From Dehalococcoidia bacterium (GTDB lineage Bacteria > Chloroflexota > Dehalococcoidia > Lucifugimonadales > JAGWBF01), in the NCBI GenBank assembly GCA_021295955.1, contig JAGWBJ010000006.1, positions 19,016 to 83,015 of the forward strand: a stretch of DNA of 64,000 bases, written 5' to 3'. The translations under genes and the position numbers were made by a program. The notes under the pieces are model-generated. The model saw only the letters and a program-made list of their open reading frames with translations, did not search any database and was not told where the DNA came from. This document shows, piece after piece, positions 1-64,000 of this stretch. Each line of letters opens with the position of its first letter. Position 1 is the first letter of the stretch.

Positions 1-2423
1 AGGGCGGCGCCCCCCACCAGGAGCGGCGCACTCACGCCAGCCTGGCGAAAGTCCCTCGCCGTCTCCACCATCATCTGCGCGGACTTCACCAGCAGGCCCG
101 ACAGCCCGATGATGTCCGGGTTGTGCTCCCGGTAGGCCTCGATCAGGTCCTGCGGCGGCACCTTGATCCCCAGGTTTATCACCTTGTACCCGTTGTTGGA
201 GATGATGATCTCCACCAGGTTCTTGCCTATGTCGTGGACGTCGCCCTTCACCGTGGCCAGCACCACCTTGCCCCGGGTGGCCGAGTCCACCCGCTCCATG
301 TGGGGCTCCAGGTGGGCCACCGCGAACTTCATGGACTCCGCGGACTGCAGCACCTCGGCCACGATGAGCTGGTTGGCATTGAACTGGCGGCCCACCTCGT
401 CCATCCCCGCCATCAGCGGGCCGTTGATTATCTCCAGCGCGGTCCGCCCGGCCAGCGCCTCGTCAAGGTCCTCGGCCAGCCCCTCCTTGGACCCCTCGAT
501 GATGGCCATGGCCAGCCGCTCGTCCAGGGGCAGGCTCCGCCGCTCCTCGGTGGTCGACTTGGGCGCCCGGTCCCTGAAGTGGGCCGCGAAGGCGGCCACC
601 GGGTCCTCTCCCCGGTTCCAGATCAGGTCCTCGGCCAGCCTCCGCTCCTCCTCGGGAATGGACGTGTACCTCTGCATCGACTCCGAGTTGACGATGGCCA
701 TATCCAGCCCGGCCTGGACGCAGTGGTACAGGAACACCGAGTTGAGCACCTCCCGGCCCGAGGGGGGCAGTCCGAAGGACACGTTGGAGATGCCGAGGAC
801 GGTCTTGCAGCGGGGCAGCGCCTGCCTGATGAGCCGCACTCCCTCGATGGTCTCCTCTCCCGACCCCACGTAGTTCTCGTCTCCCGTCCCCGCCGGGAAC
901 ACCAACGGGTCGAAGATCAGGTCCTCGGGGGCCACCCCGTACTTCCCGGTCAGGAGGTCATGGGACCTGCGCGCCACGTCCAGCTTGCGCTGCCGGGTGA
1001 CGGCCTGGGCCTGCTCCTTGTCGTCGTCGATGCACCCCACCACCAGGGCTGCGCCGTACCGCCGGGCCAGGGGGACCACAGCCTGGAACCGCGCCTCGCC
1101 GTCCTCCAGGTTGACGGAGTTGATGATGGACTTGCCTTGCAGCCGCTTCAGCGCCTCCTCGATCACATGGGCGTCCGTCGAGTCGATCATAACCGGCGCC
1201 TTGACCTTCTTGTTGAGCACATCCAGGAAGGTGGTCACGTCGGCCACTTCGTCGCGGTCGGGGTCCTGGAGGCACACGTCCAGCACATGGGCGCCGTTTC
1301 GGACCTGACGGCGCCCCACCTCGGCGGCCTCCTCGAAGCCGCCCCCGCTTATGAGGCGCCGAAAGCGGCGGCTCCCCAGGACGTTGGTCCGCTCCCCGAC
1401 TATGGCGGGCCGGACGTCTTCATCGATCACCACCGTCTCGATGCCCGAGACCCGGGTGTCCCTCCCGGTGGCCAGGGTCCTGTTGGCCGCGCCCTCGGCG
1501 GCCTCCACCAGCAGGCGTATGTGCTCCGGGGTGGTGCCGCAGCATCCGCCGATGAGGTTGACCCAGCCGGAGCCGATGAAGAGGCCCATGGTCGACGCCA
1601 TCATCTCCGGCGTCTCGTTGTATGTGCCGAACTCGTCGGGCAGGCCGGCGTTGGGCAGGCACGATACGGGGAACCGGGAAAGGGCCGCCAGGGTGCGGAC
1701 GTGGTCTGTCATGAAGGTCGGCCCCGTCGCGCAGTTCAATCCGATCCACAGCAGGTCCCGGTGGGCGAGGGACGTGTAGAACGCCTCCACGTCCTGGCCT
1801 GCCAGCAGGGTGCCCATGGGCTCCACGGTGCCCTGCACCGCCACCGGCAGCTCTCTCCCCAGCTCCTGGAAGGCCCGGTCGATGCCATCCAGGCCGGCCT
1901 TGATGTTCAGGGTGTCCTGGCCCGTCTCCAGCAGGAGCAGGTCCGCGCCCCCTTCCACCAGGCCCAGCGCCTGCTCCTGGAACGAGTCCGCCAGCTCGTC
2001 GAAGGTCACGCCGCCGGTCACCGAGATCGTCTTGGTGGTGGGCCCCATGGACCCGGCGACGAAACGAGGCCTGTCGGTGGTGGCAACCTCCGCCGCCGCT
2101 TTCCGCGCCAGGGCTGCGGCCTCCCGGTTGATGCGCCTGGCCTCGTGGGCCAGACCGTACTCGGCCAGCACCAGCGGCGTCGCGCCGAAGGTGTTGGTCT
2201 CCAGGATGTCGCACCCGGCGTCCAGGTAACCCCGGTGTATGCCGATGATGGCGTCGGGCCGGGTTACGACCAGATACTCGTTGCACCCCTCGTACTCCGC
2301 CCCGCCGAAGTCCTCCGGCCCCGGGTCCAGGGCCTGTATGGACGTGCCCATGGCGCCGTCCAGCACCAGTATTCGCCGTTGCAGAAGGGACTTGAGGGAG
2401 TTGGTCCGGTCGTTCTCGTTCAT
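1..2423 (-). CDS. metH: Cobalamin-dependent methionine synthase MetH, 3' part cut by window edge
   Basis: Transfers a methyl group from methyltetrahydrofolate to homocysteine through cobalamin. The reading frame is open to the window edge, so the ORF track does not list it; I translated the minus strand. About 807 residues are visible of a family that is usually about 1200. In order: homocysteine-binding barrel (LDGAMGT near residue 20, zinc ligands in GLNCATGP and IGGCCGTTPEHI), pterin-binding domain (VGERTNVLGSRRF), B12 cap (GMDEVGRQF) and B12-binding domain with the DVHDIG histidine loop. The activation domain would lie beyond base 1. Three in-frame ATGs occur at 2453, 2441 and 2423. The first overlaps a TATAAT box, so translation probably begins at 2441 or 2423, with a very short leader and no Shine-Dalgarno sequence. 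Confidence 0.96.
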   Translation of the reverse strand, partial: MNENDRTNSLKSLLQRRILVLDGAMGTSIQALDPGPEDFGGAEYEGCNEYLVVTRPDAIIGIHRGYLDAGCDILETNTFGATPLVLAEYGLAHEARRINREAAALARKAAAEVATTDRPRFVAGSMGPTTKTISVTGGVTFDELADSFQEQALGLVEGGADLLLLETGQDTLNIKAGLDGIDRAFQELGRELPVAVQGTVEPMGTLLAGQDVEAFYTSLAHRDLLWIGLNCATGPTFMTDHVRTLAALSRFPVSCLPNAGLPDEFGTYNETPEMMASTMGLFIGSGWVNLIGGCCGTTPEHIRLLVEAAEGAANRTLATGRDTRVSGIETVVIDEDVRPAIVGERTNVLGSRRFRRLISGGGFEEAAEVGRRQVRNGAHVLDVCLQDPDRDEVADVTTFLDVLNKKVKAPVMIDSTDAHVIEEALKRLQGKSIINSVNLEDGEARFQAVVPLARRYGAALVVGCIDDDKEQAQAVTRQRKLDVARRSHDLLTGKYGVAPEDLIFDPLVFPAGTGDENYVGSGEETIEGVRLIRQALPRCKTVLGISNVSFGLPPSGREVLNSVFLYHCVQAGLDMAIVNSESMQRYTSIPEEERRLAEDLIWNRGEDPVAAFAAHFRDRAPKSTTEERRSLPLDERLAMAIIEGSKEGLAEDLDEALAGRTALEIINGPLMAGMDEVGRQFNANQLIVAEVLQSAESMKFAVAHLEPHMERVDSATRGKVVLATVKGDVHDIGKNLVEIIISNNGYKVINLGIKVPPQDLIEAYREHNPDIIGLSGLLVKSAQMMVETARDFRQAGVSAPLLVGGAA

Positions 2424-2451
2424 GCAATTTGCCAGGGCCATAAGTCGTCCC

Positions 2452-2457
2452 ATTATA
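2452..2457 (-). promoter_or_regulatory. -10 element of metH (TGCTATAAT)
   Basis: On the minus strand the sequence reads TGCTATAATGG, an extended -10 box whose TATAAT overlaps the first possible ATG of metH. Transcription should start near 2445, leaving only a few bases before the ATG at 2441 or 22 bases before that at 2423. No well-spaced -35 box is evident. Confidence 0.6.
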
Positions 2458-2547
2458 GCATGTAGCGTGATAAGCCTACAATTAGTCAAGGGTTTGGGCA
2501 CTCGGTCCGGCGTCCGCGAGGCGAAGCGATATGGTAAAATGGGGTCG

Positions 2548-2579
2548 AACTATTTGTCACAGCCAACTATTTCTCACAG
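2548..2579 (+). repeat. 15-bp direct repeat upstream of EVE-domain gene
   Basis: Two copies of AACTATTTgTCACAG / AACTATTTcTCACAG (one mismatch) lie 17 bp apart between the metH promoter and the EVE-domain gene. The spacing is near two helical turns and the copies sit just after a TAAAAT sequence, so they could be an operator or simply a short duplication. Confidence 0.6.
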
Positions 2580-2610
2580 AGGGAGCCTCTTCTGGAGAAC
2601 AGGGGAACAG

Positions 2611-3117
2611 ATGCCCAGGAACTACTGGATGATGGTCATCAGCCCGGAGAATTTCCGGATAATCAGGGAGTTGGGGTTTACAGTCCAGGGGTTAAAGGCC
2701 CTGTATCACCGCAAGGCGCAGCGCATAGAGCCCGAGGACCGGATCCTGTACTACGTGGGAAGGGACCGCTACTTCCCGGCCACCGCCACGGCCACGTCAC
2801 GGTACTTCGAGGACGGGACTCACAAGTGGGCCAAAGACGGCAGCAGCGAATGGGCCTACGGAGTCCGCATCAAGCCCGAGATCGTGCTTGACGAGGAGCA
2901 GTACATCGACGCCCGGCAGCTCGCTCCCAGGCTCGACTACATCCGCAGGTGGTCCCCCGAGGACTGGTACATCGCCTTCGCCCAGACCAACCTCCACCTT
3001 CTGCCCAAGAGGGACTTCGGCCTGGTGGAGGACGAGATGCGCCGGTTGAGGGGAGAGCGGCCCAGGGGCCCGGAAAAGCCCGCCTCATCCGGCCGGGGCC
3101 GCCGGCGGCGCTCCTAG
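2611..3117 (+). CDS. EVE-domain (UPF0310, PUA-like) protein
   Basis: 168 residues from ATG 2611, preceded by AGGGGAACAG; the longer ORF-track start at 2239 overlaps metH on the other strand and is not needed. The sequence begins RNYWMMVISPENFRI and includes ILYYVGRDRYFPATATAT and WAYGVRIKPEIVL, which match the EVE/PUA-like fold (family known to bind modified nucleobases or RNA; members often lie beside defence or RNA genes). A basic Arg/Gly-rich tail (GRGRRRRS) closes the protein. Its stop overlaps the stop of the convergent queG gene by four bases. Substrate unknown. Confidence 0.8.
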   Translation: MPRNYWMMVISPENFRIIRELGFTVQGLKALYHRKAQRIEPEDRILYYVGRDRYFPATATATSRYFEDGTHKWAKDGSSEWAYGVRIKPEIVLDEEQYIDARQLAPRLDYIRRWSPEDWYIAFAQTNLHLLPKRDFGLVEDEMRRLRGERPRGPEKPASSGRGRRRRS

Positions 3118-4259
3118 GAGCCCTCGGCCCCCCTCGCCCGGGCCTCGCCCAGGGCAAGCTCCATCTCCTCGACGACATCCCGGTCCTCCTCGCGCCCAAC
3201 GGCGGCCTCCAGGCCGCGCCTGGCGTCGTCTCCTCCCAGCCGGCCCAGGGCCCAGGCCGCGTGTCCCCTGACCAGGGGCTCGTCGTCCTCCAGCGCCTCC
3301 ACCAGCGCCGGCACGGCGCCCTGGTCCCCCGAGTTGCCCAGGGCCACGCAGGCGTTTCGCCGAAGTCCCGACCGCTTGGCCCGCTTGGCCGGGCTGTTCC
3401 TGAACCGCTCCCGGAACTCCTCTTCGCTCATACGGAGGAGGCCCACCAGGTCCGGGGAGGTGAACCGGCGCTTTCGGAACGCCTGCTCCCTGGTGTACGC
3501 GGCCTTCACGTTGACCGGGCACACGTCCTGGCAGATGTCGCAGCCGAAGACCCAGTCGTACATCAACGGCCGGTACTCCCGGGGAATGGCCCCCCGGTTC
3601 TCGATGGTCAGGTGGGAGATGCAGCGGGCGTTGTCGATGACGTAGGGCGCCACGATGGCCCCGGTGGGACAGGCGTCTATGCACCGGACGCAGCTTCCGC
3701 ACGTCTTCTTGAGGGGAGGGTCGGGCTCCAGCTCCAGGTCCGTGACGAGCTGGCCCAGGAACACCCACGAGCCGTGGGAGCGGGTAAGCACGTTGGTGTT
3801 CTTGCCGAACCAGCCGATGCCTCCGCGCTCCGCCGCCGCCCGGTCCAGCATCGGCCCGTCGTCCACGTACCACCGGGCGGCCACCTCCCTGCCCAGGCCC
3901 TGGGAAAGCCGTTGGGCCAACCCGCGCAGCCTCTCTTTGATGACCTTGTGGTAGTCGTCCCCCCAGGCATAGCGGGCCACCCTGCCCGCGGGGGCGCCGT
4001 CCCGGGACTCTCCGTCGGGGCGGTGGTAGCTCATGCCCACCGTGACGATGGACCTGGCTCCCGGGAGCAGGGCCTGGGGGTCGCAGCCGCGCCGGACCCG
4101 GGCTTCGGTGAACCAGGGGAGCCCGTCCATCAGCCCCTGGCGTATGCGCTCCAGCGTGACGGCCTGGTGCTCCGAGAAGGCCTCCGCCGAGGCGATGCCC
4201 ACCAGGTCGAAGCCCAGCTCCAGGGCGCACTCCTTGACCCTTTTCTTCAGATCGCCCAC
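3114..4259 (-). CDS. queG: Epoxyqueuosine reductase QueG with C-terminal HEAT repeats
   Basis: Last step of queuosine synthesis: cobalamin-dependent reduction of epoxyqueuosine in tRNA. Visible features are the N-terminal QueG domain (ELGFDLVGIASAEAF, VGMSYHRP), a central cobalamin-binding region (DDGPMLDRAAAERGGIGW) and two ferredoxin-type [4Fe-4S] motifs, CGSCVRCIDACP and CDICQDVCPVN. The last third is a HEAT-repeat extension (GAVPALVEALEDDEPLVRGH), as in long QueG proteins. The ORF track starts at GTG 4283, but a CATAAT -10 box lies at 4266-4271, inside that N-terminus. The GTG at 4259 is seven bases below this box and fits the family N-terminus, so I favour a leaderless start there (381 residues). 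Confidence 0.93.
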   Translation of the reverse strand: MGDLKKRVKECALELGFDLVGIASAEAFSEHQAVTLERIRQGLMDGLPWFTEARVRRGCDPQALLPGARSIVTVGMSYHRPDGESRDGAPAGRVARYAWGDDYHKVIKERLRGLAQRLSQGLGREVAARWYVDDGPMLDRAAAERGGIGWFGKNTNVLTRSHGSWVFLGQLVTDLELEPDPPLKKTCGSCVRCIDACPTGAIVAPYVIDNARCISHLTIENRGAIPREYRPLMYDWVFGCDICQDVCPVNVKAAYTREQAFRKRRFTSPDLVGLLRMSEEEFRERFRNSPAKRAKRSGLRRNACVALGNSGDQGAVPALVEALEDDEPLVRGHAAWALGRLGGDDARRGLEAAVGREEDRDVVEEMELALGEARARGAEGS

Positions 4260-4265
4260 CGCCCC

Positions 4266-4271
4266 ATTATG
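4266..4271 (-). promoter_or_regulatory. -10 element of queG, implying leaderless mRNA
   Basis: Minus strand reads GGCATAATGGGG. The CATAAT hexamer ends seven bases before GTG 4259, the start that best fits the QueG family, so the transcript probably begins at the initiation codon. Confidence 0.5.
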
Positions 4272-4376
4272 CCATATCGCCACGGAGCCGGCGGCGACAA
4301 GGGCTATTGGCTTGGCGGAGTACGAGATGCGTACGTGGAGGGCGAAAATACCCGCGGGTTTGTCCCGTGGTCAAGA

Positions 4377-6722
4377 TCACCTAACGAATACTGAATAGGT
4401 GCTTACGGGGATAGATTCACCCGATGAATGATCAGCCCACACCAACAGGGTGTAAACGCCGGGCCCGAACTCTTCCACAGCATAGCCTATGGCGGCGGAC
4501 ACTGTAGTCTCACCGCCGGCAACTTGCCACGTTTCGGCGGTGTGCCACGGCACTGTCCCTTCCCTCCGCGTGGTGACTGCGGGCGGGGCTACACACTCCT
4601 CTACGTCTCCTCTATCCACGCGAAAGGGACGCTTCGTTTCGGGGTCGACCGTATAGGGGTCTTGCGGAAACTCCCGAGACAGACTGTACGAATCCCGCTC
4701 GTAATACCAACCCTGATCTAAGGGCGGCCTAATCGTAGCGACAGGCCACTGCCCAAGGGAATAGGAATGACTCGCACCCAATTGCCCAAAGGTCAATTCG
4801 TGGGGCCACTCGTCATACCAGATTTGTATACCGGACAGTTCCAAGTCGTCGTCAAGAGCGGCTTTGAACTCCAGGACGCCGGCACTTGAGATGGTGGGCA
4901 GGCGAGTGTAGCGGAGATAATCCCTGTCGAACAACTGGACTATGGAACAGCCTACATTATCGCAGGCAATCCCCAGATGCACGATGGTGTGCCAGGGATC
5001 GAGGATGTTTCTACGGTGTCCTGGGCTGCTCATAAGCCCGGTTTGTGCTTCCTCGACGGACGTCGTCTGGGCCGTGGTACGATACCGTGCGTCAGCGGAC
5101 AGAGGGCATCCTCTGCCGCTGACGTTTTCTGAAGCGGACCCGGCGCCGCCGGCCAACGTGTACCGCATGTATGGTTTTAGGCCGTCACGACCCCAATGGC
5201 TCAAGTAGCCGTGTCGGAGACTATCCTCGGCGTGATGTTGCGCCGACGGGTTGTCGCCGAGAACGACCGCATTGAGCCCGCTGGCGATTCTTGCTTGGTT
5301 GATAAGGCCAAGCATATGCTGCTTAAGGTCCCAATTCCTGAAAGCTGGGCTTGGAGTAGGGGTCGGGGAAGGCTTGGGAGTAGGGGTTGGAGTCGCAGTA
5401 GGAGTAGGAATGGCAGTGGCCGTCGGCGTCTTGGTAGATGCGGGTTTCGGAGTGGCAGTAGGTGTGGCGGCGGGACTCGGCCGGCCTCCCGGCTGCTCTA
5501 CCTCCCGTTCTTCCGGGACACGAGTGCGGGTGGGTTTCGGCGTAGGGGTGGGTCTGGGTCTAGGGGTCGGAGTTGACGTTGGGAGGACATCCAGGCCCGG
5601 TGGCGACCCATCGGAGCCGCCAGACCCGGAATCCGAATCTACTACATTCCATACTAAAGCAGCTACGATTACCACCGCTCCTATGACAACCGCCCAGATC
5701 AAGAGTCCCGGTCCTCTCTGGCTGCCTCCAGAGGGCGACGGCAATCGCCTATCTCTTGGCGGGGTGGGCGGCGGGCCCTCGGGAGGGCCGCCTGATGAGG
5801 TCCTCCCGGCCGTCGCGGTTCGCGAAGGCGCCCCTGGTTCAACGTGCCCCTCCCTTGGACTGGCGTAGGTCCCAGGGGCGGAGTAGGCCTCGGCGTCTAT
5901 CTCCAGGTACGTATAGGGGCCCCTTAAGCTCGAAGAGTCGATATTAGGACCGGCTCCGTCAGCCGCCGTCAGCCGGTCCGCGCTAAGGATGGCCTGTTTG
6001 ATGTCGGGGTGGTCCAAGCGGTGTAGGGCAAGCCGCGTGGCCAGGGTGTGCCCCGGGACGAGAATGCTGTAGACCGCCGCCCGGGTCACACCCTGCACCC
6101 GTTGCAAGCTTGGAAGGTGCGAATGGCTGTACCAGCGGTCGAACTCCTCCCGTTCAGCCGGGTCCGACGTGTCCAAGAACAGCAACCTGACCGCCGCGGG
6201 GCCGGTCTTGGCGACAGGGTTTAACTCCCGGACCTCCGACAGGCATGAGGTTTCGGACTTCGGCGGATATTCGACGGCTCCCCCAGGCGCGGACCCGCTG
6301 GGGACGATCTCCGCGAAAACATAGCTTCCCACGGGTTCGATAACAGCGACCCGCCTGTTCAAAGCGGTTGTCTCCGACTCGATGCGGGAGAGATGGTTGA
6401 CACAGGCGATGATGTTGGACCCCTGCAGGTCATAGACAGCAAGGAACTGGCTTGGGCCGCCGTCCGGATAGGCATTGGCGTAAAGTGTGGCCCGTACCAA
6501 CCCCGGCGAGTCCTTGAGAGCGGGGAAGTAGAGGTGCAGGTACCACCTGACGAACTCGTCTCGGCGGGACAGGTCCGCACAGTTGGTGAACAGCAGGAGA
6601 AGGCCGTTTCTCTGCCGGCTTCTCGCGACGTTGGTTGAGGGCCTGGCCCTGCCTGGTCTACACGCCGTGCACGTGCAGGAGGGAGGATGGTCGCAATACC
6701 AGTTTGGCCTTCCCATCGTCAT
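4377..6722 (-). CDS. Membrane protein: Cys motif, two dimeric-barrel-like repeats, TM, Pro/Thr linker, CAP domain
   Basis: 781 residues with an unusual order. Residues about 5-20 hold GRPNWYCDHPPSCTCTAC, a possible metal site also found in the next small gene. Two repeats follow, each starting with a hydrophobic strand and then (R/E)EF.RWY.H..P.L (about 38-140 and 165-270); they resemble EthD/dimeric alpha-beta barrel proteins. A single transmembrane helix (LLIWAVVIGAVVIVAALVW) precedes a long Thr/Pro repeat linker. The C-terminal half contains a CAP/SCP domain (LINQARIASGLNAVV, HYG-like HHAEDSLRHGYLSHW, SENVSG, SSPGHRRNIL), then a beta-rich tail. Inferred topology: repeats inside, CAP domain outside. 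The gene is more AT-rich than its flanks. No Shine-Dalgarno is evident; M3 (6716) is an alternative start. Confidence 0.8.
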   Translation of the reverse strand: MTMGRPNWYCDHPPSCTCTACRPGRARPSTNVARSRQRNGLLLLFTNCADLSRRDEFVRWYLHLYFPALKDSPGLVRATLYANAYPDGGPSQFLAVYDLQGSNIIACVNHLSRIESETTALNRRVAVIEPVGSYVFAEIVPSGSAPGGAVEYPPKSETSCLSEVRELNPVAKTGPAAVRLLFLDTSDPAEREEFDRWYSHSHLPSLQRVQGVTRAAVYSILVPGHTLATRLALHRLDHPDIKQAILSADRLTAADGAGPNIDSSSLRGPYTYLEIDAEAYSAPGTYASPREGHVEPGAPSRTATAGRTSSGGPPEGPPPTPPRDRRLPSPSGGSQRGPGLLIWAVVIGAVVIVAALVWNVVDSDSGSGGSDGSPPGLDVLPTSTPTPRPRPTPTPKPTRTRVPEEREVEQPGGRPSPAATPTATPKPASTKTPTATAIPTPTATPTPTPKPSPTPTPSPAFRNWDLKQHMLGLINQARIASGLNAVVLGDNPSAQHHAEDSLRHGYLSHWGRDGLKPYMRYTLAGGAGSASENVSGRGCPLSADARYRTTAQTTSVEEAQTGLMSSPGHRRNILDPWHTIVHLGIACDNVGCSIVQLFDRDYLRYTRLPTISSAGVLEFKAALDDDLELSGIQIWYDEWPHELTFGQLGASHSYSLGQWPVATIRPPLDQGWYYERDSYSLSREFPQDPYTVDPETKRPFRVDRGDVEECVAPPAVTTRREGTVPWHTAETWQVAGGETTVSAAIGYAVEEFGPGVYTLLVWADHSSGESIPVSTYSVFVR

Positions 6723-6755
6723 CGTTTGGGGTTGTGCGGGCAGGCCGCAGGGCCC

Positions 6756-6905
6756 TCATCGGTGCTTGCCGAATGGATTGAGCGCCCTTTTCAGCCTGGC
6801 AAGCAGCCCCTCCTCCCCGCGTCCTTTACCCAGCCTCCGGTCCTGACAATTTTGGCAGGTGCAGGCGGGAGGGTGGTCATAATACCACTCGGGACGGCCT
6901 GTCAT
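6756..6905 (-). CDS. Small 49-residue protein with H-P-P-A-C-T-C-x2-C motif
   Basis: Too short for the ORF track; I translated it by hand as 50 codons from ATG 6905 to TGA 6756. The N-terminus GRPEWYYDHPPACTCQNC is nearly the same as residues 4-21 of the CAP-domain protein encoded just downstream on the same strand (GRPNWYCDHPPSCTCTAC). A basic tail, LLARLKRALNPFGKHR, could be amphipathic. The conserved His and three Cys suggest a small metal-binding knuckle. The match to its neighbour argues that this is a real gene or a recent duplicate of the N-terminal module. Function unknown. Confidence 0.65.
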   Translation of the reverse strand: MTGRPEWYYDHPPACTCQNCQDRRLGKGRGEEGLLARLKRALNPFGKHR

Positions 6906-7049
6906 GGTGTAAAGACCTCGCTATTTCCGGCTTGGCTATGACGTGCCTTGGCAAAGGATAGGTGGATGCCCTATGCCTGTCAACGTAAGCCCTGGAGGCC
7001 GCGGCGCCGGCGGCAAGGCGGTCTTTCCTTGCCTTGCCGCAGCTTGTCA

Positions 7050-7472
7050 CTATTGCCCGTCCAAGAGCAGGTCCCTTGCTTTGTTCAGATCGCGCATCCG
7101 CTGGCCTCCGTTGGGGTTACGGTCCGGGTGGTACTTGAACGCCTCGCGCCTCCAGGCCGCATCAATCTCCTGGCGGCTGGCCCCCACCTTCAGACCCAGC
7201 AGCGCGTAGGCCGCCACCCTCCTGGAGTCCGTCGGGGGCCGCTGCGGAGGTACGCCGCCGACGTTGTGGGCGCGTTGCCTTTGCCTTAGCCAGGCCTCTA
7301 GGCGTTCCCGTGCCGCCCTGTCCCGGGCATACTGTTCCTGGTACGCTGCGGCGCAAGGCGGACACCGGCAGGTGGAGTCGTGGCGGTTCACGTACCGGCG
7401 TGCCAATACGGCCACCAACACTAAGGCGGCGGCGACGGCGGCTATGACGGACAGGGCAGCAAGGACTTCCAT
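7050..7472 (-). CDS. Membrane-anchored J-domain (DnaJ-like) protein
   Basis: 140 residues from ATG 7472; the ORF-track extension to 7703 has no plausible protein character. Residues 1-25 form a transmembrane helix ([20 protein letters not shown]), followed by [12 protein letters not shown], which echoes the H-x3-CxC-x2-C motif of the two genes downstream. A charged helical stretch then leads to a C-terminal J domain ([18 protein letters not shown], with the HPD tripeptide in [11 protein letters not shown]). J domains stimulate Hsp70 ATPase; here an Hsp70 would be recruited to the cytoplasmic face of the membrane. It is transcribed toward the small Cys-motif gene and the CAP-domain gene, so the three may form one unit. 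Confidence 0.85.
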
Positions 7473-7738
7473 GCCTGGATTAAGTCTACACAAAGAGCGG
7501 TACACCGACCACCCCTCCAGCTGGCGTCCTCGTCGTCCGCCAGCCCCACCGCCACCGCTACGCCGTCGAAGGTGCACAGGCTCCCGTCCAGCCCGTCGTG
7601 CAACGGCAGTAGGCCTCCCACTCCGAAGAGCCCCTGCGGACCCTCCCGAACAACCAGATATTGGCAGATATTGGTCGACGGGTCTTCCCACACACCTCCC
7701 CAATGGGCCCGCACCAATGGGCCCTCACCGGGAGTCAA
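7442..7738 (-). CDS. Doubtful hypothetical ORF upstream of J-domain gene
   Basis: A 98-codon reading frame overlaps the start of the J-domain gene by 31 bases. Its first part ([17 protein letters not shown]) looks protein-like, but the rest is Gly/Leu-rich without a recognised motif and no strong ribosome site is seen. It is listed because the 407-base interval between the J-domain gene and the peroxiredoxin holds nothing else but a promoter. Confidence 0.2.
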
Positions 7739-7808
7739 CCCACGCCTGGTGACCCTATGCCCTTCGCTATGAGATGCCCCCTCGGTGGTATGCCAGCCGT
7801 CTATGCGC

Positions 7809-7814
7809 TATAAT
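7809..7814 (+). promoter_or_regulatory. -10 element (CTATAAT) upstream of peroxiredoxin
   Basis: GCGCTATAATGTAG lies 66 bases before the peroxiredoxin ATG, which has its own ribosome site AGAGGAG. It is the only clear promoter for the tandem peroxiredoxin pair. No consensus -35 box is evident. Confidence 0.6.
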
Positions 7815-7879
7815 GTAGCCGCCCCACGCCCTGACGGGCCGGTAGAGAGCCCAACGTACCCGGAAAGAGGAGTTATTCC

Positions 7880-8356
7880 ATGTCTGTCGACGTCGGCCAG
7901 TCGGCCCCCGACTTCACCCTCCACGGCACCGACCTGAAGAGCAGGAGCCTGGGCGAGTTCAGCGGCCAGAACGTGGTCCTCGCCTTCTTTCCCGGCGCCT
8001 TCACCGGCGTCTGCACCGACGAGATGTGCGCCCTGCGGGACCGGGTCGACCAGTTCAACTCCCTGAACGCCCAGGTGCTGGGCATCAGCGTAGACCCGCC
8101 CTTCTCCCAGAAGGCGTGGGCCGACGCCAACAACATCAACTTCCCCCTGCTGAGCGACTTCACCCGCCAGGTGGTCAACCAGTACGGGGTCGCCTTCCCC
8201 AACCTCGCCGGAATGGAGGGGTACGTGGCGGCCAACCGGGCCGTGTTCCTAGTGGACAAGGGCGGCGTGGTCAGGTACAAGTGGGTCGCCCCCCAGGTCA
8301 CCGCGGAGCCCGACTACGACGAAATCAGGCAGGCCCTGAGCGGCCTGGGAGGATAG
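7880..8356 (+). CDS. Peroxiredoxin (AhpE/BCP-like), cysteine form
   Basis: Thiol peroxidase of the AhpC/TSA family that reduces peroxides in the cytoplasm. 158 residues, the usual size. N-terminal [10 protein letters not shown], then the peroxidatic site [17 protein letters not shown] with Cys45 and a second cysteine at 50, the conserved Trp region [17 protein letters not shown], and [21 protein letters not shown] sits seven bases before the ATG. The next gene downstream (127 bases away) encodes a paralogue whose equivalent of Cys45 is UGA, so this gene provides the internal alignment that identifies the catalytic position there. Confidence 0.95.
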
Positions 8357-8431
8357 CCCCAAGCCCCCGGCGGGCGGGATCGCGCCGCCGAACGCGCGGC
8401 CGGCCCGCAGCCGGGTCGCCGCAGGTCAGCC

Positions 8432-8467
8432 TTAGCCCTAGGTCACTTTTTAGCCCTAGGTCACTTT
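8432..8467 (+). repeat. Perfect 18-bp tandem duplication before the UGA-containing peroxiredoxin
   Basis: TTAGCCCTAGGTCACTTT occurs twice head to tail, with the second copy running directly into the ribosome site AGGAGGT of the downstream gene. Each copy contains the palindrome CCTAGG. It may be a regulatory duplication or a replication slip. Confidence 0.75.
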
Positions 8468-8482
8468 TAGGAGGTACGCAGC

Positions 8483-8947
8483 ATGGCAGCCGAGGTGGGA
8501 CAGCCCGCTCCCGATTTCAAGATGCCCTCCAGCCTGGGAGACGACGTCGCCCTGAGCCAGTACCGGGGCCAGAAGAACGTGGTCCTCTCCTTCCACGTCT
8601 TCGACTTCACCGGCGGGTGAACGAACCAGGTCTCCTCGTTCCGGCAGTACAACGGCCAGTTCGAGGAGAAGGGTGCCCAGGTCCTGGGCATAAGCTGTGA
8701 CAGCCAACACTCCCACCGCGCCTACTCCACCGGCCTTGGGAACATACCCTACCCACTCCTCGCCGACTTCCATCCCCACGGGGAGATGGTCAAGTCCTAC
8801 GGCCTATGGAACGAGGAGCGGGGCGCCAGCCGCCGGGCCATCATAATCGTGGACAAGAGCGGCGTCGTCCGGTTCAGGCAGGAGTATTCACCCCCCAACA
8901 TCCCCGATCCCAGGGACATCCTGGCGGAGCTGGACAAGCTGGGCTAA
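8483..8947 (+). CDS. Candidate selenoprotein: peroxiredoxin with in-frame UGA at the catalytic position
   Basis: The ORF track does not show this gene because TGA interrupts it at 8618-8620. Reading through TGA gives one continuous 154-residue peroxiredoxin from ATG 8483 (strong AGGAGGT site) to TAA 8945-8947. The start is VGQPAPDFKM, the active site FHVFDFTGG-UGA-TNQVSSFR, then GAQVLGISCD, PYPLLADFHP and RAIIIVDKSGVVRF. UGA is codon 46; the upstream paralogue has its peroxidatic Cys at 45, and FTGVCT aligns with FTGG-UGA-T. Protein similarity continues normally on both sides, unlike a decayed gene. A stem-loop fitting the bacterial SECIS model follows (8631-8669). Read-through as selenocysteine is inferred; a Cys-to-stop mutation or base error is the alternative. 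Confidence 0.82.
8631..8669 (+). promoter_or_regulatory. Candidate bacterial SECIS element, peroxiredoxin
   Basis: TCTCCTCG pairs perfectly with CGAGGAGA (8 bp). Inside, CCG pairs with CGG around the apical loop GCAGTACAA, which begins with G. The apical loop starts 23 bases after the UGA, within the 16-37 base window described for bacterial SECIS elements. A second, shorter hairpin (GAACGA/TCGTTC) overlaps the UGA itself. Folding was judged by eye. Confidence 0.6.
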
Positions 8948-9060
8948 GCCCGGCCCCTCTGCCCCCGGACACCGCGCGGCCACCCCGGTCGGGTCCGGGC
9001 CGTACTCCGCTCCGGAGCCGTTCCGGCGCGACCCCCACATCCCGCGAGGAGGTGTCGCCG

Positions 9061-9885
9061 ATGCCCAGCGTGCGTACCGGCGACGGCGTCGAGATTAACT
9101 ACCGGCTGGACGACTTCCGGGACCCGTGGATAGAAGGCCCGGGAGAGACCATCGTCATGAGCCACGGGTTTGCCCGCAGCATGGTGTGGTGGACCCAGTG
9201 GGTGCCCACCCTGGCCAGGAAGTACCGGGTGCTGCGCTACGACATCCGCGGCTGCGGCCTCTCCTCCGTTCCCCCCGGGGGCGCGCCCTGGTCGGCGGAC
9301 CGCATAGCCGCGGACGTGGTGGACGTCATAGACGCCCTGGACATCGACGCCGTCCACTGGGTCGGGTTCGAGTCCGGGGGTCTGTGGGGCATCGTCTACG
9401 CCGTCAACCAGCCCGACCGGATCAAGAGCCTCACCCTCTGCAACACCCCCGCGGGGATAGGCACGGGACACTTCGCCGCGGCCGGGATCAGGGCGTGCGA
9501 CGAGATCAGACGGGTGGGCTTCCCCCAGTGGCTCATCGACACCCGGGCGACCCGCATGGACCTGGCCCTGGCCGACCCCAGGCTGGACGAGTGGCACGTC
9601 CGGGAGCACTCCAAGACCCCCACCGAGGTCGCCGCCTCCCTGATGGACGTGCTCGAGGTGCTGGACGTCTCCCAGCTTCACTCCAGGATCGGCGTCCCCA
9701 CGCTGATTATGTACAGCGACAGGGCCAAGAGCTGCCCGCCCGAGGAGCAGGCCCGGGTGTGGGAGACCATCGCCGACTCCCGGCTGGTCACCTTCCCCAA
9801 CATGGCCGCCGGCATCCAGCTACTGGCGCCCGACCGCTGCACCGCCGAGGTGCTGCGGTTCCTGGACGAGATAACGGGCCGGTAG
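9061..9885 (+). CDS. Alpha/beta-hydrolase-fold protein lacking the catalytic Ser and His
   Basis: 274 residues from ATG 9061 (GAGGAGGT site); the ORF-track start at 8806 runs back over the upstream gene. The fold is clear: oxyanion-region MSHGFARSM, GCGLS after the second strand, a nucleophile-elbow strand HWVGFESGG, and VPTLIMYSDRAKS with the acid-position Asp. The elbow normally reads G-x-S-x-G-G; here it is G-F-E-S-G-G, with Glu in the nucleophile place. The usual C-terminal GAGH motif is replaced by FPNMAAGIQLL, with no His. It is either a non-hydrolytic member or uses different chemistry. Substrate unknown. Confidence 0.8.
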   Translation: MPSVRTGDGVEINYRLDDFRDPWIEGPGETIVMSHGFARSMVWWTQWVPTLARKYRVLRYDIRGCGLSSVPPGGAPWSADRIAADVVDVIDALDIDAVHWVGFESGGLWGIVYAVNQPDRIKSLTLCNTPAGIGTGHFAAAGIRACDEIRRVGFPQWLIDTRATRMDLALADPRLDEWHVREHSKTPTEVAASLMDVLEVLDVSQLHSRIGVPTLIMYSDRAKSCPPEEQARVWETIADSRLVTFPNMAAGIQLLAPDRCTAEVLRFLDEITGR

Positions 9886-9896
9886 GCCTCCGGTGC

Positions 9897-9902
9897 TACA
9901 AT
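9897..9902 (+). promoter_or_regulatory. -10 element (TGCTACAAT) upstream of trmI
   Basis: GGTGCTACAATGAA is an extended -10 box just after the hydrolase stop. It predicts a start near 9909 and a leader of roughly 27 bases carrying the GGAGGT ribosome site of trmI. Confidence 0.5.
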
Positions 9903-9935
9903 GAATCGAGAGTCTTTCCCCACCGGAGGTGCCCG

Positions 9936-10829
9936 ATAGTAGCCGATCCGACGGCGACCCAGGATCTGGAGCGCGGCGGAGCCGGGTTCCTGGAGGGAGA
10001 CCTTGCCCTTCTCATCGACCGGAAGGGCCGCAGGTACCTGGTGACCCTGAAGGCGGACTCGGTCTTCCACACCCACGTGGGCACCCTCCCCCACGACCAG
10101 ATCATCGGCCGCCAGCAGGGCGACTGGTTCCGCACCAGCATGGGCCAGGGCCTGCTGGCCCTGAAGCCCACCCTGAGCGACTACGTGCTCGAGATGCCCA
10201 GGGGAAGCCAGGTCATCTATCCCAAGGACCTGGGCAACATCCTGATGCTGGCCGACGTGTTCCCCGGGGCCACCGTAATCGAGGCGGGGCTGGGGTCCGG
10301 AGCCCTGACGGCCGCCCTCCTCCGGGCGGTGGGCCACTCGGGCAGGGTGGTCACCTACGAGGTGCGGGAGGACATGGTGGCCAAGGCCCTGGCCAACGTG
10401 AGGGCCCTGGCGCCGGACTTCGACCGCCACGAGCTGCGCATCGGCGACGTCTACCAGGGGATTGTCGAGCGGCAGGTGGACCGGGTCGTGCTGGACGTGC
10501 CCGAGCCCTGGCAGGTGGTGTCCCACGCCGCCGAAGCCCTGCACAGGGGCGGCATCTTCCTCAGCTTCCTCCCCACCGTGCTCCAGGTACACCGGCTGGT
10601 GGAGGCCCTCACCGCCGATTCACGGTTCCAGCTCATCGAGACGGTGGAGGTGCTCCTGCGCCCCTGGAACGTGACCAGCCGCAGCGTGCGCCCCGTGCAC
10701 CGGATGGTGGCCCACACGGGGTTCATCACCACTGCCAGGCTGTGCGCCCCCAAGGCCGGGGCCCAGCCGCCCCCCGGTACCGAGAACACCCGACAGGAGA
10801 AAGAGGATGGACCGGCAGACGACCGTTGA
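9936..10829 (+). CDS. trmI: tRNA (adenine-58-N1)-methyltransferase TrmI
   Basis: Methylates A58 in the tRNA T-loop using S-adenosylmethionine. Family features: N-terminal EGDLALLIDRKGRRYLV with FHTHVG, MPRGSQVIYPKDLG, the SAM-binding EAGLGSGALTAALLRAVG, and DRVVLDVPEPWQVV. The ORF track runs back to 9126 only because that frame happens to be open across the hydrolase gene. There is no ATG, GTG or TTG at the correct place. GGAGGT at 9925-9930 is followed after five bases by ATA-GTA-GCC, so ATA 9936 is the likely initiation codon (297 residues). The 3' end overlaps the HD gene by 23 bases, indicating coupling. Confidence 0.9.
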   Translation: MVADPTATQDLERGGAGFLEGDLALLIDRKGRRYLVTLKADSVFHTHVGTLPHDQIIGRQQGDWFRTSMGQGLLALKPTLSDYVLEMPRGSQVIYPKDLGNILMLADVFPGATVIEAGLGSGALTAALLRAVGHSGRVVTYEVREDMVAKALANVRALAPDFDRHELRIGDVYQGIVERQVDRVVLDVPEPWQVVSHAAEALHRGGIFLSFLPTVLQVHRLVEALTADSRFQLIETVEVLLRPWNVTSRSVRPVHRMVAHTGFITTARLCAPKAGAQPPPGTENTRQEKEDGPADDR

Positions 10830-11382
10830 GTTCCTGCAAGACTACGTAAAGACCGACACCCTGATGAAGCACCTGCTGGCGGTCGAGGCCGCCATGCGCG
10901 CCTACGCCCGCAAGTTCGGGGAGGACGAGGAGCGTTGGGGCGTGGCGGGCCTGGTCCACGACTTCGACTGGGAGATCGTGCCCACCCCCGAGGAGCACCC
11001 GACCTTCGGGGCCAACATCCTGCGGGAGCGGGGCTTCTCCGAAGACATCGTGCGGGCCGTGCTCACCCACGGCGACCACACCGGCCTCCAGCGGGAGACG
11101 CCCATGGAGCGGACCCTGTTCGCCGTGGACGAGCTCTCCGGGTTCGTCAGGGCCGTGACCCTGGTGCGCCCCAGCAAGAGCCTGGACGACGTCACCCCCA
11201 GGTCGGTGCGCCGCAAGATGAAGGACAAGGCCTTCGCCAGGGACGTCAACAGGGATGACATCGTCAAGGGCGCCGAGGAGATGGGCGTAGACCTGGACGA
11301 GCACATGGCCTTCGTCATCGAGAGCCTGAAGCCCGTCGCGGCGGACCTGGGGCTCAACACCGGAGCGGGCGAGGACGCCTGA
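10807..11382 (+). CDS. HD-domain protein (putative phosphohydrolase)
   Basis: 191 residues. HD superfamily ligands can be placed at TLMKHLLAVE (first His), GLVHDFDWE (HD pair) and VLTHGDHTG (downstream His). A conserved Asp lies in FAVDELSGF. HD proteins usually hydrolyse phosphate esters of nucleotides; the substrate cannot be told here. ATG 10807 is inside the end of trmI and is preceded by GGAGAAAGAGG, so the two genes are co-translated. Confidence 0.85.
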   Translation: MDRQTTVEFLQDYVKTDTLMKHLLAVEAAMRAYARKFGEDEERWGVAGLVHDFDWEIVPTPEEHPTFGANILRERGFSEDIVRAVLTHGDHTGLQRETPMERTLFAVDELSGFVRAVTLVRPSKSLDDVTPRSVRRKMKDKAFARDVNRDDIVKGAEEMGVDLDEHMAFVIESLKPVAADLGLNTGAGEDA

Positions 11383-11411
11383 TACCGCCCCGTATGCCCC
11401 GGGGCCGTATC
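11382..11411. terminator. Hairpin between convergent stops, candidate bidirectional terminator
   Basis: ATACCGCCCC pairs with GGGGCCGTAT (nine of ten positions) around a nine-base loop. It fills exactly the interval between the HD gene stop and the stop of the convergent gene. There is no T-tract, so it is only a candidate. Confidence 0.4.
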
Positions 11412-11985
11412 AGCACCGCACTCCCACCAGTCCCGGGAGCCTGCGCCGTTTCAGGAGCTCCCTCGCCTTGGAGTCGGAGAACCAGACCATCCGGCCGGTT
11501 ATGGCGTCCTCGGAGTGAAGGTCCAGCTCGGTAAAGAACTTGAGGAAGTACAGCCCGGCCTCCCGGGGGCCCAACGGGGACTTCTGGGCCACGGCCAGGG
11601 GCGCGAACCCGTCGGACCCGCCCAGTATCCGCTCGGTCAGGGCCGGGTCGTGGCTCTCCCAGGTGCATACGGCCGGCAGCAGCGGCGTCAGCCCTTCCCG
11701 CTCCGCCAGCCAGGACCAGTAGACCCCCATCCCCTCACCCGATGCCCCTCCGGCGCCGTGGCCCAGGAGCAGTATGGAGTTGAGCCCGCCGTCCGTCAGG
11801 TGGGGCTCCAGCTCCCCGGGTTCCCGCACCCGCACGGGGCCTTCGGCCTTCAGGCCGAGCCCCCTCTTCCGCAGGCTCGAGTATATCCGGTCGCAGAACT
11901 GGGACTCCCAACCCTGGACGTCGCCGGATGCGTCGACGATGAGCAGGGCAGGCTTGCCTGGTATGGACGCTGAGCTCCAGAGCAC
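11410..11985 (-). CDS. Small CHAT-like (caspase-fold) hypothetical protein
   Basis: 191 residues from GTG 11985. The order of motifs recalls a stripped-down CHAT/caspase-type domain: first strand PALLIVDASGD, a region with EPGELEPHL, then SILLLGHGAGG with the His-Gly position, and LLPAVCTWESHDP with the candidate Cys, followed by LGPREAGLYFLKFF, which resembles the helix after the catalytic Cys. No partner or substrate domain is present. Family CHAT proteins are peptidase-fold modules often fused to repeat domains; this one stands alone. Assignment rests only on motif spacing. Confidence 0.45.
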   Translation of the reverse strand: MLWSSASIPGKPALLIVDASGDVQGWESQFCDRIYSSLRKRGLGLKAEGPVRVREPGELEPHLTDGGLNSILLLGHGAGGASGEGMGVYWSWLAEREGLTPLLPAVCTWESHDPALTERILGGSDGFAPLAVAQKSPLGPREAGLYFLKFFTELDLHSEDAITGRMVWFSDSKARELLKRRRLPGLVGVRC

Positions 11986-12015
11986 TGGCGGCCTCTCTTG
12001 CCGGCCCCGGCCCGG

Positions 12016-12189
12016 TTAGCGGCCCAGGGCTTCGGCCAACTTTCGGGCGTCATCCCCGTCCAGGAAGTATTCCATGGCCGAGACCTGGCCGAGCTTCTTC
12101 AGGGTGATGACCAGCCGGAGGGTCCCGTCGTCGGTCCTCTCCAGGTCCAGGGTCTTGGGCTGCCGGGACAGGTTCAGGATGTTCTCCAT
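12016..12189 (-). CDS. Small hypothetical protein (57 residues)
   Basis: The ORF track starts at a TTG (12201), but GGAG lies six bases before ATG 12189, which I prefer. The protein is well formed (KTLDLERTDDGTLRLVITLK, then DGDDARKLAEALGR), predicting a beta hairpin followed by a helix. No family recognised. It lies 31 bases after the HEPN-like gene on the same strand and may share its transcript. Confidence 0.55.
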   Translation of the reverse strand: MENILNLSRQPKTLDLERTDDGTLRLVITLKKLGQVSAMEYFLDGDDARKLAEALGR

Positions 12190-12219
12190 GGAGCGCTCCA
12201 ATCGATGGGTGGTGGCGGG

Positions 12220-12582
12220 CTAGTCGTCCGGCGCCAGGGTCGCCAGCACCCGGTCTACGAAACGATGCACGCGGGGACGATCAATCTCGATCTGGTAGGG
12301 TTCCATCTCGTCGTGGTAGAAGTTCCTGTGGAAATTCTCCGCGGCGTAGAAACCGGCGGCGAACTCTGCGTCGGCCCTCTCCTCGGTCAGCCTCTCCACC
12401 GCGTTCTTCAGCTCCCGGTGGGTACGGCAGGGCCAGTCCCGAAGCACGGCCGCGGCCATGACGGCGTGGGACGCGGCGCCCCATAGCTTCTCGGACGCCT
12501 GCAGGTGGTCTCCAGCGGCGAACTCCTCGTCGGATGCGGCCAGGAACTGCCTTGCCGTCCGGCCATGCTCCTCGCACTCCAT
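12220..12582 (-). CDS. HEPN/PaREP1-like helical protein
   Basis: 120 residues, almost all helical. The segment FAAGDHLQASEKLWGAASHAVMAAA is typical of the HEPN/PaREP1-like group, in which a helical bundle packs around an ASEK.WGA motif. WPCRTHREL could hold the R/H of a HEPN RNase-like site but does not fit the R-x4-6-H pattern well. Many family members are RNases or nucleotidyltransferase partners; no nucleotidyltransferase gene is adjacent here. Function unassigned. Confidence 0.6.
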   Translation of the reverse strand: MECEEHGRTARQFLAASDEEFAAGDHLQASEKLWGAASHAVMAAAVLRDWPCRTHRELKNAVERLTEERADAEFAAGFYAAENFHRNFYHDEMEPYQIEIDRPRVHRFVDRVLATLAPDD

Positions 12583-12739
12583 TCAATGCCTCCCGGCCGT
12601 CCCGGTCACGGGGACGACCCGCGCTGTTCTCCCACACCTAGTCTACCAACGGCCTCGACCGTCGGGCAAGGGTTGGGGTATCCCCCTGCCCCAGGGAGGT
12701 GTGATGGATTACCGGTTTGAGGAAGGGGGTCCGGGGCTG

Positions 12740-13972
12740 TCAAGGCAGGTGTGTCATCTCCCAGTCCTGGCCCAGGTGGGGATACGCTCCCTCCATCAGC
12801 GGAACGTGCCGGAGCGACCTCAGGGGCGCCGGAAGCCCTTCCAATGCACCCCTGGCGGCCTCCGAAGGCAGGAGGCCCCACAGCTCGGGCCTGCCCACCC
12901 CCTTCCCCTGGACCAGGACCCGGAAATCGCCCATGCCCCCGGGGCGGGCTATGTCCAGCATCCCCATCCTGTTGGCGTCCGCCTCCCGCTGGGGCAGCCC
13001 CATCGCCCTGAGCTTCCCGAGCATCTCCCCCAGCCCGAGGTTGTGGAGGAGCTCCCGCTGCGTGGTCAATCCGAGGGTCTCCAGCCCCGCGGCGGCGCCC
13101 GAGCGGGTCACCGCCGTGAAGTCCACGTGGGCGGTGATGTCCTGGAGTCCCACCCGTTGGAGGGGAGCATCGGTCTGGACGTGGTCGTGGAAGGTGGTCA
13201 ACGTGCCCCGGGGGCGGGCGTACAGCTCCGGCGCGGCGTCGCCGTAGTCCACCGTGAACACGAAGCCCCTGTCCAACGCCGAGGAGACCGCCCGGGTCCA
13301 GCCGTCCACCTCCAGGCTGATCTCGGCCGTCTGCCCCTCGGCCAGGCCGATCTCCTCCGAGGCCAGACGCGCCGCCAGCGCGGGAGTCGAGGGGGCTCCC
13401 AGGCATTCCCGCAGGGCTTCTTCCCCCAGGGAGACGTACACCTCCCGAAGCTCCCCACCGCTGACCGTCACCCGGTGAACGGGGAACGAGTCCAGCAGCT
13501 CGTTGGAGACCAGGCAGCCCCTTACGCCCCGCAGCGGCACTCCCCGGGCCCTCAGGCGGGATACCCTGCGCCGGTCCTCGGGGGCGAGGCGGGCTTCCAG
13601 GCCCGGGCCGGGCCGGACGTCCAGGCATAGGTAGCGCAGCGAGTCGTAGAAGCCGGGCGGCAGGCGCCGGCCGAAGGAGACCACGTCGTGGCACAGGAGG
13701 CCGTTGCCCGCCCCCATCTCCACCACCCAGAAGACCCGGGGACTCTCCAGAAGCAGCCATGCCTGGTAGAGCTGGAGGCACAGGAGGGCGCCGAAGGCCG
13801 GGTGGGCAGCCGGGGCCGTGTAGAAATCGCCGTGGGACGCCGTGCTCCGGGGGTCGGAGTAGTAGCCGCCGTCGTGCCAGAGCAGGGCAACCTCCATGAA
13901 CTCGGCGAAGGTTATGGGGCCGCGCTCACGGATGCGCCTGTGGACCTCGGCCTCTGCTCCGGCAAGGGCCAT
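12740..13972 (-). CDS. MidA/NDUFAF7-like SAM-dependent methyltransferase
   Basis: 410 residues, usual family length. N-terminal IRERGPITFAEFMEVAL and GGYYSDP are hallmarks, followed by GDFYTAPAAHPAFG, the SAM-binding strand VVEMGAGNGLL, VSNELLDSFPVHRV and FTVDYGDAAPELYA. The mitochondrial relative methylates an arginine of complex I; the bacterial target is unknown but could likewise be a respiratory-complex protein. The gene lies 44 bases downstream of citrate synthase on the same strand, so co-transcription is likely. Confidence 0.88.
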   Translation of the reverse strand: MALAGAEAEVHRRIRERGPITFAEFMEVALLWHDGGYYSDPRSTASHGDFYTAPAAHPAFGALLCLQLYQAWLLLESPRVFWVVEMGAGNGLLCHDVVSFGRRLPPGFYDSLRYLCLDVRPGPGLEARLAPEDRRRVSRLRARGVPLRGVRGCLVSNELLDSFPVHRVTVSGGELREVYVSLGEEALRECLGAPSTPALAARLASEEIGLAEGQTAEISLEVDGWTRAVSSALDRGFVFTVDYGDAAPELYARPRGTLTTFHDHVQTDAPLQRVGLQDITAHVDFTAVTRSGAAAGLETLGLTTQRELLHNLGLGEMLGKLRAMGLPQREADANRMGMLDIARPGGMGDFRVLVQGKGVGRPELWGLLPSEAARGALEGLPAPLRSLRHVPLMEGAYPHLGQDWEMTHLP

Positions 13973-14016
13973 CGGTAACAGACAGGGTACTTAAGGGGGC
14001 CGGACGCCCCCTCTCC

Positions 14017-15153
14017 CTAACCCCGCTGCTCGATGGGGACGTACTCCAGGTCCATCGCCCCCGTGTAGTCCAGCAACGGACGCATGAGGATGTTGTTTTC
14101 GTACTGCTCGATGCACTGGAGGGTCCAGCCGGGTATCCGGCCCAGGGCGAAGATGGGTATGAACAGGTCCTCGGGAATGCCCAGGAGGTGGTATATGGAC
14201 CCGGCGAAGAAGTCCACGTTCACGTAGATGCCCTTGGACCTGTAGGGCACCATCACCTTCTCTTCCATGTACCGCAGTATCTGGAACCAGTGGGGCTCGC
14301 CCATCTTCTCACCCAGCTCCTGGGACCTGGTGCGGAGGTGGCGGGCCCTGGGGTCCTCGGCCTTGTACACCCGGTGCCCGAACCCCATGATCCTGCCGCC
14401 GCTGTCCAGCAGCTTCCTGGCGTACTCCTCGGCGTTCTCGGGCTGGCCTATGTCCTGGGCCATCTTCATCACGGCCTCGGCCGCCCCGCCGTGCCACGGG
14501 CCCTTCAGCACGCCGATCCCCGTCACGATGGCCGAGTGCAGGTCCGACAGGGTCGACGCCGTCACCCGCGCCCCGAAGGATGAGGCGTTGGAGCTGTGCT
14601 CCGCGTGGAGGATGAAGTCCACGTCCATCAGCCGCTGGGTCTCCTCGTCGGGGACGGCCCCGCTCAGCATGTACAGGAAGTTGCCCGCGTGGTTCAGGTC
14701 CGCGTTGGGGCCCACCGGCTCGTTGCCGTTCCTGATGCGGTGGTGGGCCGCCACGACGGTCGGACCCTGGGCCGTGAGCCGCAGTCCCTTGCGGACCGTC
14801 GCCTCGGGGGAGTTGTCGTCCACCTCCGGGTCGAAGGCCGCCAAGGCCGACACCCCGGTGCGCAGGGCGTCCATGGGATGGCTGTCCTTGACCAGCCTCA
14901 GCACCTGGACCACCTCATCCGGGATCTCGCGGTTGGCGCGAAGGGTCGCGTCCAGCTCGGCAAGCTGGTCCTTTCGAGGAAGGCCGGCGTAGAGGAGGAG
15001 GTGGATGACCTCTTCGAAGGTCGACTTCTCCGCCAGGTCGTGGATATTGTAGCCCCTGTAGAGAAGCTTTCCTACCTGGCCATCGACGAAGCTCGCCTCG
15101 GAGGTGTCGATGTAAACGTCCTTGAGTCCCCGCATGATCTCTTTGTCGGCCAT
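14017..15153 (-). CDS. gltA: Citrate synthase
   Basis: Condenses acetyl-CoA and oxaloacetate to citrate, entry of the citric acid cycle. 378 residues, the short bacterial/archaeal form. Catalytic positions are visible: His in LHAEHSSNASSF, His in GFGHRVYK and Asp in VNVDFFAGSIYHLLGIP. N-terminal GQVGKLLYRGYNIHDLA is also typical. The ATG follows AGGGAGACGTGAGCC. A consensus-like promoter lies about 220 bases upstream, giving an unusually long leader. A methylcitrate synthase activity cannot be excluded from sequence alone, but no prp genes are near. Confidence 0.95.
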   Translation of the reverse strand: MADKEIMRGLKDVYIDTSEASFVDGQVGKLLYRGYNIHDLAEKSTFEEVIHLLLYAGLPRKDQLAELDATLRANREIPDEVVQVLRLVKDSHPMDALRTGVSALAAFDPEVDDNSPEATVRKGLRLTAQGPTVVAAHHRIRNGNEPVGPNADLNHAGNFLYMLSGAVPDEETQRLMDVDFILHAEHSSNASSFGARVTASTLSDLHSAIVTGIGVLKGPWHGGAAEAVMKMAQDIGQPENAEEYARKLLDSGGRIMGFGHRVYKAEDPRARHLRTRSQELGEKMGEPHWFQILRYMEEKVMVPYRSKGIYVNVDFFAGSIYHLLGIPEDLFIPIFALGRIPGWTLQCIEQYENNILMRPLLDYTGAMDLEYVPIEQRG

Positions 15154-15372
15154 GGCTCACGTCTCCCTTGGCGGGTTGCGAGAGCGCCGGGGCGCGTCTC
15201 TGCTCGGGCACGTCCAGCAGGGCGTCGGTAGGGCTCTTGCGGCGGCCTGTAAGGCGCCTTAAAAAGAACAGCGGTGGGCGTCCACACCCTGGTACGACAT
15301 CCCACCTGTTCGTTGGCGTCGAAACCCGCAAAGGCGCCGGCCGCCCACGACGCCCAGTCTGTATTCACGGAA

Positions 15373-15402
15373 ATTCTAACACCCGCCATTTTGGACTGTC
15401 AA
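15373..15402 (-). promoter_or_regulatory. Sigma70-type promoter of citrate synthase
   Basis: Minus strand shows TTGACA (15397-15402), an 18-base spacer and TAGAAT (15373-15378). The predicted leader to the citrate synthase ATG is about 210 bases and contains no other gene; only the palindrome AAGGCGCCTT stands out in it. Confidence 0.65.
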
Positions 15403-15469
15403 GCTGAGCCCTCACCCCCCAAACAAGCCGGGCCCACCCTGGAAGCGGCAACCACCCGCCGTATCCTGG

Positions 15470-15475
15470 TACAAT
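15470..15475 (+). promoter_or_regulatory. -10 element upstream of first amidase
   Basis: CCTGGTACAATCAAG places TACAAT about 63 bases before ATG 15538, which has the ribosome site AAGGAG seven bases upstream. It lies back to back with the citrate synthase promoter. Confidence 0.45.
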
Positions 15476-15537
15476 CAAGCTGGTCGGACCTCTCTCCCCG
15501 GAGGAATCCGCATCCTACATGGTGAAGGAGAGACAAT

Positions 15538-16944
15538 ATGGACAAGGCAGACATACCGTTCCTCTCAGCCGCCGACCTTTCCCGGCTGATCCAGGGCAAA
15601 GAGGTCTCTCCCGTGGAGGCTACCGAGGCCTACCTGGAGCGGATCGATAGCCTGGACTTCAAGTTCAACTCCTATCTGGCGCTATGCTCCGAAGAAGCCC
15701 TGCGGGCGGCCCGAGAGGCGGAGGGGGCCATCGCCCGAGGAAACTATCTGGGACCCATGCACGGGCTCCCGGTGGCCGTAAAGGACCAGCTATGGAGCAA
15801 GGGCGTGCGCTCCACCGGGGGCTCTCGCATACTGGCCGACTTCATCCCCGACGAGGATGCCACGGCGATCGCGAACCTGAAGAGGGCGGGGGCCATCCTC
15901 CTGGGCAAGACCAACCTCACCGAGTTCGCCATGACCTATTCCCACTGCTACCGCACCCCCCGCAACCCCTGGGACCTGGACTACTCTCCGGGAGGCTCCA
16001 GCAGCGGCTCCGGCACCGCCACCTGCGCCTTCCTCTGCGCCACCTCCGTAGGGGAGGACACCGGCGGCTCCATACGCCGGCCCGCCGCCTGGAGCGGCGT
16101 GGTCGGTCTGAAACCCACCTGGGGACTGGTGAGCCGCTACGGAGTGATGCCCGGGGCATGGTCCATGGACGCCATCGGCCCCATATCTCGAACGGTCGAG
16201 GACGCCGCCATCACTCTGGGAGCCATTGCCGGCTACGACCCCAAGGACCCCTATACCTGGAACACCCCCGTGCCCGACTACAGGAGCGCACTGGACGGCA
16301 ACATAGGGGGCATGCGGGTGGGGATAATAGCCGAGCAGATCGACAGCGATGTCGTAGACCCGGAGGTTGGCGACGCCGTGGTCGCCGCAGCCTCGGTCCT
16401 GGAAGGGTTGGGCGCAACGGTGGAGGAGGTCTCCATTCCCCTCACCAGGCACATGACCGACATATCGGGGCTGATAATGCGTGTGGATGAGGCATCCAAG
16501 CACCGGACGTGGATCAGGGAACGGCTTCGCGACTACAGCCATGACCTCCAGATCGCTCACCTTACGGGCAGCATCCTCCCCGCCCAGGTCTACTACAAGG
16601 CCCAGAAGCTACGGAGCCTGCTCCGGACGCAGGTCCTGGACACGCTCCAGGACCACGACGTCCTGGTCCTTCCCACCTCGGGCAGGACCGCCCCCAGGCT
16701 GGAAGATGGACCCAGGGTCATCACCAGCAAGGAGATGGCGCCGTCGTGGCCCTTCATGCGCACCAGCGCGTTCAGCCTGGCCAGCACTCCCGCCATCTCC
16801 GTGCCATGCGGGTTCGGCTCCAGCGGTCTGCCCATCGGGCTCCAGATTACGGGACGCCCCGGAGAAGACGGCGCCGTGTTGAAGGTGGCCCACGCCTACG
16901 AGCAGCGTACCCCTTGGCACACCATGAGGCCGACTCACGCGTGA
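15538..16944 (+). CDS. Amidase (amidase-signature family), first copy
   Basis: 468 residues with the Ser-cisSer-Lys site of the amidase signature family: Lys in GLPVAVKDQLWSKG, Ser in the Gly/Ser run SPGGSSSGSGTA, and the nucleophile Ser in GEDTGGSIRRPAAW. Such enzymes hydrolyse carboxamides, aryl amides, ureides or indole-type substrates; GatA is a paralogue, but no gatB/gatC is beside it and the C-terminal half differs from GatA. Cytoplasmic, with no signal peptide. The next gene is a close paralogue and a peptide-type transporter follows, suggesting uptake and breakdown of an amide compound. Confidence 0.93.
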   Translation: MDKADIPFLSAADLSRLIQGKEVSPVEATEAYLERIDSLDFKFNSYLALCSEEALRAAREAEGAIARGNYLGPMHGLPVAVKDQLWSKGVRSTGGSRILADFIPDEDATAIANLKRAGAILLGKTNLTEFAMTYSHCYRTPRNPWDLDYSPGGSSSGSGTATCAFLCATSVGEDTGGSIRRPAAWSGVVGLKPTWGLVSRYGVMPGAWSMDAIGPISRTVEDAAITLGAIAGYDPKDPYTWNTPVPDYRSALDGNIGGMRVGIIAEQIDSDVVDPEVGDAVVAAASVLEGLGATVEEVSIPLTRHMTDISGLIMRVDEASKHRTWIRERLRDYSHDLQIAHLTGSILPAQVYYKAQKLRSLLRTQVLDTLQDHDVLVLPTSGRTAPRLEDGPRVITSKEMAPSWPFMRTSAFSLASTPAISVPCGFGSSGLPIGLQITGRPGEDGAVLKVAHAYEQRTPWHTMRPTHA

Positions 16945-16997
16945 GCCAGTCAGCCGCCGCCCGGCGAAGGGCCCCGGCCCCACCGCGCCGTCGCTCC

Positions 16998-17073
16998 GGA
17001 TAACGACTTGGGATTAACGACTTGGGATAACGACTTGGGATTAACGACTTGGGATAACGACTTCGGATAACGA
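16998..17073 (+). repeat. 27-bp tandem repeat between the two amidase genes
   Basis: GGATAACGACTTGGGATTAACGACTTG occurs twice in perfect tandem and is followed by a partial, slightly diverged copy. Each unit is itself a near-duplicate of 13/14 bases, so TAACGACTT appears five times in 76 bases. The array ends at the ribosome site (AAAAGGAG) of the second amidase, placing it in its 5' control region. Confidence 0.85.
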
Positions 17074-17085
17074 AAAGGAGGCCCC

Positions 17086-18501
17086 ATGAACGCCGCCGAT
17101 ATACCATTGCTGTCCGCGACAGCCCTGTCGCGATTGGTCCGGAACAGGGAGGTCTCCCCGGTAGAGGCGGTGGAGGCGTACCTGGAGCGCATCGACCGTC
17201 TGGACGGCAAGCTCAACTCGTTCATCACCGTATGCCGGGACGAGGTCCTGGAGGCCGCCCGTGAGGCGGAGCGTGCCATCGCCGGCGGCCGGTACCTGGG
17301 CCCGATGCACGGCATCCCGGTGGCCGTGAAGGACCAGGTGTACACGAAGGGCGTCCGCACCACCGACGGATCGAAGATACTGGAGGGGTTCGTCCCCGAC
17401 GAGGACGCCACCGTCATAGCAAAGTTGAAGGCCGCGGGCGCCGTTCTGCTGGGCAAGCTGAACATGAGCGAGTTCGCCATGGGGGTGATCTTCGACCACT
17501 CCTACGGCACTCCCCGCAACCCCTGGGACCTGGAGCGAAACCCCGGCAGCTCCAGCAGCGGCTCGGGAGCGGCCACGGCCGCTTGCCTTTGCGCGACGTC
17601 GCTGGGAGAGGACACGGCCGGGTCCATACGAAACCCCGCTAACTGGTGCGGCATCGTAGGGCTGCGCCCCACCTGGGGCAGGGTAAGCCGGCACGGTGTC
17701 ATGGGAGGCACATGGTCCATGGATACCATCGGGCCGCTGGCGCGGACCGTGGAGGACTGCGCCATCACCATGCAGGCCATCGCCGGCCACGATCCCAAGG
17801 ACCCCTACACCTGGGCCGTTCCCGTCCCCGACTACCACGCCTCCCTGGACGGCAACATAAGCGGCCTCCGGGTCGGCGTCCTGACGCAGCTCGCCGAATC
17901 GGACACACTCGATCCCGAGTACAGAGCGGCGGTGACGGCGGCCATATCGGTCCTGGGCGACCTGGGAGGCGTGATAGAAGAGGTCTCCCTGCCCCTGGCC
18001 GAGCATTGCGGGACCATCACCACGGGCATTTCGGCCCCCGAATGGGCCTCCCTCCGGCGTCGCACCTTCACGGGCCGCCTGGACGAGCTGGACCACAACA
18101 CCCGGATACGGTACCTGAGGGCCAGCATCATCCCAAGCCAGACCTACTACAAGGCCCAAAAGCTTCGCGCCCTGGTGCGCCGCCAGGTGCTTGACGCGCT
18201 GGAACGGGTGGACGTCTTGGTGTCGCCCACCGGCCCCGTGCCCGCACCGCCGGTGGAGTCCGTGCCGGGCGTCCACGGCAAGGAGGAGGCAGCCGCCGAG
18301 CTTGCTGGACGCTCGGCATTCACGGGGCCCTTCAACCTTGCCGGGCTGCCGGCCCTCTCCGTGCCCTGCGGGTTCACGTCCAACAACCTGCCCTTGGGAC
18401 TTCAGATCGGCGGACGCGCCTTCGCCGAGGAAACCGTCATGAAGGTCGCCCACGCCTACGAGCAGTCCACTCCATGGCATAGAAGGAACCCGCCCATATA
18501 G
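17086..18501 (+). CDS. Amidase (amidase-signature family), second copy
   Basis: 471 residues, clearly paralogous to the preceding amidase along its whole length. Catalytic Lys in GIPVAVKDQVYTKG, Ser run in PGSSSSGSGAATA, nucleophile Ser in GEDTAGSIRNPANW. Differences concentrate in the C-terminal half, where substrate selectivity is set in this family. ATG 17086 lies five bases after AAAAGGAG. The 142-base gap to the first copy is filled largely by a tandem repeat, which may separate their expression. Confidence 0.93.
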   Translation: MNAADIPLLSATALSRLVRNREVSPVEAVEAYLERIDRLDGKLNSFITVCRDEVLEAAREAERAIAGGRYLGPMHGIPVAVKDQVYTKGVRTTDGSKILEGFVPDEDATVIAKLKAAGAVLLGKLNMSEFAMGVIFDHSYGTPRNPWDLERNPGSSSSGSGAATAACLCATSLGEDTAGSIRNPANWCGIVGLRPTWGRVSRHGVMGGTWSMDTIGPLARTVEDCAITMQAIAGHDPKDPYTWAVPVPDYHASLDGNISGLRVGVLTQLAESDTLDPEYRAAVTAAISVLGDLGGVIEEVSLPLAEHCGTITTGISAPEWASLRRRTFTGRLDELDHNTRIRYLRASIIPSQTYYKAQKLRALVRRQVLDALERVDVLVSPTGPVPAPPVESVPGVHGKEEAAAELAGRSAFTGPFNLAGLPALSVPCGFTSNNLPLGLQIGGRAFAEETVMKVAHAYEQSTPWHRRNPPI

Positions 18502-18598
18502 CCTTTCGGCCGAGGCCCCGGCGATTCGTACATACGAAAACACCATCGAACGCGCAACAAATAACATGATACCGTCTGTAGTGATACGAATATTTTTA

Positions 18599-18627
18599 TT
18601 GACGCCTATGTCCTCACTATGTTAATT
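18599..18627 (+). promoter_or_regulatory. Candidate promoter upstream of substrate-binding lipoprotein
   Basis: In an AT-rich island (ATATTTTTATTGACG) the box TTGACG is followed after 17 bases by TTAATT. It is about 120 bases before the lipoprotein gene and is the only AT-rich stretch in the interval. Confidence 0.4.
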
Positions 18628-18746
18628 TGGAACCTGCCCGGCCCGTGAGGTGGGCCGCCGACTCCCCGTGGAGCCGGTTGGGTCCTCCACATGCCGCTGG
18701 ATGGGCGGCACGACATGCGGCGGGTATCCGAAGCAAGGAGGGTGCG

Positions 18747-20522
18747 ATGATGGCGTTATACAGGCTGTTCAATGCCAGGCTCCTGGTCGGGATATCGCTT
18801 TTGGTGCTGCTGGTGGCGTCCGCAGCCTGCGGAGGCGAAGATCCAACGGCGACAGTGGCGCCCACCGCCGTCGTACCCGCTACCGTCGCACCCGCTACCG
18901 TTGCTCCTACGGCCATGGCGGAGCCAACTACCCAGCCGCCCGCCGACGGGATGGACAGGGGCCAGCTCAACATTGCCCTCAAGGAGATCGGCATCTTCAA
19001 TGCCAATCCCGGCACGGCGCAATACCCGGGCCGCTCCTGGATACAGACGGCGGGCTTCGAGGGGCTGAGTACCCTCGACATAGAGCGCGTGATCAGGCCC
19101 CAGCTCGCCAAGGAGTGGAGCTTCTCCGGCGACGGCCTGATGTGGACCATCGAGCTGCAGGAGGGAGTCCAGTTCCATCAGGGCTACGGGGAGATGACCG
19201 CCGAAGACGTCATCTACTCCGCACATCTCCAGGCGCGGGATGGGGCCCGCGGACCCCCTCAAGGCAGGATAATAAACTGGGTGGAAGGGGCCAAGGCCCT
19301 GGACTCCCACACCATCGAGCTGACCACCCCGAAGCCCCAGTGGGACGTGATCCACTGGTGGATGACTCCTACGGGGTCTTCGGCATGGGTCATCAGCAAG
19401 ACACAGGCGGACCAGGGCGGGGAGGAGGCGCTGGAGAGCAACGGGGCGGGCACAGGACCCTGGGAGATCGTGGAGGCCATTCCCGCCCAGTTCATGCGGT
19501 GGAAGGCCGTCGAGGACCACTGGCGCAAGACCCCGGAGTTCAGCGAGCTGGTCCTGCACGAGATCGGCGAAGAGTCCACCCGGGTGGCCAATTTCCAGAC
19601 CGGCAAGGTGGATACCATGGCCATGGGGTTCGACTCGATTCCCGCGGTGGAGAACGTGGAGGGCACCAAGTTCATGGTGCAGAGGGGCGTGGGGGCAAGC
19701 TCCATCTACATGTTGGGACAGTACTACAGGGGGTGGGGCACACCCGATCAGCTCCCCTACTACAATCCCGACCTCCCCTGGGTCGCCAGCGACCCGGACC
19801 TGGACTCCGAAGGGTGGGAGCGCGCCAAGAAGGTCCGCCAGGCCATGAGCCTGGCCATCGACCGTCAGCTCATCATCGACACGGTGCTTGGCGGATACGC
19901 CTCCCAGATTCCCGCCATGTGGTGGGCCCCCTTTGGGGGATCGGAGACAAGGAATACCTTCCAGTGGGAGTCGCACTGGACGTGGGAGCACGACCCGGAG
20001 CGCGCCAGAGAGCTCCTGGCTGAGGCAGGCTATCCCGACGGCTTCGAGGTGACGATTACACCGGCCATTCGCGGCGCACCCGGCGAGGTGGAGGCCTGCG
20101 AGGCCCTTCTGCCCATGTTCGAGGAGGTTGGGATCAAGGCCAAGTTCCAGAGGCTGCCCTACTCCGCCCTGAGCGCCCAGTACAGGGCATACGAGGTGGA
20201 CGGAATAACCTGCCACGCGTCCCACCCCTTCGTGAACCCCCTGATGGGATACGCCCAGGTCGTCAAGGGAGTGGTCGGGTACGACATCCCGTGGCTCTGG
20301 GAGAAGATCGACGAGGCAAACGCCACCTTCGACGAGACCACGCGGGTAGACATGACCTACGAGATAGCGGAGTGGATATGGGATGACGCAATGGACATTG
20401 CCCTCTACTACGTGGACTACGTCTACCCCCTGGGGCCGCGAATCGATGAGTGGACCGAGCACCTGAAGTACGCCGACGCCCGCCTCATGAGCGGACTCGA
20501 ATACATACCCCACCGGAGGTAG
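18747..20522 (+). CDS. Peptide/opine-type ABC transporter substrate-binding lipoprotein
   Basis: Extracytoplasmic receptor of the SBP_bac_5 (DppA/OppA) family. 591 residues from ATG 18747, with ATG 18750 also possible; AAGGAGG precedes both. A lipoprotein signal peptide ends in LLVASAAC, followed by a low-complexity Thr/Val/Pro-Ala spacer. The mature part has LAKEWSFSGDGLMWTIELQEGVQFH, the family signature region, and RQAMSLAIDRQLIIDTVLGG. The permease and ATPase genes follow after two unrelated small genes. With two amidases immediately upstream, the ligand may be an amide, peptide or ureide. Confidence 0.93.
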   Translation: MMALYRLFNARLLVGISLLVLLVASAACGGEDPTATVAPTAVVPATVAPATVAPTAMAEPTTQPPADGMDRGQLNIALKEIGIFNANPGTAQYPGRSWIQTAGFEGLSTLDIERVIRPQLAKEWSFSGDGLMWTIELQEGVQFHQGYGEMTAEDVIYSAHLQARDGARGPPQGRIINWVEGAKALDSHTIELTTPKPQWDVIHWWMTPTGSSAWVISKTQADQGGEEALESNGAGTGPWEIVEAIPAQFMRWKAVEDHWRKTPEFSELVLHEIGEESTRVANFQTGKVDTMAMGFDSIPAVENVEGTKFMVQRGVGASSIYMLGQYYRGWGTPDQLPYYNPDLPWVASDPDLDSEGWERAKKVRQAMSLAIDRQLIIDTVLGGYASQIPAMWWAPFGGSETRNTFQWESHWTWEHDPERARELLAEAGYPDGFEVTITPAIRGAPGEVEACEALLPMFEEVGIKAKFQRLPYSALSAQYRAYEVDGITCHASHPFVNPLMGYAQVVKGVVGYDIPWLWEKIDEANATFDETTRVDMTYEIAEWIWDDAMDIALYYVDYVYPLGPRIDEWTEHLKYADARLMSGLEYIPHRR

Positions 20523-20709
20523 CCGGGCCATACGAGGGGCGTCGAGTACACATGGCAGACGCGCCCGCCGCCAGGCAGCCGTCGCCGCGGACGATGCGAG
20601 GGAGTCCGGCCCGCACGCGGGAAAGGGCTCCTTCGCCGGCCCCGGCGCCGGTATGGCGCCGTAGAGGTCCCTTGCTGGAAGACTGTTGGATGCCGGGAGG
20701 ATATATGCC

Positions 20710-21270
20710 ATGACGAGAACAGTGCGGCTAAAAGTCGAACCCATGACGGCGGAGTCCTTCAGCCCGTACGGCGAGGTGTGGGACGCCAGGGAGCACCCCG
20801 CCGACCACCGCCAGTCGTTCCAGGTGGCCTACGACCCCGAGGGTAAGCCCACGGGCTCGGTGATGTGGCAGCCGTACCAGACATTGACCTTTACGAAGCT
20901 GGAGCGGCATTTCCACGCCACCCACGTGTTCATCCCTCTGAGCGGCTCCCTGGCGGCTGTGGCCGTCGCCCTGGGGACGGACGAGAACGACCCCAACTCA
21001 ATCCCCGACCCCGACGACGTGCGGGCGTTCCTCATCGACGGCACCAAGGGGTTCTGCTACAAGAGGGCTACGTGGCACTCCCTGGACCGCTACATACTGA
21101 ACCCCCCGGGGACCACCTTCATAACCTTCAACAACTCCCCCAACCCCACCCAGACCGTGGACTATATGGATGGGTACAGCCTGACCCACACGGACCTGAG
21201 CACGGATACCAACCCCACGCGTCTGGAGATGAAGGATGCCACAGGAGTGACCTTTGAGATCGCCCTCTAG
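20710..21270 (+). CDS. Ureidoglycolate lyase (AllA)-like cupin protein
   Basis: 186 residues from ATG 20710 (GGGAGGAT site). Similarity to AllA: FSPYGEVWDAREH at the N-terminus, FHATHVFIPLSGSLAAVAVAL in the cupin strands, FLIDGTKGFCYKRATWHSL and ITFNNSPNPTQTVDY. AllA releases glyoxylate and urea from ureidoglycolate in allantoin degradation. No other allantoin gene is seen, so the true substrate may be another ureido acid. Placement inside the transporter/amidase cluster supports a role in breaking down an imported ureide. Confidence 0.72.
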   Translation: MTRTVRLKVEPMTAESFSPYGEVWDAREHPADHRQSFQVAYDPEGKPTGSVMWQPYQTLTFTKLERHFHATHVFIPLSGSLAAVAVALGTDENDPNSIPDPDDVRAFLIDGTKGFCYKRATWHSLDRYILNPPGTTFITFNNSPNPTQTVDYMDGYSLTHTDLSTDTNPTRLEMKDATGVTFEIAL

Positions 21271-21272
21271 CT

Positions 21273-21773
21273 TTGACCGCCTGGTGGCAATCATCTAGCA
21301 CCACGGGGGATGTATTGGGCGGCGTCCAATCTGTCCTTGCCCTTGGCGGACGCGTCGGACTCGCAGTCGGCCTGGCTCTCGTGCTCAGCATGTTGGGGGT
21401 CGCGCTGGGGTGGGGCCTGTTCATCTTCTCCGGCGCAGTCTCCAAGACCACCATGCTATGGCTCGTGACGTCGGGCGCAGGCTTGGGGGCCGGACTGGGC
21501 GCCGTATTTCCATGGCTGCGGGTCGACGGCAACCCCGTCCCGGTTATCCTGGCTACGGTCTTAGTGGCGGTGCTGGCGGGCTTGGGCGGCGCCTGGGGCG
21601 GGTACCAGTACTCGGGGGACCGTGAGGTCGCCTGCTGCACCAAGCCCGACATCGGGCCCTTTACCTACGCGGCCTTCGGAGCGGTGGCCATGGCCAACGG
21701 CGCGGCCATCCTCTGCAGGATCGCCCACGAGGGCATAGCCGGCCGGCGGCGGCCGGTGTCGAGGCAGCCTTGA
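21273..21773 (+). CDS. Small membrane protein of unknown function
   Basis: Up to 166 residues with about four predicted transmembrane helices (VGLAVGLALVLSMLGVALGW, MLWLVTSGAGLGAGLGAVF, ILATVLVAVLAGLGGAW, FTYAAFGAVAMANGAAILC). A cysteine pair in EVACCTKPD sits between helices three and four. The start is uncertain: TTG 21273 lies directly after the lyase stop, and TTG 21315 has a weak GGGGGA upstream. It occupies the gap before the transporter permease genes. No family recognised. Confidence 0.6.
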   Translation: MTAWWQSSSTTGDVLGGVQSVLALGGRVGLAVGLALVLSMLGVALGWGLFIFSGAVSKTTMLWLVTSGAGLGAGLGAVFPWLRVDGNPVPVILATVLVAVLAGLGGAWGGYQYSGDREVACCTKPDIGPFTYAAFGAVAMANGAAILCRIAHEGIAGRRRPVSRQP

Positions 21774-21815
21774 CGGCCCATTCGTGCTCCTATTCGTGCT
21801 AAGGTAGTCCCGTAT

Positions 21816-22739
21816 ATGCAAAGGTTCCTGTTGAGACGGCTGATAACCACGCTGGTGACCCTGCTGGCGGTGTCGTTGATCGTCTTCGCCATGGCCCGGG
21901 TATCCGGCGACCCCAGGGACCTGCTCATAGACGACACACAGGTGGGCGACGTGGAGCTGTTCGAGGCGCTGGGACGGGAGCTCGGGCTGGACAAACCCTA
22001 CTACCAGCAGTACGGGATCTTCTTGAAGGACCTGCTGCAGGGAGACCTTGGCCAGTCGGTCAAAGAGCAGCGGCCCGTGCTCGACGCCATAAAGGAGCGC
22101 ATAGGCAACACCCTCGCGCTGGGCCTGGCCGCTTTCGCATTCTCCGTTCTGGCGGGCGTGCCCCTGGGCATTCTATCGTCAGTGAAGCGCGGCAGCTTTC
22201 TGGACCAGTTCAGCAAGGTGGTGGCCCTGATAGGCCAATCGGCCCCCCCTTTCTGGCTGGGCATCATGTTCATATTCTTCTTCGCCGTAAGGCTGGGATG
22301 GACCCCTCCCTCCGGGCACCAGGAGTGGAACAGCATCATCCTTCCCGCCGTCACCCTGGGGTGGTTCTTCGTGGCGGCCAACCTGCGCCTCGTGCGCTCG
22401 GCCATGCTGGACGTCCTGGACTCGGAGTACATCAAGCTGGCGCGGGCCAAAGGGGTCACCAGGAACAGCATAATCTGGAAGCACGCCCTTAAGAACGCCC
22501 TGATTCCGCCGCTGACTTTCGCCGGCGTCTCCCTGGGCAACCTGGTGACGGGCTCCCTCGTAACCGAGACGGTCTTTGCCTGGCCCGGCCTGGGGCAGGC
22601 AGCCATACAGTCGGTCTGGAGCAACGACTACCCCATGCTCCAAGGCGTGGTCATCATCTTCACCCTGATGTACGTGGGAGCCGCCCTCCTCGTGGACGTG
22701 CTTTACGCCTACCTCGACCCCAGGATCCGGTACGCATGA
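21816..22739 (+). CDS. ABC transporter permease, DppB/OppB type
   Basis: 307 residues, typical length. MQRFLLRRLITTLVTLLAVSLIVFAM is the first transmembrane helix of the DppB family; VSGDP follows in the expected place. The cytoplasmic EAA-like loop reads YIKLARAKGVTRNSIIWKHALKNALIP. About six helices in total. It pairs with the next gene to form the channel of the importer fed by the lipoprotein encoded upstream. Confidence 0.94.
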   Translation: MQRFLLRRLITTLVTLLAVSLIVFAMARVSGDPRDLLIDDTQVGDVELFEALGRELGLDKPYYQQYGIFLKDLLQGDLGQSVKEQRPVLDAIKERIGNTLALGLAAFAFSVLAGVPLGILSSVKRGSFLDQFSKVVALIGQSAPPFWLGIMFIFFFAVRLGWTPPSGHQEWNSIILPAVTLGWFFVAANLRLVRSAMLDVLDSEYIKLARAKGVTRNSIIWKHALKNALIPPLTFAGVSLGNLVTGSLVTETVFAWPGLGQAAIQSVWSNDYPMLQGVVIIFTLMYVGAALLVDVLYAYLDPRIRYA

Positions 22740-22756
22740 CGGGAGCGGAGAGGTAG

Positions 22757-23791
22757 ATGGCGGTCAGCCCCGTCGCATCTCCCGTGGCGCAAGCGGTCCG
22801 CCTCCGGGTGGGACGGACCCTCCGGGCCATGCGGCGGCTGCCCGTGTTGCCGTCCCTGCTCCTCGCCCTCGTGGTGGTCACCGGCATTACCGCGCCGTGG
22901 ATAGCCCCCCACAGCCCGACCCTGGGGCAGCTTCCCGACAGAAACCTGCCCCCGGCGTGGTCCGGGCCTGAGACCACCGTAAAGACGGTGGTGGAGGAGG
23001 TGGAGGTTGGGCGTGCCCATAGGCAGATCACCCTGGAAAAGGCCCGGGAGTTAAGACCCGACGCCGCGTTGGGTGAAGGGGTCGAGGTGGTATCCAGACT
23101 GGGAGGCAGCACCAAGCACCTGCTGGGCACGGACCACCTGGGCCGGGACCTGCTGAGCAGGATTATCCACGGCGCCCGGATCTCCCTCATCGTGGCCGCT
23201 GTAACCCTGGGAATCGGGGGGGCCATAGGGACGGTGCTGGGCCTCCTGGCAGGGTGGTACGGCGGGTGGATCGACGAGCTGATCATGCGGCTGGTCGACC
23301 TCCTGCTGGCACTGCCGCTGATACTGGTGGCGTTGGTCATGGTGCTGGTCTTGGGCCAGACCCTTTCCATAATCGTGGTGGTCCTGGCGCTGTGGATATG
23401 GCCGCGGTTCGCGAGAATGGTGCGCGGCGACGTGCTGACCCTCAAGACCATGGACTACGTGGCCCTGGCCCGGGTGGCCGGAGCATCCACCTGGCGTGTG
23501 CTGTTCGTCCACCTTTTCCCGGGCACCATCAACACCCTGATAATAGTGGCCACGCTCCAGGTGGGAACGGTTATACTGGTGGAGGCTACCCTGAGCTTCC
23601 TGGGCGCGGGAGTGCCGCCTCCGACGCCCGCTTGGGGCTCCATGGTCGCCGACGGCAGGGACAAGCTGGCCGCCGCATGGTGGATATCCACCATGCCGGG
23701 CTTGGCCATCGTGCTCACGGTCATGTCCCTCAACCTGTTCGGCGACTGGCTCAGAGACACCCTGGACCCGAAGCTGCGGCAGGTGGAGTAG
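22757..23791 (+). CDS. ABC transporter permease, DppC/OppC type
   Basis: 344 residues. After the first helix (LPSLLLALVVVTGITAPWIAP) there is an insert of about 80 residues with charged periplasmic character before the conserved GTDHLGRDLLSRIIHGARISL motif; this insert is longer than in standard DppC. The EAA loop is YVALARVAGASTWRVLFVHLFP. Starts 17 bases after the DppB-type gene and is followed by the two ATPase genes. Confidence 0.94.
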   Translation: MAVSPVASPVAQAVRLRVGRTLRAMRRLPVLPSLLLALVVVTGITAPWIAPHSPTLGQLPDRNLPPAWSGPETTVKTVVEEVEVGRAHRQITLEKARELRPDAALGEGVEVVSRLGGSTKHLLGTDHLGRDLLSRIIHGARISLIVAAVTLGIGGAIGTVLGLLAGWYGGWIDELIMRLVDLLLALPLILVALVMVLVLGQTLSIIVVVLALWIWPRFARMVRGDVLTLKTMDYVALARVAGASTWRVLFVHLFPGTINTLIIVATLQVGTVILVEATLSFLGAGVPPPTPAWGSMVADGRDKLAAAWWISTMPGLAIVLTVMSLNLFGDWLRDTLDPKLRQVE

Positions 23792-23845
23792 CCGGTGGCC
23801 GTCGCGCCGGCAACCCCACCGGAGAAGGCCCTGTAGGGAGCGTCG

Positions 23846-24835
23846 ATGGAGAAGGCCCCGACACGCGACGACGTCGTCCTGGACGTGGTGGACCTGCGCA
23901 CCCACTTTCAGACCCGCTGGGGGACGGTGAAGGCGGTCGACGGAGTCAGCTTCGATCTCCGGCGGGGTGAGACCCTGGGAATCGTGGGAGAGTCAGGCTG
24001 CGGCAAGTCCGTTACCGTCCTCTCCCTGATGCGTCTGGTCCCATCCCCTCCCGGCCGCATCGTGGGCGGGCGGGTCAACCTGGACGGCCAGGACATCCTC
24101 CGGCTCTCGGACAAGGAGATGGACGGGGTCCGCGGCAGCAAGATGGGAATCATCCTTCAGGACCCGATGACGTCCCTCAACCCGGTGTTCTCCATCGGCG
24201 AGCAGGTCATGGAGGCCATCAGGATACACCAGGACATACCCAAGAAGAGCGTGCTGGACAGGGCCCTGGACGTGCTGCGGAAGGTGGGAATATCCGCCGT
24301 GGGCCAGCGGGTGAAGGACTACCCCCATCAGATGAGCGGAGGGATGCGCCAGAGGATAGTGGGGGCGATAGGAATATCCTGCCAGCCCCTGGTGCTCATC
24401 GCCGACGAGCCGACCACCTCCCTGGACGTGACCATTCAGGCCCAGTACCTCAGACTCTTGAACGATCTGCAACGGGAGTTCGACCTGGGACTGATCTTCA
24501 TCACCCATGACTTCGGCATAGTGGCCAAGACGTGCGACCGGGTGGCCGTGATGTACGCCGGAAAGATCGTGGAGATCGGCGACGTACGGGACCTGTTCAA
24601 CAACCCGGCCCATCCCTATACCCAGGCCCTGTTGGCCTCGGTGCCCAAGATGGAGGAAGACGTACAGCGGCTCTATGCCATCGAGGGGCAGCCGCCCACC
24701 CTTCACGACCTGCCTCCGGGCTGCCCATTCGCCCCCCGGTGCGCCCAGGTGATGGACCGCTGCTACGAAGAGTACCCCCCACAGTTCAGGGTGAGCGAGA
24801 CCCACGCCTCCAACTGCTGGACGCTGGCCCCATGA
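23846..24835 (+). CDS. ABC transporter ATP-binding protein, DppD/OppD type
   Basis: 329 residues. Walker A GESGCGKSVTVL, Q-loop IILQDPMTSLNPVF, signature MSGGMRQRI, Walker B LVLIADEPTTSLD and switch His in FITHDFG. The C-terminal CPFAPRCAQVMDRC is the cysteine motif of the oligopeptide ATPase tail. It overlaps the next ATPase gene by four bases (ATGA), implying translational coupling and formation of a heterodimer. Confidence 0.95.
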   Translation: MEKAPTRDDVVLDVVDLRTHFQTRWGTVKAVDGVSFDLRRGETLGIVGESGCGKSVTVLSLMRLVPSPPGRIVGGRVNLDGQDILRLSDKEMDGVRGSKMGIILQDPMTSLNPVFSIGEQVMEAIRIHQDIPKKSVLDRALDVLRKVGISAVGQRVKDYPHQMSGGMRQRIVGAIGISCQPLVLIADEPTTSLDVTIQAQYLRLLNDLQREFDLGLIFITHDFGIVAKTCDRVAVMYAGKIVEIGDVRDLFNNPAHPYTQALLASVPKMEEDVQRLYAIEGQPPTLHDLPPGCPFAPRCAQVMDRCYEEYPPQFRVSETHASNCWTLAP

Positions 24836-25833
24836 TGGACACGGACCAGGGAGGCAACGGACATGCCAGACCCGTGGTGCTGGAGGCCCGGAGCCTGAAG
24901 AAGCACTTCCCCGTCAACAAGGGCCTTCTCATCTCGAGAGTCGCGGGATGGATCAAGGCCGTCGACGGGGTCTCCTTCGAGCTGCGGGAGGGAGAGACCC
25001 TGGGAGTCGTGGGCGAGTCGGGGTGCGGCAAGAGCACGACGGCCAAGATGCTCCTGATGCTGGAGCGGCCCACCGAGGGCAGCATTCTGTTCCAGGGCGA
25101 GGACATTTACAAGGCCGGCGCCGCCCGCCTCAAGGAGTACCGCAGCTCGGTCCAAGCCGTCTTCCAGGACCCGTGGAGCTCCTTGAATCCGCGGATACGG
25201 GTCAAGGACATCATAGCCGAGCCGATGGTCATCAACTGGGGCCTCTCCCGGAAGGAGATACGCGAGCGGGTGGACAAGCTCCTCCTGGACGTGGGCCTCC
25301 ATCCCTATCACGCCGACCTGTATCCCCACGAGTTCAGCGGAGGCCAGAGGCAACGCCTTGCCATAGCCAGGAGCCTGGCCCTCAGCCCGCAGGTCATAGT
25401 GCTGGACGAGCCGGTCTCCGCCCTGGACGTATCCATAAGGGCCCAGATCATGAACCTGCTCATAGACCTGCAGGGCGAATACAACGTGAGCTACGTTCTG
25501 ATCGCCCACAACCTGGCGACGGTCAGGTACATGTGCCACTGGGTGGCGGTAATGTACCTTGGGCAGATAGTGGAGCTGGCCGAGGGGCGGGAGCTCTTCG
25601 ACAATCCCCTGCACCCCTACACCAAGGCCCTCATGTCGGCCGCGCTGCCCTCCCACCCGGACATCGAACGGGAGGAGATAATTCTGACCGGAGAGGTGCC
25701 CTCTCCCGTGGACCCACCCTCGGGCTGCCGGTTCCATCCCCGCTGCCCGTCGGTGATGGACCGGTGCTCGGTGGAAGAGCCGGTGATGCGGGAGGTGGCC
25801 CCCAGGCACCTGGTGTCCTGCCACCTGTACTGA
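24832..25833 (+). CDS. ABC transporter ATP-binding protein, DppF/OppF type
   Basis: 333 residues from ATG 24832, which overlaps the stop of the OppD-type gene; the longer ORF-track start is inside that gene. Walker A GESGCGKSTTAKML, Q-loop AVFQDPWSSLNPR, signature FSGGQRQRLAIARS, Walker B VIVLDEPVSALD. The tail CRFHPRCPSVMDRC matches the family. It completes a five-component peptide-type importer that begins at the lipoprotein gene. Confidence 0.95.
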   Translation: MMDTDQGGNGHARPVVLEARSLKKHFPVNKGLLISRVAGWIKAVDGVSFELREGETLGVVGESGCGKSTTAKMLLMLERPTEGSILFQGEDIYKAGAARLKEYRSSVQAVFQDPWSSLNPRIRVKDIIAEPMVINWGLSRKEIRERVDKLLLDVGLHPYHADLYPHEFSGGQRQRLAIARSLALSPQVIVLDEPVSALDVSIRAQIMNLLIDLQGEYNVSYVLIAHNLATVRYMCHWVAVMYLGQIVELAEGRELFDNPLHPYTKALMSAALPSHPDIEREEIILTGEVPSPVDPPSGCRFHPRCPSVMDRCSVEEPVMREVAPRHLVSCHLY

Positions 25834-25864
25834 CCGGGAAGCACCCGAGTCCGGCCACGCAGTC

Positions 25865-27157
25865 ATGTCCTTAAGAAGCACCCGAGCCCAAGCCAAGGCC
25901 GCCCGACCCTCCGGTCCAAGGGCCCAACCCTCCGGTCCAGGGGCCCAACCCTCCGGTGCGTGGGAGCGACGGTACGACATAGACGTGCCTCTCCAGCTCC
26001 AGTCGACGCCGGGCAACCCCATGAACCCCCGGGAGGTCCTGCAGTACATCTCCGCCTCGCCGGAGCCCGACTTTCACAACACGGTGGTCTTCCGCCGGCT
26101 GGCCCTGTGGCGTGAGAGATACGATGCTTTGCAGGGGGAGGCGGAGGAGGAGTTCCGCTCGGAGCTGGAGGAGCTGCGCCGGGCCGTCGCCTCGGACCTG
26201 GAGCAGGAAGTTGCTCCGGACCGGGACCCCGGCCCCGACCTGGCGCCCCAGGTCAAGGAGCGGGCGTCGCGCCTCGGATTCGCCATGACAGGCGTCGTCC
26301 GGTTCGACAGGAAGTGGGTGTCGCCCGAATACCGGAAGCACGTCCGCTTCAACAACCTGGTGGTGGCGCTCTCGGAGGTGCCCGCGGCTGCGATGGACTC
26401 TGTCCCCTCCAGGGAGTCGTACCTCGCCGCCTTCCGGGCCGAGCTCGCCTCCGGCAAACGCGCCCTCGCCATGGGGGACTTCCTCCGCGGCAAGGGCTAC
26501 CCGGTCCAGTACGTCTACGTCCCCTTGGCGGGGCGCAGTCTGGCCCTGGTCCACCCGTACGCGGTGGAGGCTGGCCTGGGACAGATGGGGGCCAACGGCC
26601 AGCTCCTGTCCCCCGTGGAGGGCAGCCGCAGCACCTTGGTGATGCTCTCCACCGATGCCCCCATGTCCTACGACAAGCCCGTCGACTACGGGATCAACCG
26701 GCTGTGCGAAGAGTGTCGCATCTGCGTGGAGCGCTGTCCGGGCAGGGCCCTCTCGGAGGTGAAGGTAAACTGGAGAGGGGTGCACAAGCACAAGATCAAC
26801 TCGGACCGATGCCTGTCCATGGTGGCGCGCTACTCGGGCTGCAACGTCTGCACCAAGGTGTGTCCGGTGCAGAAGTACGGGCTGGCGGAGGTGATGGACC
26901 ACTACCGCGGCAGCGGGGGTCAGGTCTTGGGCAAGGGCGCCGAGGAGCTGGAGGGCTACGCCATGGACGGCAAGGGCTTTCAAGGCCCGGCCCGCCGGCC
27001 CCGGTTCGGCGTTGCCGACGGAGCGAAGGGGTTCATGGCCATGGCCGACAAGTGGGGCGTGCCCGTACCCTCCACTTCTGCCTCCGAAGCCCGGGCCTAC
27101 TGGGTAGGCCGGCGGGTCCGAAAGACGGGCAAGAATGACGGAGCGACTATGATGTGA
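25865..27157 (+). CDS. Reductive-dehalogenase/QueG-like iron-sulfur protein, first copy
   Basis: 430 residues. The C-terminal half carries VEAGLGQMGANGQLL, similar to the cobalamin-binding region of RdhA and QueG, and two ferredoxin motifs, CEECRICVERCPG and CNVCTKVCPVQKYG. There is no twin-arginine signal and no membrane-anchor gene (rdhB), so it is probably cytoplasmic, unlike respiratory dehalogenases. The N-terminus holds a short repeat PSGPxAQPSGP encoded by 23-base DNA repeats, likely slippage. Cobalamin dependence is inferred from family resemblance. The next gene is a paralogue. Confidence 0.82.
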   Translation: MSLRSTRAQAKAARPSGPRAQPSGPGAQPSGAWERRYDIDVPLQLQSTPGNPMNPREVLQYISASPEPDFHNTVVFRRLALWRERYDALQGEAEEEFRSELEELRRAVASDLEQEVAPDRDPGPDLAPQVKERASRLGFAMTGVVRFDRKWVSPEYRKHVRFNNLVVALSEVPAAAMDSVPSRESYLAAFRAELASGKRALAMGDFLRGKGYPVQYVYVPLAGRSLALVHPYAVEAGLGQMGANGQLLSPVEGSRSTLVMLSTDAPMSYDKPVDYGINRLCEECRICVERCPGRALSEVKVNWRGVHKHKINSDRCLSMVARYSGCNVCTKVCPVQKYGLAEVMDHYRGSGGQVLGKGAEELEGYAMDGKGFQGPARRPRFGVADGAKGFMAMADKWGVPVPSTSASEARAYWVGRRVRKTGKNDGATMM

Positions 27158-27236
27158 CAGGGGCGCCGGTGTCTCCATGCGGCTCCCTTGGCGGCGCCGC
27201 TCGACCCGCCCGAAATCCCGGAGAAGGAGGATGAGC

Positions 27237-28514
27237 ATGGCAACGAGGACTGGAACCCAAAAGCCGAAGGCGCGGTCCCGCAGGGTAGCGGTGCGGAACG
27301 CCCTCAACGAGGCCACCGACTCGATCAAGGTACCCGCCTCTTTGAAGAGCGTGCCGGGAGTACCATTGGACCGGAAGGTGGTCCGCTTCTTCGCCAAGGA
27401 CTATCCCGAAAACAGCTTCTGGGATACGGACGTGTACCGGCACTCGGTGGCATGGTCCGAGAAGCTCAAGCCCCAGCACTCGGAGCTCGCCAAGGACAAG
27501 TTCATAGGGGAGATACGGCGGATCAAGGAGACCATCTGGGACTACGAGGAGCTGCCCGTGGGCGAGGTGCGGGACGACTCTCCCGACCTGACCCAGGCCG
27601 TCCGCCGGCAGGCCCACGATCTGGGTATGACCATGCTGGGCATCACCAGGTTCGATCGAGCATGGGTCAACGCCGAGAGCAAGGGGGATGCCAAGTTCCG
27701 GACGGCCATCGTCGGGATGCTGGAGCAGCCGTGGGACATCACCCAGGAGATGCCCTCCATAGCCAGCTTCGAAGGGTACTACGAGACCCAGCTGGAGATC
27801 AGCCGCCAGGGGATCGCCCTGGCGGACTTCATACGGTCCAAAGGATATCCCGTCCAGTTCGCCTACGTGACCTTTACGGGCCGCAACATGGCCCCCGCCC
27901 TTCCCTACGCGGTGCAGGCGGGGCTGGGGCAGATGGGGGCCAACGGCCAGCTCCTGACACCCATCGGCAGCCGATGCCGTTTCGTGCTGATGACCACCGA
28001 CGCCCCCCTGAAGTACGACAGGCCGGTGGACTACGGCGTCAACGAGCTGTGCGGCAAGTGCCTCGTCTGCGTGCGCCGGTGTCCCGGAAGGGCGCTGCCC
28101 AAGGAGCGGGTATGGTGGCGGGGCGTCTACAAGTACAAGACCGACGCCGAAAGGTGCCTGCCCATGCCCGCCCAGTTCAACGGCTGCGGCATCTGCATGA
28201 AGGTGTGCCCGGTCCAGAAGTACGGGCTCAAAGAGGTCGTCGAGCACTTCGGGGAAACGGGGAAGGTGCTGGGCAAGGGGACCGACGAGCTGGAGGGATA
28301 CACCCTGGGCAACAAGGGATACTGGCCGGCGGGCCGCCTGCCGCGCTTCACCGTCAAGGAGGGCAGCAAGGGCATGATGGCCATGGCCAAGGCCCTCCGC
28401 ATCGACATCGACAACCTGGTGACCGACAACGAGCAGGTGCTGGCCACCTACGGCCGCCGCCGCGGAGACGTATCGGCCACGGACGACGAGGGAGTGGAGC
28501 GCATAGACGAGTAG
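27237..28514 (+). CDS. Reductive-dehalogenase/QueG-like iron-sulfur protein, second copy
   Basis: 425 residues from ATG 27237; AAGGAGG ends directly before ATG 27231, so the second ATG, six bases on, is better spaced. It is colinear with the first copy from KDYPENSFWDTDVYRH onward, with VQAGLGQMGANGQLL and cluster motifs CGKCLVCVRRCPG and CGICMKVCPVQKYG. The pair probably arose by tandem duplication. No twin-arginine signal. Possible roles are intracellular dehalogenation or another reductive C-X or C-O cleavage; the sequence does not decide. Confidence 0.82.
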   Translation: MATRTGTQKPKARSRRVAVRNALNEATDSIKVPASLKSVPGVPLDRKVVRFFAKDYPENSFWDTDVYRHSVAWSEKLKPQHSELAKDKFIGEIRRIKETIWDYEELPVGEVRDDSPDLTQAVRRQAHDLGMTMLGITRFDRAWVNAESKGDAKFRTAIVGMLEQPWDITQEMPSIASFEGYYETQLEISRQGIALADFIRSKGYPVQFAYVTFTGRNMAPALPYAVQAGLGQMGANGQLLTPIGSRCRFVLMTTDAPLKYDRPVDYGVNELCGKCLVCVRRCPGRALPKERVWWRGVYKYKTDAERCLPMPAQFNGCGICMKVCPVQKYGLKEVVEHFGETGKVLGKGTDELEGYTLGNKGYWPAGRLPRFTVKEGSKGMMAMAKALRIDIDNLVTDNEQVLATYGRRRGDVSATDDEGVERIDE

Positions 28515-28637
28515 CCCGGGTCTGGACGGCCTTCATCGAGCAGGCCGCTGTCCAGCCCCCGCATCAGCACATACGGCTTCCTGGGAATAACCGAATAGAA
28601 GATCGGCGTCTCGTTGCTTAAGAAACGGGGACACGGC

Positions 28638-29795
28638 TTAATGCAAGCGGGGTGGCGCCTCCAGCACGTCAAGGATGTCTGCCGCGTAGTAGACACGATT
28701 GCGCCGCCGCTCTCGCACTTGGGTGACGACGCCCGCTCTTTCCAGGCGGGCGATGGCTCGCTGGGCTGTCGTGAACGCTACCTCTAATCTTTCGGCGACG
28801 CCTCGCACCGTCCAGAATGGGTTTTCAACGAAGAGGTCCAGGGCCGTTTCGGGAAGCCTGGACTGACCCCCGGACAACTCTCGCTTCCACTGGGAGAGCA
28901 GGGCGTCTAGGCGCTGGGTCCGTTCCACCGCATCTTCGGACTGGAGTGTTATCCCTCTCAGGAAATAGGTCAGCCACTCCTCCCATTCTCCACGCTCCGT
29001 CACGCCGAGGAGGCGTGCGTAATATTCCTCCCGCGTAGCCTCAAAGTAGGCACTCAGGTAAAGCAACGGAGAAGGGATGACTCCCCGGTCGATCAACAGC
29101 AGCGTGATGAGCAGGCGTCCAACCCGGCCATTTCCGTCGAGGAAGGGGTGAATCGCCTCAAACTGAGCGTGGACGATACCAGCGTGAACCAACGGAGGCA
29201 GTGTGTCGTCTCGGAGAAACCCTTCCCACGCGTCCAGACATGGCATCAACTCTGGAGGTGGCGGTGGCACGTAGGTCGCGTCGTTTAATGTGCATCCCGG
29301 GGGCCCTATCCAGTTCTGGCTGCTACGAAACTCTCCAGGCGTTGCCGCGCCGCCGCGAACGTCGTGCATCAAGCGTTCGTGCATCTCGCGGACGAGGCGT
29401 AGCGACAGAGGCAAGGAATCTAGGCGTTCAACGGCATACTCCAAGGCCGTCACATAGTTCCCCACCTCCCGCAGGTCAGCGGGGCTTCTTTCAACAGCTG
29501 CCCCGGCCTCGGCGGCCAGCAGCTCTCCAAGGGTCGCCTGAGTCCCCTCGATGCGACTGGATAGGACAGCCTCTTTACGGATGAAAGGCCGGATAAGGAG
29601 GTGTGGATTAGGCAGGCGCCGCCCTTCTCCAGCAAGCCTGCCGACCGCTCGGTCTGCGGAAGAGAGTGAGACCATTAGCCCCTCGTCCCATGTCAGCGGG
29701 GGTGGAGGTGGTGCCGGCACAAAGGCCTGATACCCGCCCGGGCAACTCAGCAGACGACCATGGGGCTGTCGTTCTCGCTCAGATGTAGATGCCAT
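28638..29795 (-). CDS. Fic-domain AMP-transferase with N-terminal inhibitory helix and C-terminal winged helix
   Basis: 385 residues from ATG 29795 (AAGGGG upstream); the ORF-track start adds 35 residues that run through AT-rich leader. The Fic core motif HPFLDGNGRVGR is intact. VLSSRIEGTQ fits the (S/T)xxxE(G/N) inhibitory motif placed N-terminal to the core, so activity should be auto-inhibited. A C-terminal winged helix (AERLEVAFTTAQRAIARLERAG) suggests DNA binding, as in many Fic/DOC-like bacterial proteins. It lies next to a recombinase fragment, and its codon usage is less GC-biased than its neighbours, consistent with acquisition by transfer. Confidence 0.9.
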   Translation of the reverse strand: MASTSERERQPHGRLLSCPGGYQAFVPAPPPPPLTWDEGLMVSLSSADRAVGRLAGEGRRLPNPHLLIRPFIRKEAVLSSRIEGTQATLGELLAAEAGAAVERSPADLREVGNYVTALEYAVERLDSLPLSLRLVREMHERLMHDVRGGAATPGEFRSSQNWIGPPGCTLNDATYVPPPPPELMPCLDAWEGFLRDDTLPPLVHAGIVHAQFEAIHPFLDGNGRVGRLLITLLLIDRGVIPSPLLYLSAYFEATREEYYARLLGVTERGEWEEWLTYFLRGITLQSEDAVERTQRLDALLSQWKRELSGGQSRLPETALDLFVENPFWTVRGVAERLEVAFTTAQRAIARLERAGVVTQVRERRRNRVYYAADILDVLEAPPRLH

Positions 29796-29986
29796 TAACC
29801 CCTTATTAGCGGAGATGAGAATAGCGCCGACTCTTATTATCGTTGCAGCATTCTTTCGAAAACAAGCCCGCGTCTGACCATCCTGCCAGGAATTCCACAC
29901 AACGCAAGAAGTCGCACCGAGACGACCTAGGTAGCCGCCACGGGATTCGAAAACTCGAGGCGATTTAGCTTCAACGAGTCAGTTCG

Positions 29987-30190
29987 ATCACCGTCGATGA
30001 GCTTCGCGCCAACGTCCTCACCGAGTCCAGCATCAGGGACCTGGTGAAGATCGTGGACGAGGAGATGGACGGCGTGGCCTCCGAGCAGCGCCAGAGACTC
30101 CAGACCGTCCCTCAGCCTGAGTCCGTTGCAATTGCGTCCAAAGAGTCTTCGTGCAGACGCCTGCCATACGCCCCAGTCTACTCGCAATGA
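29987..30190 (+). pseudogene. Remnant of a large serine recombinase
   Basis: Translation of this frame gives ITVDELRANVLTESSIRDLV followed by KIVDEEMDGVASEQRQRL, which resembles the linker/coiled region that follows the zinc ribbon in large serine recombinases. It has no start, no catalytic domain and loses similarity after about 50 codons, ending at TGA. I regard it as the scar of a mobile element. The remainder of the 463-base interval between the Fic gene and the cupin gene holds no other feature I can see. Confidence 0.5.
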
Positions 30191-30258
30191 CGGGCTGGCG
30201 CGGGCGATTCGACCTCCTGCTCCCACGCAGGATATGGGCGACGGCGACTCCGCCCGGC

Positions 30259-30654
30259 CTACTCTCCCAGGTTGACTACTATGTTGTCCGGAGAGCGCGT
30301 GAGGACGGCCTCGGCCGGCTCGTCGGTGACGTTGCCCTCGATGTGGGGCAGGTGGGCGGGGACGAAGATGTAGTCCCCGGGGCCCGCGTCCACGTACTCC
30401 TTGTAGTCCTCGCCAAAGTAGACTCGCACGTGCCCGCTCAGCACGTAGGCCGCGGTCTCCGCCTCCCCGTGATGGTGGGGCGGCCCCAGCTCGTTGGGCA
30501 CGCAGGTGACGTGCCCCATCCAGATACGCTTGGCCCCCGCGGTATTGCCGTCTATCCCCGGCCTGCGCTCCATCCCCCTCGTCTGGGGAGTCGTGCTCGT
30601 GGGCTGGGTGCCATGCAGCACGCGCACCTTCTGGGCCTCGATGGAAGTGCTCAT
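30259..30654 (-). CDS. Cupin-domain protein
   Basis: 131 residues from ATG 30654, with AAGGAA before it; the ORF-track start is upstream of the promoter-proximal region. The cupin metal motif is GPPHHHGEAETAAYVLSGHVRVYFG, and the second motif is GDYIFVPAHLPHIEGN. Single-domain cupins of this kind include isomerases, dioxygenases and binding proteins; the ligand is not evident. Cytoplasmic. Confidence 0.85.
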   Translation of the reverse strand: MSTSIEAQKVRVLHGTQPTSTTPQTRGMERRPGIDGNTAGAKRIWMGHVTCVPNELGPPHHHGEAETAAYVLSGHVRVYFGEDYKEYVDAGPGDYIFVPAHLPHIEGNVTDEPAEAVLTRSPDNIVVNLGE

Positions 30655-30753
30655 CGTTCCTTCATCCCCTTTCCTGGTCGCCGCACGCCGTCTCCACACC
30701 TGGCCCACCGGGCCGCCGGGCAAGGGACGGCGATGCCGCGCGCCGACTCCAGG

Positions 30754-30759
30754 ATTATA
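30754..30759 (-). promoter_or_regulatory. -10 element (TGCTATAAT) of cupin gene
   Basis: Minus strand GATGCTATAATCC is an extended -10 box roughly 100 bases before the cupin ATG. The same TGCTATAAT form is used before metH, fmt and the Rrf2 gene. Confidence 0.55.
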
Positions 30760-30806
30760 GCATCCTGGCCTCTCATGGCCCGAAACCGGCCACGGGGTGT
30801 CGAGTC

Positions 30807-31106
30807 CTACTCGCGGAAGGCGTTGCAGCCGGTGACCAGGGCCGGGGTGCCTCCCATCAGGTAGGCCACCTGCACCGTCTCGGCTATCTCCTCCTCCGAC
30901 GCCCCCAGGGCCCGGGCCCGCTGGGAGATGACGTACACGCCGTTCTCGTGGGCCAGCAGGGCGTCGCAGAGCATGGTCATCAACGTCTTCACCTTGGCCG
31001 ACAGGGCCCCGTCCGCGATCACGTACTCCCGCACCGAGGTGACGTGCTCCAACATCTTGGGGTCGGCCTTGCCAAGGGTCTCCAGATACGAGGGCGCTTG
31101 CTGCAT
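30807..31106 (-). CDS. Carboxymuconolactone decarboxylase/AhpD-like protein, short form
   Basis: 99 residues: a single CMD-fold helical domain with VKTLMTMLCDALLAHENGVYV and RALGASEEEIAETVQVAYLMGG. The region normally holding the AhpD CxxC-x3-H site has one Cys and a His (C-x5-H), so disulfide reductase activity is doubtful. Family members include gamma-carboxymuconolactone decarboxylase and peroxidase-related proteins. AGGTGC precedes the ATG. Confidence 0.8.
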   Translation of the reverse strand: MQQAPSYLETLGKADPKMLEHVTSVREYVIADGALSAKVKTLMTMLCDALLAHENGVYVISQRARALGASEEEIAETVQVAYLMGGTPALVTGCNAFRE

Positions 31107-31184
31107 GATTGCACCTCCTTTCCCCTACATCTTACTATCGTCGGCAGGAACGGGTCACCGGGTGGAATATCGGGCAGAATCAGC

Positions 31185-31190
31185 TATAAT
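31185..31190 (+). promoter_or_regulatory. -10 element upstream of second CMD-family gene
   Basis: TCAGCTATAATCCTAG gives a perfect TATAAT about 105 bases before the CMD-family ATG. The tandem repeat described next lies in the leader between them. Confidence 0.55.
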
Positions 31191-31204
31191 CCTAGAAACA
31201 AGGG

Positions 31205-31280
31205 CGCTATCCAACTTCGCCCCCGCTATCCGACTTCGCCCCCCGCTATCCAAATTCGCCCCCCGCTATCCAAATCCGCC
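31205..31280 (+). repeat. Four-copy imperfect tandem repeat in the leader of a CMD-family gene
   Basis: CGCTATCCaAcTTCGCCCCC occurs four times in a row with one or two changes per copy (unit about 19-21 bases). The array lies between a TATAAT box and the ATG at 31295, so it would be transcribed as part of the 5' leader. Confidence 0.8.
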
Positions 31281-31294
31281 CCAAGGTGCAAGCC

Positions 31295-31852
31295 ATGGCC
31301 CGTGTACCTACGGCAACCCAGGACAGCATCCCGTCAGACCAGAAGACTGCGTTCCAGGAAGTGGTGGAGCAGCGGGGAGAGGTCCCCGCCGCCGGCCCGG
31401 CATCGATAATGATCAACGTCCCGGAGATCGCCAAGCGGGCTGGACACCTGTCGGACTACCTGAGAAAAGAGTCCACCCTCTCGTCGCGGATCCAGGAATT
31501 GGCGATGCTGGTCACGGCCCGGGAGCTGGACTGCCAGTATATCTGGAACGCCCACGCCGCCGCCGGACGCAGGGCCGGCCTGTCTGACGAGACGGTCGAC
31601 CAGCTACGGGAGCGCCGGGAGCTAACCGCCCTCGCCCGGGACGAGGCCGCCGTCGTGACCTTCGGACGGGAGTTCTTTCGCACTCGCCGGATCAGCGAGC
31701 CCAGCTTCAAGGCGGCCATGGCCCAGTTCGGCGTACGCGGTCTTACGGAGCTCACCAACCTCATGGGGTACTACGCCATGCTGGCCTTCAACATCAACGC
31801 CTTCGAGGTGGACCTTCCGGCAGAGCGGACCGAGCCCGTTCTGCCTGTGTGA
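31295..31852 (+). CDS. Carboxymuconolactone decarboxylase-family protein, long form
   Basis: 185 residues from ATG 31295, chosen over GTG 31286 because AAGG is eight bases upstream. CMD-fold features: STLSSRIQELAMLVTARELDCQYIWNAH (with Cys and His in the active-site helix, C-x6-H) and AGLSDETVDQL. This type is usually annotated as a decarboxylase- or peroxidase-related protein that acts on aromatic catabolites. It is divergent from the short CMD protein just upstream. Terminates 26 bases before the convergent cyclase gene. Confidence 0.82.
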   Translation: MARVPTATQDSIPSDQKTAFQEVVEQRGEVPAAGPASIMINVPEIAKRAGHLSDYLRKESTLSSRIQELAMLVTARELDCQYIWNAHAAAGRRAGLSDETVDQLRERRELTALARDEAAVVTFGREFFRTRRISEPSFKAAMAQFGVRGLTELTNLMGYYAMLAFNINAFEVDLPAERTEPVLPV

Positions 31853-31878
31853 GAGCCCGTCACGAGCTACGCACTGCC

Positions 31879-32832
31879 TCAGAACACGGCTATGGGGTTT
31901 ACGGGCGTCCCGGTGACGTTCACCAGCCTCAGGGGGCCCATGCACAGCATGAACTCCCACCGGCCCCGTTCCTCGCAGGCCCGGGCCAGCTCATCCAGGT
32001 TGGCGTTGTCGATCAGGCACATCCCCAGGAACACCAGGCTCAACGTGTGCAGCGGACTCATGATCCCGTCGTAGGTCGTGTCCGGCCGCAGGTCGTTGGA
32101 TGTGTCGGTGCCCAGCATGGCGATCTCCCGCCGGTGGAACCACGGGATGCACGCCACGTGGCAGGCTGTCCCTCCGTCCACATTGGGATCGAAGGGCCCC
32201 TCCTCCAGCCTTCGCCGGTAGTTGCCCGTGCGGACCAGCAGCAGGTCCCCCTTCTCCACACTCAGCCCCGCGTCCTTCTCCGCCGCGTCCAGGTCCTCGG
32301 GGAACACGGGCTCGTCCGGGTCGAGCCAACGCTTGCCCTTCAGCCTGGCGATGTCCAGCAGCACCCCCCGGGTCACGATCCCGTCGCGGGCCACGTCTAT
32401 GGCGTGGGACCGGGCGCCATGCCGGGCGGTCACCATATTCGCGGGCACGCCGTTGTACATCTTGCCCCGCCACGAGTAGTGGGCGAGGCTGTCCAAGTGG
32501 GTGATGGTGTGCCCGTGGAACACCATCCCTATGTACTCGCCGGCGCCGTACCTGGTGCGCCTTATCTCGGGCGGGTCCGTGTCCCGGCCCTCGCCGCTGT
32601 CCACCATGAACCGCTGAAACTGGAAGGGGACGTCCGGGGCCGTCTCCGAGACTATGGGCCTGGAGCAGGTCACCGTCACGCCCTCCCGCACCAGCCGGCT
32701 CGCCGCAATCCTCTTCTCCGTCGTTATGTGGTTGAGCGTGCCCATCTGGTCGTCGGGTCCCCAGCGCCCCCAGTTGCTCAGGGACTCCATGTATCCCAGT
32801 ACCTCCTCTTCGCTGGGAACGTGAACAGGCAT
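31879..32832 (-). CDS. Cyclase-family (kynurenine formamidase-like) hydrolase
   Basis: 317 residues. The metal motif of the cyclase/formamidase family is seen as HGHTITHLDSLAHYSW (H-x-x-T-H-x-D). Other family landmarks are GWGPDDQMG-like WGRWGPDDQMGTLN at the N-terminus, GVLLDIARLKG and GDLLLVRTGNY. Family enzymes hydrolyse N-formylkynurenine, cyclic amides or related compounds. ATG follows GAGAGGAGTGGGAG. Confidence 0.88.
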   Translation of the reverse strand: MPVHVPSEEEVLGYMESLSNWGRWGPDDQMGTLNHITTEKRIAASRLVREGVTVTCSRPIVSETAPDVPFQFQRFMVDSGEGRDTDPPEIRRTRYGAGEYIGMVFHGHTITHLDSLAHYSWRGKMYNGVPANMVTARHGARSHAIDVARDGIVTRGVLLDIARLKGKRWLDPDEPVFPEDLDAAEKDAGLSVEKGDLLLVRTGNYRRRLEEGPFDPNVDGGTACHVACIPWFHRREIAMLGTDTSNDLRPDTTYDGIMSPLHTLSLVFLGMCLIDNANLDELARACEERGRWEFMLCMGPLRLVNVTGTPVNPIAVF

Positions 32833-33002
32833 CTCCCACTCCTCTCTCGCCGGCGTGATCGGCCCTGGCTCCGGACCGTCTGAAGCGCCGGCTGCTCCCC
32901 GACAACCCTTTGCGCCACCGACCGGCTAATGATAACACCGATGGGTCGACGGCGCGGGTCAGGGCCTACGACGGGTCGGGCCCCGGGGCGTCGGGCCGCG
33001 TG

Positions 33003-33008
33003 TATAAT
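33003..33008 (+). promoter_or_regulatory. -10 element overlapping possible start of HAM1-like gene
   Basis: GTGTATAATGG gives TATAAT whose last bases overlap the first ATG (33007) of the downstream frame. Transcription would begin near 33015, so ATG 33022 or GTG 33013 should be the start, with almost no leader. Confidence 0.5.
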
Positions 33009-33021
33009 GGCGGTGTCCGCG

Positions 33022-33648
33022 ATGAGCGCAGAACGCATTCTGCTGGGCACCACCAACCCCGCCAAGCTGGAGAAGCTCCGGTGGCTCTTGGAGGGGCTTC
33101 CCCTGGAGCCGGTGAGCCCCCGGGACCTGGGCATGGCCTGGAGGGGTCCCGACGAGGACGGCCCGACCCACCTGGAGACGGCCGTCGCCAAGGCGCGGGA
33201 ATGGTCCCTGGCAGCCTCCTTGCCGGCCGTCTCCACCGACGGCGGGCTCGTCATCCCGGCCCTGGGAGATGGCTGGCAGAGCACCCTGACCCACCGGTTC
33301 GCCGGGGAAGGCGTGGACGATACGACCAGGGTCTCCAGGCTGCTGGAGCTGATGGCGCCCCACTCGGGCGACGGACGGCGCGCCTCATGGGTGGAAGCGG
33401 TGGCCATCGCCGACGGGAAGAGCAGCCTGGCCTCCTGGGAGGTGCCCGGGGCCGCCGGAGTCTTGCTGGAGGCCCCTTCGGGGCCCACGACCTCCGGCTT
33501 CTGGGTCTTCTCCCTGTGGCATTTCCCCCACCTGGGCAAGACTTACAACGAGCTGGAACAGCCGGAGCTGGAGTCGCTGGACGACCACTGGGCCAAGCTG
33601 CGCGCCCTGGTCCGGCGGTTCTTCATGGACCGGCCCCCGCCGGGATGA
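33022..33648 (+). CDS. HAM1/RdgB-like nucleoside triphosphate pyrophosphatase
   Basis: 208 residues from ATG 33022. ILLGTTNPAKLEKLRWLL is the substrate-binding N-terminus of the HAM1 (ITPase) family; ETAVAKAREWSLAASLPAVSTDGGLV contains the metal-binding acidic motif. Known members remove dITP/XTP. The C-terminal half differs from classical RdgB: the usual SHR motif is missing and there is an aromatic-rich segment (FWVFSLWHFPHLGKTYNEL), so substrate choice may have changed. There is no Shine-Dalgarno; the mRNA appears nearly leaderless. Confidence 0.75.
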   Translation: MSAERILLGTTNPAKLEKLRWLLEGLPLEPVSPRDLGMAWRGPDEDGPTHLETAVAKAREWSLAASLPAVSTDGGLVIPALGDGWQSTLTHRFAGEGVDDTTRVSRLLELMAPHSGDGRRASWVEAVAIADGKSSLASWEVPGAAGVLLEAPSGPTTSGFWVFSLWHFPHLGKTYNELEQPELESLDDHWAKLRALVRRFFMDRPPPG

Positions 33649-33674
33649 CCCGGCGCCGTGGCATTGCCCGCGCC

Positions 33675-33688
33675 GATGTTGTAACATC
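33675..33688 (+). promoter_or_regulatory. Perfect inverted repeat upstream of CoA-transferase genes
   Basis: GATGTT-GT-AACATC is a perfect 14-base palindrome, 30 bases before the first CoA-transferase gene. It contains a TTGTAAC sequence that may also be part of the promoter. It could be an operator for a dimeric regulator. Confidence 0.45.
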
Positions 33689-33717
33689 AACGACGAAGGG
33701 TGTGACTGGAGAGCGCC

Positions 33718-34422
33718 ATGCGGAACAAGGTCTGCTCGTCCTTCGACGAGGCGGTGGCCGACATCCCCGACGGGTCCACCATCATGTTCCCGGGCTTCGC
33801 CGGCCCGGGGCAGCCCACGAACCTCATCGCCGCCCTGCTGCGTCAGGGAGCCCGAGACCTGACGGGCATCTCCAACAACCACGGGTTCCCCTACATGGCG
33901 ATGCACGTAGGCAAGCTGGTGGAAGCCGGACGGATGCGGAAGATGGTCTGCGCCTTCACCGCCGCACCCCGTCCCTCTCAGGCGCAGGCCTTCGAGAAGC
34001 TGCACGAGGCTGGCGAGATCGAGGCGGAGCTGGTCCCGCAGGGGACTCTGGCGGAGAGGATTCGCGCGGCGGGCGCGGGCATCGGCGCCTTCTACACCCC
34101 CACCAGCGCGGGCACCGAGGTGGCCGACGGCAAGGAGCGCCGGACCTTCGACGGCAGGGAGTACGTCCTAGAGTACCCGCTCCACGCCGACTACGCCTTC
34201 GTCCGCGCCCGGCGGGCCGACACCTTCGGCAACCTCCAGTACCGCATGTCGGCCCGGAACTTCAACCCAATCATGGCCCAGGCAGCCAGGGTGACCATCG
34301 TGGAGGTCGAAGAGGAGATCGTGGGGCTGGGGGACCTGGACCCCGACCAGGTGCACACGCCGGGAGTGGTCGTGGACAGGCTGGTCAAGATACCCCCGGC
34401 GCCCGAGGGCTACTGGCTGTAG
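33718..34422 (+). CDS. 3-oxoacid-type CoA transferase, subunit A
   Basis: 234 residues, the usual size for the alpha subunit. VADIPDGSTIMFPGFAGPGQP and LVPQGTLAERIRAAGAGIGAFYTPT are hallmark stretches; EYVLEYPLHADYAFVRARRADTFGNLQY follows. Transfers CoA between acyl donors and acids such as succinate and acetoacetate. The B subunit follows after 38 bases. The exact acid pair cannot be read from sequence. Confidence 0.92.
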   Translation: MRNKVCSSFDEAVADIPDGSTIMFPGFAGPGQPTNLIAALLRQGARDLTGISNNHGFPYMAMHVGKLVEAGRMRKMVCAFTAAPRPSQAQAFEKLHEAGEIEAELVPQGTLAERIRAAGAGIGAFYTPTSAGTEVADGKERRTFDGREYVLEYPLHADYAFVRARRADTFGNLQYRMSARNFNPIMAQAARVTIVEVEEEIVGLGDLDPDQVHTPGVVVDRLVKIPPAPEGYWL

Positions 34423-34460
34423 GCGCCGGGACACGCGCCTCCGCCCGGGAGTAGGAGAGC

Positions 34461-35126
34461 ATGGGAAAGACGCCGCTGGACAGACAGACCATGTGCAACC
34501 GTCTGGCCATGGAGTTCCAGGACGGCTGGATGGTCAACCTGGGCATAGGCATCCCCACCCTGTGCTCCAACTACGACTTCGGCGACAGGAGCATCGTCTT
34601 TCACTCGGAGAACGGGGTCATCGGCTACGGGCCCCTGGCAGCCGAGGGGGAGGAGGACGCGGACCTGGTCAACGCCGGCGGTCAGAGGGTGACCCTGGTG
34701 AAGGGCGCTGCCATCGTCCACCACGCCGACTCCTTCTCCCTGATCCGCGGGGGATACCTGGACGTCACGGTGCTGGGTTCCTACGAGGTGGCAGAGAACG
34801 GCGACTTCGCCAACTGGAAGACCGAGGGCAGGAAGGGCGGCGGGATAGGCGGGGCCATGGACCTGGCCGTGGGCGCCAGGCGGGTGTTCATCGCCATGGA
34901 GCACACCACCCGGGATGGCAAGCCGCGCCTGCTGAAGCGGTGCACCCTTCCCCTGACGGGCGCGGGGGTGGTCAAGCTGGTCGCCACCAACCTGGGGCTG
35001 TTCCAGGTCACCCCCCAGGGGTTCCTGATGACGGAGATCGCGCCGGGCTACACCCCCGAGGATGTCCAGGCCCTCACCGAGGCCCGGCTCGACATCTCCC
35101 CGGACCTGACCGAGTTCCGGACCTGA
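34461..35126 (+). CDS. 3-oxoacid-type CoA transferase, subunit B
   Basis: 221 residues. NLGIGIPTLCSNY and the catalytic glutamate in SENGVIGYGP are clear, as is GGYLDVTVLGSYEVAENGDFANW. The glutamate forms the covalent CoA thioester in this family. ATG 34461 is preceded by GGGAGTAGGAGAGC. Paired with the A subunit as an operon. Confidence 0.93.
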   Translation: MGKTPLDRQTMCNRLAMEFQDGWMVNLGIGIPTLCSNYDFGDRSIVFHSENGVIGYGPLAAEGEEDADLVNAGGQRVTLVKGAAIVHHADSFSLIRGGYLDVTVLGSYEVAENGDFANWKTEGRKGGGIGGAMDLAVGARRVFIAMEHTTRDGKPRLLKRCTLPLTGAGVVKLVATNLGLFQVTPQGFLMTEIAPGYTPEDVQALTEARLDISPDLTEFRT

Positions 35127-35208
35127 CGTCGGGGGGGCTCGAAGCGGATGTCTTCGCCTCCATGGCCTCGGACATAGGCCCCGTCACCCCCGGAGAGCGC
35201 CCCCTTTG

Positions 35209-35339
35209 TGTCATTCCGAGCGTAGCGAGGAATCTCTCCATGCCGCCGAGTATTGGGCCCGTGGCCTCGTAGCATAGCGTGCTCGTCGTAGGGTCTCTGA
35301 GATTCCTCGGCTGCTCTTCGCTGCGCTCGGAATGACAGA
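35209..35339. repeat. Inverted dispersed-repeat pair (CATTCCGAGCGtAGCGAGGAATCT type)
   Basis: TGTCATTCCGAGCGTAGCGAGGAATCTC on the left is mirrored about 60 bases later by GAGATTCCTCGGCTGCTCTTCGCTGCGCTCGGAATGACA. The arms are imperfect complements. Such elements resemble REP-type dispersed repeats and lie in the intergenic space after the CoA transferase. Confidence 0.7.
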
Positions 35340-35340
35340 C

Positions 35341-35463
35341 GAGGGGGCTTCGCTACGCTCGGAATGAACGGGCGAGGGGGCTTCGCTACGCTCGGAATGA
35401 ACGGGCGAGGGGGCTTCGCTACGCTCGGAATGACGGGCGAGGGGGCTTCGCTACGCTCGGAAT
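35341..35463 (+). repeat. 33-bp tandem repeat, four copies
   Basis: GAGGGGGCTTCGCTACGCTCGGAATGAACGGGC occurs twice exactly, a third time one base shorter, and a fourth time truncated. The core GCTTCGCTACGCTCGGAATGA is the right arm of the inverted element immediately before it, so the array seems to have grown by tandem amplification of that arm. With the preceding pair it fills most of the 376-base gap, which has no gene. Confidence 0.88.
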
Positions 35464-35502
35464 CGAGCGCCCACAAAGGGCGCCCCTACGACAGGACCAA
35501 GG

Positions 35503-36489
35503 CTAGCCGACGCCCTTCTGGTAGACCTGGACGCGGTGCCGCTGGCAGTCCGAGACCAGCACCCTGCCGTCCCGGTCGAACACCACCGCCACAGGGTACC
35601 AGAAGGCCCGCTCGGGGCCGCGGTCCCTGACCAGGTCCCTCTGCAGACGCATGTCGGGGTTGGCGTCCAGTTTGGCCTGGCCCCACTTGGACATCTCCGA
35701 GTCGCCGGTGAAGGTGGTGATGTGGCGGCCGTCGGAGGTCATGACCTGTACCCGGTGGTTGCCCCAGTCGGCCACGTAGATGTCCCCGTCTCGGTCGACC
35801 CCCACCCCGGCGGGCCGGTTGAGCTGGCCTATACCGGCGCCCGGGGAGCCGAACTCGGCCAGGAACTCTCCCTCGGGGCTGAACTTCTGGACCCGGTCGT
35901 TTCGCCAGTCGGCCACGTAAACGCGGCCCTCGGCATCGACGTCCATGCCCCAGGGGGCGCTGAACTGGCCCGGACCGGAGCCCTCCTCTCCCCAGCCGGC
36001 GAGGAAGCGGCCGTCCCGGGTGAACTTCTGCACACGGCAGTTCTGGCTGTCCACCACGTACAGGTTCTGGTCCGGGTCGAGCTCCATGCCCGAGGGCTGG
36101 TTCATCTGGCCGGCCCCCGTGCCCTGAGCTCCCCACTTGTCCAGAAAATCGCCGTCCTTGTTGAAGATGGACACCCGGTTCAACCACTGGTCGAGCACGT
36201 AGACGTTGTCGGCGTCGTCCACGGTGATGGACACGGGCCAGATGAACTCGCCGTCAGCCTCGCCGTACTGGCCGAACTGCCTCAGGTAGTCCTCCTCGAT
36301 GGTGCACACCGTCACCCTCACGCCATCGGGCCGGTCCTCCCGGGAGCGGGAGGGCACGTACATCACGCCCTCGCTGTCCAGGGCCAGGTCCATGGGGTGC
36401 CTGAAGCCCGGGCCCGAGTATTCGGCCCGCCCGATGGTGTGGCTGTAGTGAAAGGTCCTGGTGGTGATGCCGAAGAATATGCTGCTCAT
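35503..36489 (-). CDS. NHL-repeat beta-propeller protein
   Basis: 328 residues with about six NHL blades, each of the form FSAPWGMDVDAEGRVYVADW followed by NDRVQKFSPEGEFLAEFG. No signal peptide or added catalytic domain is seen. NHL propellers usually bind protein or ligand, and some are lyases. The ATG follows TTGGAGGGTCGCAGAC. It is 64 bases downstream of the DUF1800 gene on the same strand, so the two are likely co-transcribed. Confidence 0.9.
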   Translation of the reverse strand: MSSIFFGITTRTFHYSHTIGRAEYSGPGFRHPMDLALDSEGVMYVPSRSREDRPDGVRVTVCTIEEDYLRQFGQYGEADGEFIWPVSITVDDADNVYVLDQWLNRVSIFNKDGDFLDKWGAQGTGAGQMNQPSGMELDPDQNLYVVDSQNCRVQKFTRDGRFLAGWGEEGSGPGQFSAPWGMDVDAEGRVYVADWRNDRVQKFSPEGEFLAEFGSPGAGIGQLNRPAGVGVDRDGDIYVADWGNHRVQVMTSDGRHITTFTGDSEMSKWGQAKLDANPDMRLQRDLVRDRGPERAFWYPVAVVFDRDGRVLVSDCQRHRVQVYQKGVG

Positions 36490-36553
36490 GTCTGCGACCC
36501 TCCAAGCGAGACCTGGCGCCGGCCCCCTGCGGGGACAAGGGCGGGACGGGACC

Positions 36554-37978
36554 TCAGCAGTATTGGTATTCCGCCGAGGCGGCGATCATCTGGAGCATCT
36601 CGCTCACCCGGCGGTCGAAGACGCTACGGGCCTCCTGGGTGTCGGTGGACAGGGGACCGGCCTCCCTCACGTGGGCCACCAGCGAGTCCCTGGTCTTTCC
36701 CGTGACCTCCAGCGGGCCCATCAGGTCCAGACAGCCGTCCACCAGCCCCTCGGGAGTCGCCGCGTCGCTGCGCGCGGCCACCCGGTCCACGATGTCCCGG
36801 ACGCCCGGCAGGCCGATGTTGCTCACCTGCTCGGACACGAAGTTGATCCGCTCCACCAGGCTGCCGCTGTCGATCCACTCCCTGCCCGTGTGCCAGCCCT
36901 CGACGGTGGGCGGGTTCATCAGCTCCTGGCCCATGTACCCCACCTCCATGGCAATGGGGAAGAGGCCCGGCTTGGGCGACGAGTAGTCCCTCACCAGACG
37001 CATCGTGCCCACCACCACGTCGGTGGGGCTCTTCACCTTGGCGTACCTGACCGCCTCGGACTTGAAGAAGTCCGAGTTGAACAGCACGCGGAGCACGGGC
37101 CTTAACTCGTAGCCGTTGTCGACGAAGGCCTCCTCCAAGGTGCGAATGGCTTCCATGTCCCGAGGCGGCGTGTCCTTCCAGGCTGGGACCTGTACGTCGT
37201 CGGCGACGAAGAAGTTATACAGGTGCCGGGCGACGAACCTGGCCGTCGCCGGCTGCCGGACGATGATGTCCACGATGTCCTCGCCGTTCCAACACCCGGT
37301 CTCCCCCAGGAAAGTCTTCTCCCCGTCGTCGTGGTCCGCCGGGTCGTAGAGGAACTCCCAGTCGGCCCGGCCGAAGGGGAACACGGGCATGGTGGGGGCC
37401 ACGTTCCAGCCGGTGAACGCCCTGGACGCCGCCTTGACGTCGTCCTCGGTGTAGTTGAACTGGCCGTCCATCCCCACGCCCAACGAGAAGAGCTCCAGCA
37501 GCTCCCTGCCGTAGTTCTCGTTGATGGAGCCCTTGTGGTTGTCGATATTGTCCAGGTACTGCACCATGGCCGGGTCCCGGGACAGGGCGATGAGCAGGTC
37601 CCGGAAGCTGCCCAGCCCCAGCCGGCGGAACATGTCGATCTGCAGGCTGAGCTGCCGGCCGTTGTCCACCTTGGCGTACCCCGAGCACAGGATCCCGTGC
37701 CAGAAGAGAGCGATCTTGTCCTCCATGGGCCGGTGGGTGTTGATCATCCTGTAGGTCCACATTACCTCGTTGTTGATCACGTTGGGCCGGTCGCCGTACT
37801 CGGGGAAGGCCCGCAGGTAGATGTCGTCCTGCCAGGGGGGCTGGGCCTCGGGGGCCAGCAGCTCCTCCACCGTCGCCTCGTATCCCTTGGCGACGTACTC
37901 CTCGAGCTGCTGCCTGGTTGCGCCGAAGGCGGCGCGCCGCATCAAGTGGGCCATGAGGGCTATATCTGTGTTCTCCAC
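36554..37978 (-). CDS. DUF1800-family protein
   Basis: 474 residues from GTG 37978 with AAGGAGG four bases upstream. Recognised by AHLMRRAAFGATRQQLEEYVAKGY at the N-terminus, KIALFWHGILCSG, NENYGRELLELFSLGVGMDGQFNYTEDDV and ASRAFTGWN. The family is widespread but of unknown function and normally sits beside a DUF1501 gene. Here no DUF1501 gene is present on either side; an NHL protein follows instead. No signal peptide is obvious. Confidence 0.9.
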   Translation of the reverse strand: MENTDIALMAHLMRRAAFGATRQQLEEYVAKGYEATVEELLAPEAQPPWQDDIYLRAFPEYGDRPNVINNEVMWTYRMINTHRPMEDKIALFWHGILCSGYAKVDNGRQLSLQIDMFRRLGLGSFRDLLIALSRDPAMVQYLDNIDNHKGSINENYGRELLELFSLGVGMDGQFNYTEDDVKAASRAFTGWNVAPTMPVFPFGRADWEFLYDPADHDDGEKTFLGETGCWNGEDIVDIIVRQPATARFVARHLYNFFVADDVQVPAWKDTPPRDMEAIRTLEEAFVDNGYELRPVLRVLFNSDFFKSEAVRYAKVKSPTDVVVGTMRLVRDYSSPKPGLFPIAMEVGYMGQELMNPPTVEGWHTGREWIDSGSLVERINFVSEQVSNIGLPGVRDIVDRVAARSDAATPEGLVDGCLDLMGPLEVTGKTRDSLVAHVREAGPLSTDTQEARSVFDRRVSEMLQMIAASAEYQYC

Positions 37979-38124
37979 GACGCCTCCTTGCGGATATGTG
38001 GTAAATCTCTACGAAGGACGGAGCTGCTATCGGGTATGGCCGTATAGTAGCATCACGCGACAAGAAAATCCACAGGAGCGCCCGGCCCGTCGTTACTCTG
38101 AAAATAGCCTCACGGCGCCCCCTC

Positions 38125-38216
38125 CGTCACTCCCGCGGAAGCATGTCCTCGGACTTGATACGGGGGCGGGAATCCAAGGCGCCCAATAATGGATTCCCGC
38201 CTGCGCGGGAACGACG
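38125..38216. repeat. REP-like element with nested inverted repeats
   Basis: GCGGGAATCCA and TGGATTCCCGC form a perfect 11-bp inverted repeat 13 bases apart. They are nested inside CGTCACTCCCGC and GCGGGAACGACG, which pair at ten of twelve positions. The sequence type (CATTCCCGC...GCGGGAATCCA) recurs at 39341-39407 on the other side of the PAC2 gene. The rest of this 356-base gap shows no gene. Confidence 0.75.
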
Positions 38217-38334
38217 ATGGGTGAGCGCCCTGGGTCGCGGCCTTCGACGGAACGACCGGGTTCGTTGGTTCCCAGCCTGGGGCTTGGGATACTACGTCGC
38301 GGCTGGCTCACCGTACTCCGCCAGCCTGAGCGCT

Positions 38335-39213
38335 CTAGGCGCCCGACCCGCGCTGCCGCTTGAGGAACTCCTCCAGGTCCTGGACCAGCTCCTCGGGCCG
38401 GGGCATGTCCCCCCCGCTCACCACGTGGGCCTCGTCGTACCTCTGCTCCAGCTTGTGGACGTAGGAGCGGATCTGGCTGTCGTCACCCACGGCCTTCTCC
38501 ACCTCCCGGTCGAAGGTGTCCGCCGCCGAGCCAAGCTCGTCCAGTGACACGTTCATGTCCAGGATGCGGTACAGGTTGCTGGCCAGGGCGTAGCTCACTC
38601 GATAGTTGGGCGCCGCGTGGAGATAGTGGGGGGTGTGGCCCCAGATGGTGGCGAACTGCAGCCCGCGGTCGTTGCAGGCCTCCATGACCGCGGAGGTTAT
38701 GCCCGTGGGGCCCTGGTAGTTGGATGCGACCACCCGCTCCTCCAGGGACTGCCTCAGCTCCGGCCGGTTGGCCGAGCCCGATACCCGGACGCCCCGGGTG
38801 TGGGGGACGGCGTCCAGCAACGACCCCAGGTGGAGGACGGTCTCGACTCCCCATCTCTGGGCGGGCTCCAGAAGGGCCCGGCAGTAGGTCTTCCACCGCA
38901 GGCCCGGCTCCAGGCCCATGAAGAACATGAGCCCCGACGACCTGTCCTGGGAGACCCAGTAGAACAGCTCGTTGGCGGGCCACCTGATCACCCTGTCGCC
39001 CGCGCTGTTGATGCTGGTCTGGGGTCGCACCTGGGTGAAGTCGTAGAACTCCTCGGGGTCCATCTCCGCGAACCTTCGGGCCGGCAGCTTTCTCAGAAAG
39101 TACCGTATGGCGCCGCTGGCGCCCTCGCCGGCGTCCGGCCACCCTTTGAACGCCGTTATCAGGTGCGTTATGGGGATGGGGGGCTCTTCGGTTACGGTCA
39201 TGTAGTGAGGCAT
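38335..39213 (-). CDS. PAC2-family protein
   Basis: 292 residues from ATG 39213, below a TGCTATAAT-like promoter; the ORF-track start lies at or above the transcription start. PAC2 features: PITHLITAFKGWPDAGEGASGAIRYFLRKL, then VETVLHLGSLLDAVPHTRGVRVSGSAN and PTGITSAVMEACNDRGLQFATIWGHTPHYL. The C-terminus is a charged coiled-coil-like segment. The family is related to proteasome assembly chaperones and to a group of ATP-grasp-like ligase partners; in Chloroflexota the role is not established. No proteasome gene is in the window. Confidence 0.88.
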   Translation of the reverse strand: MPHYMTVTEEPPIPITHLITAFKGWPDAGEGASGAIRYFLRKLPARRFAEMDPEEFYDFTQVRPQTSINSAGDRVIRWPANELFYWVSQDRSSGLMFFMGLEPGLRWKTYCRALLEPAQRWGVETVLHLGSLLDAVPHTRGVRVSGSANRPELRQSLEERVVASNYQGPTGITSAVMEACNDRGLQFATIWGHTPHYLHAAPNYRVSYALASNLYRILDMNVSLDELGSAADTFDREVEKAVGDDSQIRSYVHKLEQRYDEAHVVSGGDMPRPEELVQDLEEFLKRQRGSGA

Positions 39214-39283
39214 GTTATCGAGCCTTGCTGAACAACGTGGGGGAGCCGTAAGCCGGGGTACGGGCCGCAGCCCGTCCACTTAG

Positions 39284-39289
39284 ATTATA
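39284..39289 (-). promoter_or_regulatory. -10 element of PAC2 gene
   Basis: Minus strand GGGTGTATAATCTAAG gives TATAAT about 70 bases before ATG 39213. Confidence 0.5.
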
Positions 39290-39340
39290 CACCCGGCCCC
39301 AAGGGCGGATGCCCCCCTCTTTTCTATGCAACCCGTCTAC

Positions 39341-39407
39341 CGTCATTCCCCCGCACGCGGGAATCCATACCTGGACACATTGGACTCCCGCTTTCGAGGG
39401 AGTGACG
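39341..39407. repeat. Second REP-like element of the GCGGGAATCCA type
   Basis: CGTCATTCCCCCGCACGCGGGAATCCA is followed 12 bases later by TGGACTCCCGCTTTCGAGGGAGTGACGG. Each half can fold on itself, and the two are imperfect inverted copies of one another, as in the element at 38125. Confidence 0.72.
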
Positions 39408-39480
39408 GAGCCAGGCAAGTCGCGTCTCCACATGTCTTCTTTGACACGGGTACGGGCCTTCACTATACTCCCACCCAAAG

Positions 39481-39516
39481 CCGGGACCCTTGCCGGGACC
39501 CTTGCCGGGACCCTTG
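39481..39516 (+). repeat. 12-bp perfect tandem repeat, three copies
   Basis: CCGGGACCCTTG occurs three times in exact tandem, 36 bases before the ATG of the LLM oxidoreductase gene at 39552. It lies outside any coding frame. Confidence 0.88.
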
Positions 39517-39551
39517 GATGTAGCGGAGATGCCCGGGCGAAGGAGGCTCCC

Positions 39552-40505
39552 ATGAAGTACGGCTTCACCGTGCCCAACCGCGGGCCGCTGGCCACGCCCG
39601 AGGCCCTGGGGAGCCTGGCCCGGCACGGGGAGGAGATGGGGTTCGATTCCATCCAGACCGGCGACCACATCGTCGTTCCCAACAGCATCGCCTCCCGCTA
39701 CCCCTACTCCCAGGGCGGCGAGTTTCCCGGCGGCGACCTGGGAGAGTCCATGGAGCAGCTCACGCTCCTGTCCTTCCTGGCGGGACAGACGACGCGTATC
39801 CGCCTGGTGACCAGCGTCATCATCGTCCCCCACCGCAACCCCCTGGTGGCCGCCAAGGTCCTGGCGACCCTGGACGTCCTGTCGGGAGGCCGGCTCGTCG
39901 TGGGCGTCGGAGCGGGCTGGATGAAGGAGGAGTTCGACGCGCTGGGCCTCCCTCCCTTCGAGGAGCGGGGGGCCGTGACCGACGAGTACATTCGCGCCTA
40001 CAAGGAGCTGTGGACCAGCGACAACCCGTCCTTCGAGGGGAAATATTGCCGCTTCTCGGACCTGTCGTCCCTGCCCCACCCGGTCCAGAAGCCCCACCCG
40101 CCCATCTGGGTGGGAGGCGAGAGCCCCAGGGCCCTGCGCCGCACCGCAGAGCTGGGAGACGGCTGGTACCCCATCGGCTCGAACCCCGACTTCCCCATGG
40201 GCACGCCGGAGCAGCTTGCCGACGGCATCAGGCGGCTGGGCATCCGCGCCCGCAGGGCGGGAAGGGACCCCTCCGAGGTCCAGGTGATCTACCGGACGCC
40301 CCACTACCGGCTGGACCCAGCCGACGCGCCTGAAGGGCGGGCGCCCTTTACCGGAAGCGCCGGGCAGATAGCGGCGGACGTACGCGCCTACGCCGCGATG
40401 GGCGTCGGATACCTGGTGCTGGACTTCACCCGCAACGCCCGGAGCGTGGACGAATGCGTGGGCTACATGGAGGCGTTCTCGTCTCGGGTGCTCCCTCAGG
40501 TCTAG
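39552..40505 (+). CDS. LLM-class (luciferase-like) flavin-dependent oxidoreductase
   Basis: 317 residues from ATG 39552, five bases after AGGAGG; the ORF-track start runs through a REP-like repeat. Luciferase-like barrel features: GEEMGFDSIQTGDHIVVP, TTRIRLVTSVIIVPHRNPLVAAKVLATLDVLSGGRLVVGVGAGWMKEEF, and PPIWVGGESPRALRRTAELGDGW. Such enzymes use FMN or F420 to hydroxylate or reduce organic substrates; this one has the general TIGR03619-like pattern, which favours F420, but cofactor choice is not certain. Confidence 0.9.
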   Translation: MKYGFTVPNRGPLATPEALGSLARHGEEMGFDSIQTGDHIVVPNSIASRYPYSQGGEFPGGDLGESMEQLTLLSFLAGQTTRIRLVTSVIIVPHRNPLVAAKVLATLDVLSGGRLVVGVGAGWMKEEFDALGLPPFEERGAVTDEYIRAYKELWTSDNPSFEGKYCRFSDLSSLPHPVQKPHPPIWVGGESPRALRRTAELGDGWYPIGSNPDFPMGTPEQLADGIRRLGIRARRAGRDPSEVQVIYRTPHYRLDPADAPEGRAPFTGSAGQIAADVRAYAAMGVGYLVLDFTRNARSVDECVGYMEAFSSRVLPQV

Positions 40506-40550
40506 CAGGCTCCCCCAACCCCTTCCGCCGGGAGACCGGCCAAGAGCGGG

Positions 40551-41393
40551 CTACAGGACCTTCGCCGCCAAGCCCTCCAGGTCCCTGGCGGCCTTTTCCC
40601 CCACCGGAGCCGGGAGGGACACGATGGCCCGGTCCGCCCCAGCCTGCTGGAAGCGCCGTATCAGGTCCCGGTCGGCGTCGGCGCCAAACACGGTGACGTC
40701 GAAGCCCGCCGGGTCCCGTCCCGCCGCCTCGGCCATCTCCTCTATGGCGGCCCTCCCCGCGCTGATCTGCTCCGGGGTGACCCTCGTCGGCATCCAGCCG
40801 TCGCCCCAGGCGGCCACACGCCTGAAGACGTTGGCGGCGAACCCGCCCAGCAGAACGGGAGGGTGGGGCTTCCGGGCGGGCTTGGGGAAGGACCGTACCG
40901 GAGGGAAGTCGTAGAACCTTCCGTGGAACTCGGCTTCCTCCTTGGTCCACAGCTCCTTCATGGCAAGGATGGACTCCCGGGTCTGACTCCACCGGTGGGC
41001 GAAGTCTCCGCCCATTATCTCGGTCTCCTCTTTCAGCCAGCCGGCGCCGATGCCGAAGATGAACCGGCCGCCGGACAGCATGTCCAGGGTGGCGATCTCC
41101 TTGGCCAGCAGGAGGGGGTTCCGCTCGGGGACCAGGCATATCCCCGTGCCCAGGTTCAGCGTGGTGGTGACGGCCGAGGCCCGGGCCAGCCCCATGAAGG
41201 GGTCCGCCACGTGGGCCATGTCCGGGGGGATGGAGCCGTCGGGGGTGCCGCCGTACTTGCTATCGGTGTGCACCGGGATGATGGGATGCTCCGGCAGCCA
41301 GATGGACTCGAACCCCAGAGACTCGGCCAGGGCGGCCAGCTCCGCAACGTCGGGCGAGTCGTCGATCAACCTCATGTTGACGCCTATCTTCAC
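40551..41393 (-). CDS. LLM-class F420-type oxidoreductase, second copy
   Basis: 280 residues from GTG 41393 (GAGGAGAC site). The fold markers are LAESLGFESIWLPEHPIIP, LGTGICLVPERNPLLLAKEIATLDMLSGGRFIFGIGAGWLKEE, and PPVLLGGFAANVFRRVAAWGDGWMP. It converges with the first LLM gene but is only distantly similar, so it is not a recent duplicate. The C-terminal region is shorter. Substrate unknown; likely cytoplasmic. Confidence 0.9.
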   Translation of the reverse strand: MKIGVNMRLIDDSPDVAELAALAESLGFESIWLPEHPIIPVHTDSKYGGTPDGSIPPDMAHVADPFMGLARASAVTTTLNLGTGICLVPERNPLLLAKEIATLDMLSGGRFIFGIGAGWLKEETEIMGGDFAHRWSQTRESILAMKELWTKEEAEFHGRFYDFPPVRSFPKPARKPHPPVLLGGFAANVFRRVAAWGDGWMPTRVTPEQISAGRAAIEEMAEAAGRDPAGFDVTVFGADADRDLIRRFQQAGADRAIVSLPAPVGEKAARDLEGLAAKVL

Positions 41394-41429
41394 GGCCTGT
41401 CTCCTCTCGCGGCGGTGTCCCCAATGTTA

Positions 41430-42587
41430 TCAGCGGGCGGGACCGGCGTCGAGGGTGGCCGGGGGCCCGGCCCGGCCTCCAACCCGGTAGACGTGGTGCT
41501 CGTTGACGCCGGTCACTACCCTGGTGAACCCCTCCAGCAGCCGGTCCAGCTCCTCGTCCCCCGTGTCCACGAGCAACGGCCTTCCCTCCAGGGCCAGCAG
41601 CTTCTCCCGGGTGGCCGCCACCACGACGTTCTCCGTCCCGATGTCCCTGAGCACCTCGGGGCTGATCTGCTGGTTGCCCCGGCCCAGGACGTAGCCCTGG
41701 CCTCCGATGACCCCCAGGACGAGCTTGCACGGCCTGGCGCGGACCAGCTCCAGGAGATGCGCCTCGTTGGCGTCCCTCTGCTCCAGGCGCCCGTCCACGA
41801 CCACGTCTACGCCCAGCAGCGTGCCCTCCAGACCCAGGGCGTCCATCACCGCTCCGGTGGTGGTGCCGGGACCCACCACGTAGGCGGTCCCCTCCTCCAT
41901 CGTTGCGGCGACCTGGGCCCCTATGCCGCGCAGCGCATCCTCCTCGGCGGGTACGGAGCCGGCCTTGGCGCCCTGCACCATGTCCCGCTGCTCGGGCACT
42001 CTCAGGTATCCGCGAAGCGTCGCGTCCACCACACCCCGGCGAAAGGCCTCTTCGTCCACGTCCATCACCTCGGAGTCGCGGGTGCGGGTCAGTCTGCCCA
42101 TCAGGAACATCGAGGCCGCCTCCCCGGCATGCCGCGGGGTCAGGGCGAAGACGGCGGAGTGCATCTTCACGCCGGCGGGGATGCCCAGCGCGGGGACCCG
42201 CCGGCCCACGGCGTCGCAGATATCCTTGGCGGTGCCGTCGCCGCCGGCGAAGAGTAGCAGGTCCACCCCCTGCTCCTCCATGGCGCGGGCCGCGGCCCTG
42301 GTGTCCCCGGCGGTGGTCTCGCCCCTCACTATGGAGCCCAGCACCTCGGGGGAGAAGCCGCACTCCAGGGCCTCGTCCTCACCCATCTCCCCGGGGTAGG
42401 TGAGCACCCGGACCCGGTTCCGCAGCCTGGACAATGCCTCCAGGGCCTGGACGGCCCTGCCTGTTGACCGGGGAAGCGCGCCCAGGGACCTGGCCCTGCG
42501 GAGGACCTCCGGCCCGTCGCTGCCCTTCAGCCCCACCCTGCCCCCGACGCCGGCCACGGGGTTCACCACGAGGCCCAGCTTCTTCAT
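41430..42587 (-). CDS. ATP-NAD kinase-like protein (AcoX/NAD-kinase fold)
   Basis: 385 residues. LGLVVNPVAGVGGRVGLKG at the N-terminus and the kinase motif LLLFAGGDGTAKDICDAVG are diagnostic of the NAD/diacylglycerol kinase fold; GIPAGVKMHSAVFALTPRHAGE follows. It is longer than bacterial NadK (about 290) and matches the ATP-NAD-kinase-like/AcoX group, whose activity is not firmly known. C-terminal residues (GRGNQQISPEVLRDIGTENVVV) are characteristic of that group. A TATACT box lies at 42633-42638 on the minus strand. Confidence 0.85.
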   Translation of the reverse strand: MKKLGLVVNPVAGVGGRVGLKGSDGPEVLRRARSLGALPRSTGRAVQALEALSRLRNRVRVLTYPGEMGEDEALECGFSPEVLGSIVRGETTAGDTRAAARAMEEQGVDLLLFAGGDGTAKDICDAVGRRVPALGIPAGVKMHSAVFALTPRHAGEAASMFLMGRLTRTRDSEVMDVDEEAFRRGVVDATLRGYLRVPEQRDMVQGAKAGSVPAEEDALRGIGAQVAATMEEGTAYVVGPGTTTGAVMDALGLEGTLLGVDVVVDGRLEQRDANEAHLLELVRARPCKLVLGVIGGQGYVLGRGNQQISPEVLRDIGTENVVVAATREKLLALEGRPLLVDTGDEELDRLLEGFTRVVTGVNEHHVYRVGGRAGPPATLDAGPAR

Positions 42588-42632
42588 CGGGTAACGCCAC
42601 CCCCACGCCGGTCTGCCTTAGGCGCCACGGCG

Positions 42633-42638
42633 AGTATA
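42633..42638 (-). promoter_or_regulatory. -10 element of ATP-NAD kinase-like gene
   Basis: Minus strand GATGGTATACTCGCC gives TATACT about 46 bases before the ATG at 42587. Confidence 0.4.
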
Positions 42639-42764
42639 CCATCGGCCGCGAATCGACCGCCCACTCCCTTTGCCAGGGCTGCCGTGGGCAATGGCCCGGC
42701 ATGCCATCCGCTCCGGGCATATGCAGCCTTGATTGGTCGTACCCATAGGTGCGACAATATAGCC

Positions 42765-42971
42765 TTGAACGACAGCGTATTCGTAAGGCGGACCCGGCGA
42801 TATGCCCGCAAGAACCAGCTCGATTTCCACCTCGATTCTCGCCGCGGCAAAGGAAGCCACCGAACGGTCTATGTCGGCTCCCGGTTCACAGTGGTCCCGC
42901 ACGGAGAGATACGCTCTGGCCTCCTCGCATCCATGCTCAAAGACCTCGGCATAGACAGAAGGGAGTGGTGA
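42765..42971 (+). CDS. hicA: HicA-family toxin (mRNA interferase)
   Basis: About 68 residues. The HicA double-stranded RNA-binding-like fold is seen in RYARKNQLDFHLDSRRGKGSHRTVY with the catalytic-position His of GSH, followed by RFTVVPHGEIRSGLLASMLKDLGI. There is no ATG near the family start; TTG 42765 is the best candidate and lies about seven bases after a GACAAT box, so the transcript may be leaderless. Three bases separate its stop from the hicB start, the normal toxin-antitoxin arrangement. HicA cleaves mRNA when free of HicB. Confidence 0.8.
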   Translation: MNDSVFVRRTRRYARKNQLDFHLDSRRGKGSHRTVYVGSRFTVVPHGEIRSGLLASMLKDLGIDRREW

Positions 42972-42974
42972 CAC

Positions 42975-43439
42975 ATGCGATACGTATATCCGTGCATCTT
43001 ACACCCCGAAGCAGACGGCGGGTTCTCGGTGTCTTTCCTGGATGTGGAGGGAGCTAACACCGGCGGCGCCACGCGGGAGGAGGCGCTGTGCATGGCCGAA
43101 GACGCCCTCGTCGCCGCCCTCGGCGCCTACCACCGTCTTCGCCGAGAGATCCCGCTCCCCAGCCCTGTAGGAGAGGGGCAGGAAGCGATACGGCTCCAAC
43201 CCGTCGCGGCAGCCAAGATAGCCCTCGGTACTGCTATGCGGCAACAGGGACTCAACAACATCGGGCTGGCCAAGATCCTCGGCGTTACTGAATCCGCCGT
43301 CAGAAAGCTCCTCAACCCAGATCACCAGTCCCACATCAGCACCATTGACAGAGCCCTTCAAGCCGTGGGGCGCTCTCTGATTGTGGAGGATCAGCCAGCA
43401 GTCCAGCATCCCAAGAGCCCCGCTTTGACCTCAACGTAA
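42975..43439 (+). CDS. hicB: HicB-family antitoxin with helix-turn-helix
   Basis: 154 residues. N-terminal partial RNase-H-like HicB fold: YPCILHPEADGGFSVSFLDVEGANTGGATREEALCMAEDAL. C-terminal helix-turn-helix MRQQGLNNIGLAKILGVTESAVRKLLNP should bind the operon promoter and repress it. The antitoxin sequesters HicA. ATG 42975 lies three bases after the toxin stop. Confidence 0.88.
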   Translation: MRYVYPCILHPEADGGFSVSFLDVEGANTGGATREEALCMAEDALVAALGAYHRLRREIPLPSPVGEGQEAIRLQPVAAAKIALGTAMRQQGLNNIGLAKILGVTESAVRKLLNPDHQSHISTIDRALQAVGRSLIVEDQPAVQHPKSPALTST

Positions 43440-43606
43440 GGGCGATGCAACGAAGTCCTTGTGCGCACCCTGCCCTCTTCAATGCTATGATAATGGCTGT
43501 AGGCTGGGACAGGCCATGCGGGCCTCAGGCAACTTCCAGAGTTGGTCGGCTTTGGCTGGGAAAACAGGCTTTGGCTTGCCGGGCGGGACGCCCAATATGG
43601 GCTTGG

Positions 43607-43682
43607 TGGTGGCAACGGGAGGGTTCGAACCTCCGACCTAGCGCTTATGAAGCGCCCGCTCTAACCACTGAGCTACGTTGCC
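43607..43682 (-). tRNA. tRNA with CAU anticodon (elongator Met, or Ile2)
   Basis: 76 bases including an encoded CCA. Acceptor stem GGCAACG/CGTTGCC pairs fully, the D arm reads GCTCAGTGGTTAGAGC, the anticodon stem GGCGC/GCGCT encloses TTCATAA, and the T arm is GGAGG-TTCGAAC-CCTCC. The anticodon CAU is shared by tRNA-Met and the lysidine-modified tRNA-Ile2; identity elements suggest Met, but this is not decisive. Confidence 0.93.
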
Positions 43683-43786
43683 AAGCGTGATCTAAATATA
43701 TCCAGATGGCCCCTTGGGTGTCAACGGGCCCAGCCGTCGCTGGGGACTCGGCCGGGGTCCCGGAATGAATGTAAGGACGTGGTGCC

Positions 43787-44971
43787 GTGGCCCTTTCACA
43801 AAAGGTCAGGCGATTCGTGGACGAGGGCGGTTGGATACGCCGGATGTTCGAGGCGGGCATCGCCCTGAAGAGGCAGCACGGCGAGGACCGGGTGTTCGAC
43901 CTGTCCCTGGGCAACCCCGTCGTGGAGCCGCCGTCCCAGTTCCACCGCGAGCTGCTGCGCTTGGCCGAGCACCCCGTCAAGGGGATGCACCGGTACATGC
44001 CCAACGCCGGGTACCCGGAGACCCGGGAGGCCGTGGCGGCCTCCCTCAGGGACGAGACGGGCATCCCCTTCGCCGCCGGACACGTCGTCATGACCTGCGG
44101 CGCCGCGGCGGCCCTGAACGTCGTCCTGAAGACCATCCTGGACCCCGGCGCCGAGGTCGCCGTGTTCGCGCCCTACTTCGTGGAGTACGGCTACTATGTC
44201 GACAACCACGGCGGCGTCCCGGTGGTGGTCCCCTGCGGGAGGGATTTCCAGCCCGACCTGGAGGCCCTGGAGCGGTCCATCAACGGCCGCACCAGGGCGG
44301 TCATCATCAACTCGCCCAACAACCCCTCGGGCGCGGTGTACGGCGAACCCCTGCTGAAGGACCTGGGAGAGCTGCTTACGACCAAGGGAAGGCAGCACGG
44401 TACGGAGATATTCCTGATTAGCGACGAGCCCTACCGGCGCATCCTGTACGACGGGCTGGTGTATCCCCAGGTGTTCCCCAGGTACGACGCGTCCATCGCC
44501 GTGACCTCCCACGCCAAGGACCTGGCCCTGCCCGGAGAGCGCATCGGACACGTGGCGGTGAACCCCGGATACCCGGGGGCCGAAGAGCTGGTGGACGGGC
44601 TGACCTTCTGCAACCGCATCCTGGGCTTCGTCAACGCGCCGGCCCTCATGCAGCACGCCATCCGCAGGATCCAGGGGGCCAGCGTGGACGTTGCCGACTA
44701 CCAGCGGAAGAGGGACTACCTGTGCGGCCGGCTGACCGCCATGGGGTACTCGGTGTTCAAGCCCCAGGGCGCCTTCTACCTGTTCCCCCAGGCTCCGGGC
44801 GGCGACGATGTGGCCTTCGTGGACGAGCTGCAGGACCACAACGTGCTGGTGGTCCCCGGAAGGGGGTTCGGCGCCCCCGGCTACTTCCGCATCTCCTACT
44901 GCGTGGAAGACCGGGTGCTGGAGGGAGCGATGGACGGGTTCGCCCGGGCCGCCCGACGCTTCGGCCTGTAG
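43787..44971 (+). CDS. Class I/II pyridoxal-phosphate aminotransferase
   Basis: 394 residues from GTG 43787 (AAGGA upstream). Fold type I features: GMHRYMPNAGYPETREAVAASL, the cofactor-phosphate region MTCGAAAALNVVL, SPNNPSGAVY, FLISDEPYRRILYDG, and the Schiff-base lysine in SHAKDLALPGERIGHVA. C-terminal FRISYCVEDRVLEGA holds the carboxylate-binding Arg. It resembles aspartate/tyrosine-type aminotransferases; the amino-group donor is not certain. Its stop is separated by one base from the stop of the convergent gene. Confidence 0.93.
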   Translation: MALSQKVRRFVDEGGWIRRMFEAGIALKRQHGEDRVFDLSLGNPVVEPPSQFHRELLRLAEHPVKGMHRYMPNAGYPETREAVAASLRDETGIPFAAGHVVMTCGAAAALNVVLKTILDPGAEVAVFAPYFVEYGYYVDNHGGVPVVVPCGRDFQPDLEALERSINGRTRAVIINSPNNPSGAVYGEPLLKDLGELLTTKGRQHGTEIFLISDEPYRRILYDGLVYPQVFPRYDASIAVTSHAKDLALPGERIGHVAVNPGYPGAEELVDGLTFCNRILGFVNAPALMQHAIRRIQGASVDVADYQRKRDYLCGRLTAMGYSVFKPQGAFYLFPQAPGGDDVAFVDELQDHNVLVVPGRGFGAPGYFRISYCVEDRVLEGAMDGFARAARRFGL

Positions 44972-44979
44972 CCTACAGG
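44965..44979. terminator. Perfect inverted repeat spanning two convergent stop codons
   Basis: CCTGTAG-C-CTACAGG is a perfect palindrome made of the last codons of the aminotransferase and of the PEPCK-like gene. The stop codons (TAG on each strand) form its centre. The hairpin loop would be too tight for a normal terminator, so a role is doubtful. Confidence 0.3.
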
Positions 44980-47255
44980 ACCAGCCCGACCTTGTTCAGC
45001 AGGTCGTCGCTCTCCCCCGATAGGTGAAGCCCGCTGTCCCGGTACTTGGCGGCCAGGGCCGAAAGGTCCGAGTTCCGGGGGCGCGTGCCCCTGCCCAGAT
45101 GGTCCGCCAGCTCCGGCAGGCTGTTGTAGGCCTGGTCCACGTTCCAGTAGAAAGACAGCAGCCAGGCCAGCTCCCGCTCGTTGTCGGGGTTCGGTATGTC
45201 CCTCAGGTCGTACAGGTCGTTGGTCACCCTGGTGTAACGCAGGATTCCCGCCTTGTCTGCGGCGTCCCGCCCGTAGTACCGTCTCCGGCTCAGCTCGGCG
45301 ATGCGTCGGGAGTACTCCTGGTTTCCGTAGATGTTCCAGGGCAGCCACTCCTGGGAGAGGTCCACCGCGGTGTTGCCGTTGGCGTCCACGATGGCCACGG
45401 CCACGTCGGAGCCCAGCACCGGGTCGTGCTCGAACTTCACGGCCTCCCGCAGCAGGGCCTCCTGGAGCATGAGGGTGAGCTCCCTGGGGATCTTCCTGTA
45501 CCCGGCCCCGCTGGCCTCGTCGTTGGTGTCGGCGCCCACACCGCCGGTATTGAAGGCGTAGTAGTGCTGGGGCAGGCCCCCCGCCTCCATCGCCCTGAGG
45601 ATGTGGAACATCAGGTTCGCGTTGTCGTCCTCCAGCCCGATGATGAAGGGGTCCGAGAAGTACTCCACGTAGGGCCTGCCGATGGCGCCGATGGCGGCCC
45701 CCATCTGCACCGCCTCGCCGTACATCAGGATGCGTATGTACTGCTGCAGGGTGACCCGCCTCAACGGCGGGATCACGGTGTTCTGGCGCATCACCGCCTG
45801 CCAGAAGACCCGGTCGGTGTGCTCCATGGGCACGTGTACGGACTCCTCCAGCTCCCCCCCGGTGATGGAGCGCATCAGGTGCTGGGAGCCCTTCCGCTCC
45901 AGCAGCCTGAGCCTGGACAGGACCATCCGCATGTTCCTGACCGGGTTCTCCCCGTACTTGGGCGTGCCCGTGTCCGGGTCCACTGGTACGTTCTCCAGCA
46001 TCTCATCCGTATTGGGTGCCTCGGGACTGCCCCTGAGAGTGTCGTAGGTAATGGGGTCGTCCTCCCGGGTCAGGCCGAAGGGCACCGCGTACAGGCTGTT
46101 CTCGGTGCCGTCGATGGAGTAGGGCACGGTGACCGTCTTGCCGTCGTGGACGCTCTCGGCGGGAGGCTGCAGCCGCTGGAGGAGGACGATGTCGTCGTTC
46201 ATCGGGTAGACCCCCTCCGCGGGGTCCTCCGGCAGGCCGAGGGTCCGGGCGAGCTGGCTGTTCGCCAGCTCGATCATGATGGTCAGGGTGCTCTTACCGT
46301 GGAGGGACGGCCCGACGGTCACCAGGGCCGTGTTGGCCATCTTCCCCTGTAGAGTCTTGGTCCTGGCCATGCTGAGGGCCGCCTGCACCGCCAGACCCTC
46401 GGACTGCTTCACCAGGAACATGGCGATGGAGAGGGGGCCCATCTTATGCTCGCCCACGTAGTCGAACCCCAGGTGGAGGGACAGCCCCCTGGTCGGCGCC
46501 TTGAAGACGAGCTGGGTGAGCCCGGCCTCCCTGACCCGCTCCTTGAGGGCCTCGTCCAGGCCCAGGTCCTCCAGCCACCGGGGGATGGACACCTCCACGA
46601 TGTCCGGGGGCGAGGTCCACTGCTCCCTGGGGAGGTCGAAGGTGAGCTGACGCCACATCCGGGGGAGCTGCATGTACCGGCCGCCGAAGAGGATCTGCCT
46701 GGCGTGGAAGGAGCGACCCGGGGCGTCGCCGATCTGCCGGTCCGACTGGATTACCGTCTCCCCCGAGTCCAGGTACTCCCTCAGGCGCCTGTTGATGTGG
46801 GCCAGGACCTCGGTGAACAGCTCCTGGCTCTCGGCGCTGAACGCCAGGGCGTCGCGGTTCCTGGCAAAGCCGTCGATGAAATACTGGGTCAGATCGGGCC
46901 GCCGTACCACCCCGAGCTGGCTGAAGAAGGCCAGACCGCCGTTGTCGAGACGGACCACGGCCTCGGGCCAAGCCCGCGCCGCCGCCCTTCCGGCGGCGTT
47001 GGCCTCGGCTGCCGCCTTGTCCAGCTCCTCCGCCTCCCGGCGGACCCTGTCCTGCTCCGCCTGGGGCATGTCCTGGAGGACGGGCATCTTGGACAGTATC
47101 CACTCGTCGGGCGGGTTGAAGAGGTGGGCTTCGGGACGGTGGCCCTCTCTGGCCAGCGCCACCAGCCGGTCCAGCTCACGCTCGAATTCCCGGTTTATGG
47201 GAGGCCCTTCGAGGAGCGAGGGCTTCTCCCCGCCGTTGTCACTCTGGTCTGGCAA
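44973..47255 (-). CDS. PEP-carboxykinase-like P-loop protein
   Basis: 760 residues from TTG 47255; a weak GGGGGTC precedes it. The central part holds TVGPSLHGKSTLTIM, a P-loop (GxxxxGKS), then YPMNDDIVLLQ in the place of the second metal motif, and IDGTENSLYAVPFGLTREDDPITYD, which recall the ATP-type PEP carboxykinase/HprK group. The order P-loop, DD motif, GTEN.FYAVP agrees with PEPCK, but overall length (PEPCK is about 530) and the long N-terminal region are unusual. No substrate-binding Arg/Lys set can be confirmed. Treated as a divergent PEPCK-like enzyme. Confidence 0.5.
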   Translation of the reverse strand: MPDQSDNGGEKPSLLEGPPINREFERELDRLVALAREGHRPEAHLFNPPDEWILSKMPVLQDMPQAEQDRVRREAEELDKAAAEANAAGRAAARAWPEAVVRLDNGGLAFFSQLGVVRRPDLTQYFIDGFARNRDALAFSAESQELFTEVLAHINRRLREYLDSGETVIQSDRQIGDAPGRSFHARQILFGGRYMQLPRMWRQLTFDLPREQWTSPPDIVEVSIPRWLEDLGLDEALKERVREAGLTQLVFKAPTRGLSLHLGFDYVGEHKMGPLSIAMFLVKQSEGLAVQAALSMARTKTLQGKMANTALVTVGPSLHGKSTLTIMIELANSQLARTLGLPEDPAEGVYPMNDDIVLLQRLQPPAESVHDGKTVTVPYSIDGTENSLYAVPFGLTREDDPITYDTLRGSPEAPNTDEMLENVPVDPDTGTPKYGENPVRNMRMVLSRLRLLERKGSQHLMRSITGGELEESVHVPMEHTDRVFWQAVMRQNTVIPPLRRVTLQQYIRILMYGEAVQMGAAIGAIGRPYVEYFSDPFIIGLEDDNANLMFHILRAMEAGGLPQHYYAFNTGGVGADTNDEASGAGYRKIPRELTLMLQEALLREAVKFEHDPVLGSDVAVAIVDANGNTAVDLSQEWLPWNIYGNQEYSRRIAELSRRRYYGRDAADKAGILRYTRVTNDLYDLRDIPNPDNERELAWLLSFYWNVDQAYNSLPELADHLGRGTRPRNSDLSALAAKYRDSGLHLSGESDDLLNKVGLVL

Positions 47256-47373
47256 ACTTGACCCCCTGTATATGTGCGCCGGCTACCCTTCGAAGCGCCT
47301 GTCAGGGTGTTCGACTATCCTACAGGCTTACGCCATTGGTGTCAAAAAGCGGGCGGGCGATTTGGGGCCGCCG

Positions 47374-48858
47374 CTAGACCCCCTTCATCTCCAGCGTGCC
47401 GACCACTCCCGTCTCCAGGTCCACCGTCCGGATGGCATGGTTGTTGGTGTCCGCGACGAACACCCTGCCCGCGGCGACGCTCACCCCCGACGGCTCGTGG
47501 AGCGCGGCCTGGGAGGCCTCGCCGTCCCGGTGGCCCGGCTCGCCGGTGCCCGCGAAGGTGATTACGCTGCGGGTGTTGGGGAACAGCCGCTTGACCTTGT
47601 TGTTGTATGTGTCGGCCACGTACAGGATGCCGTCATGGTGGTCTATGCCCTGGGGGTGCTGAAGGCGCACGTCGTCGCCGGCGCCGTCCACGTCGCCGAA
47701 TACGAAGAGGCCCTCGCCCACGATGGTCTCGACCCGGCCTCCGGGACTCAGGTCCGCGGACCTGATGGCGCTGGCCTCGCTGTCGGCGAAGTACAGCTTA
47801 TGGCCGTCGGCGGTGATGCCGCTGGGCTGGTCCAGGGAGGCGCTGAGCAGGGCCCCGTCCACCGGGGCCTCGCGCCCGTTGCCCGCGTAGGGCCCGATCG
47901 TTCTGCGGCCCAGGTCCAGCGACCATATCTGGTGTATTCCAGCCATGGCGATGAACAGCACCCCCTCGTGGAGCCACAGGTCCCATGGGGAGCTCAGGTC
48001 CGACGCCCGGGGGTCGCCGCCCTGCCGGTATGCTCGGGCCTGGCGCCCCGTCCCGGCGATGGTGTCCACCCGCCTGGCCGCCAGGTCCACCCTGCGGACC
48101 GCGTGGTTCTCCGTATCGGCGACGTACAGCGTGTCGCCGTCCAGGGCCAATCCCTGCGGGTGGTCGAACCGGGCCTCGGAGAAGGCCCCGTCGGCAAGGC
48201 CCGGTTCTCCCTGGCCGATGACCTCCTGGACATCCCCCTCCAACGTAGCCACGATGATCCGGTTGTGGTTGGAGTCGGAGATAACCAGCCGGCCCGAGGC
48301 CTCGTCGGCCAGCACCTTGCCCGGGAAGGACAACGGCGAGCCCGGCTCCTGCTCCACGGCGTGGCTCAGGGGGGAGCGGTCGAGGACTCCCAGGCCGTCG
48401 AACTCCTGCACCATCTCCTGGATAATCGGGTCGAAGTCCTCGAAGGTAATCTCGCCCTCGTGCTTGCCGATCACCTTGCCCAGGGGGTCCAGGAACATGA
48501 GGGTGGGCCAGGCCCGGCACCCGTACTGGCTCCACACCTGGAACTCGCTGTCGTTGACCACCGGGTGCTCCAGCTCGTAGCGCATCACGGCCTTGCGCAG
48601 GTTCTCCGTCTCCTTCTCGGAGGTGAACTTGGCCGAGTGTACGCCGACCACGGCCAGCTCGCCCCTGTATTTGCGCTCCAGTTTCCGCAACTGCGGAAAT
48701 ACGTGCATGCAGTTGACTCAACAGTAGGTCCAGAAGTCCAGGATGACGATCTTGCCCCGCAGGTCCTGCAGGGAGAGGGGCCTGTCGGTGTTGAGCCAGT
48801 CCAGCCCCGGTGGAAAGTCGGGTGCGGACGTGTTGCCCACGAAGGACTTCTTCGCCAT
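47374..48858 (-). CDS. Candidate selenoprotein: thioredoxin-like/NHL-repeat fusion with UGA in the redox motif
   Basis: The ORF track splits this gene in two (69-residue and 444-residue ORFs) at TGA 48720-48718. Reading TGA as an amino acid gives 494 residues from ATG 48858 (AAAGGGG site). The redox motif is [18 protein letters not shown]; homologous thioredoxin/NHL proteins such as NHLRC2 have CCINC, so UGA replaces the N-terminal Cys of the CxxC pair (U47-x-x-C50). The thioredoxin fold continues ([25 protein letters not shown]), then about six NHL blades ([20 protein letters not shown]). No signal peptide. A hairpin TTTCCGC-AGTT-GCGGAAA follows the UGA. Selenocysteine insertion is inferred; a nonsense mutation is the alternative. 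Confidence 0.85.
48682..48699 (-). promoter_or_regulatory. Candidate bacterial SECIS element, thioredoxin/NHL gene
   Basis: Minus-strand TTTCCGC-AGTT-GCGGAAA is a perfect 7-bp hairpin with the tetraloop AGTT (G at the second place). The loop starts 25 bases after the UGA, inside the 16-37 base range for bacterial SECIS elements. It lies within the coding frame, as required in bacteria. Confidence 0.65.
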
Positions 48859-49041
48859 GTGGAACCCCTTTCCGCAAGCAGCCGCGCTCGCTGACCATAT
48901 TGTGCACCTTGTGCTGCCTCCAGGCAAGCGCGTGGCGAGGCGCCGTGCCCGTCCCCCTACTCTCGACCTCAGCGGTCACTTGACACCGCCACCCAAACGG
49001 CGATAATGGCGGTGAACCTCCTCTGCAAGCGGCTTTCCTAC

Positions 49042-49057
49042 GCCGATCCGAATCGGC
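49042..49057. promoter_or_regulatory. Palindrome upstream of the DNA methyltransferase
   Basis: GCCGAT-CCGA-ATCGGC is a 16-base inverted repeat 33 bases before the methyltransferase ATG. It may be an operator controlling the restriction-modification operon. Confidence 0.35.
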
Positions 49058-49090
49058 CCGCTGCAACCCGATAGGCGAGGATGATGTAGC

Positions 49091-50254
49091 ATGGTTGGGC
49101 TACAGGCCCGCCCGACGGCGATTGACCTGTTTGCGGGCGCAGGCGGTCTGTCCACTGGCTTTCAGCAAGCTGGGTTTGATGTAGTTGCTGCCAACGACTC
49201 TGACCCATACGCCGCAGCCACCTACCGGCTTAATCACCCCTCCACCCTCTTCGTCGGCGGCTCCATCGAATCGATAACCGAGGCGGAATTCTTGGGCGGT
49301 ACTGGCTTACATCGGGGCGAGTTGGACGTTCTTGTGGGAGGACCGCCATGCCAGGCTTTCAGCGTCTATAATCATCGGCGCGGGATGCATGATGAGCGGT
49401 CCGGACTCTTTCGAGAATACCTCCGTATGGTCCACGGCCTACTGCCTCGAATGGTCGTTATAGAGAACGTCACCGGCATCACGAGTATTGATGGAGGCCG
49501 CGCGGTCCATGATATCAAGGATAGCCTGAGGAACCTCGGGTATCACGTGGAGTCGGCGGTCTTAAAAGCAGAGGAATATGGAGTGCCGCAAGAGCGTCGT
49601 CGTATTTTTTTTGTGGGTTCCCGATCATATCTCCCGATTCGATGGCCAACGCCAACTTACGCTGCATGCGAAAATATTTTCACTATAGGACACAATCTCA
49701 AGCCCCTGGTGACAGTGGACGAGGCCATCGGCGACCTGCCCACGCTCAACAACAGCGAGGGGGCGGAGAAGATGGACTACACAGCAGCGCCGGTATCGGA
49801 CTACCAACGCCAGTCCAGGAGTGGTTCCGCATGGGTTTTCAACCATGTCGCACCGCAACTCGCGCCCATTAATCTGGAACGGATGAAACACATCCCACCG
49901 GGTGGCAGTTGGCGGGATATCCCTTATCAACTGCTCCCCGCTGGTATGAAACTCGCCAACCGGAGCGACCACACCAAACGGTATGGGCGCTTGCATCCCG
50001 ACGGGCAAGCATGCACCATCATGACTAGGTGCGACGTCCACTGGGGCGCGTATATCCATCCTTACCAAGACAGGGCTATTACCGTGCGGGAGGCGGCCCG
50101 CTTCCAGTCTTTCCCCGACAAGTTCCAGTTCTTGGGGAGCCGTGGCGAGCAATACAAACAGGTTGGCAACGCAGTGCCACCACTCCTGGCGGCGGCTGTG
50201 GCGAACGACGTAGCATTCATGTTAGCGGAGCAGGCGGTTGAAAGCCGCGCCTGA
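49091..50254 (+). CDS. DNA (cytosine-5) methyltransferase
   Basis: 387 residues. Motif I AIDLFAGAGGLSTGFQQAGF, motif IV VGGPPCQAFS with the catalytic Cys, motif VI VVIENVTGI, motif VIII VPQERRRIFFVGSR, and motif X YKQVGNAVPPLLAAAVA are all present. The target-recognition region lies between VIII and IX. GAGGATGATGTAGC precedes the ATG. It overlaps the next gene, a NotI-like nuclease, by 17 bases, so the pair is a type II restriction-modification system. Codons and base composition are more AT-rich than the flanks, consistent with transfer. Confidence 0.95.
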   Translation: MVGLQARPTAIDLFAGAGGLSTGFQQAGFDVVAANDSDPYAAATYRLNHPSTLFVGGSIESITEAEFLGGTGLHRGELDVLVGGPPCQAFSVYNHRRGMHDERSGLFREYLRMVHGLLPRMVVIENVTGITSIDGGRAVHDIKDSLRNLGYHVESAVLKAEEYGVPQERRRIFFVGSRSYLPIRWPTPTYAACENIFTIGHNLKPLVTVDEAIGDLPTLNNSEGAEKMDYTAAPVSDYQRQSRSGSAWVFNHVAPQLAPINLERMKHIPPGGSWRDIPYQLLPAGMKLANRSDHTKRYGRLHPDGQACTIMTRCDVHWGAYIHPYQDRAITVREAARFQSFPDKFQFLGSRGEQYKQVGNAVPPLLAAAVANDVAFMLAEQAVESRA

Positions 50255-51053
50255 GAGCATCATCGGAGAAGTCTTGGGCGAACCTGCGGCGCGCCAGCGG
50301 AGTCCAGCCACTGCGGGATACCTCTGCCCGTTCATCAACAGCGAATGTACCAAACGCGGACATCGTCGGAAGGGACCTTATCCGGTTTGCTCGGTATGGC
50401 ACTCAGTTAAGTCACCTCGTTTGATGGCGACCTGCCCCCAGCGGTTCTATCAGGTTGACGTCGTAGCAGACGTGGTGGCGCACTGCTGGCCTGGACCACC
50501 TCCGAAGAATCCACGCTTTGCCCCGGAAGTCTCTATGGATAAGTTTGGGACGGTGGACCTCGTAGTAGCTGACTTGGACGATGAAGCTAGGCAGATCAAA
50601 GAGTTTGTCAGTGTTGAACTTCAGGCCGTTGATCTCGGTGGTACCGTACAACCGGCGTATTCCGCCTTGTTGAACCACGAACTGATTGTAGAAACGACCT
50701 ACGGTGTGAATTGGGCAAATGTGCGGAAGCGATACATGGACCAGTTAGTCGCGAAGAGCTTTTATCACAACCGCTGGGGGACCCGCATAGTGGCCGTGAT
50801 GCAGACGCCCCTATATGACTACTTGCAGAGGCACATAAAATTTGACGAGTTGGCAACCGGCCCGGGGACCGTTGTGGACGTGTTCTTCCTGCTTTACGAC
50901 TTTGTGGAAGGGACGGGGCCGGATGAGACCCATACGCTTGTTTTCGACCGCGTGGTTGGAACTAGCCACAGCAGCTTGATGACGCACACGCTATACCAGA
51001 ATCCACCGACCAAAAAGGTATTTGCCGCGCGGATCCTTGAACGCCTACAATAG
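50238..51053 (+). CDS. NotI-like type II restriction endonuclease
   Basis: 271 residues from TTG 50238, overlapping the methyltransferase. The N-terminus has YLCPFINSECTKRGHRRKGP and YPVCSVW, with cysteines at about 30, 37, 51 and 66; NotI is known to bind iron through such a Cys4 site. The nuclease core then shows VSMDKFGTVDLVVAD and FVSVELQAVD, matching the D...ExQ variant of the PD-(D/E)xK site used by NotI. NotI cuts GCGGCCGC; specificity here is not proven. The window contains GCGGCCGC sites (for example near 60235 and 62567), so host DNA would need protection by the adjacent methyltransferase. Confidence 0.8.
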   Translation: MKAAPESIIGEVLGEPAARQRSPATAGYLCPFINSECTKRGHRRKGPYPVCSVWHSVKSPRLMATCPQRFYQVDVVADVVAHCWPGPPPKNPRFAPEVSMDKFGTVDLVVADLDDEARQIKEFVSVELQAVDLGGTVQPAYSALLNHELIVETTYGVNWANVRKRYMDQLVAKSFYHNRWGTRIVAVMQTPLYDYLQRHIKFDELATGPGTVVDVFFLLYDFVEGTGPDETHTLVFDRVVGTSHSSLMTHTLYQNPPTKKVFAARILERLQ

Positions 51054-51077
51054 GCTGCGGGGTACCAATCGCGAAGC

Positions 51078-51592
51078 TTAAAGCGCCTTGGCGGTATGAG
51101 CAAGCGATCGGTCGCCGGATTCTGGTTTCACCAACCTTCTGAGCCCACTTACTCTATTGCCAACCTCGTCCGCTACTATCTCTGGCTTCACATGCGACCA
51201 AAACCGTTGTCGACCTTCCGGTCCCTTTCGACGTTTCCTGTCAACTTCGAACTCCAATAGGCGACGTTCGAACGTGGAATGTGTCCGTGCTCGGGACAAC
51301 TATGCCAAAAGCAACCATCGATAAACACCGCTAACCGCAAACGCGGGAACGCGACATCTATCGTGCTTCGAGCCCCGGCGAATTCGATGGCAAACGATTT
51401 CCGGAAGCGCAGGCCTCGGCGGTGAAGAAGGCGCCTCGCCTCAACCTCAGGTTTGGTGTCCCTAGACTTGTTGCTGCGCATTGAACGTGTGACGGCTTGA
51501 CTTCTCGGGTTTGGGTACGGCACTAGTCCAGACTTGGTTCGAATAGTATGCGCATGATTCGTTGTCATGGTGGGTGCGTCAACAATAGTCAC
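51078..51592 (-). pseudogene. vsr: Vsr-like mismatch endonuclease, frameshifted with internal deletion
   Basis: Vsr nicks T:G mismatches that arise from deamination of 5-methylcytosine, and usually accompanies an m5C methyltransferase. The first frame holds the N-terminal and active-site part: RSMRSNKSRDTKPEVEARRL and IDVAFPRLRLAVFIDGCFWHSCPEH, up to NVERDRKVDN and TGA 51190-51188. The C-terminal part, RFWSHVKPEIVADEV, continues in another frame. The segment in between that normally reads about R...L...GWxVLR is missing, so there is both a deletion of roughly 10-13 codons and a frameshift. The start is GTG 51592 or ATG 51568. Confidence 0.75.
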
Positions 51593-52125
51593 ACATCGAG
51601 AACAGGCCTCCTCGACTAGTCCTGTCCGATTGTACCAGAATCTTTCAACTCCCGCGGAAGTTGGGTGTCACCCCTAGGTTCCTGCCTGCGCTAATGACAC
51701 CTCTCTCTTGACAGGCCCAACCCGCGTTCCTCAGACTAATATCATATTTGCGCCACGCCAACGGCCAGGCCCCCCCTCGACGGCCGTTTCCAACGAGGCG
51801 TTGGAGGCTTTCGCACCCGTGGCCGATTCGTCCCAACTGAGGGACGATTCCTTCCCGGCTCGCCCGGCCTCCCCAAGGAGGCCCCCCGCCAACCCGGCCA
51901 CTACGTCGGAATGGGAGAAAACGAGAGAGAATGAGAGTACAATCGAAAAGTACGGGAATGACTTTTCCCCGCCCAATCCCATGTTGTGCGGCCCCTTTCA
52001 AGACCAGGTATGGTATACCCAAAAACATGAACAGAGTGTATAATGGATTCTAATATTCCAACCAGATTTCCAGATTTTCTGTTCATCGCCGGGCGCAATT
52101 GTCCTAGGGTAGTACGGGGGGGTAG
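51593..52125. other. Gene-free AT-richer interval between Vsr remnant and gyrB
   Basis: No frame here resembles a protein. It probably marks the right edge of the transferred restriction-modification segment. It holds two promoter-like sequences pointing to gyrB: TACAAT near 51936 and TATAAT at 52039. No DnaA-box cluster (TTATCCACA-type) was found in it. Confidence 0.5.
52039..52044 (+). promoter_or_regulatory. -10 element of gyrB
   Basis: GAGTGTATAATGGATT provides TATAAT 81 bases before ATG 52126. No consensus -35 box is seen 17 bases upstream. Confidence 0.55.
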
Positions 52126-54060
<1,935 letters not shown>

Positions 54061-54135
54061 CCCTATCCCTCCCGGCCGTATCCCTCCCGGGAGCTGGCGC
54101 CTCCGGCGTCCATTCGAATCGAGGAGCCCCTAACC

Positions 54136-54795
54136 ATGGACGAGACCCGCCTTGCGGACGAGGCCCCCGCCGCCGCTCTCTTCCCCCAGTTCGAGTCCCG
54201 CGTCTACGACATGTTCGCAGCCGAGGTGGCCGGCCTTACCGAAGCCCAGCTTGACTTCGAGTCCGACCGGTGGGAGTGGAGCAGGTGGAGCATCAGGCGC
54301 AACGTGAGCCACGTTGCGTCGGGCGACTTCCGGTGGCTGGTCCTGCGATGGGGGGACGTGCTGTTCCCGGAGGGCCTCCCCAGCCTGGGCGACCTGGATG
54401 ACCCGGAGGCTTACAGCGGCCGGGTGCTGAGGGAGGACAGGTACTGGGCCATGGACGACGTTCTCGGCGTCCTGCGAAGGGGCCTGGACCTGTGCGTCTC
54501 CGTGCTCGCCAGGGAGACCGTGGCCTCCCTCCGGTCCAAGGAGATCACTACGGACAACACCCCCCAGTGGAGGCTCTTCACCCAGGCCCATCCCACGGGC
54601 ATGCGGCCCGATACCGAGGACGACTCCGTGTGCCACATGACGCTGGAGGCCACTTTCCGGCACAGGTGGTTCGAGCACACGACCCACCTGTACAACGTGC
54701 AGCGCTTGAAGAGGGCCCAGGGGCTGACGCCCGCCGTCGAGATACCCATGGAGGGCTACTGGGCGCTGCCGGCCTGGGACCGGAGCGAACCCTAG
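54136..54795 (+). CDS. DinB/DUF664-like four-helix protein
   Basis: 219 residues. DWEWS-type helix WEWSRWSIRRNVSHVASGD carries the first His of the usual DinB triad, and FRHRWFEHTTHLYNVQRLKRA the other two (EH...H). The family includes metal-dependent thiol transferases (bacillithiol, mycothiol), but the specific reaction is not evident. It lies 75 bases after gyrB, separated by a duplicated TATCCCTCCCGG sequence. Cytoplasmic. Confidence 0.75.
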   Translation: MDETRLADEAPAAALFPQFESRVYDMFAAEVAGLTEAQLDFESDRWEWSRWSIRRNVSHVASGDFRWLVLRWGDVLFPEGLPSLGDLDDPEAYSGRVLREDRYWAMDDVLGVLRRGLDLCVSVLARETVASLRSKEITTDNTPQWRLFTQAHPTGMRPDTEDDSVCHMTLEATFRHRWFEHTTHLYNVQRLKRAQGLTPAVEIPMEGYWALPAWDRSEP

Positions 54796-54823
54796 GCCGG
54801 TCCGCCGCGGGGAGGGACGGGAG

Positions 54824-55384
54824 TCAGCCCTGTACGGGCCTCACCTGCCCCTGAGGGTCCGCTACCAGGAGACACTCGAAGTCGTAGCCCCTGATCCGCA
54901 GCTCGTCGCTGCCCCCCTGGCGGCGGTCCAGCACCGCCATGACCTTCACCACCCGGCAGTCCGCTTCCTCCGCAGCCTCGATGGCGTGGAACAGGGTGCC
55001 TCCCGTGGAGCACACGTCGTCGACGATGACCACCCTGCTGCCCGGGACCAAGGGGCCCTCGATCTGCTGTCGAGTGCCGTGGGACTTGGCGTCGCCCCGG
55101 ACTATGAACGCGGGGACCGGGGTGCCCTCCACGTGGCTGGTCAGCGCCACCGCCGAGACCACCGGGTCCGCTCCCAGGGTCGGACCTCCGATGGCGTCGA
55201 CCCTGGCCTCCAGGACCTTGGGCAGCAGGGCCTTGCCGATCAGATAGGCGCCCTCGGGGTCCAGGCTGAGCAGCCGGCCGTCGAAGTAGTAGCGGCTCCG
55301 CTGTCCGGAGGTCAGGATGAACTCGCCGTACGTCAGCGCTCCCTTTTCCAGGGCCCGCTCCAACAACCGCTCCACAACGTTCAC
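54824..55384 (-). CDS. pyrE: Orotate phosphoribosyltransferase
   Basis: 186 residues from GTG 55384, with AGGAGG eight bases upstream; the ORF-track start is inside nadD. Pyrimidine synthesis: orotate plus PRPP to OMP. The PRPP-binding motif is RVVIVDDVCSTGGT; GEFILTSGQRSRYYFDGRLL is the family N-terminus and GGPTLGADPV follows. Four bases separate it from the nadD stop, so it is the last gene of an obgE-nadD-pyrE operon. Confidence 0.95.
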   Translation of the reverse strand: MNVVERLLERALEKGALTYGEFILTSGQRSRYYFDGRLLSLDPEGAYLIGKALLPKVLEARVDAIGGPTLGADPVVSAVALTSHVEGTPVPAFIVRGDAKSHGTRQQIEGPLVPGSRVVIVDDVCSTGGTLFHAIEAAEEADCRVVKVMAVLDRRQGGSDELRIRGYDFECLLVADPQGQVRPVQG

Positions 55385-55388
55385 CGCC

Positions 55389-55997
55389 TCACTCCTCCTG
55401 ACGATATAGTCCGTACCGCTCGATGTATTCCACCACCGCCTCGGGGACCATGTACCGGATGGACCACCCCCTGGCGGCCCGCCGGCGTATCTCGGTGCTG
55501 CTGACTCCGACAGCCGGTCCCTCCAGGAACACCGTCCTGGCCGAGGCCCCGGCACTCAACGACCCCAGCCCGCTTCCCTCCCGGTCATCGTATCCGACCC
55601 GGGGAGCCACCACCAGCCTGCACAGCTCCAACATGCGGGCGGGGTCCCTCCACTCGTGAAGGTCCTTCAGTAGGTCGGCCCCCAGGATGAAGTGCAGGTC
55701 GTCATCCTTGTGGCCTCCGGCTTTCAGGGCCTCCAGGGTATCCACCGTGTAGCTGGGGCCGTCCCTGTCCACCTCCAGAGCGTCGGCGCGGAAGAAGGGG
55801 TTGGACCCGATGGCAAGGCGCACCATATTCAGGCGGTGCGCCCCGGAAGCCATTACCCCGTCGGGCTTCATCCAGGGCTGTCCCGTGGGTATGAACACCA
55901 CCTCCTCCAGGCCCAGGGCCTGGCGGGCTTCCTCGGCCACCAGCAGATGGCCGAGGTGTATGGGGTCCATCGTGCCGCCCATGAGTCCCACTCGCAT
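55389..55997 (-). CDS. nadD: Nicotinate-nucleotide adenylyltransferase
   Basis: 202 residues from ATG 55997, two bases after the obgE stop. NAD synthesis: adenylates nicotinate mononucleotide. Nucleotidyltransferase motif GGTMDPIHLGHLLVAEEA, then VVFIPTGQPWMKPDG, ILGADLLKDLHEWRD and the C-terminal VSSTEIRRRAARGWSIRYMVP (ISSTxIR-type motif). Second gene of the operon. Confidence 0.96.
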   Translation of the reverse strand: MRVGLMGGTMDPIHLGHLLVAEEARQALGLEEVVFIPTGQPWMKPDGVMASGAHRLNMVRLAIGSNPFFRADALEVDRDGPSYTVDTLEALKAGGHKDDDLHFILGADLLKDLHEWRDPARMLELCRLVVAPRVGYDDREGSGLGSLSAGASARTVFLEGPAVGVSSTEIRRRAARGWSIRYMVPEAVVEYIERYGLYRQEE

Positions 55998-55999
55998 GG

Positions 56000-57568
<1,569 letters not shown>

Positions 57569-58909
57569 CTACCCCAGGATCGCTTCCTTGATGGCCAGGA
57601 GGTCTTTCTGGAGCTGTGGGTCCTTGCCGATGGAGGACTCGACCTTCGCCACCCCCGCGATGACGGTGGAGTGGGCGCGCCCGCCCAGGAGACGGCCGAT
57701 ATCGGTGTCCTTCATGCCGGCGTCCCGCCTCAGTATGTACATGGCCACGTGCCTGGCCCGGGCTATGTTCTTCCTACGGGTGGTGCCCGACAGGTCCTGG
57801 GCGGCTACGCGGTAATGGCGGGCCACCTCCTCGACCACGGCGTCCGGGTCCATGTGGCCGGGAGAGGGTTGGTAGAGCAGGTCTGCCAGGGCCTGGGATG
57901 CCAGGCTCGTGGTGACGGGGCCGTTGTGGAGCCTGGAGAGGGCCAGGATGCGGTTCAAGCTGCCTTCCAGCTCTCGCACGTTGTGCCGGACCACCCGGGC
58001 GACCAGCTCCATGACCTCCTCCTCCAGGGAGAGCCGTAGCTCCCCGGCCTTTCGCCTGAGGATGGCCATGCGGGTCTCCAGGTCCGGGGGCTGTATGTCG
58101 GCCACGAGGCCCCACACGAACCTGGACCGCAGACGGGCCTCCAGGGAGCTCAGGGCCTTGGGAGGCTTGTCCGAGGTGAGGACGACCTGGCGGTTGGCGT
58201 TGTGGAGCTCGTTGAAGGTGTGGAAGAAGGCGTCCTGGGTCTGCTCCTTGCCGTCGATGAACTGGATGTCGTCAATGAGCAGGACCTGGGTGTCCCGGTA
58301 CTTGCTGCGAAACTCCTCGGTGGTCCGGTTCCTTATGGAGCCGATGAACTCGTTGGTGAACTGCTCGCAGGTGGCGTACCTGAAGCTGACCCCGTTGGAC
58401 GCGCAGGTGTGGGCAATGGCGTGGAGCAGGTGGGTCTTTCCCAGGCCCACGCCCGAGTGTATGAACAGGGGGTTGTAGGTCTGCCCGGGCGCTTCGGCCA
58501 CCGCCCGGGCGGCGGTGTCCGGCAGACGGTTGGAGGTCCCGACGACGAAGCGGCTGAAGGTGTAGTTGGAGTTGAGCACGTGCAGCCGGGCGCCGGAAGA
58601 CGAAGGCCCGGTGGGTTCGCTCGGTTCAGCAGGCCGCCCGTCTGCGGGCGGCCCGTCGCGGCCTACCTGCAACCGGACATCCACCGAGTAGCCCAGGACT
58701 TTGCGGGCCGTCGCCACGATGGTCGGATACATGCGGCGCTCCAGCCATTCGAGGGCGAAGGGCGTGGGCGCCGTCACGTACAGCACGTCATCGGTCCAGG
58801 AGACCGCAGCGGTTCCCCGTAACCACGTATCGTAGACGGGTCGGGGGACCTGTAGCTGAAGGTCCCCGAGCACCGCCCTCCAGACCTCGGATGCGCGTAG
58901 CTCCGTCAT
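57569..58909 (-). CDS. dnaA: Chromosomal replication initiator DnaA
   Basis: 446 residues from ATG 58909 (the ORF-track start is TTG 58921). Domain I LRASEVWRAVLGDLQLQVPRPVYDTWL; short linker; AAA+ domain with NYTFSRFVVGTSNRLP, Walker A HSGVGLGKTHLL, Walker B VLLIDDIQFIDGKEQTQ; C-terminal helix-turn-helix RKNIARARHVAMYILRR and the signature GRLLGGRAHSTVIAGV for DnaA-box binding. dnaN and recF, the usual neighbours, are not adjacent; gyrB is 3.5 kb away. Confidence 0.98.
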   Translation of the reverse strand: MTELRASEVWRAVLGDLQLQVPRPVYDTWLRGTAAVSWTDDVLYVTAPTPFALEWLERRMYPTIVATARKVLGYSVDVRLQVGRDGPPADGRPAEPSEPTGPSSSGARLHVLNSNYTFSRFVVGTSNRLPDTAARAVAEAPGQTYNPLFIHSGVGLGKTHLLHAIAHTCASNGVSFRYATCEQFTNEFIGSIRNRTTEEFRSKYRDTQVLLIDDIQFIDGKEQTQDAFFHTFNELHNANRQVVLTSDKPPKALSSLEARLRSRFVWGLVADIQPPDLETRMAILRRKAGELRLSLEEEVMELVARVVRHNVRELEGSLNRILALSRLHNGPVTTSLASQALADLLYQPSPGHMDPDAVVEEVARHYRVAAQDLSGTTRRKNIARARHVAMYILRRDAGMKDTDIGRLLGGRAHSTVIAGVAKVESSIGKDPQLQKDLLAIKEAILG

Positions 58910-59342
58910 TGACCCACCCAAAGGGAAATCGGCAGCCGGGGCGACGTCAACGGCCGACGCCTGGGAGTAAGCTCGGAAGTGCCTGGATCAGGGGTTTCCT
59001 CTGACAACCGCCCCACCCACAGTCCAGCCCATCACCTCCGGGTCTGGGGCCGTTGCCCCGGAGGTCGGCCGGGAGTCGAACCGCTGAAAAGCCTAGCAGG
59101 GGGTAAGGCGGCGTTGTCAAGGCGGGTCTTGCGGAATTTTCCGGGCTGGGGAAGATTGGTGAGCGATTATAGCAATAGTCTAAGACAACGACTAGCCTTC
59201 CTTTAGCACGGCAGTGCTATCTTGGCGGAAATCGTTACACTGCCAAGGGACGATGAGTCGCTATGCTATAATGCTCCATCCTGCCCGATTACCTAATCCT
59301 CTGGCCCCAAGGGTGGGGACCAGCGAAATACCGAGGCCGCCT
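58910..59342. other. Divergent intergenic region between dnaA and fmt
   Basis: No gene supported (ORFs here lack protein character). Holds a possible dnaA promoter (TTGACA at 59115-59120 and TAGGCT at 59090-59095 on the minus strand, 19-base spacer), a hairpin AGCAC-GGCA-GTGCT (59205-59218), a longer inverted repeat CTTGGC...GCCAAG (59220-59247), and the fmt -10 box. Confidence 0.4.
59267..59272 (+). promoter_or_regulatory. -10 element (TGCTATAAT) of fmt
   Basis: GCTATGCTATAATGCTCC is an extended -10 box 71 bases before ATG 59343. Confidence 0.6.
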
Positions 59343-60293
59343 ATGAGGATCGTGTTCATGGGGTCCTCCCAGGACTCCATCCCAGTGCTCGAAGCGCTCC
59401 TGGCCGCCGGGGCGCAGCTCGCCGGCGTCTACTGCCAGCCGGACAAGCCCGCCGGTCGGGGACGCGCTGCCCGGGCCCCCGCCATCAAGACCTTCGCCCA
59501 AGACAGGAGTATCGACGTCTATCAGCCTACGTCCCTGCGGCGGGAGGCCGCCCGTCGGGAGATGGAGTCCCTGGAGCCCGAGGTGGCCGTGGTGGCCGCC
59601 TACGGCAAGATACTGCCCCGGGATGTCCTGGAGGTCCCCAAGCACGGCTGCGTCAACATCCATCCGTCCCTTCTCCCGAGGCATCGTGGGCCTTCTCCCG
59701 TGTCCACAGCCATTCTACGGGGCGACCAGGTTACCGGGACCACCGTCATGCTGATGGACGACGGGATGGACACCGGGCCGGTCCTCGCCAGCCGGGAGGT
59801 GCCGATAGGCCACGGGGACACGACGGCCGGTCTCACGCCGGCCCTCTTCCGGCTCGGAGGGGAGCTGTTGGTGGAGGTCCTTCCCCTCTGGGTCCAGGGG
59901 AAGGTAACGCCCCGGCCCCAGGACGGCTCCCAGGCTACCTCGACCAGGAAGCTGGAGAAGGCCGACGGTGAGGCGCGGTGGGAGCTGACCGCCGGGGATC
60001 TGCACCGGATGGTCCGAGCGTACACGCCCTGGCCGGGCCTCTTTACCCGGTGGAGGGGCAAGCTGCTCAAGATACTGGAGGCGGCGCCCGTGCAGACCGG
60101 AGTCGCCCCGGCCGGGGAGCCCGGCGAGCCCGGGCAGGTGTTGGCAATGGACGCGTCCGGCGGTGCCGGCGTCGTCACCGGATGCGGGCTCCTGCGTCTG
60201 GAGAGGCTGCAGTTGGAGGGAAAGAGGCCGGCCGCGGCCGCCGAGTTCATACGGGGGTACCCGGACTTCCAGGGGTCCAGGCTGCCCAGCTAG
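59343..60293 (+). CDS. fmt: Methionyl-tRNA formyltransferase
   Basis: 316 residues from ATG 59343; the ORF-track start precedes the promoter. Formylates initiator Met-tRNA with 10-formyl-tetrahydrofolate. Family motifs: RIVFMGSSQDSIPVLEALLAAG, CQPDKPAGRG, the catalytic NIHPSLLPRHRGPSPV (Asn and His) and MDDGMDTGPVLA (Asp), then a C-terminal OB domain (LTAGDLHRMVRAYTPWPGLFT). def is not adjacent. Confidence 0.96.
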   Translation: MRIVFMGSSQDSIPVLEALLAAGAQLAGVYCQPDKPAGRGRAARAPAIKTFAQDRSIDVYQPTSLRREAARREMESLEPEVAVVAAYGKILPRDVLEVPKHGCVNIHPSLLPRHRGPSPVSTAILRGDQVTGTTVMLMDDGMDTGPVLASREVPIGHGDTTAGLTPALFRLGGELLVEVLPLWVQGKVTPRPQDGSQATSTRKLEKADGEARWELTAGDLHRMVRAYTPWPGLFTRWRGKLLKILEAAPVQTGVAPAGEPGEPGQVLAMDASGGAGVVTGCGLLRLERLQLEGKRPAAAAEFIRGYPDFQGSRLPS

Positions 60294-60303
60294 GGCTGGC
60301 CGG

Positions 60304-61074
60304 CTAGAACTGGACTTGGTGGACCACCTGGATCACGTGCCCATCTTCCAGGGAGGCGTATCGCTGGTCGGGCGCGTCGGGCTGCTGCAGGTGACGGCGG
60401 AAGATGTAGGTACAGAGGTCGGCGAGCTGGGTGCAGTGGGAGTCCTGGGTGCGGGCGAGGTAGGCGCTCTCGTGTACGGCGCCCGTGGGCAGATCGATCT
60501 CCGTCCTTAGGAGCCTTTGCATGACCTCCGCGCCCCCCGGAGTCGCGCGGTCCGATATGATGGTGGCGCGCTCTCCGATGTGTATCGGCGCGCCGCCTAT
60601 TAGCTCCTCCTGGGGCATGGCGGTCAGATTGAGCTCGTCCATGTACAGGTCCAGATAGTAGGCCAGTCGGGCGAACGCGGGCTCCCAGGGCTGGTTCCAA
60701 CGGGTGTTCTGCGGGTCCGTGCCCTCCAGGGCCGCGGCGAACTTCGCCTTGTCGACGTACATCACCAGCAGAGGAGTCTCGTGCAGGATCAGGATGTTGA
60801 GAAGGTCGTCGGTGAGCTCCGAGCGCCGGGCCTTGGGCCAGGAGCTGAAGGCGCCCTTCCCCTGCAGGAGGTGGCGGATGCTCAGCCGGCTGGGAACGTC
60901 CGCCGAGCCCAGCTCGTTGCCCAGATAGTGGCGGCAGACGGCGCGGAAGTCCTTGCGTATGGGCTCCCACCGACCCTCGTGGACCATGAGCCCCGCGTAC
61001 ACGTGGTGGGGCTGGCTGGGGTCGCTGGTGCTACGCCCCGTGTCCCCGGACTCGCTGGTGTACACAAAGTACAT
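60304..61074 (-). CDS. DUF3800-like protein
   Basis: 256 residues from ATG 61074; ORF-track extension overlaps the bL25 gene. The N-terminus YFVYTSESGDTG and the late THC-QLADLCTYIFRRHL segment match the DUF3800 pattern (DESGxxG ... QxADxxxY), with an RNase-H-like fold predicted for the family; here the first acidic residue is in TSESGD. Members are frequent near mobile elements or defence genes, but biochemical function is not established. It lies 14 bases downstream of the bL25 gene on the same strand. Confidence 0.75.
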   Translation of the reverse strand: MYFVYTSESGDTGRSTSDPSQPHHVYAGLMVHEGRWEPIRKDFRAVCRHYLGNELGSADVPSRLSIRHLLQGKGAFSSWPKARRSELTDDLLNILILHETPLLVMYVDKAKFAAALEGTDPQNTRWNQPWEPAFARLAYYLDLYMDELNLTAMPQEELIGGAPIHIGERATIISDRATPGGAEVMQRLLRTEIDLPTGAVHESAYLARTQDSHCTQLADLCTYIFRRHLQQPDAPDQRYASLEDGHVIQVVHQVQF

Positions 61075-61088
61075 ATGTGGCCGGTGGG

Positions 61089-61715
61089 CTAGCCGGCCTC
61101 TTCGCCCTCTTCCCCGGCCGGAGTCTCCTGTTCGGGTTCGGCTGCCGCCTCGGTGGCTGCAACCTCGATACGGGCCACCACCCCATCGGCGTCGCTGATC
61201 AGGATGGTGTCCTCGGGCAGGGCCATGTCTCCCGCGCGGACGACGCCGTCGGGCTCGGTGAGGGCCGAAAGGTCCACCACCAGCTCCGCGGGCATGGCCA
61301 GGGGCAGGGCCTCGACGACGACGCTGCGTAGCTGTTGGACCACCATGCCGTTGGCGAGTCTGGCGCCGGGGGAGTCGCCCGTCAGGGTGATGGGAACCTC
61401 GGCGGAGACCCTCTGGGTCGCCTCGGTCCTGAGGAAGTCCACGTGGACCAGGTCCCCGCGTATCGGGTCCCATTGCACCTCGCGGACGAAGGCCAGGTGC
61501 TCATCGTCGTCGCCTTCGATGGTCACCGTGACTGGGGTGTTCCCTCCGGCGAGGGTAAGGACCCTGACCAGGGTGGGCCTCTGGCACTGGAGGGTGCGCG
61601 AGGCGATGCCGGAGCCGTACAGATGGACGGGTATGGTCCCCGCCTGCCTGAGCCGCTTGACCTTCTTGCCGGTGGTCGTCCTGGGTTCCAGGACGAGGGT
61701 TATTCTGTCGGCCAC
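61089..61715 (-). CDS. rplY: 50S ribosomal protein bL25 (Ctc type)
   Basis: 208 residues: the long Ctc form. N-terminal 5S-rRNA-binding domain (RITLVLEPRTTTGKKVKRLRQAGTIPVHLYG) and the C-terminal TL5 domain (VHVDFLRTEATQRVSAEVPITLTGDSPGARLANG), then an acidic Glu/Ala tail. GAAGGAGACACC precedes the ATG. A consensus promoter is upstream (see next entry). The DUF3800 gene follows and may be read through. Confidence 0.95.
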   Translation of the reverse strand: MADRITLVLEPRTTTGKKVKRLRQAGTIPVHLYGSGIASRTLQCQRPTLVRVLTLAGGNTPVTVTIEGDDDEHLAFVREVQWDPIRGDLVHVDFLRTEATQRVSAEVPITLTGDSPGARLANGMVVQQLRSVVVEALPLAMPAELVVDLSALTEPDGVVRAGDMALPEDTILISDADGVVARIEVAATEAAAEPEQETPAGEEGEEAG

Positions 61716-61780
61716 GGTGTCTCCTTCGCGATGGCCTCCGAAACGCAGGCAGCCGGGGTTGCGGAGGGTGGGCGGCTGTC

Positions 61781-61810
61781 AGTATAGTTGGCGGGCCGCG
61801 CACGTGTCAA
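61781..61810 (-). promoter_or_regulatory. Sigma70-type promoter of the bL25 gene
   Basis: Minus strand TTGACA (61805-61810), an 18-base spacer, TATACT (61781-61786). This is the closest to consensus of the promoters noted. The -10 lies 66 bases before the bL25 ATG. Confidence 0.75.
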
Positions 61811-61842
61811 GGTTGGTAGACGCGGACGCGGCGGAGGGAGCT

Positions 61843-62928
61843 ATGAAGATCGTGGATGCCCGGACCCGGGCGGTGGCGGTGCCCCTGGAGAGGCCCTTCC
61901 TGGCAGGCGGCCTGCACATGATCGAGAGGATACCCTTCGCCCTGCTGGAGCTTCGCACCGACGAGGGCATAACGGGGTTGGGGTACGCCTTCTCCCTGTC
62001 CGAGCGCCCCTTCGGCTCCATCGTGGCCGCCACGGACGCGCTGTCCCAGGAAGCGGTGGGGGAGAACCCCCTGGAGCCCGAGCGGGTCGCGGCCAAGCTG
62101 GGCCGGGCCTTTGGCTGGGCCGGGCCTGTGGGTGTGGTGAACATGGCAATGGCCGCCGTGGACTTCGCCCTGTGGGACATAGCCGGCAAGGCCTACGGGC
62201 AGCCGCTCTACCGGCTGCTGGGGGGCCACCGGGACCGGGTGCCGTGCTACTACAGCGGGGCCCTGTGGAGGGACTTCGGCCTGGAAGAGCTGGAGGGGGC
62301 TGCCCGGGCGGTCCTGGACCTGGGGTTCCGGTCCATGAAGATGCGGATGGGGTCCGAGCCGCCCCGGGGGGAGGAGGAGAGGGCCAGGGTCGTCCGGGAG
62401 GCCATCGGCCCGGAGGCGGACCTCCTGGTGGACATCAACCAGGGCTGGACGCCGTATCATGCCATCAGGATGGGCCGCATGTTGGAGCGGTACGAGTTCG
62501 GCTGGCTGGAGGACCCGGTGGACCACCGGGACGTGGCGGGGAGCGCGCGGGTGGCGGCCGCGCTGGATATGCCCGTCTGCGCCGGTGAGTACCACTACGG
62601 GAAGGAGCCCTTCCTCAGGCTTCTCAACGCCCAGGCGATGGACATCGCCATGGTCGACCTCCTTCGGGTGGGCGGCGTCACCGAGTGGCGCAAGGCGGCT
62701 GCCCTGGCCGAAACGTTCACCGTTCCGGTGGCCAGCCACCTGCTCCCCGAGATCGCCGTGCACCTGGTGGCGGCCGTGCCCAACGGGTTGACCGTGGAGT
62801 ACATGCCCTGGTCGCTGCCCCTGTTCCTGGAGACGCCGCGGGTCCAGGATGGGATGATGGTGCTTCCCCACGCCCCCGGACTGGGCCTGGAGCTGGACGA
62901 GGAGAAGGTGGCCCGATGGTCCATATAA
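61843..62928 (+). CDS. Mandelate racemase/muconate lactonizing enzyme family protein
   Basis: 361 residues from ATG 61843 (GGAGGGAG site). Enolase-superfamily enzyme. N-terminal capping part up to about residue 120; barrel with FRSMKMRMGSEPP (Lys position of the KxK motif, here K-x-R), metal ligands in LLVDINQGW, WLEDPVDH and CAGEYHYG, and the catalytic His-region PVASHLLPEIAVHL. This order fits the mandelate racemase subgroup, which abstracts the alpha proton of a carboxylate; likely a sugar-acid dehydratase or racemase, but the substrate is open. Four bases separate its stop from the next gene. Confidence 0.9.
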   Translation: MKIVDARTRAVAVPLERPFLAGGLHMIERIPFALLELRTDEGITGLGYAFSLSERPFGSIVAATDALSQEAVGENPLEPERVAAKLGRAFGWAGPVGVVNMAMAAVDFALWDIAGKAYGQPLYRLLGGHRDRVPCYYSGALWRDFGLEELEGAARAVLDLGFRSMKMRMGSEPPRGEEERARVVREAIGPEADLLVDINQGWTPYHAIRMGRMLERYEFGWLEDPVDHRDVAGSARVAAALDMPVCAGEYHYGKEPFLRLLNAQAMDIAMVDLLRVGGVTEWRKAAALAETFTVPVASHLLPEIAVHLVAAVPNGLTVEYMPWSLPLFLETPRVQDGMMVLPHAPGLGLELDEEKVARWSI

Positions 62929-62932
62929 CCCG

Positions 62933-63328
62933 ATGGTCCAGATAGAAGGCGAGGGCCCCTTCGAGGAGTTCATGGGGATCAGGTCAGTGGAGTCGGCCGA
63001 CGGCCGGGGGAGGGCCGTCATGCCGGTGCGCCGGGAGTTCCTGCAGGGGGCGGGGGTGGTCCAGGGAGGCCTCATCGTCACCCTGGCGGACCACACCATC
63101 TATCTGGCTGTGAGGTCCTTGACGAAGGAAGATGAGGGCAGCGTGACCGTCGAGCTGAAGGTCAACTTCATCGCGCCCGCCTCCTCGGGAGAGCTCACGG
63201 CCGAGGCCGTGGTCGTGAGCCGCGGGCGCCGCATCGTCGTCAGCGACGTGGAGGTACACGACGGATCAGGCACTCTGATCGCCCGGGGACTGTGCACCTC
63301 CATGGTTCGTAAGAAGAGGCGGGGATAG
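62933..63328 (+). CDS. PaaI-type hotdog thioesterase
   Basis: 131 residues. Hotdog fold: FMGIRSVESADGRGRAVMPV, GAGVVQGGLIVTLADHTIYLAV (the usual HGG is QGG; the Asp in LADHT is in the catalytic-helix place), ELKVNFIAPASSGELTAEAVVVSRGRRIVVSDVEV. Hydrolyses acyl-CoA thioesters in family members. It follows the racemase-family gene closely, so the two probably share a transcript. Confidence 0.88.
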   Translation: MVQIEGEGPFEEFMGIRSVESADGRGRAVMPVRREFLQGAGVVQGGLIVTLADHTIYLAVRSLTKEDEGSVTVELKVNFIAPASSGELTAEAVVVSRGRRIVVSDVEVHDGSGTLIARGLCTSMVRKKRRG

Positions 63329-63350
63329 CCTACCGAGTCGATACACGAAG

Positions 63351-63380
63351 TTGAATTGAACGCCGCGCCGGTGCTATAAT
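63351..63380 (+). promoter_or_regulatory. Promoter of Rrf2 regulator gene
   Basis: TTGAAT (63351-63356), 18-base spacer and TATAAT (63375-63380) within TGCTATAAT. The ribosome site GGGGAGGTA follows before ATG 63413. Confidence 0.65.
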
Positions 63381-63412
63381 CCTGCGAGAGGGCCCTGGGG
63401 AGGTACGGTCGC

Positions 63413-63850
63413 ATGAAGGTGCCGATGAAAGTGGACTACGGGGTGAGGGCCCTGGTAGAGTTGGCTTCCCACCAAGGGGACAGACCCATCCAGACGTCGG
63501 AGATCGCGGCCAGACAGAGCATACCCGAAGCCTACCTGGACCAGCTCATGACCACCCTGCACAAGTTCGGCCTGATACGAAGCCGCCGGGGGCCCTCGGG
63601 GGGCCACATCCTGGCCAAGGACCCGTCGGACATCAACCTCGGCATGGTGATGGCGACCCTGGAAGGGAACACGCCCCTGGTGGACTGCCTGGTGGAGCCC
63701 GACGAGTGCTCCCTTTCCGACACCTGCGCCCAGAGGGACGTCTGGAAGTCGGTGGAGGACGCCATGCAGGACCTGTTGAGCGCCACGACCGTGGCGGACC
63801 TGGCCTATCGGCAGAACCACCTGGCCGGGCGGGGCATGTACCAGATCTAG
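63413..63850 (+). CDS. Rrf2-family transcriptional regulator (IscR-like)
   Basis: 145 residues. Winged helix: KVDYGVRALVELASHQGD, TSEIAARQSIPEAYLDQLM, IRSRRGPSGGHILAKDP. Three cysteines in CLVEPDECSLSDTC match the [2Fe-2S] or [4Fe-4S] ligand spacing of IscR/NsrR-type sensors. It probably senses iron-sulfur status or nitric oxide. The regulated gene may be just beyond the window. ATG 63425 is an alternative start. Confidence 0.9.
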   Translation: MKVPMKVDYGVRALVELASHQGDRPIQTSEIAARQSIPEAYLDQLMTTLHKFGLIRSRRGPSGGHILAKDPSDINLGMVMATLEGNTPLVDCLVEPDECSLSDTCAQRDVWKSVEDAMQDLLSATTVADLAYRQNHLAGRGMYQI

Positions 63851-63958
63851 ACCCACGGCGCCCACTAGAGCGGGAAACCGGCGGCATAGGAAAAGAAAGA
63901 GTGAATCGCACCTGTCCCACCACATAGAGGGCGGGTAGGCAAGAGCAAGGGGACCGGA

Positions 63959-63996
63959 GCCTGCGCCCACGAAGCGAGTCCTGACGGGGCGCGGGC
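63959..63996 (+). other. Strong hairpin at window end
   Basis: GCCTGCGCCC pairs with GGGCGCGGGC (one G-U) around an 18-base loop. No coding frame is convincing between the Rrf2 stop and base 64000; this could be part of a structured RNA or leader that continues beyond the window. Confidence 0.3.
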
Positions 63997-64000
63997 CATT

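Follow-up and report, generated by a model that had tools for sequence, protein, structure and literature searches.

The window analyzed here, a 64,000-nucleotide stretch of a Dehalococcoidia bacterium genome (assembly GCA_021295955.1, contig JAGWBJ010000006.1, positions 19,016 to 83,015), contains a block of foreign composition (49042..51600) situated between an NHL/thioredoxin-like gene on its left and gyrB on its right. Within this block, a C5-cytosine DNA methyltransferase gene (49091..50254, plus strand, 387 aa) overlaps the gene for a NotI-family restriction endonuclease (50238..51053, plus strand, 271 aa), and the pair faces a Vsr-like mismatch endonuclease gene that is broken near its 3' end (51188..51592, minus strand).

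Genes of the block

The methyltransferase open reading frame (ORF), the modification gene of the pair, matches Pfam DNA_methylase at 246.6 bits and PADLOC MTase_II at 435 bits. The motifs DLFAGAGGLS, GGPPCQ, ENV, QERRR, and GNAVPP are all present and in the correct order, and by these marks the gene looks intact; its product is 57 to 60% identical to methyltransferases that accompany NotI-family nucleases on plasmids of Sphingobium and Sedimenticola. An earlier sequence-only reading of this stretch had proposed an m5C methyltransferase overlapping a NotI-like gene within 49042-51592, and the Pfam matches and the overlap agree with that description, as do the coordinates, except that the methyltransferase starts at 49091 and not at 49042.

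The nuclease gene opens with a TTG codon 17 bp inside the methyltransferase gene, giving the adjacent pair of a Type II restriction-modification (R-M) arrangement, and this overlap, with the methyltransferase first, suggests translational coupling. The product scores 39.4 bits against Pfam NotI (PF12183), for which the curated cutoff is 22. Used as a single sequence, it finds no match in the PDB; a profile composed of the window nuclease and five plasmid relatives retrieves NotI (PDB accession number 3bvq) with an E value of 1e-7, spanning NotI residues 15 to 266. This alignment, on whose printed form the residue numbers were counted, pairs D107, E127, and Q129 of the nuclease with the catalytic residues D160, E182, and Q184 of NotI. 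The similarity extends beyond the Cys motif, and the failure to align there, which the sequence-only reading had named as grounds for refutation, did not occur. Across two alignments with plasmid and viral relatives, residues C30, C37, C51, C66, D107, E127, and Q129 do not vary, and the four cysteines correspond to a putative N-terminal Cys4 metal site of the NotI type, with C37 lying a few residues off its NotI counterpart in the profile alignment. In NotI, Q replaces K in the catalytic motif and an Fe-Cys4 site is present (PMC4081073). These alignments and the profile match bear out the Cys4 and D...ExQ residues that the sequence-only reading had singled out as typical of NotI.

The structural alignment to NotI was run on a predicted structure, an AlphaFold2 model built from a nine-row alignment, which is of modest confidence overall (pLDDT, 70; pTM, 0.72) and of low confidence in the Cys region. 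In a Foldseek search of 350,542 PDB chains, NotI chains are the sole significant matches (3c25 and 3bvq at the top; E values of 2e-7 to 6e-6), and the next match has an E value of 0.19. Because the superposition is loose (TM-score of 0.4 to 0.5, rmsd of 8.6 to 8.9, and identity of 14 to 16%), the model supports a shared NotI fold but not the detailed geometry.

The Vsr ORF matches NCBIfam TIGR00632 at 94.6 bits over model positions 11 to 103 of 119, beyond which the frame is broken. A complete Vsr domain is not present in frame: the end of the domain lies out of frame, with the expected C-terminal tail, RFWSHVKPEIVADEV, in a different frame at about 51135-51210. When the ORF and this tail are joined by X residues, the match reaches position 118 of 119 and the score rises from 94.6 to 96.5 bits; full-length relatives have about 10 extra residues at the break point. 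The ORF, which is convergent to the methyltransferase-nuclease pair, is a remnant, as had been claimed for the sequence following the nuclease gene, unless the assembly is wrong there, and the broken gene points to partial decay (or misassembly) of the locus.

This decay could be the first sign that the whole locus is a relic, with a nuclease that has lost its activity and a methyltransferase left behind as an orphan. Besides the broken Vsr gene, the nuclease C terminus is 19 to 40 residues shorter than those of most close relatives, and the nuclease gene of a relative in a Desulfarculus genome is also frame-broken. The window's nuclease frame is open, however, and keeps every conserved position (all 25 to 27 positions that are invariant among the aligned relatives), so that we consider a relic unlikely and an R-M pair with both genes retained the better description.

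Relatives on mobile elements and in Chloroflexota

The nearest relatives that we found lie outside the Chloroflexota. The methyltransferase-nuclease pair also occurs on Sphingobium plasmids and on viral contigs, with nucleases 41 to 44% identical to that of the window. Two IMG/VR contigs, L053 and L054, carry the pair (nucleases 43 to 44% and 41 to 43% identical, respectively), whereas a collection of phage genomes from GenBank yielded no NotI-family match. On L053 (IMGVR_UViG_3300047329_000027), the pair sits beside phage-type genes, including an endolysin-like ORF, and is probably carried by a phage or prophage; the same contig has a second, orphan-like cytosine methyltransferase.

Among most relatives, one outlier pair apart, the methyltransferases are 47 to 59% and the nucleases 23 to 44% identical to those of the window. 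On a Sedimenticola plasmid (L050:37-2056), a methyltransferase 59% identical to the window's is adjacent to a NotI-family nuclease that is 24% identical, and this gap, read from the sequences, suggests either an exchange of nuclease partners or fast divergence.

Genes of the NotI family are present in 32 of 400 sampled Chloroflexota genomes and in 23 of 393 sampled genomes of the host's class. Given that the family is this common in the phylum, the taxonomic surprise voiced in the sequence-only reading, to which a marine-type Chloroflexota source seemed new, falls away, though the subtype in the window is unusual there. A profile of this subtype gives the window protein 433 bits and every other protein in the 400 Chloroflexota genomes 137 bits or less, and the subtype was found in no other genome of that sample.

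Target specificity

Membership in the NotI family does not fix specificity, and the proposal that the nuclease is a rare 8-bp cutter is not supported; the family includes at least one 6-bp cutter, EagI, which recognizes CGGCCG. For palindromes of 4, 6, and 8 bp, we set the observed counts against Markov expectation, using 200 kb of sequence each from the window's genome and from two same-order relatives. These counts show no clear depletion specific to the window's genome relative to the other two. The observed/expected ratio of CGGCCG, for example, is 0.78 in the window's genome versus 0.71 and 0.47 in the relatives. With no clear palindrome depletion of the genome's own, these counts name no target, and a recent arrival would have left no depletion anyway. 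The most depleted 6-bp palindrome in the 200 kb that include the window is CAGCTG (14 seen, 104 expected), which is less depleted in the two same-order relatives (0.34 and 0.58 of expectation).

One narrower version of the R-M reading makes the enzyme a true NotI isoschizomer that recognizes GCGGCCGC. Its Pfam family and catalytic motif are the same as those of NotI, but the protein is about 110 residues shorter and is distant from NotI in the structural alignment, and the existence of EagI in the family also speaks against it. In 200 kb of the host genome, GCGGCCGC is at expectation (20 sites seen, 20.4 expected), a frequency that does not discriminate, since modification protects the host. 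Taken together, we regard GCGGCCGC as a very improbable target.

Returning to the R-M pair in general, the variable region of the methyltransferase (SDHTKRYGR...TKCDxHWGA) is common to most of the clade, even where the partner nucleases are very different, and the methyltransferases may therefore have the same target, in whole or in part. The clade may thus pair a single methyltransferase specificity with NotI-family nucleases that were swapped or diverge fast. That the target of the nuclease is one not known for any NotI-family enzyme strikes us as rather doubtful.

Composition, probable insertion site, and neighboring genes

GC content is 56 to 57% across 49 to 52 kb, compared with 59 to 71% (mostly 63 to 70%) elsewhere in the window. 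The same shift appears at third codon positions, where GC is 64, 63, and 58% in the methyltransferase, nuclease, and Vsr genes, respectively, versus 92 to 95% in the genes that flank them most closely; the value for obg is 85%. Both profiles agree with the foreign, more AT-rich composition that the sequence-only reading had noticed.

The block lies inside one 83-kb contig, with genes of host composition on both flanks, and the flanking gyrB is 73 to 79% identical to those of same-order and same-family relatives. In a relative (G019), a 760-aa gene (at 44973-47255 in the window) and gyrB are divergent neighbors separated by about 570 bp, which is the adjacency expected if the block was inserted between them. 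This relative is too divergent for defining the borders of an insertion; in a same-family genome (G001), where an empty site was sought, the gyrB neighborhood is not syntenic, and the borders of the block show neither direct repeats on the flanks nor a tRNA or an integrase. The contig continuity, the host-like flanks, the affinities of gyrB, and the gene adjacency in G019 make it exceedingly improbable that the block is a mis-binned or contaminant stretch foreign to the genome, as might be argued from its composition and from an assembly estimated to be 7% contaminated and 88% complete.

The NHL/thioredoxin-like gene to the left of the block (47374-48927, minus strand) encodes an NHLRC2-like protein that is probably a selenoprotein and, as such, is a more unusual feature of the stretch than the R-M pair. 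Its in-frame TGA (48718-48720), in the context ...FWTYC-TGA-VNCMH..., takes exactly the position of the second Cys in the CC(I/V)NC motif of homologues (PMC6107167), and a hairpin, TTTCCGC-AGTT-GCGGAAA (48682-48699), begins 18 nt after the TGA. Both the TGA and the hairpin are kept in homologues that are 62, 59, and 58% identical, with a compensatory T-A to C-G change. Among the matches listed, about a dozen members of the class have one TGA inside the match, and the others have none. The genome has a tRNA-Sec-like gene (71 bits) and selB (364 bits). The stability of the TGA/hairpin region is not unusual when compared with shuffled sequences (z = -0.06).

Proposed origin and function

Homology, motif conservation, gene order, composition, and relatives on mobile elements all point to a horizontally acquired Type II R-M pair, and we consider this the likely identity of the locus, with a plasmid or phage as the probable source. 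The NotI-like R-M island of the sequence-only reading therefore stands with respect to family, gene order, and foreign composition. As judged from sequence, the methyltransferase would add a C5-methyl group to a cytosine of a site that is short and probably palindromic, and so protect the host DNA, and the nuclease, predicted to combine a metal-Cys4 N-terminal module with a PD-D/ExQ catalytic core and, by analogy, to act as a homodimer, would cut the same site when unmodified, as in incoming phage or plasmid DNA. Vsr would formerly have repaired T:G mismatches arising from m5C deamination, its gene having since decayed.

The locus adds one NotI-family R-M pair to a widespread and well-known kind and documents the transfer of such a pair to the chromosome of a Chloroflexota bacterium, with a plasmid or phage as the probable carrier. 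Should the specificity be new, the enzyme would have value as a reagent, but nothing here shows that it is.

Comparison with known systems

The window nuclease shares with NotI (PF12183; 3bvq and 3c25) the four-Cys N-terminal region, the D-x(n)-E-x-Q motif, a later G-x-N, a K-R region, and the predicted fold, but it has 271 residues to the 383 of NotI and, in structural alignment, the low identity given above. The other NotI-family genes of Chloroflexota, found in 6 to 8% of the sampled genomes, belong to the same Pfam family but to other branches, often scoring over 200 bits against Pfam NotI and no more than 137 bits against the subtype of the window.

The Sphingobium plasmids pSY2 and 6pYBL2-6 have the same order of an m5C methyltransferase followed by an overlapping NotI-family gene (57% and 42 to 43% identical to the window's, respectively); they differ in having a CopG-type regulator gene upstream, in having no Vsr, and in a nuclease about 40 residues longer. 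The locus of a Desulfarculus sp. metagenome-assembled genome (L044) comprises an m5C methyltransferase (53% identical), a NotI-family gene (38% identical), and Vsr in the same order as in the window, but there Vsr is on the same strand and is 35% identical to that of the window, and it is the nuclease gene that is broken, with a frameshift just after VVAHCW (L044:5989-6832), while the methyltransferase and Vsr frames are open.
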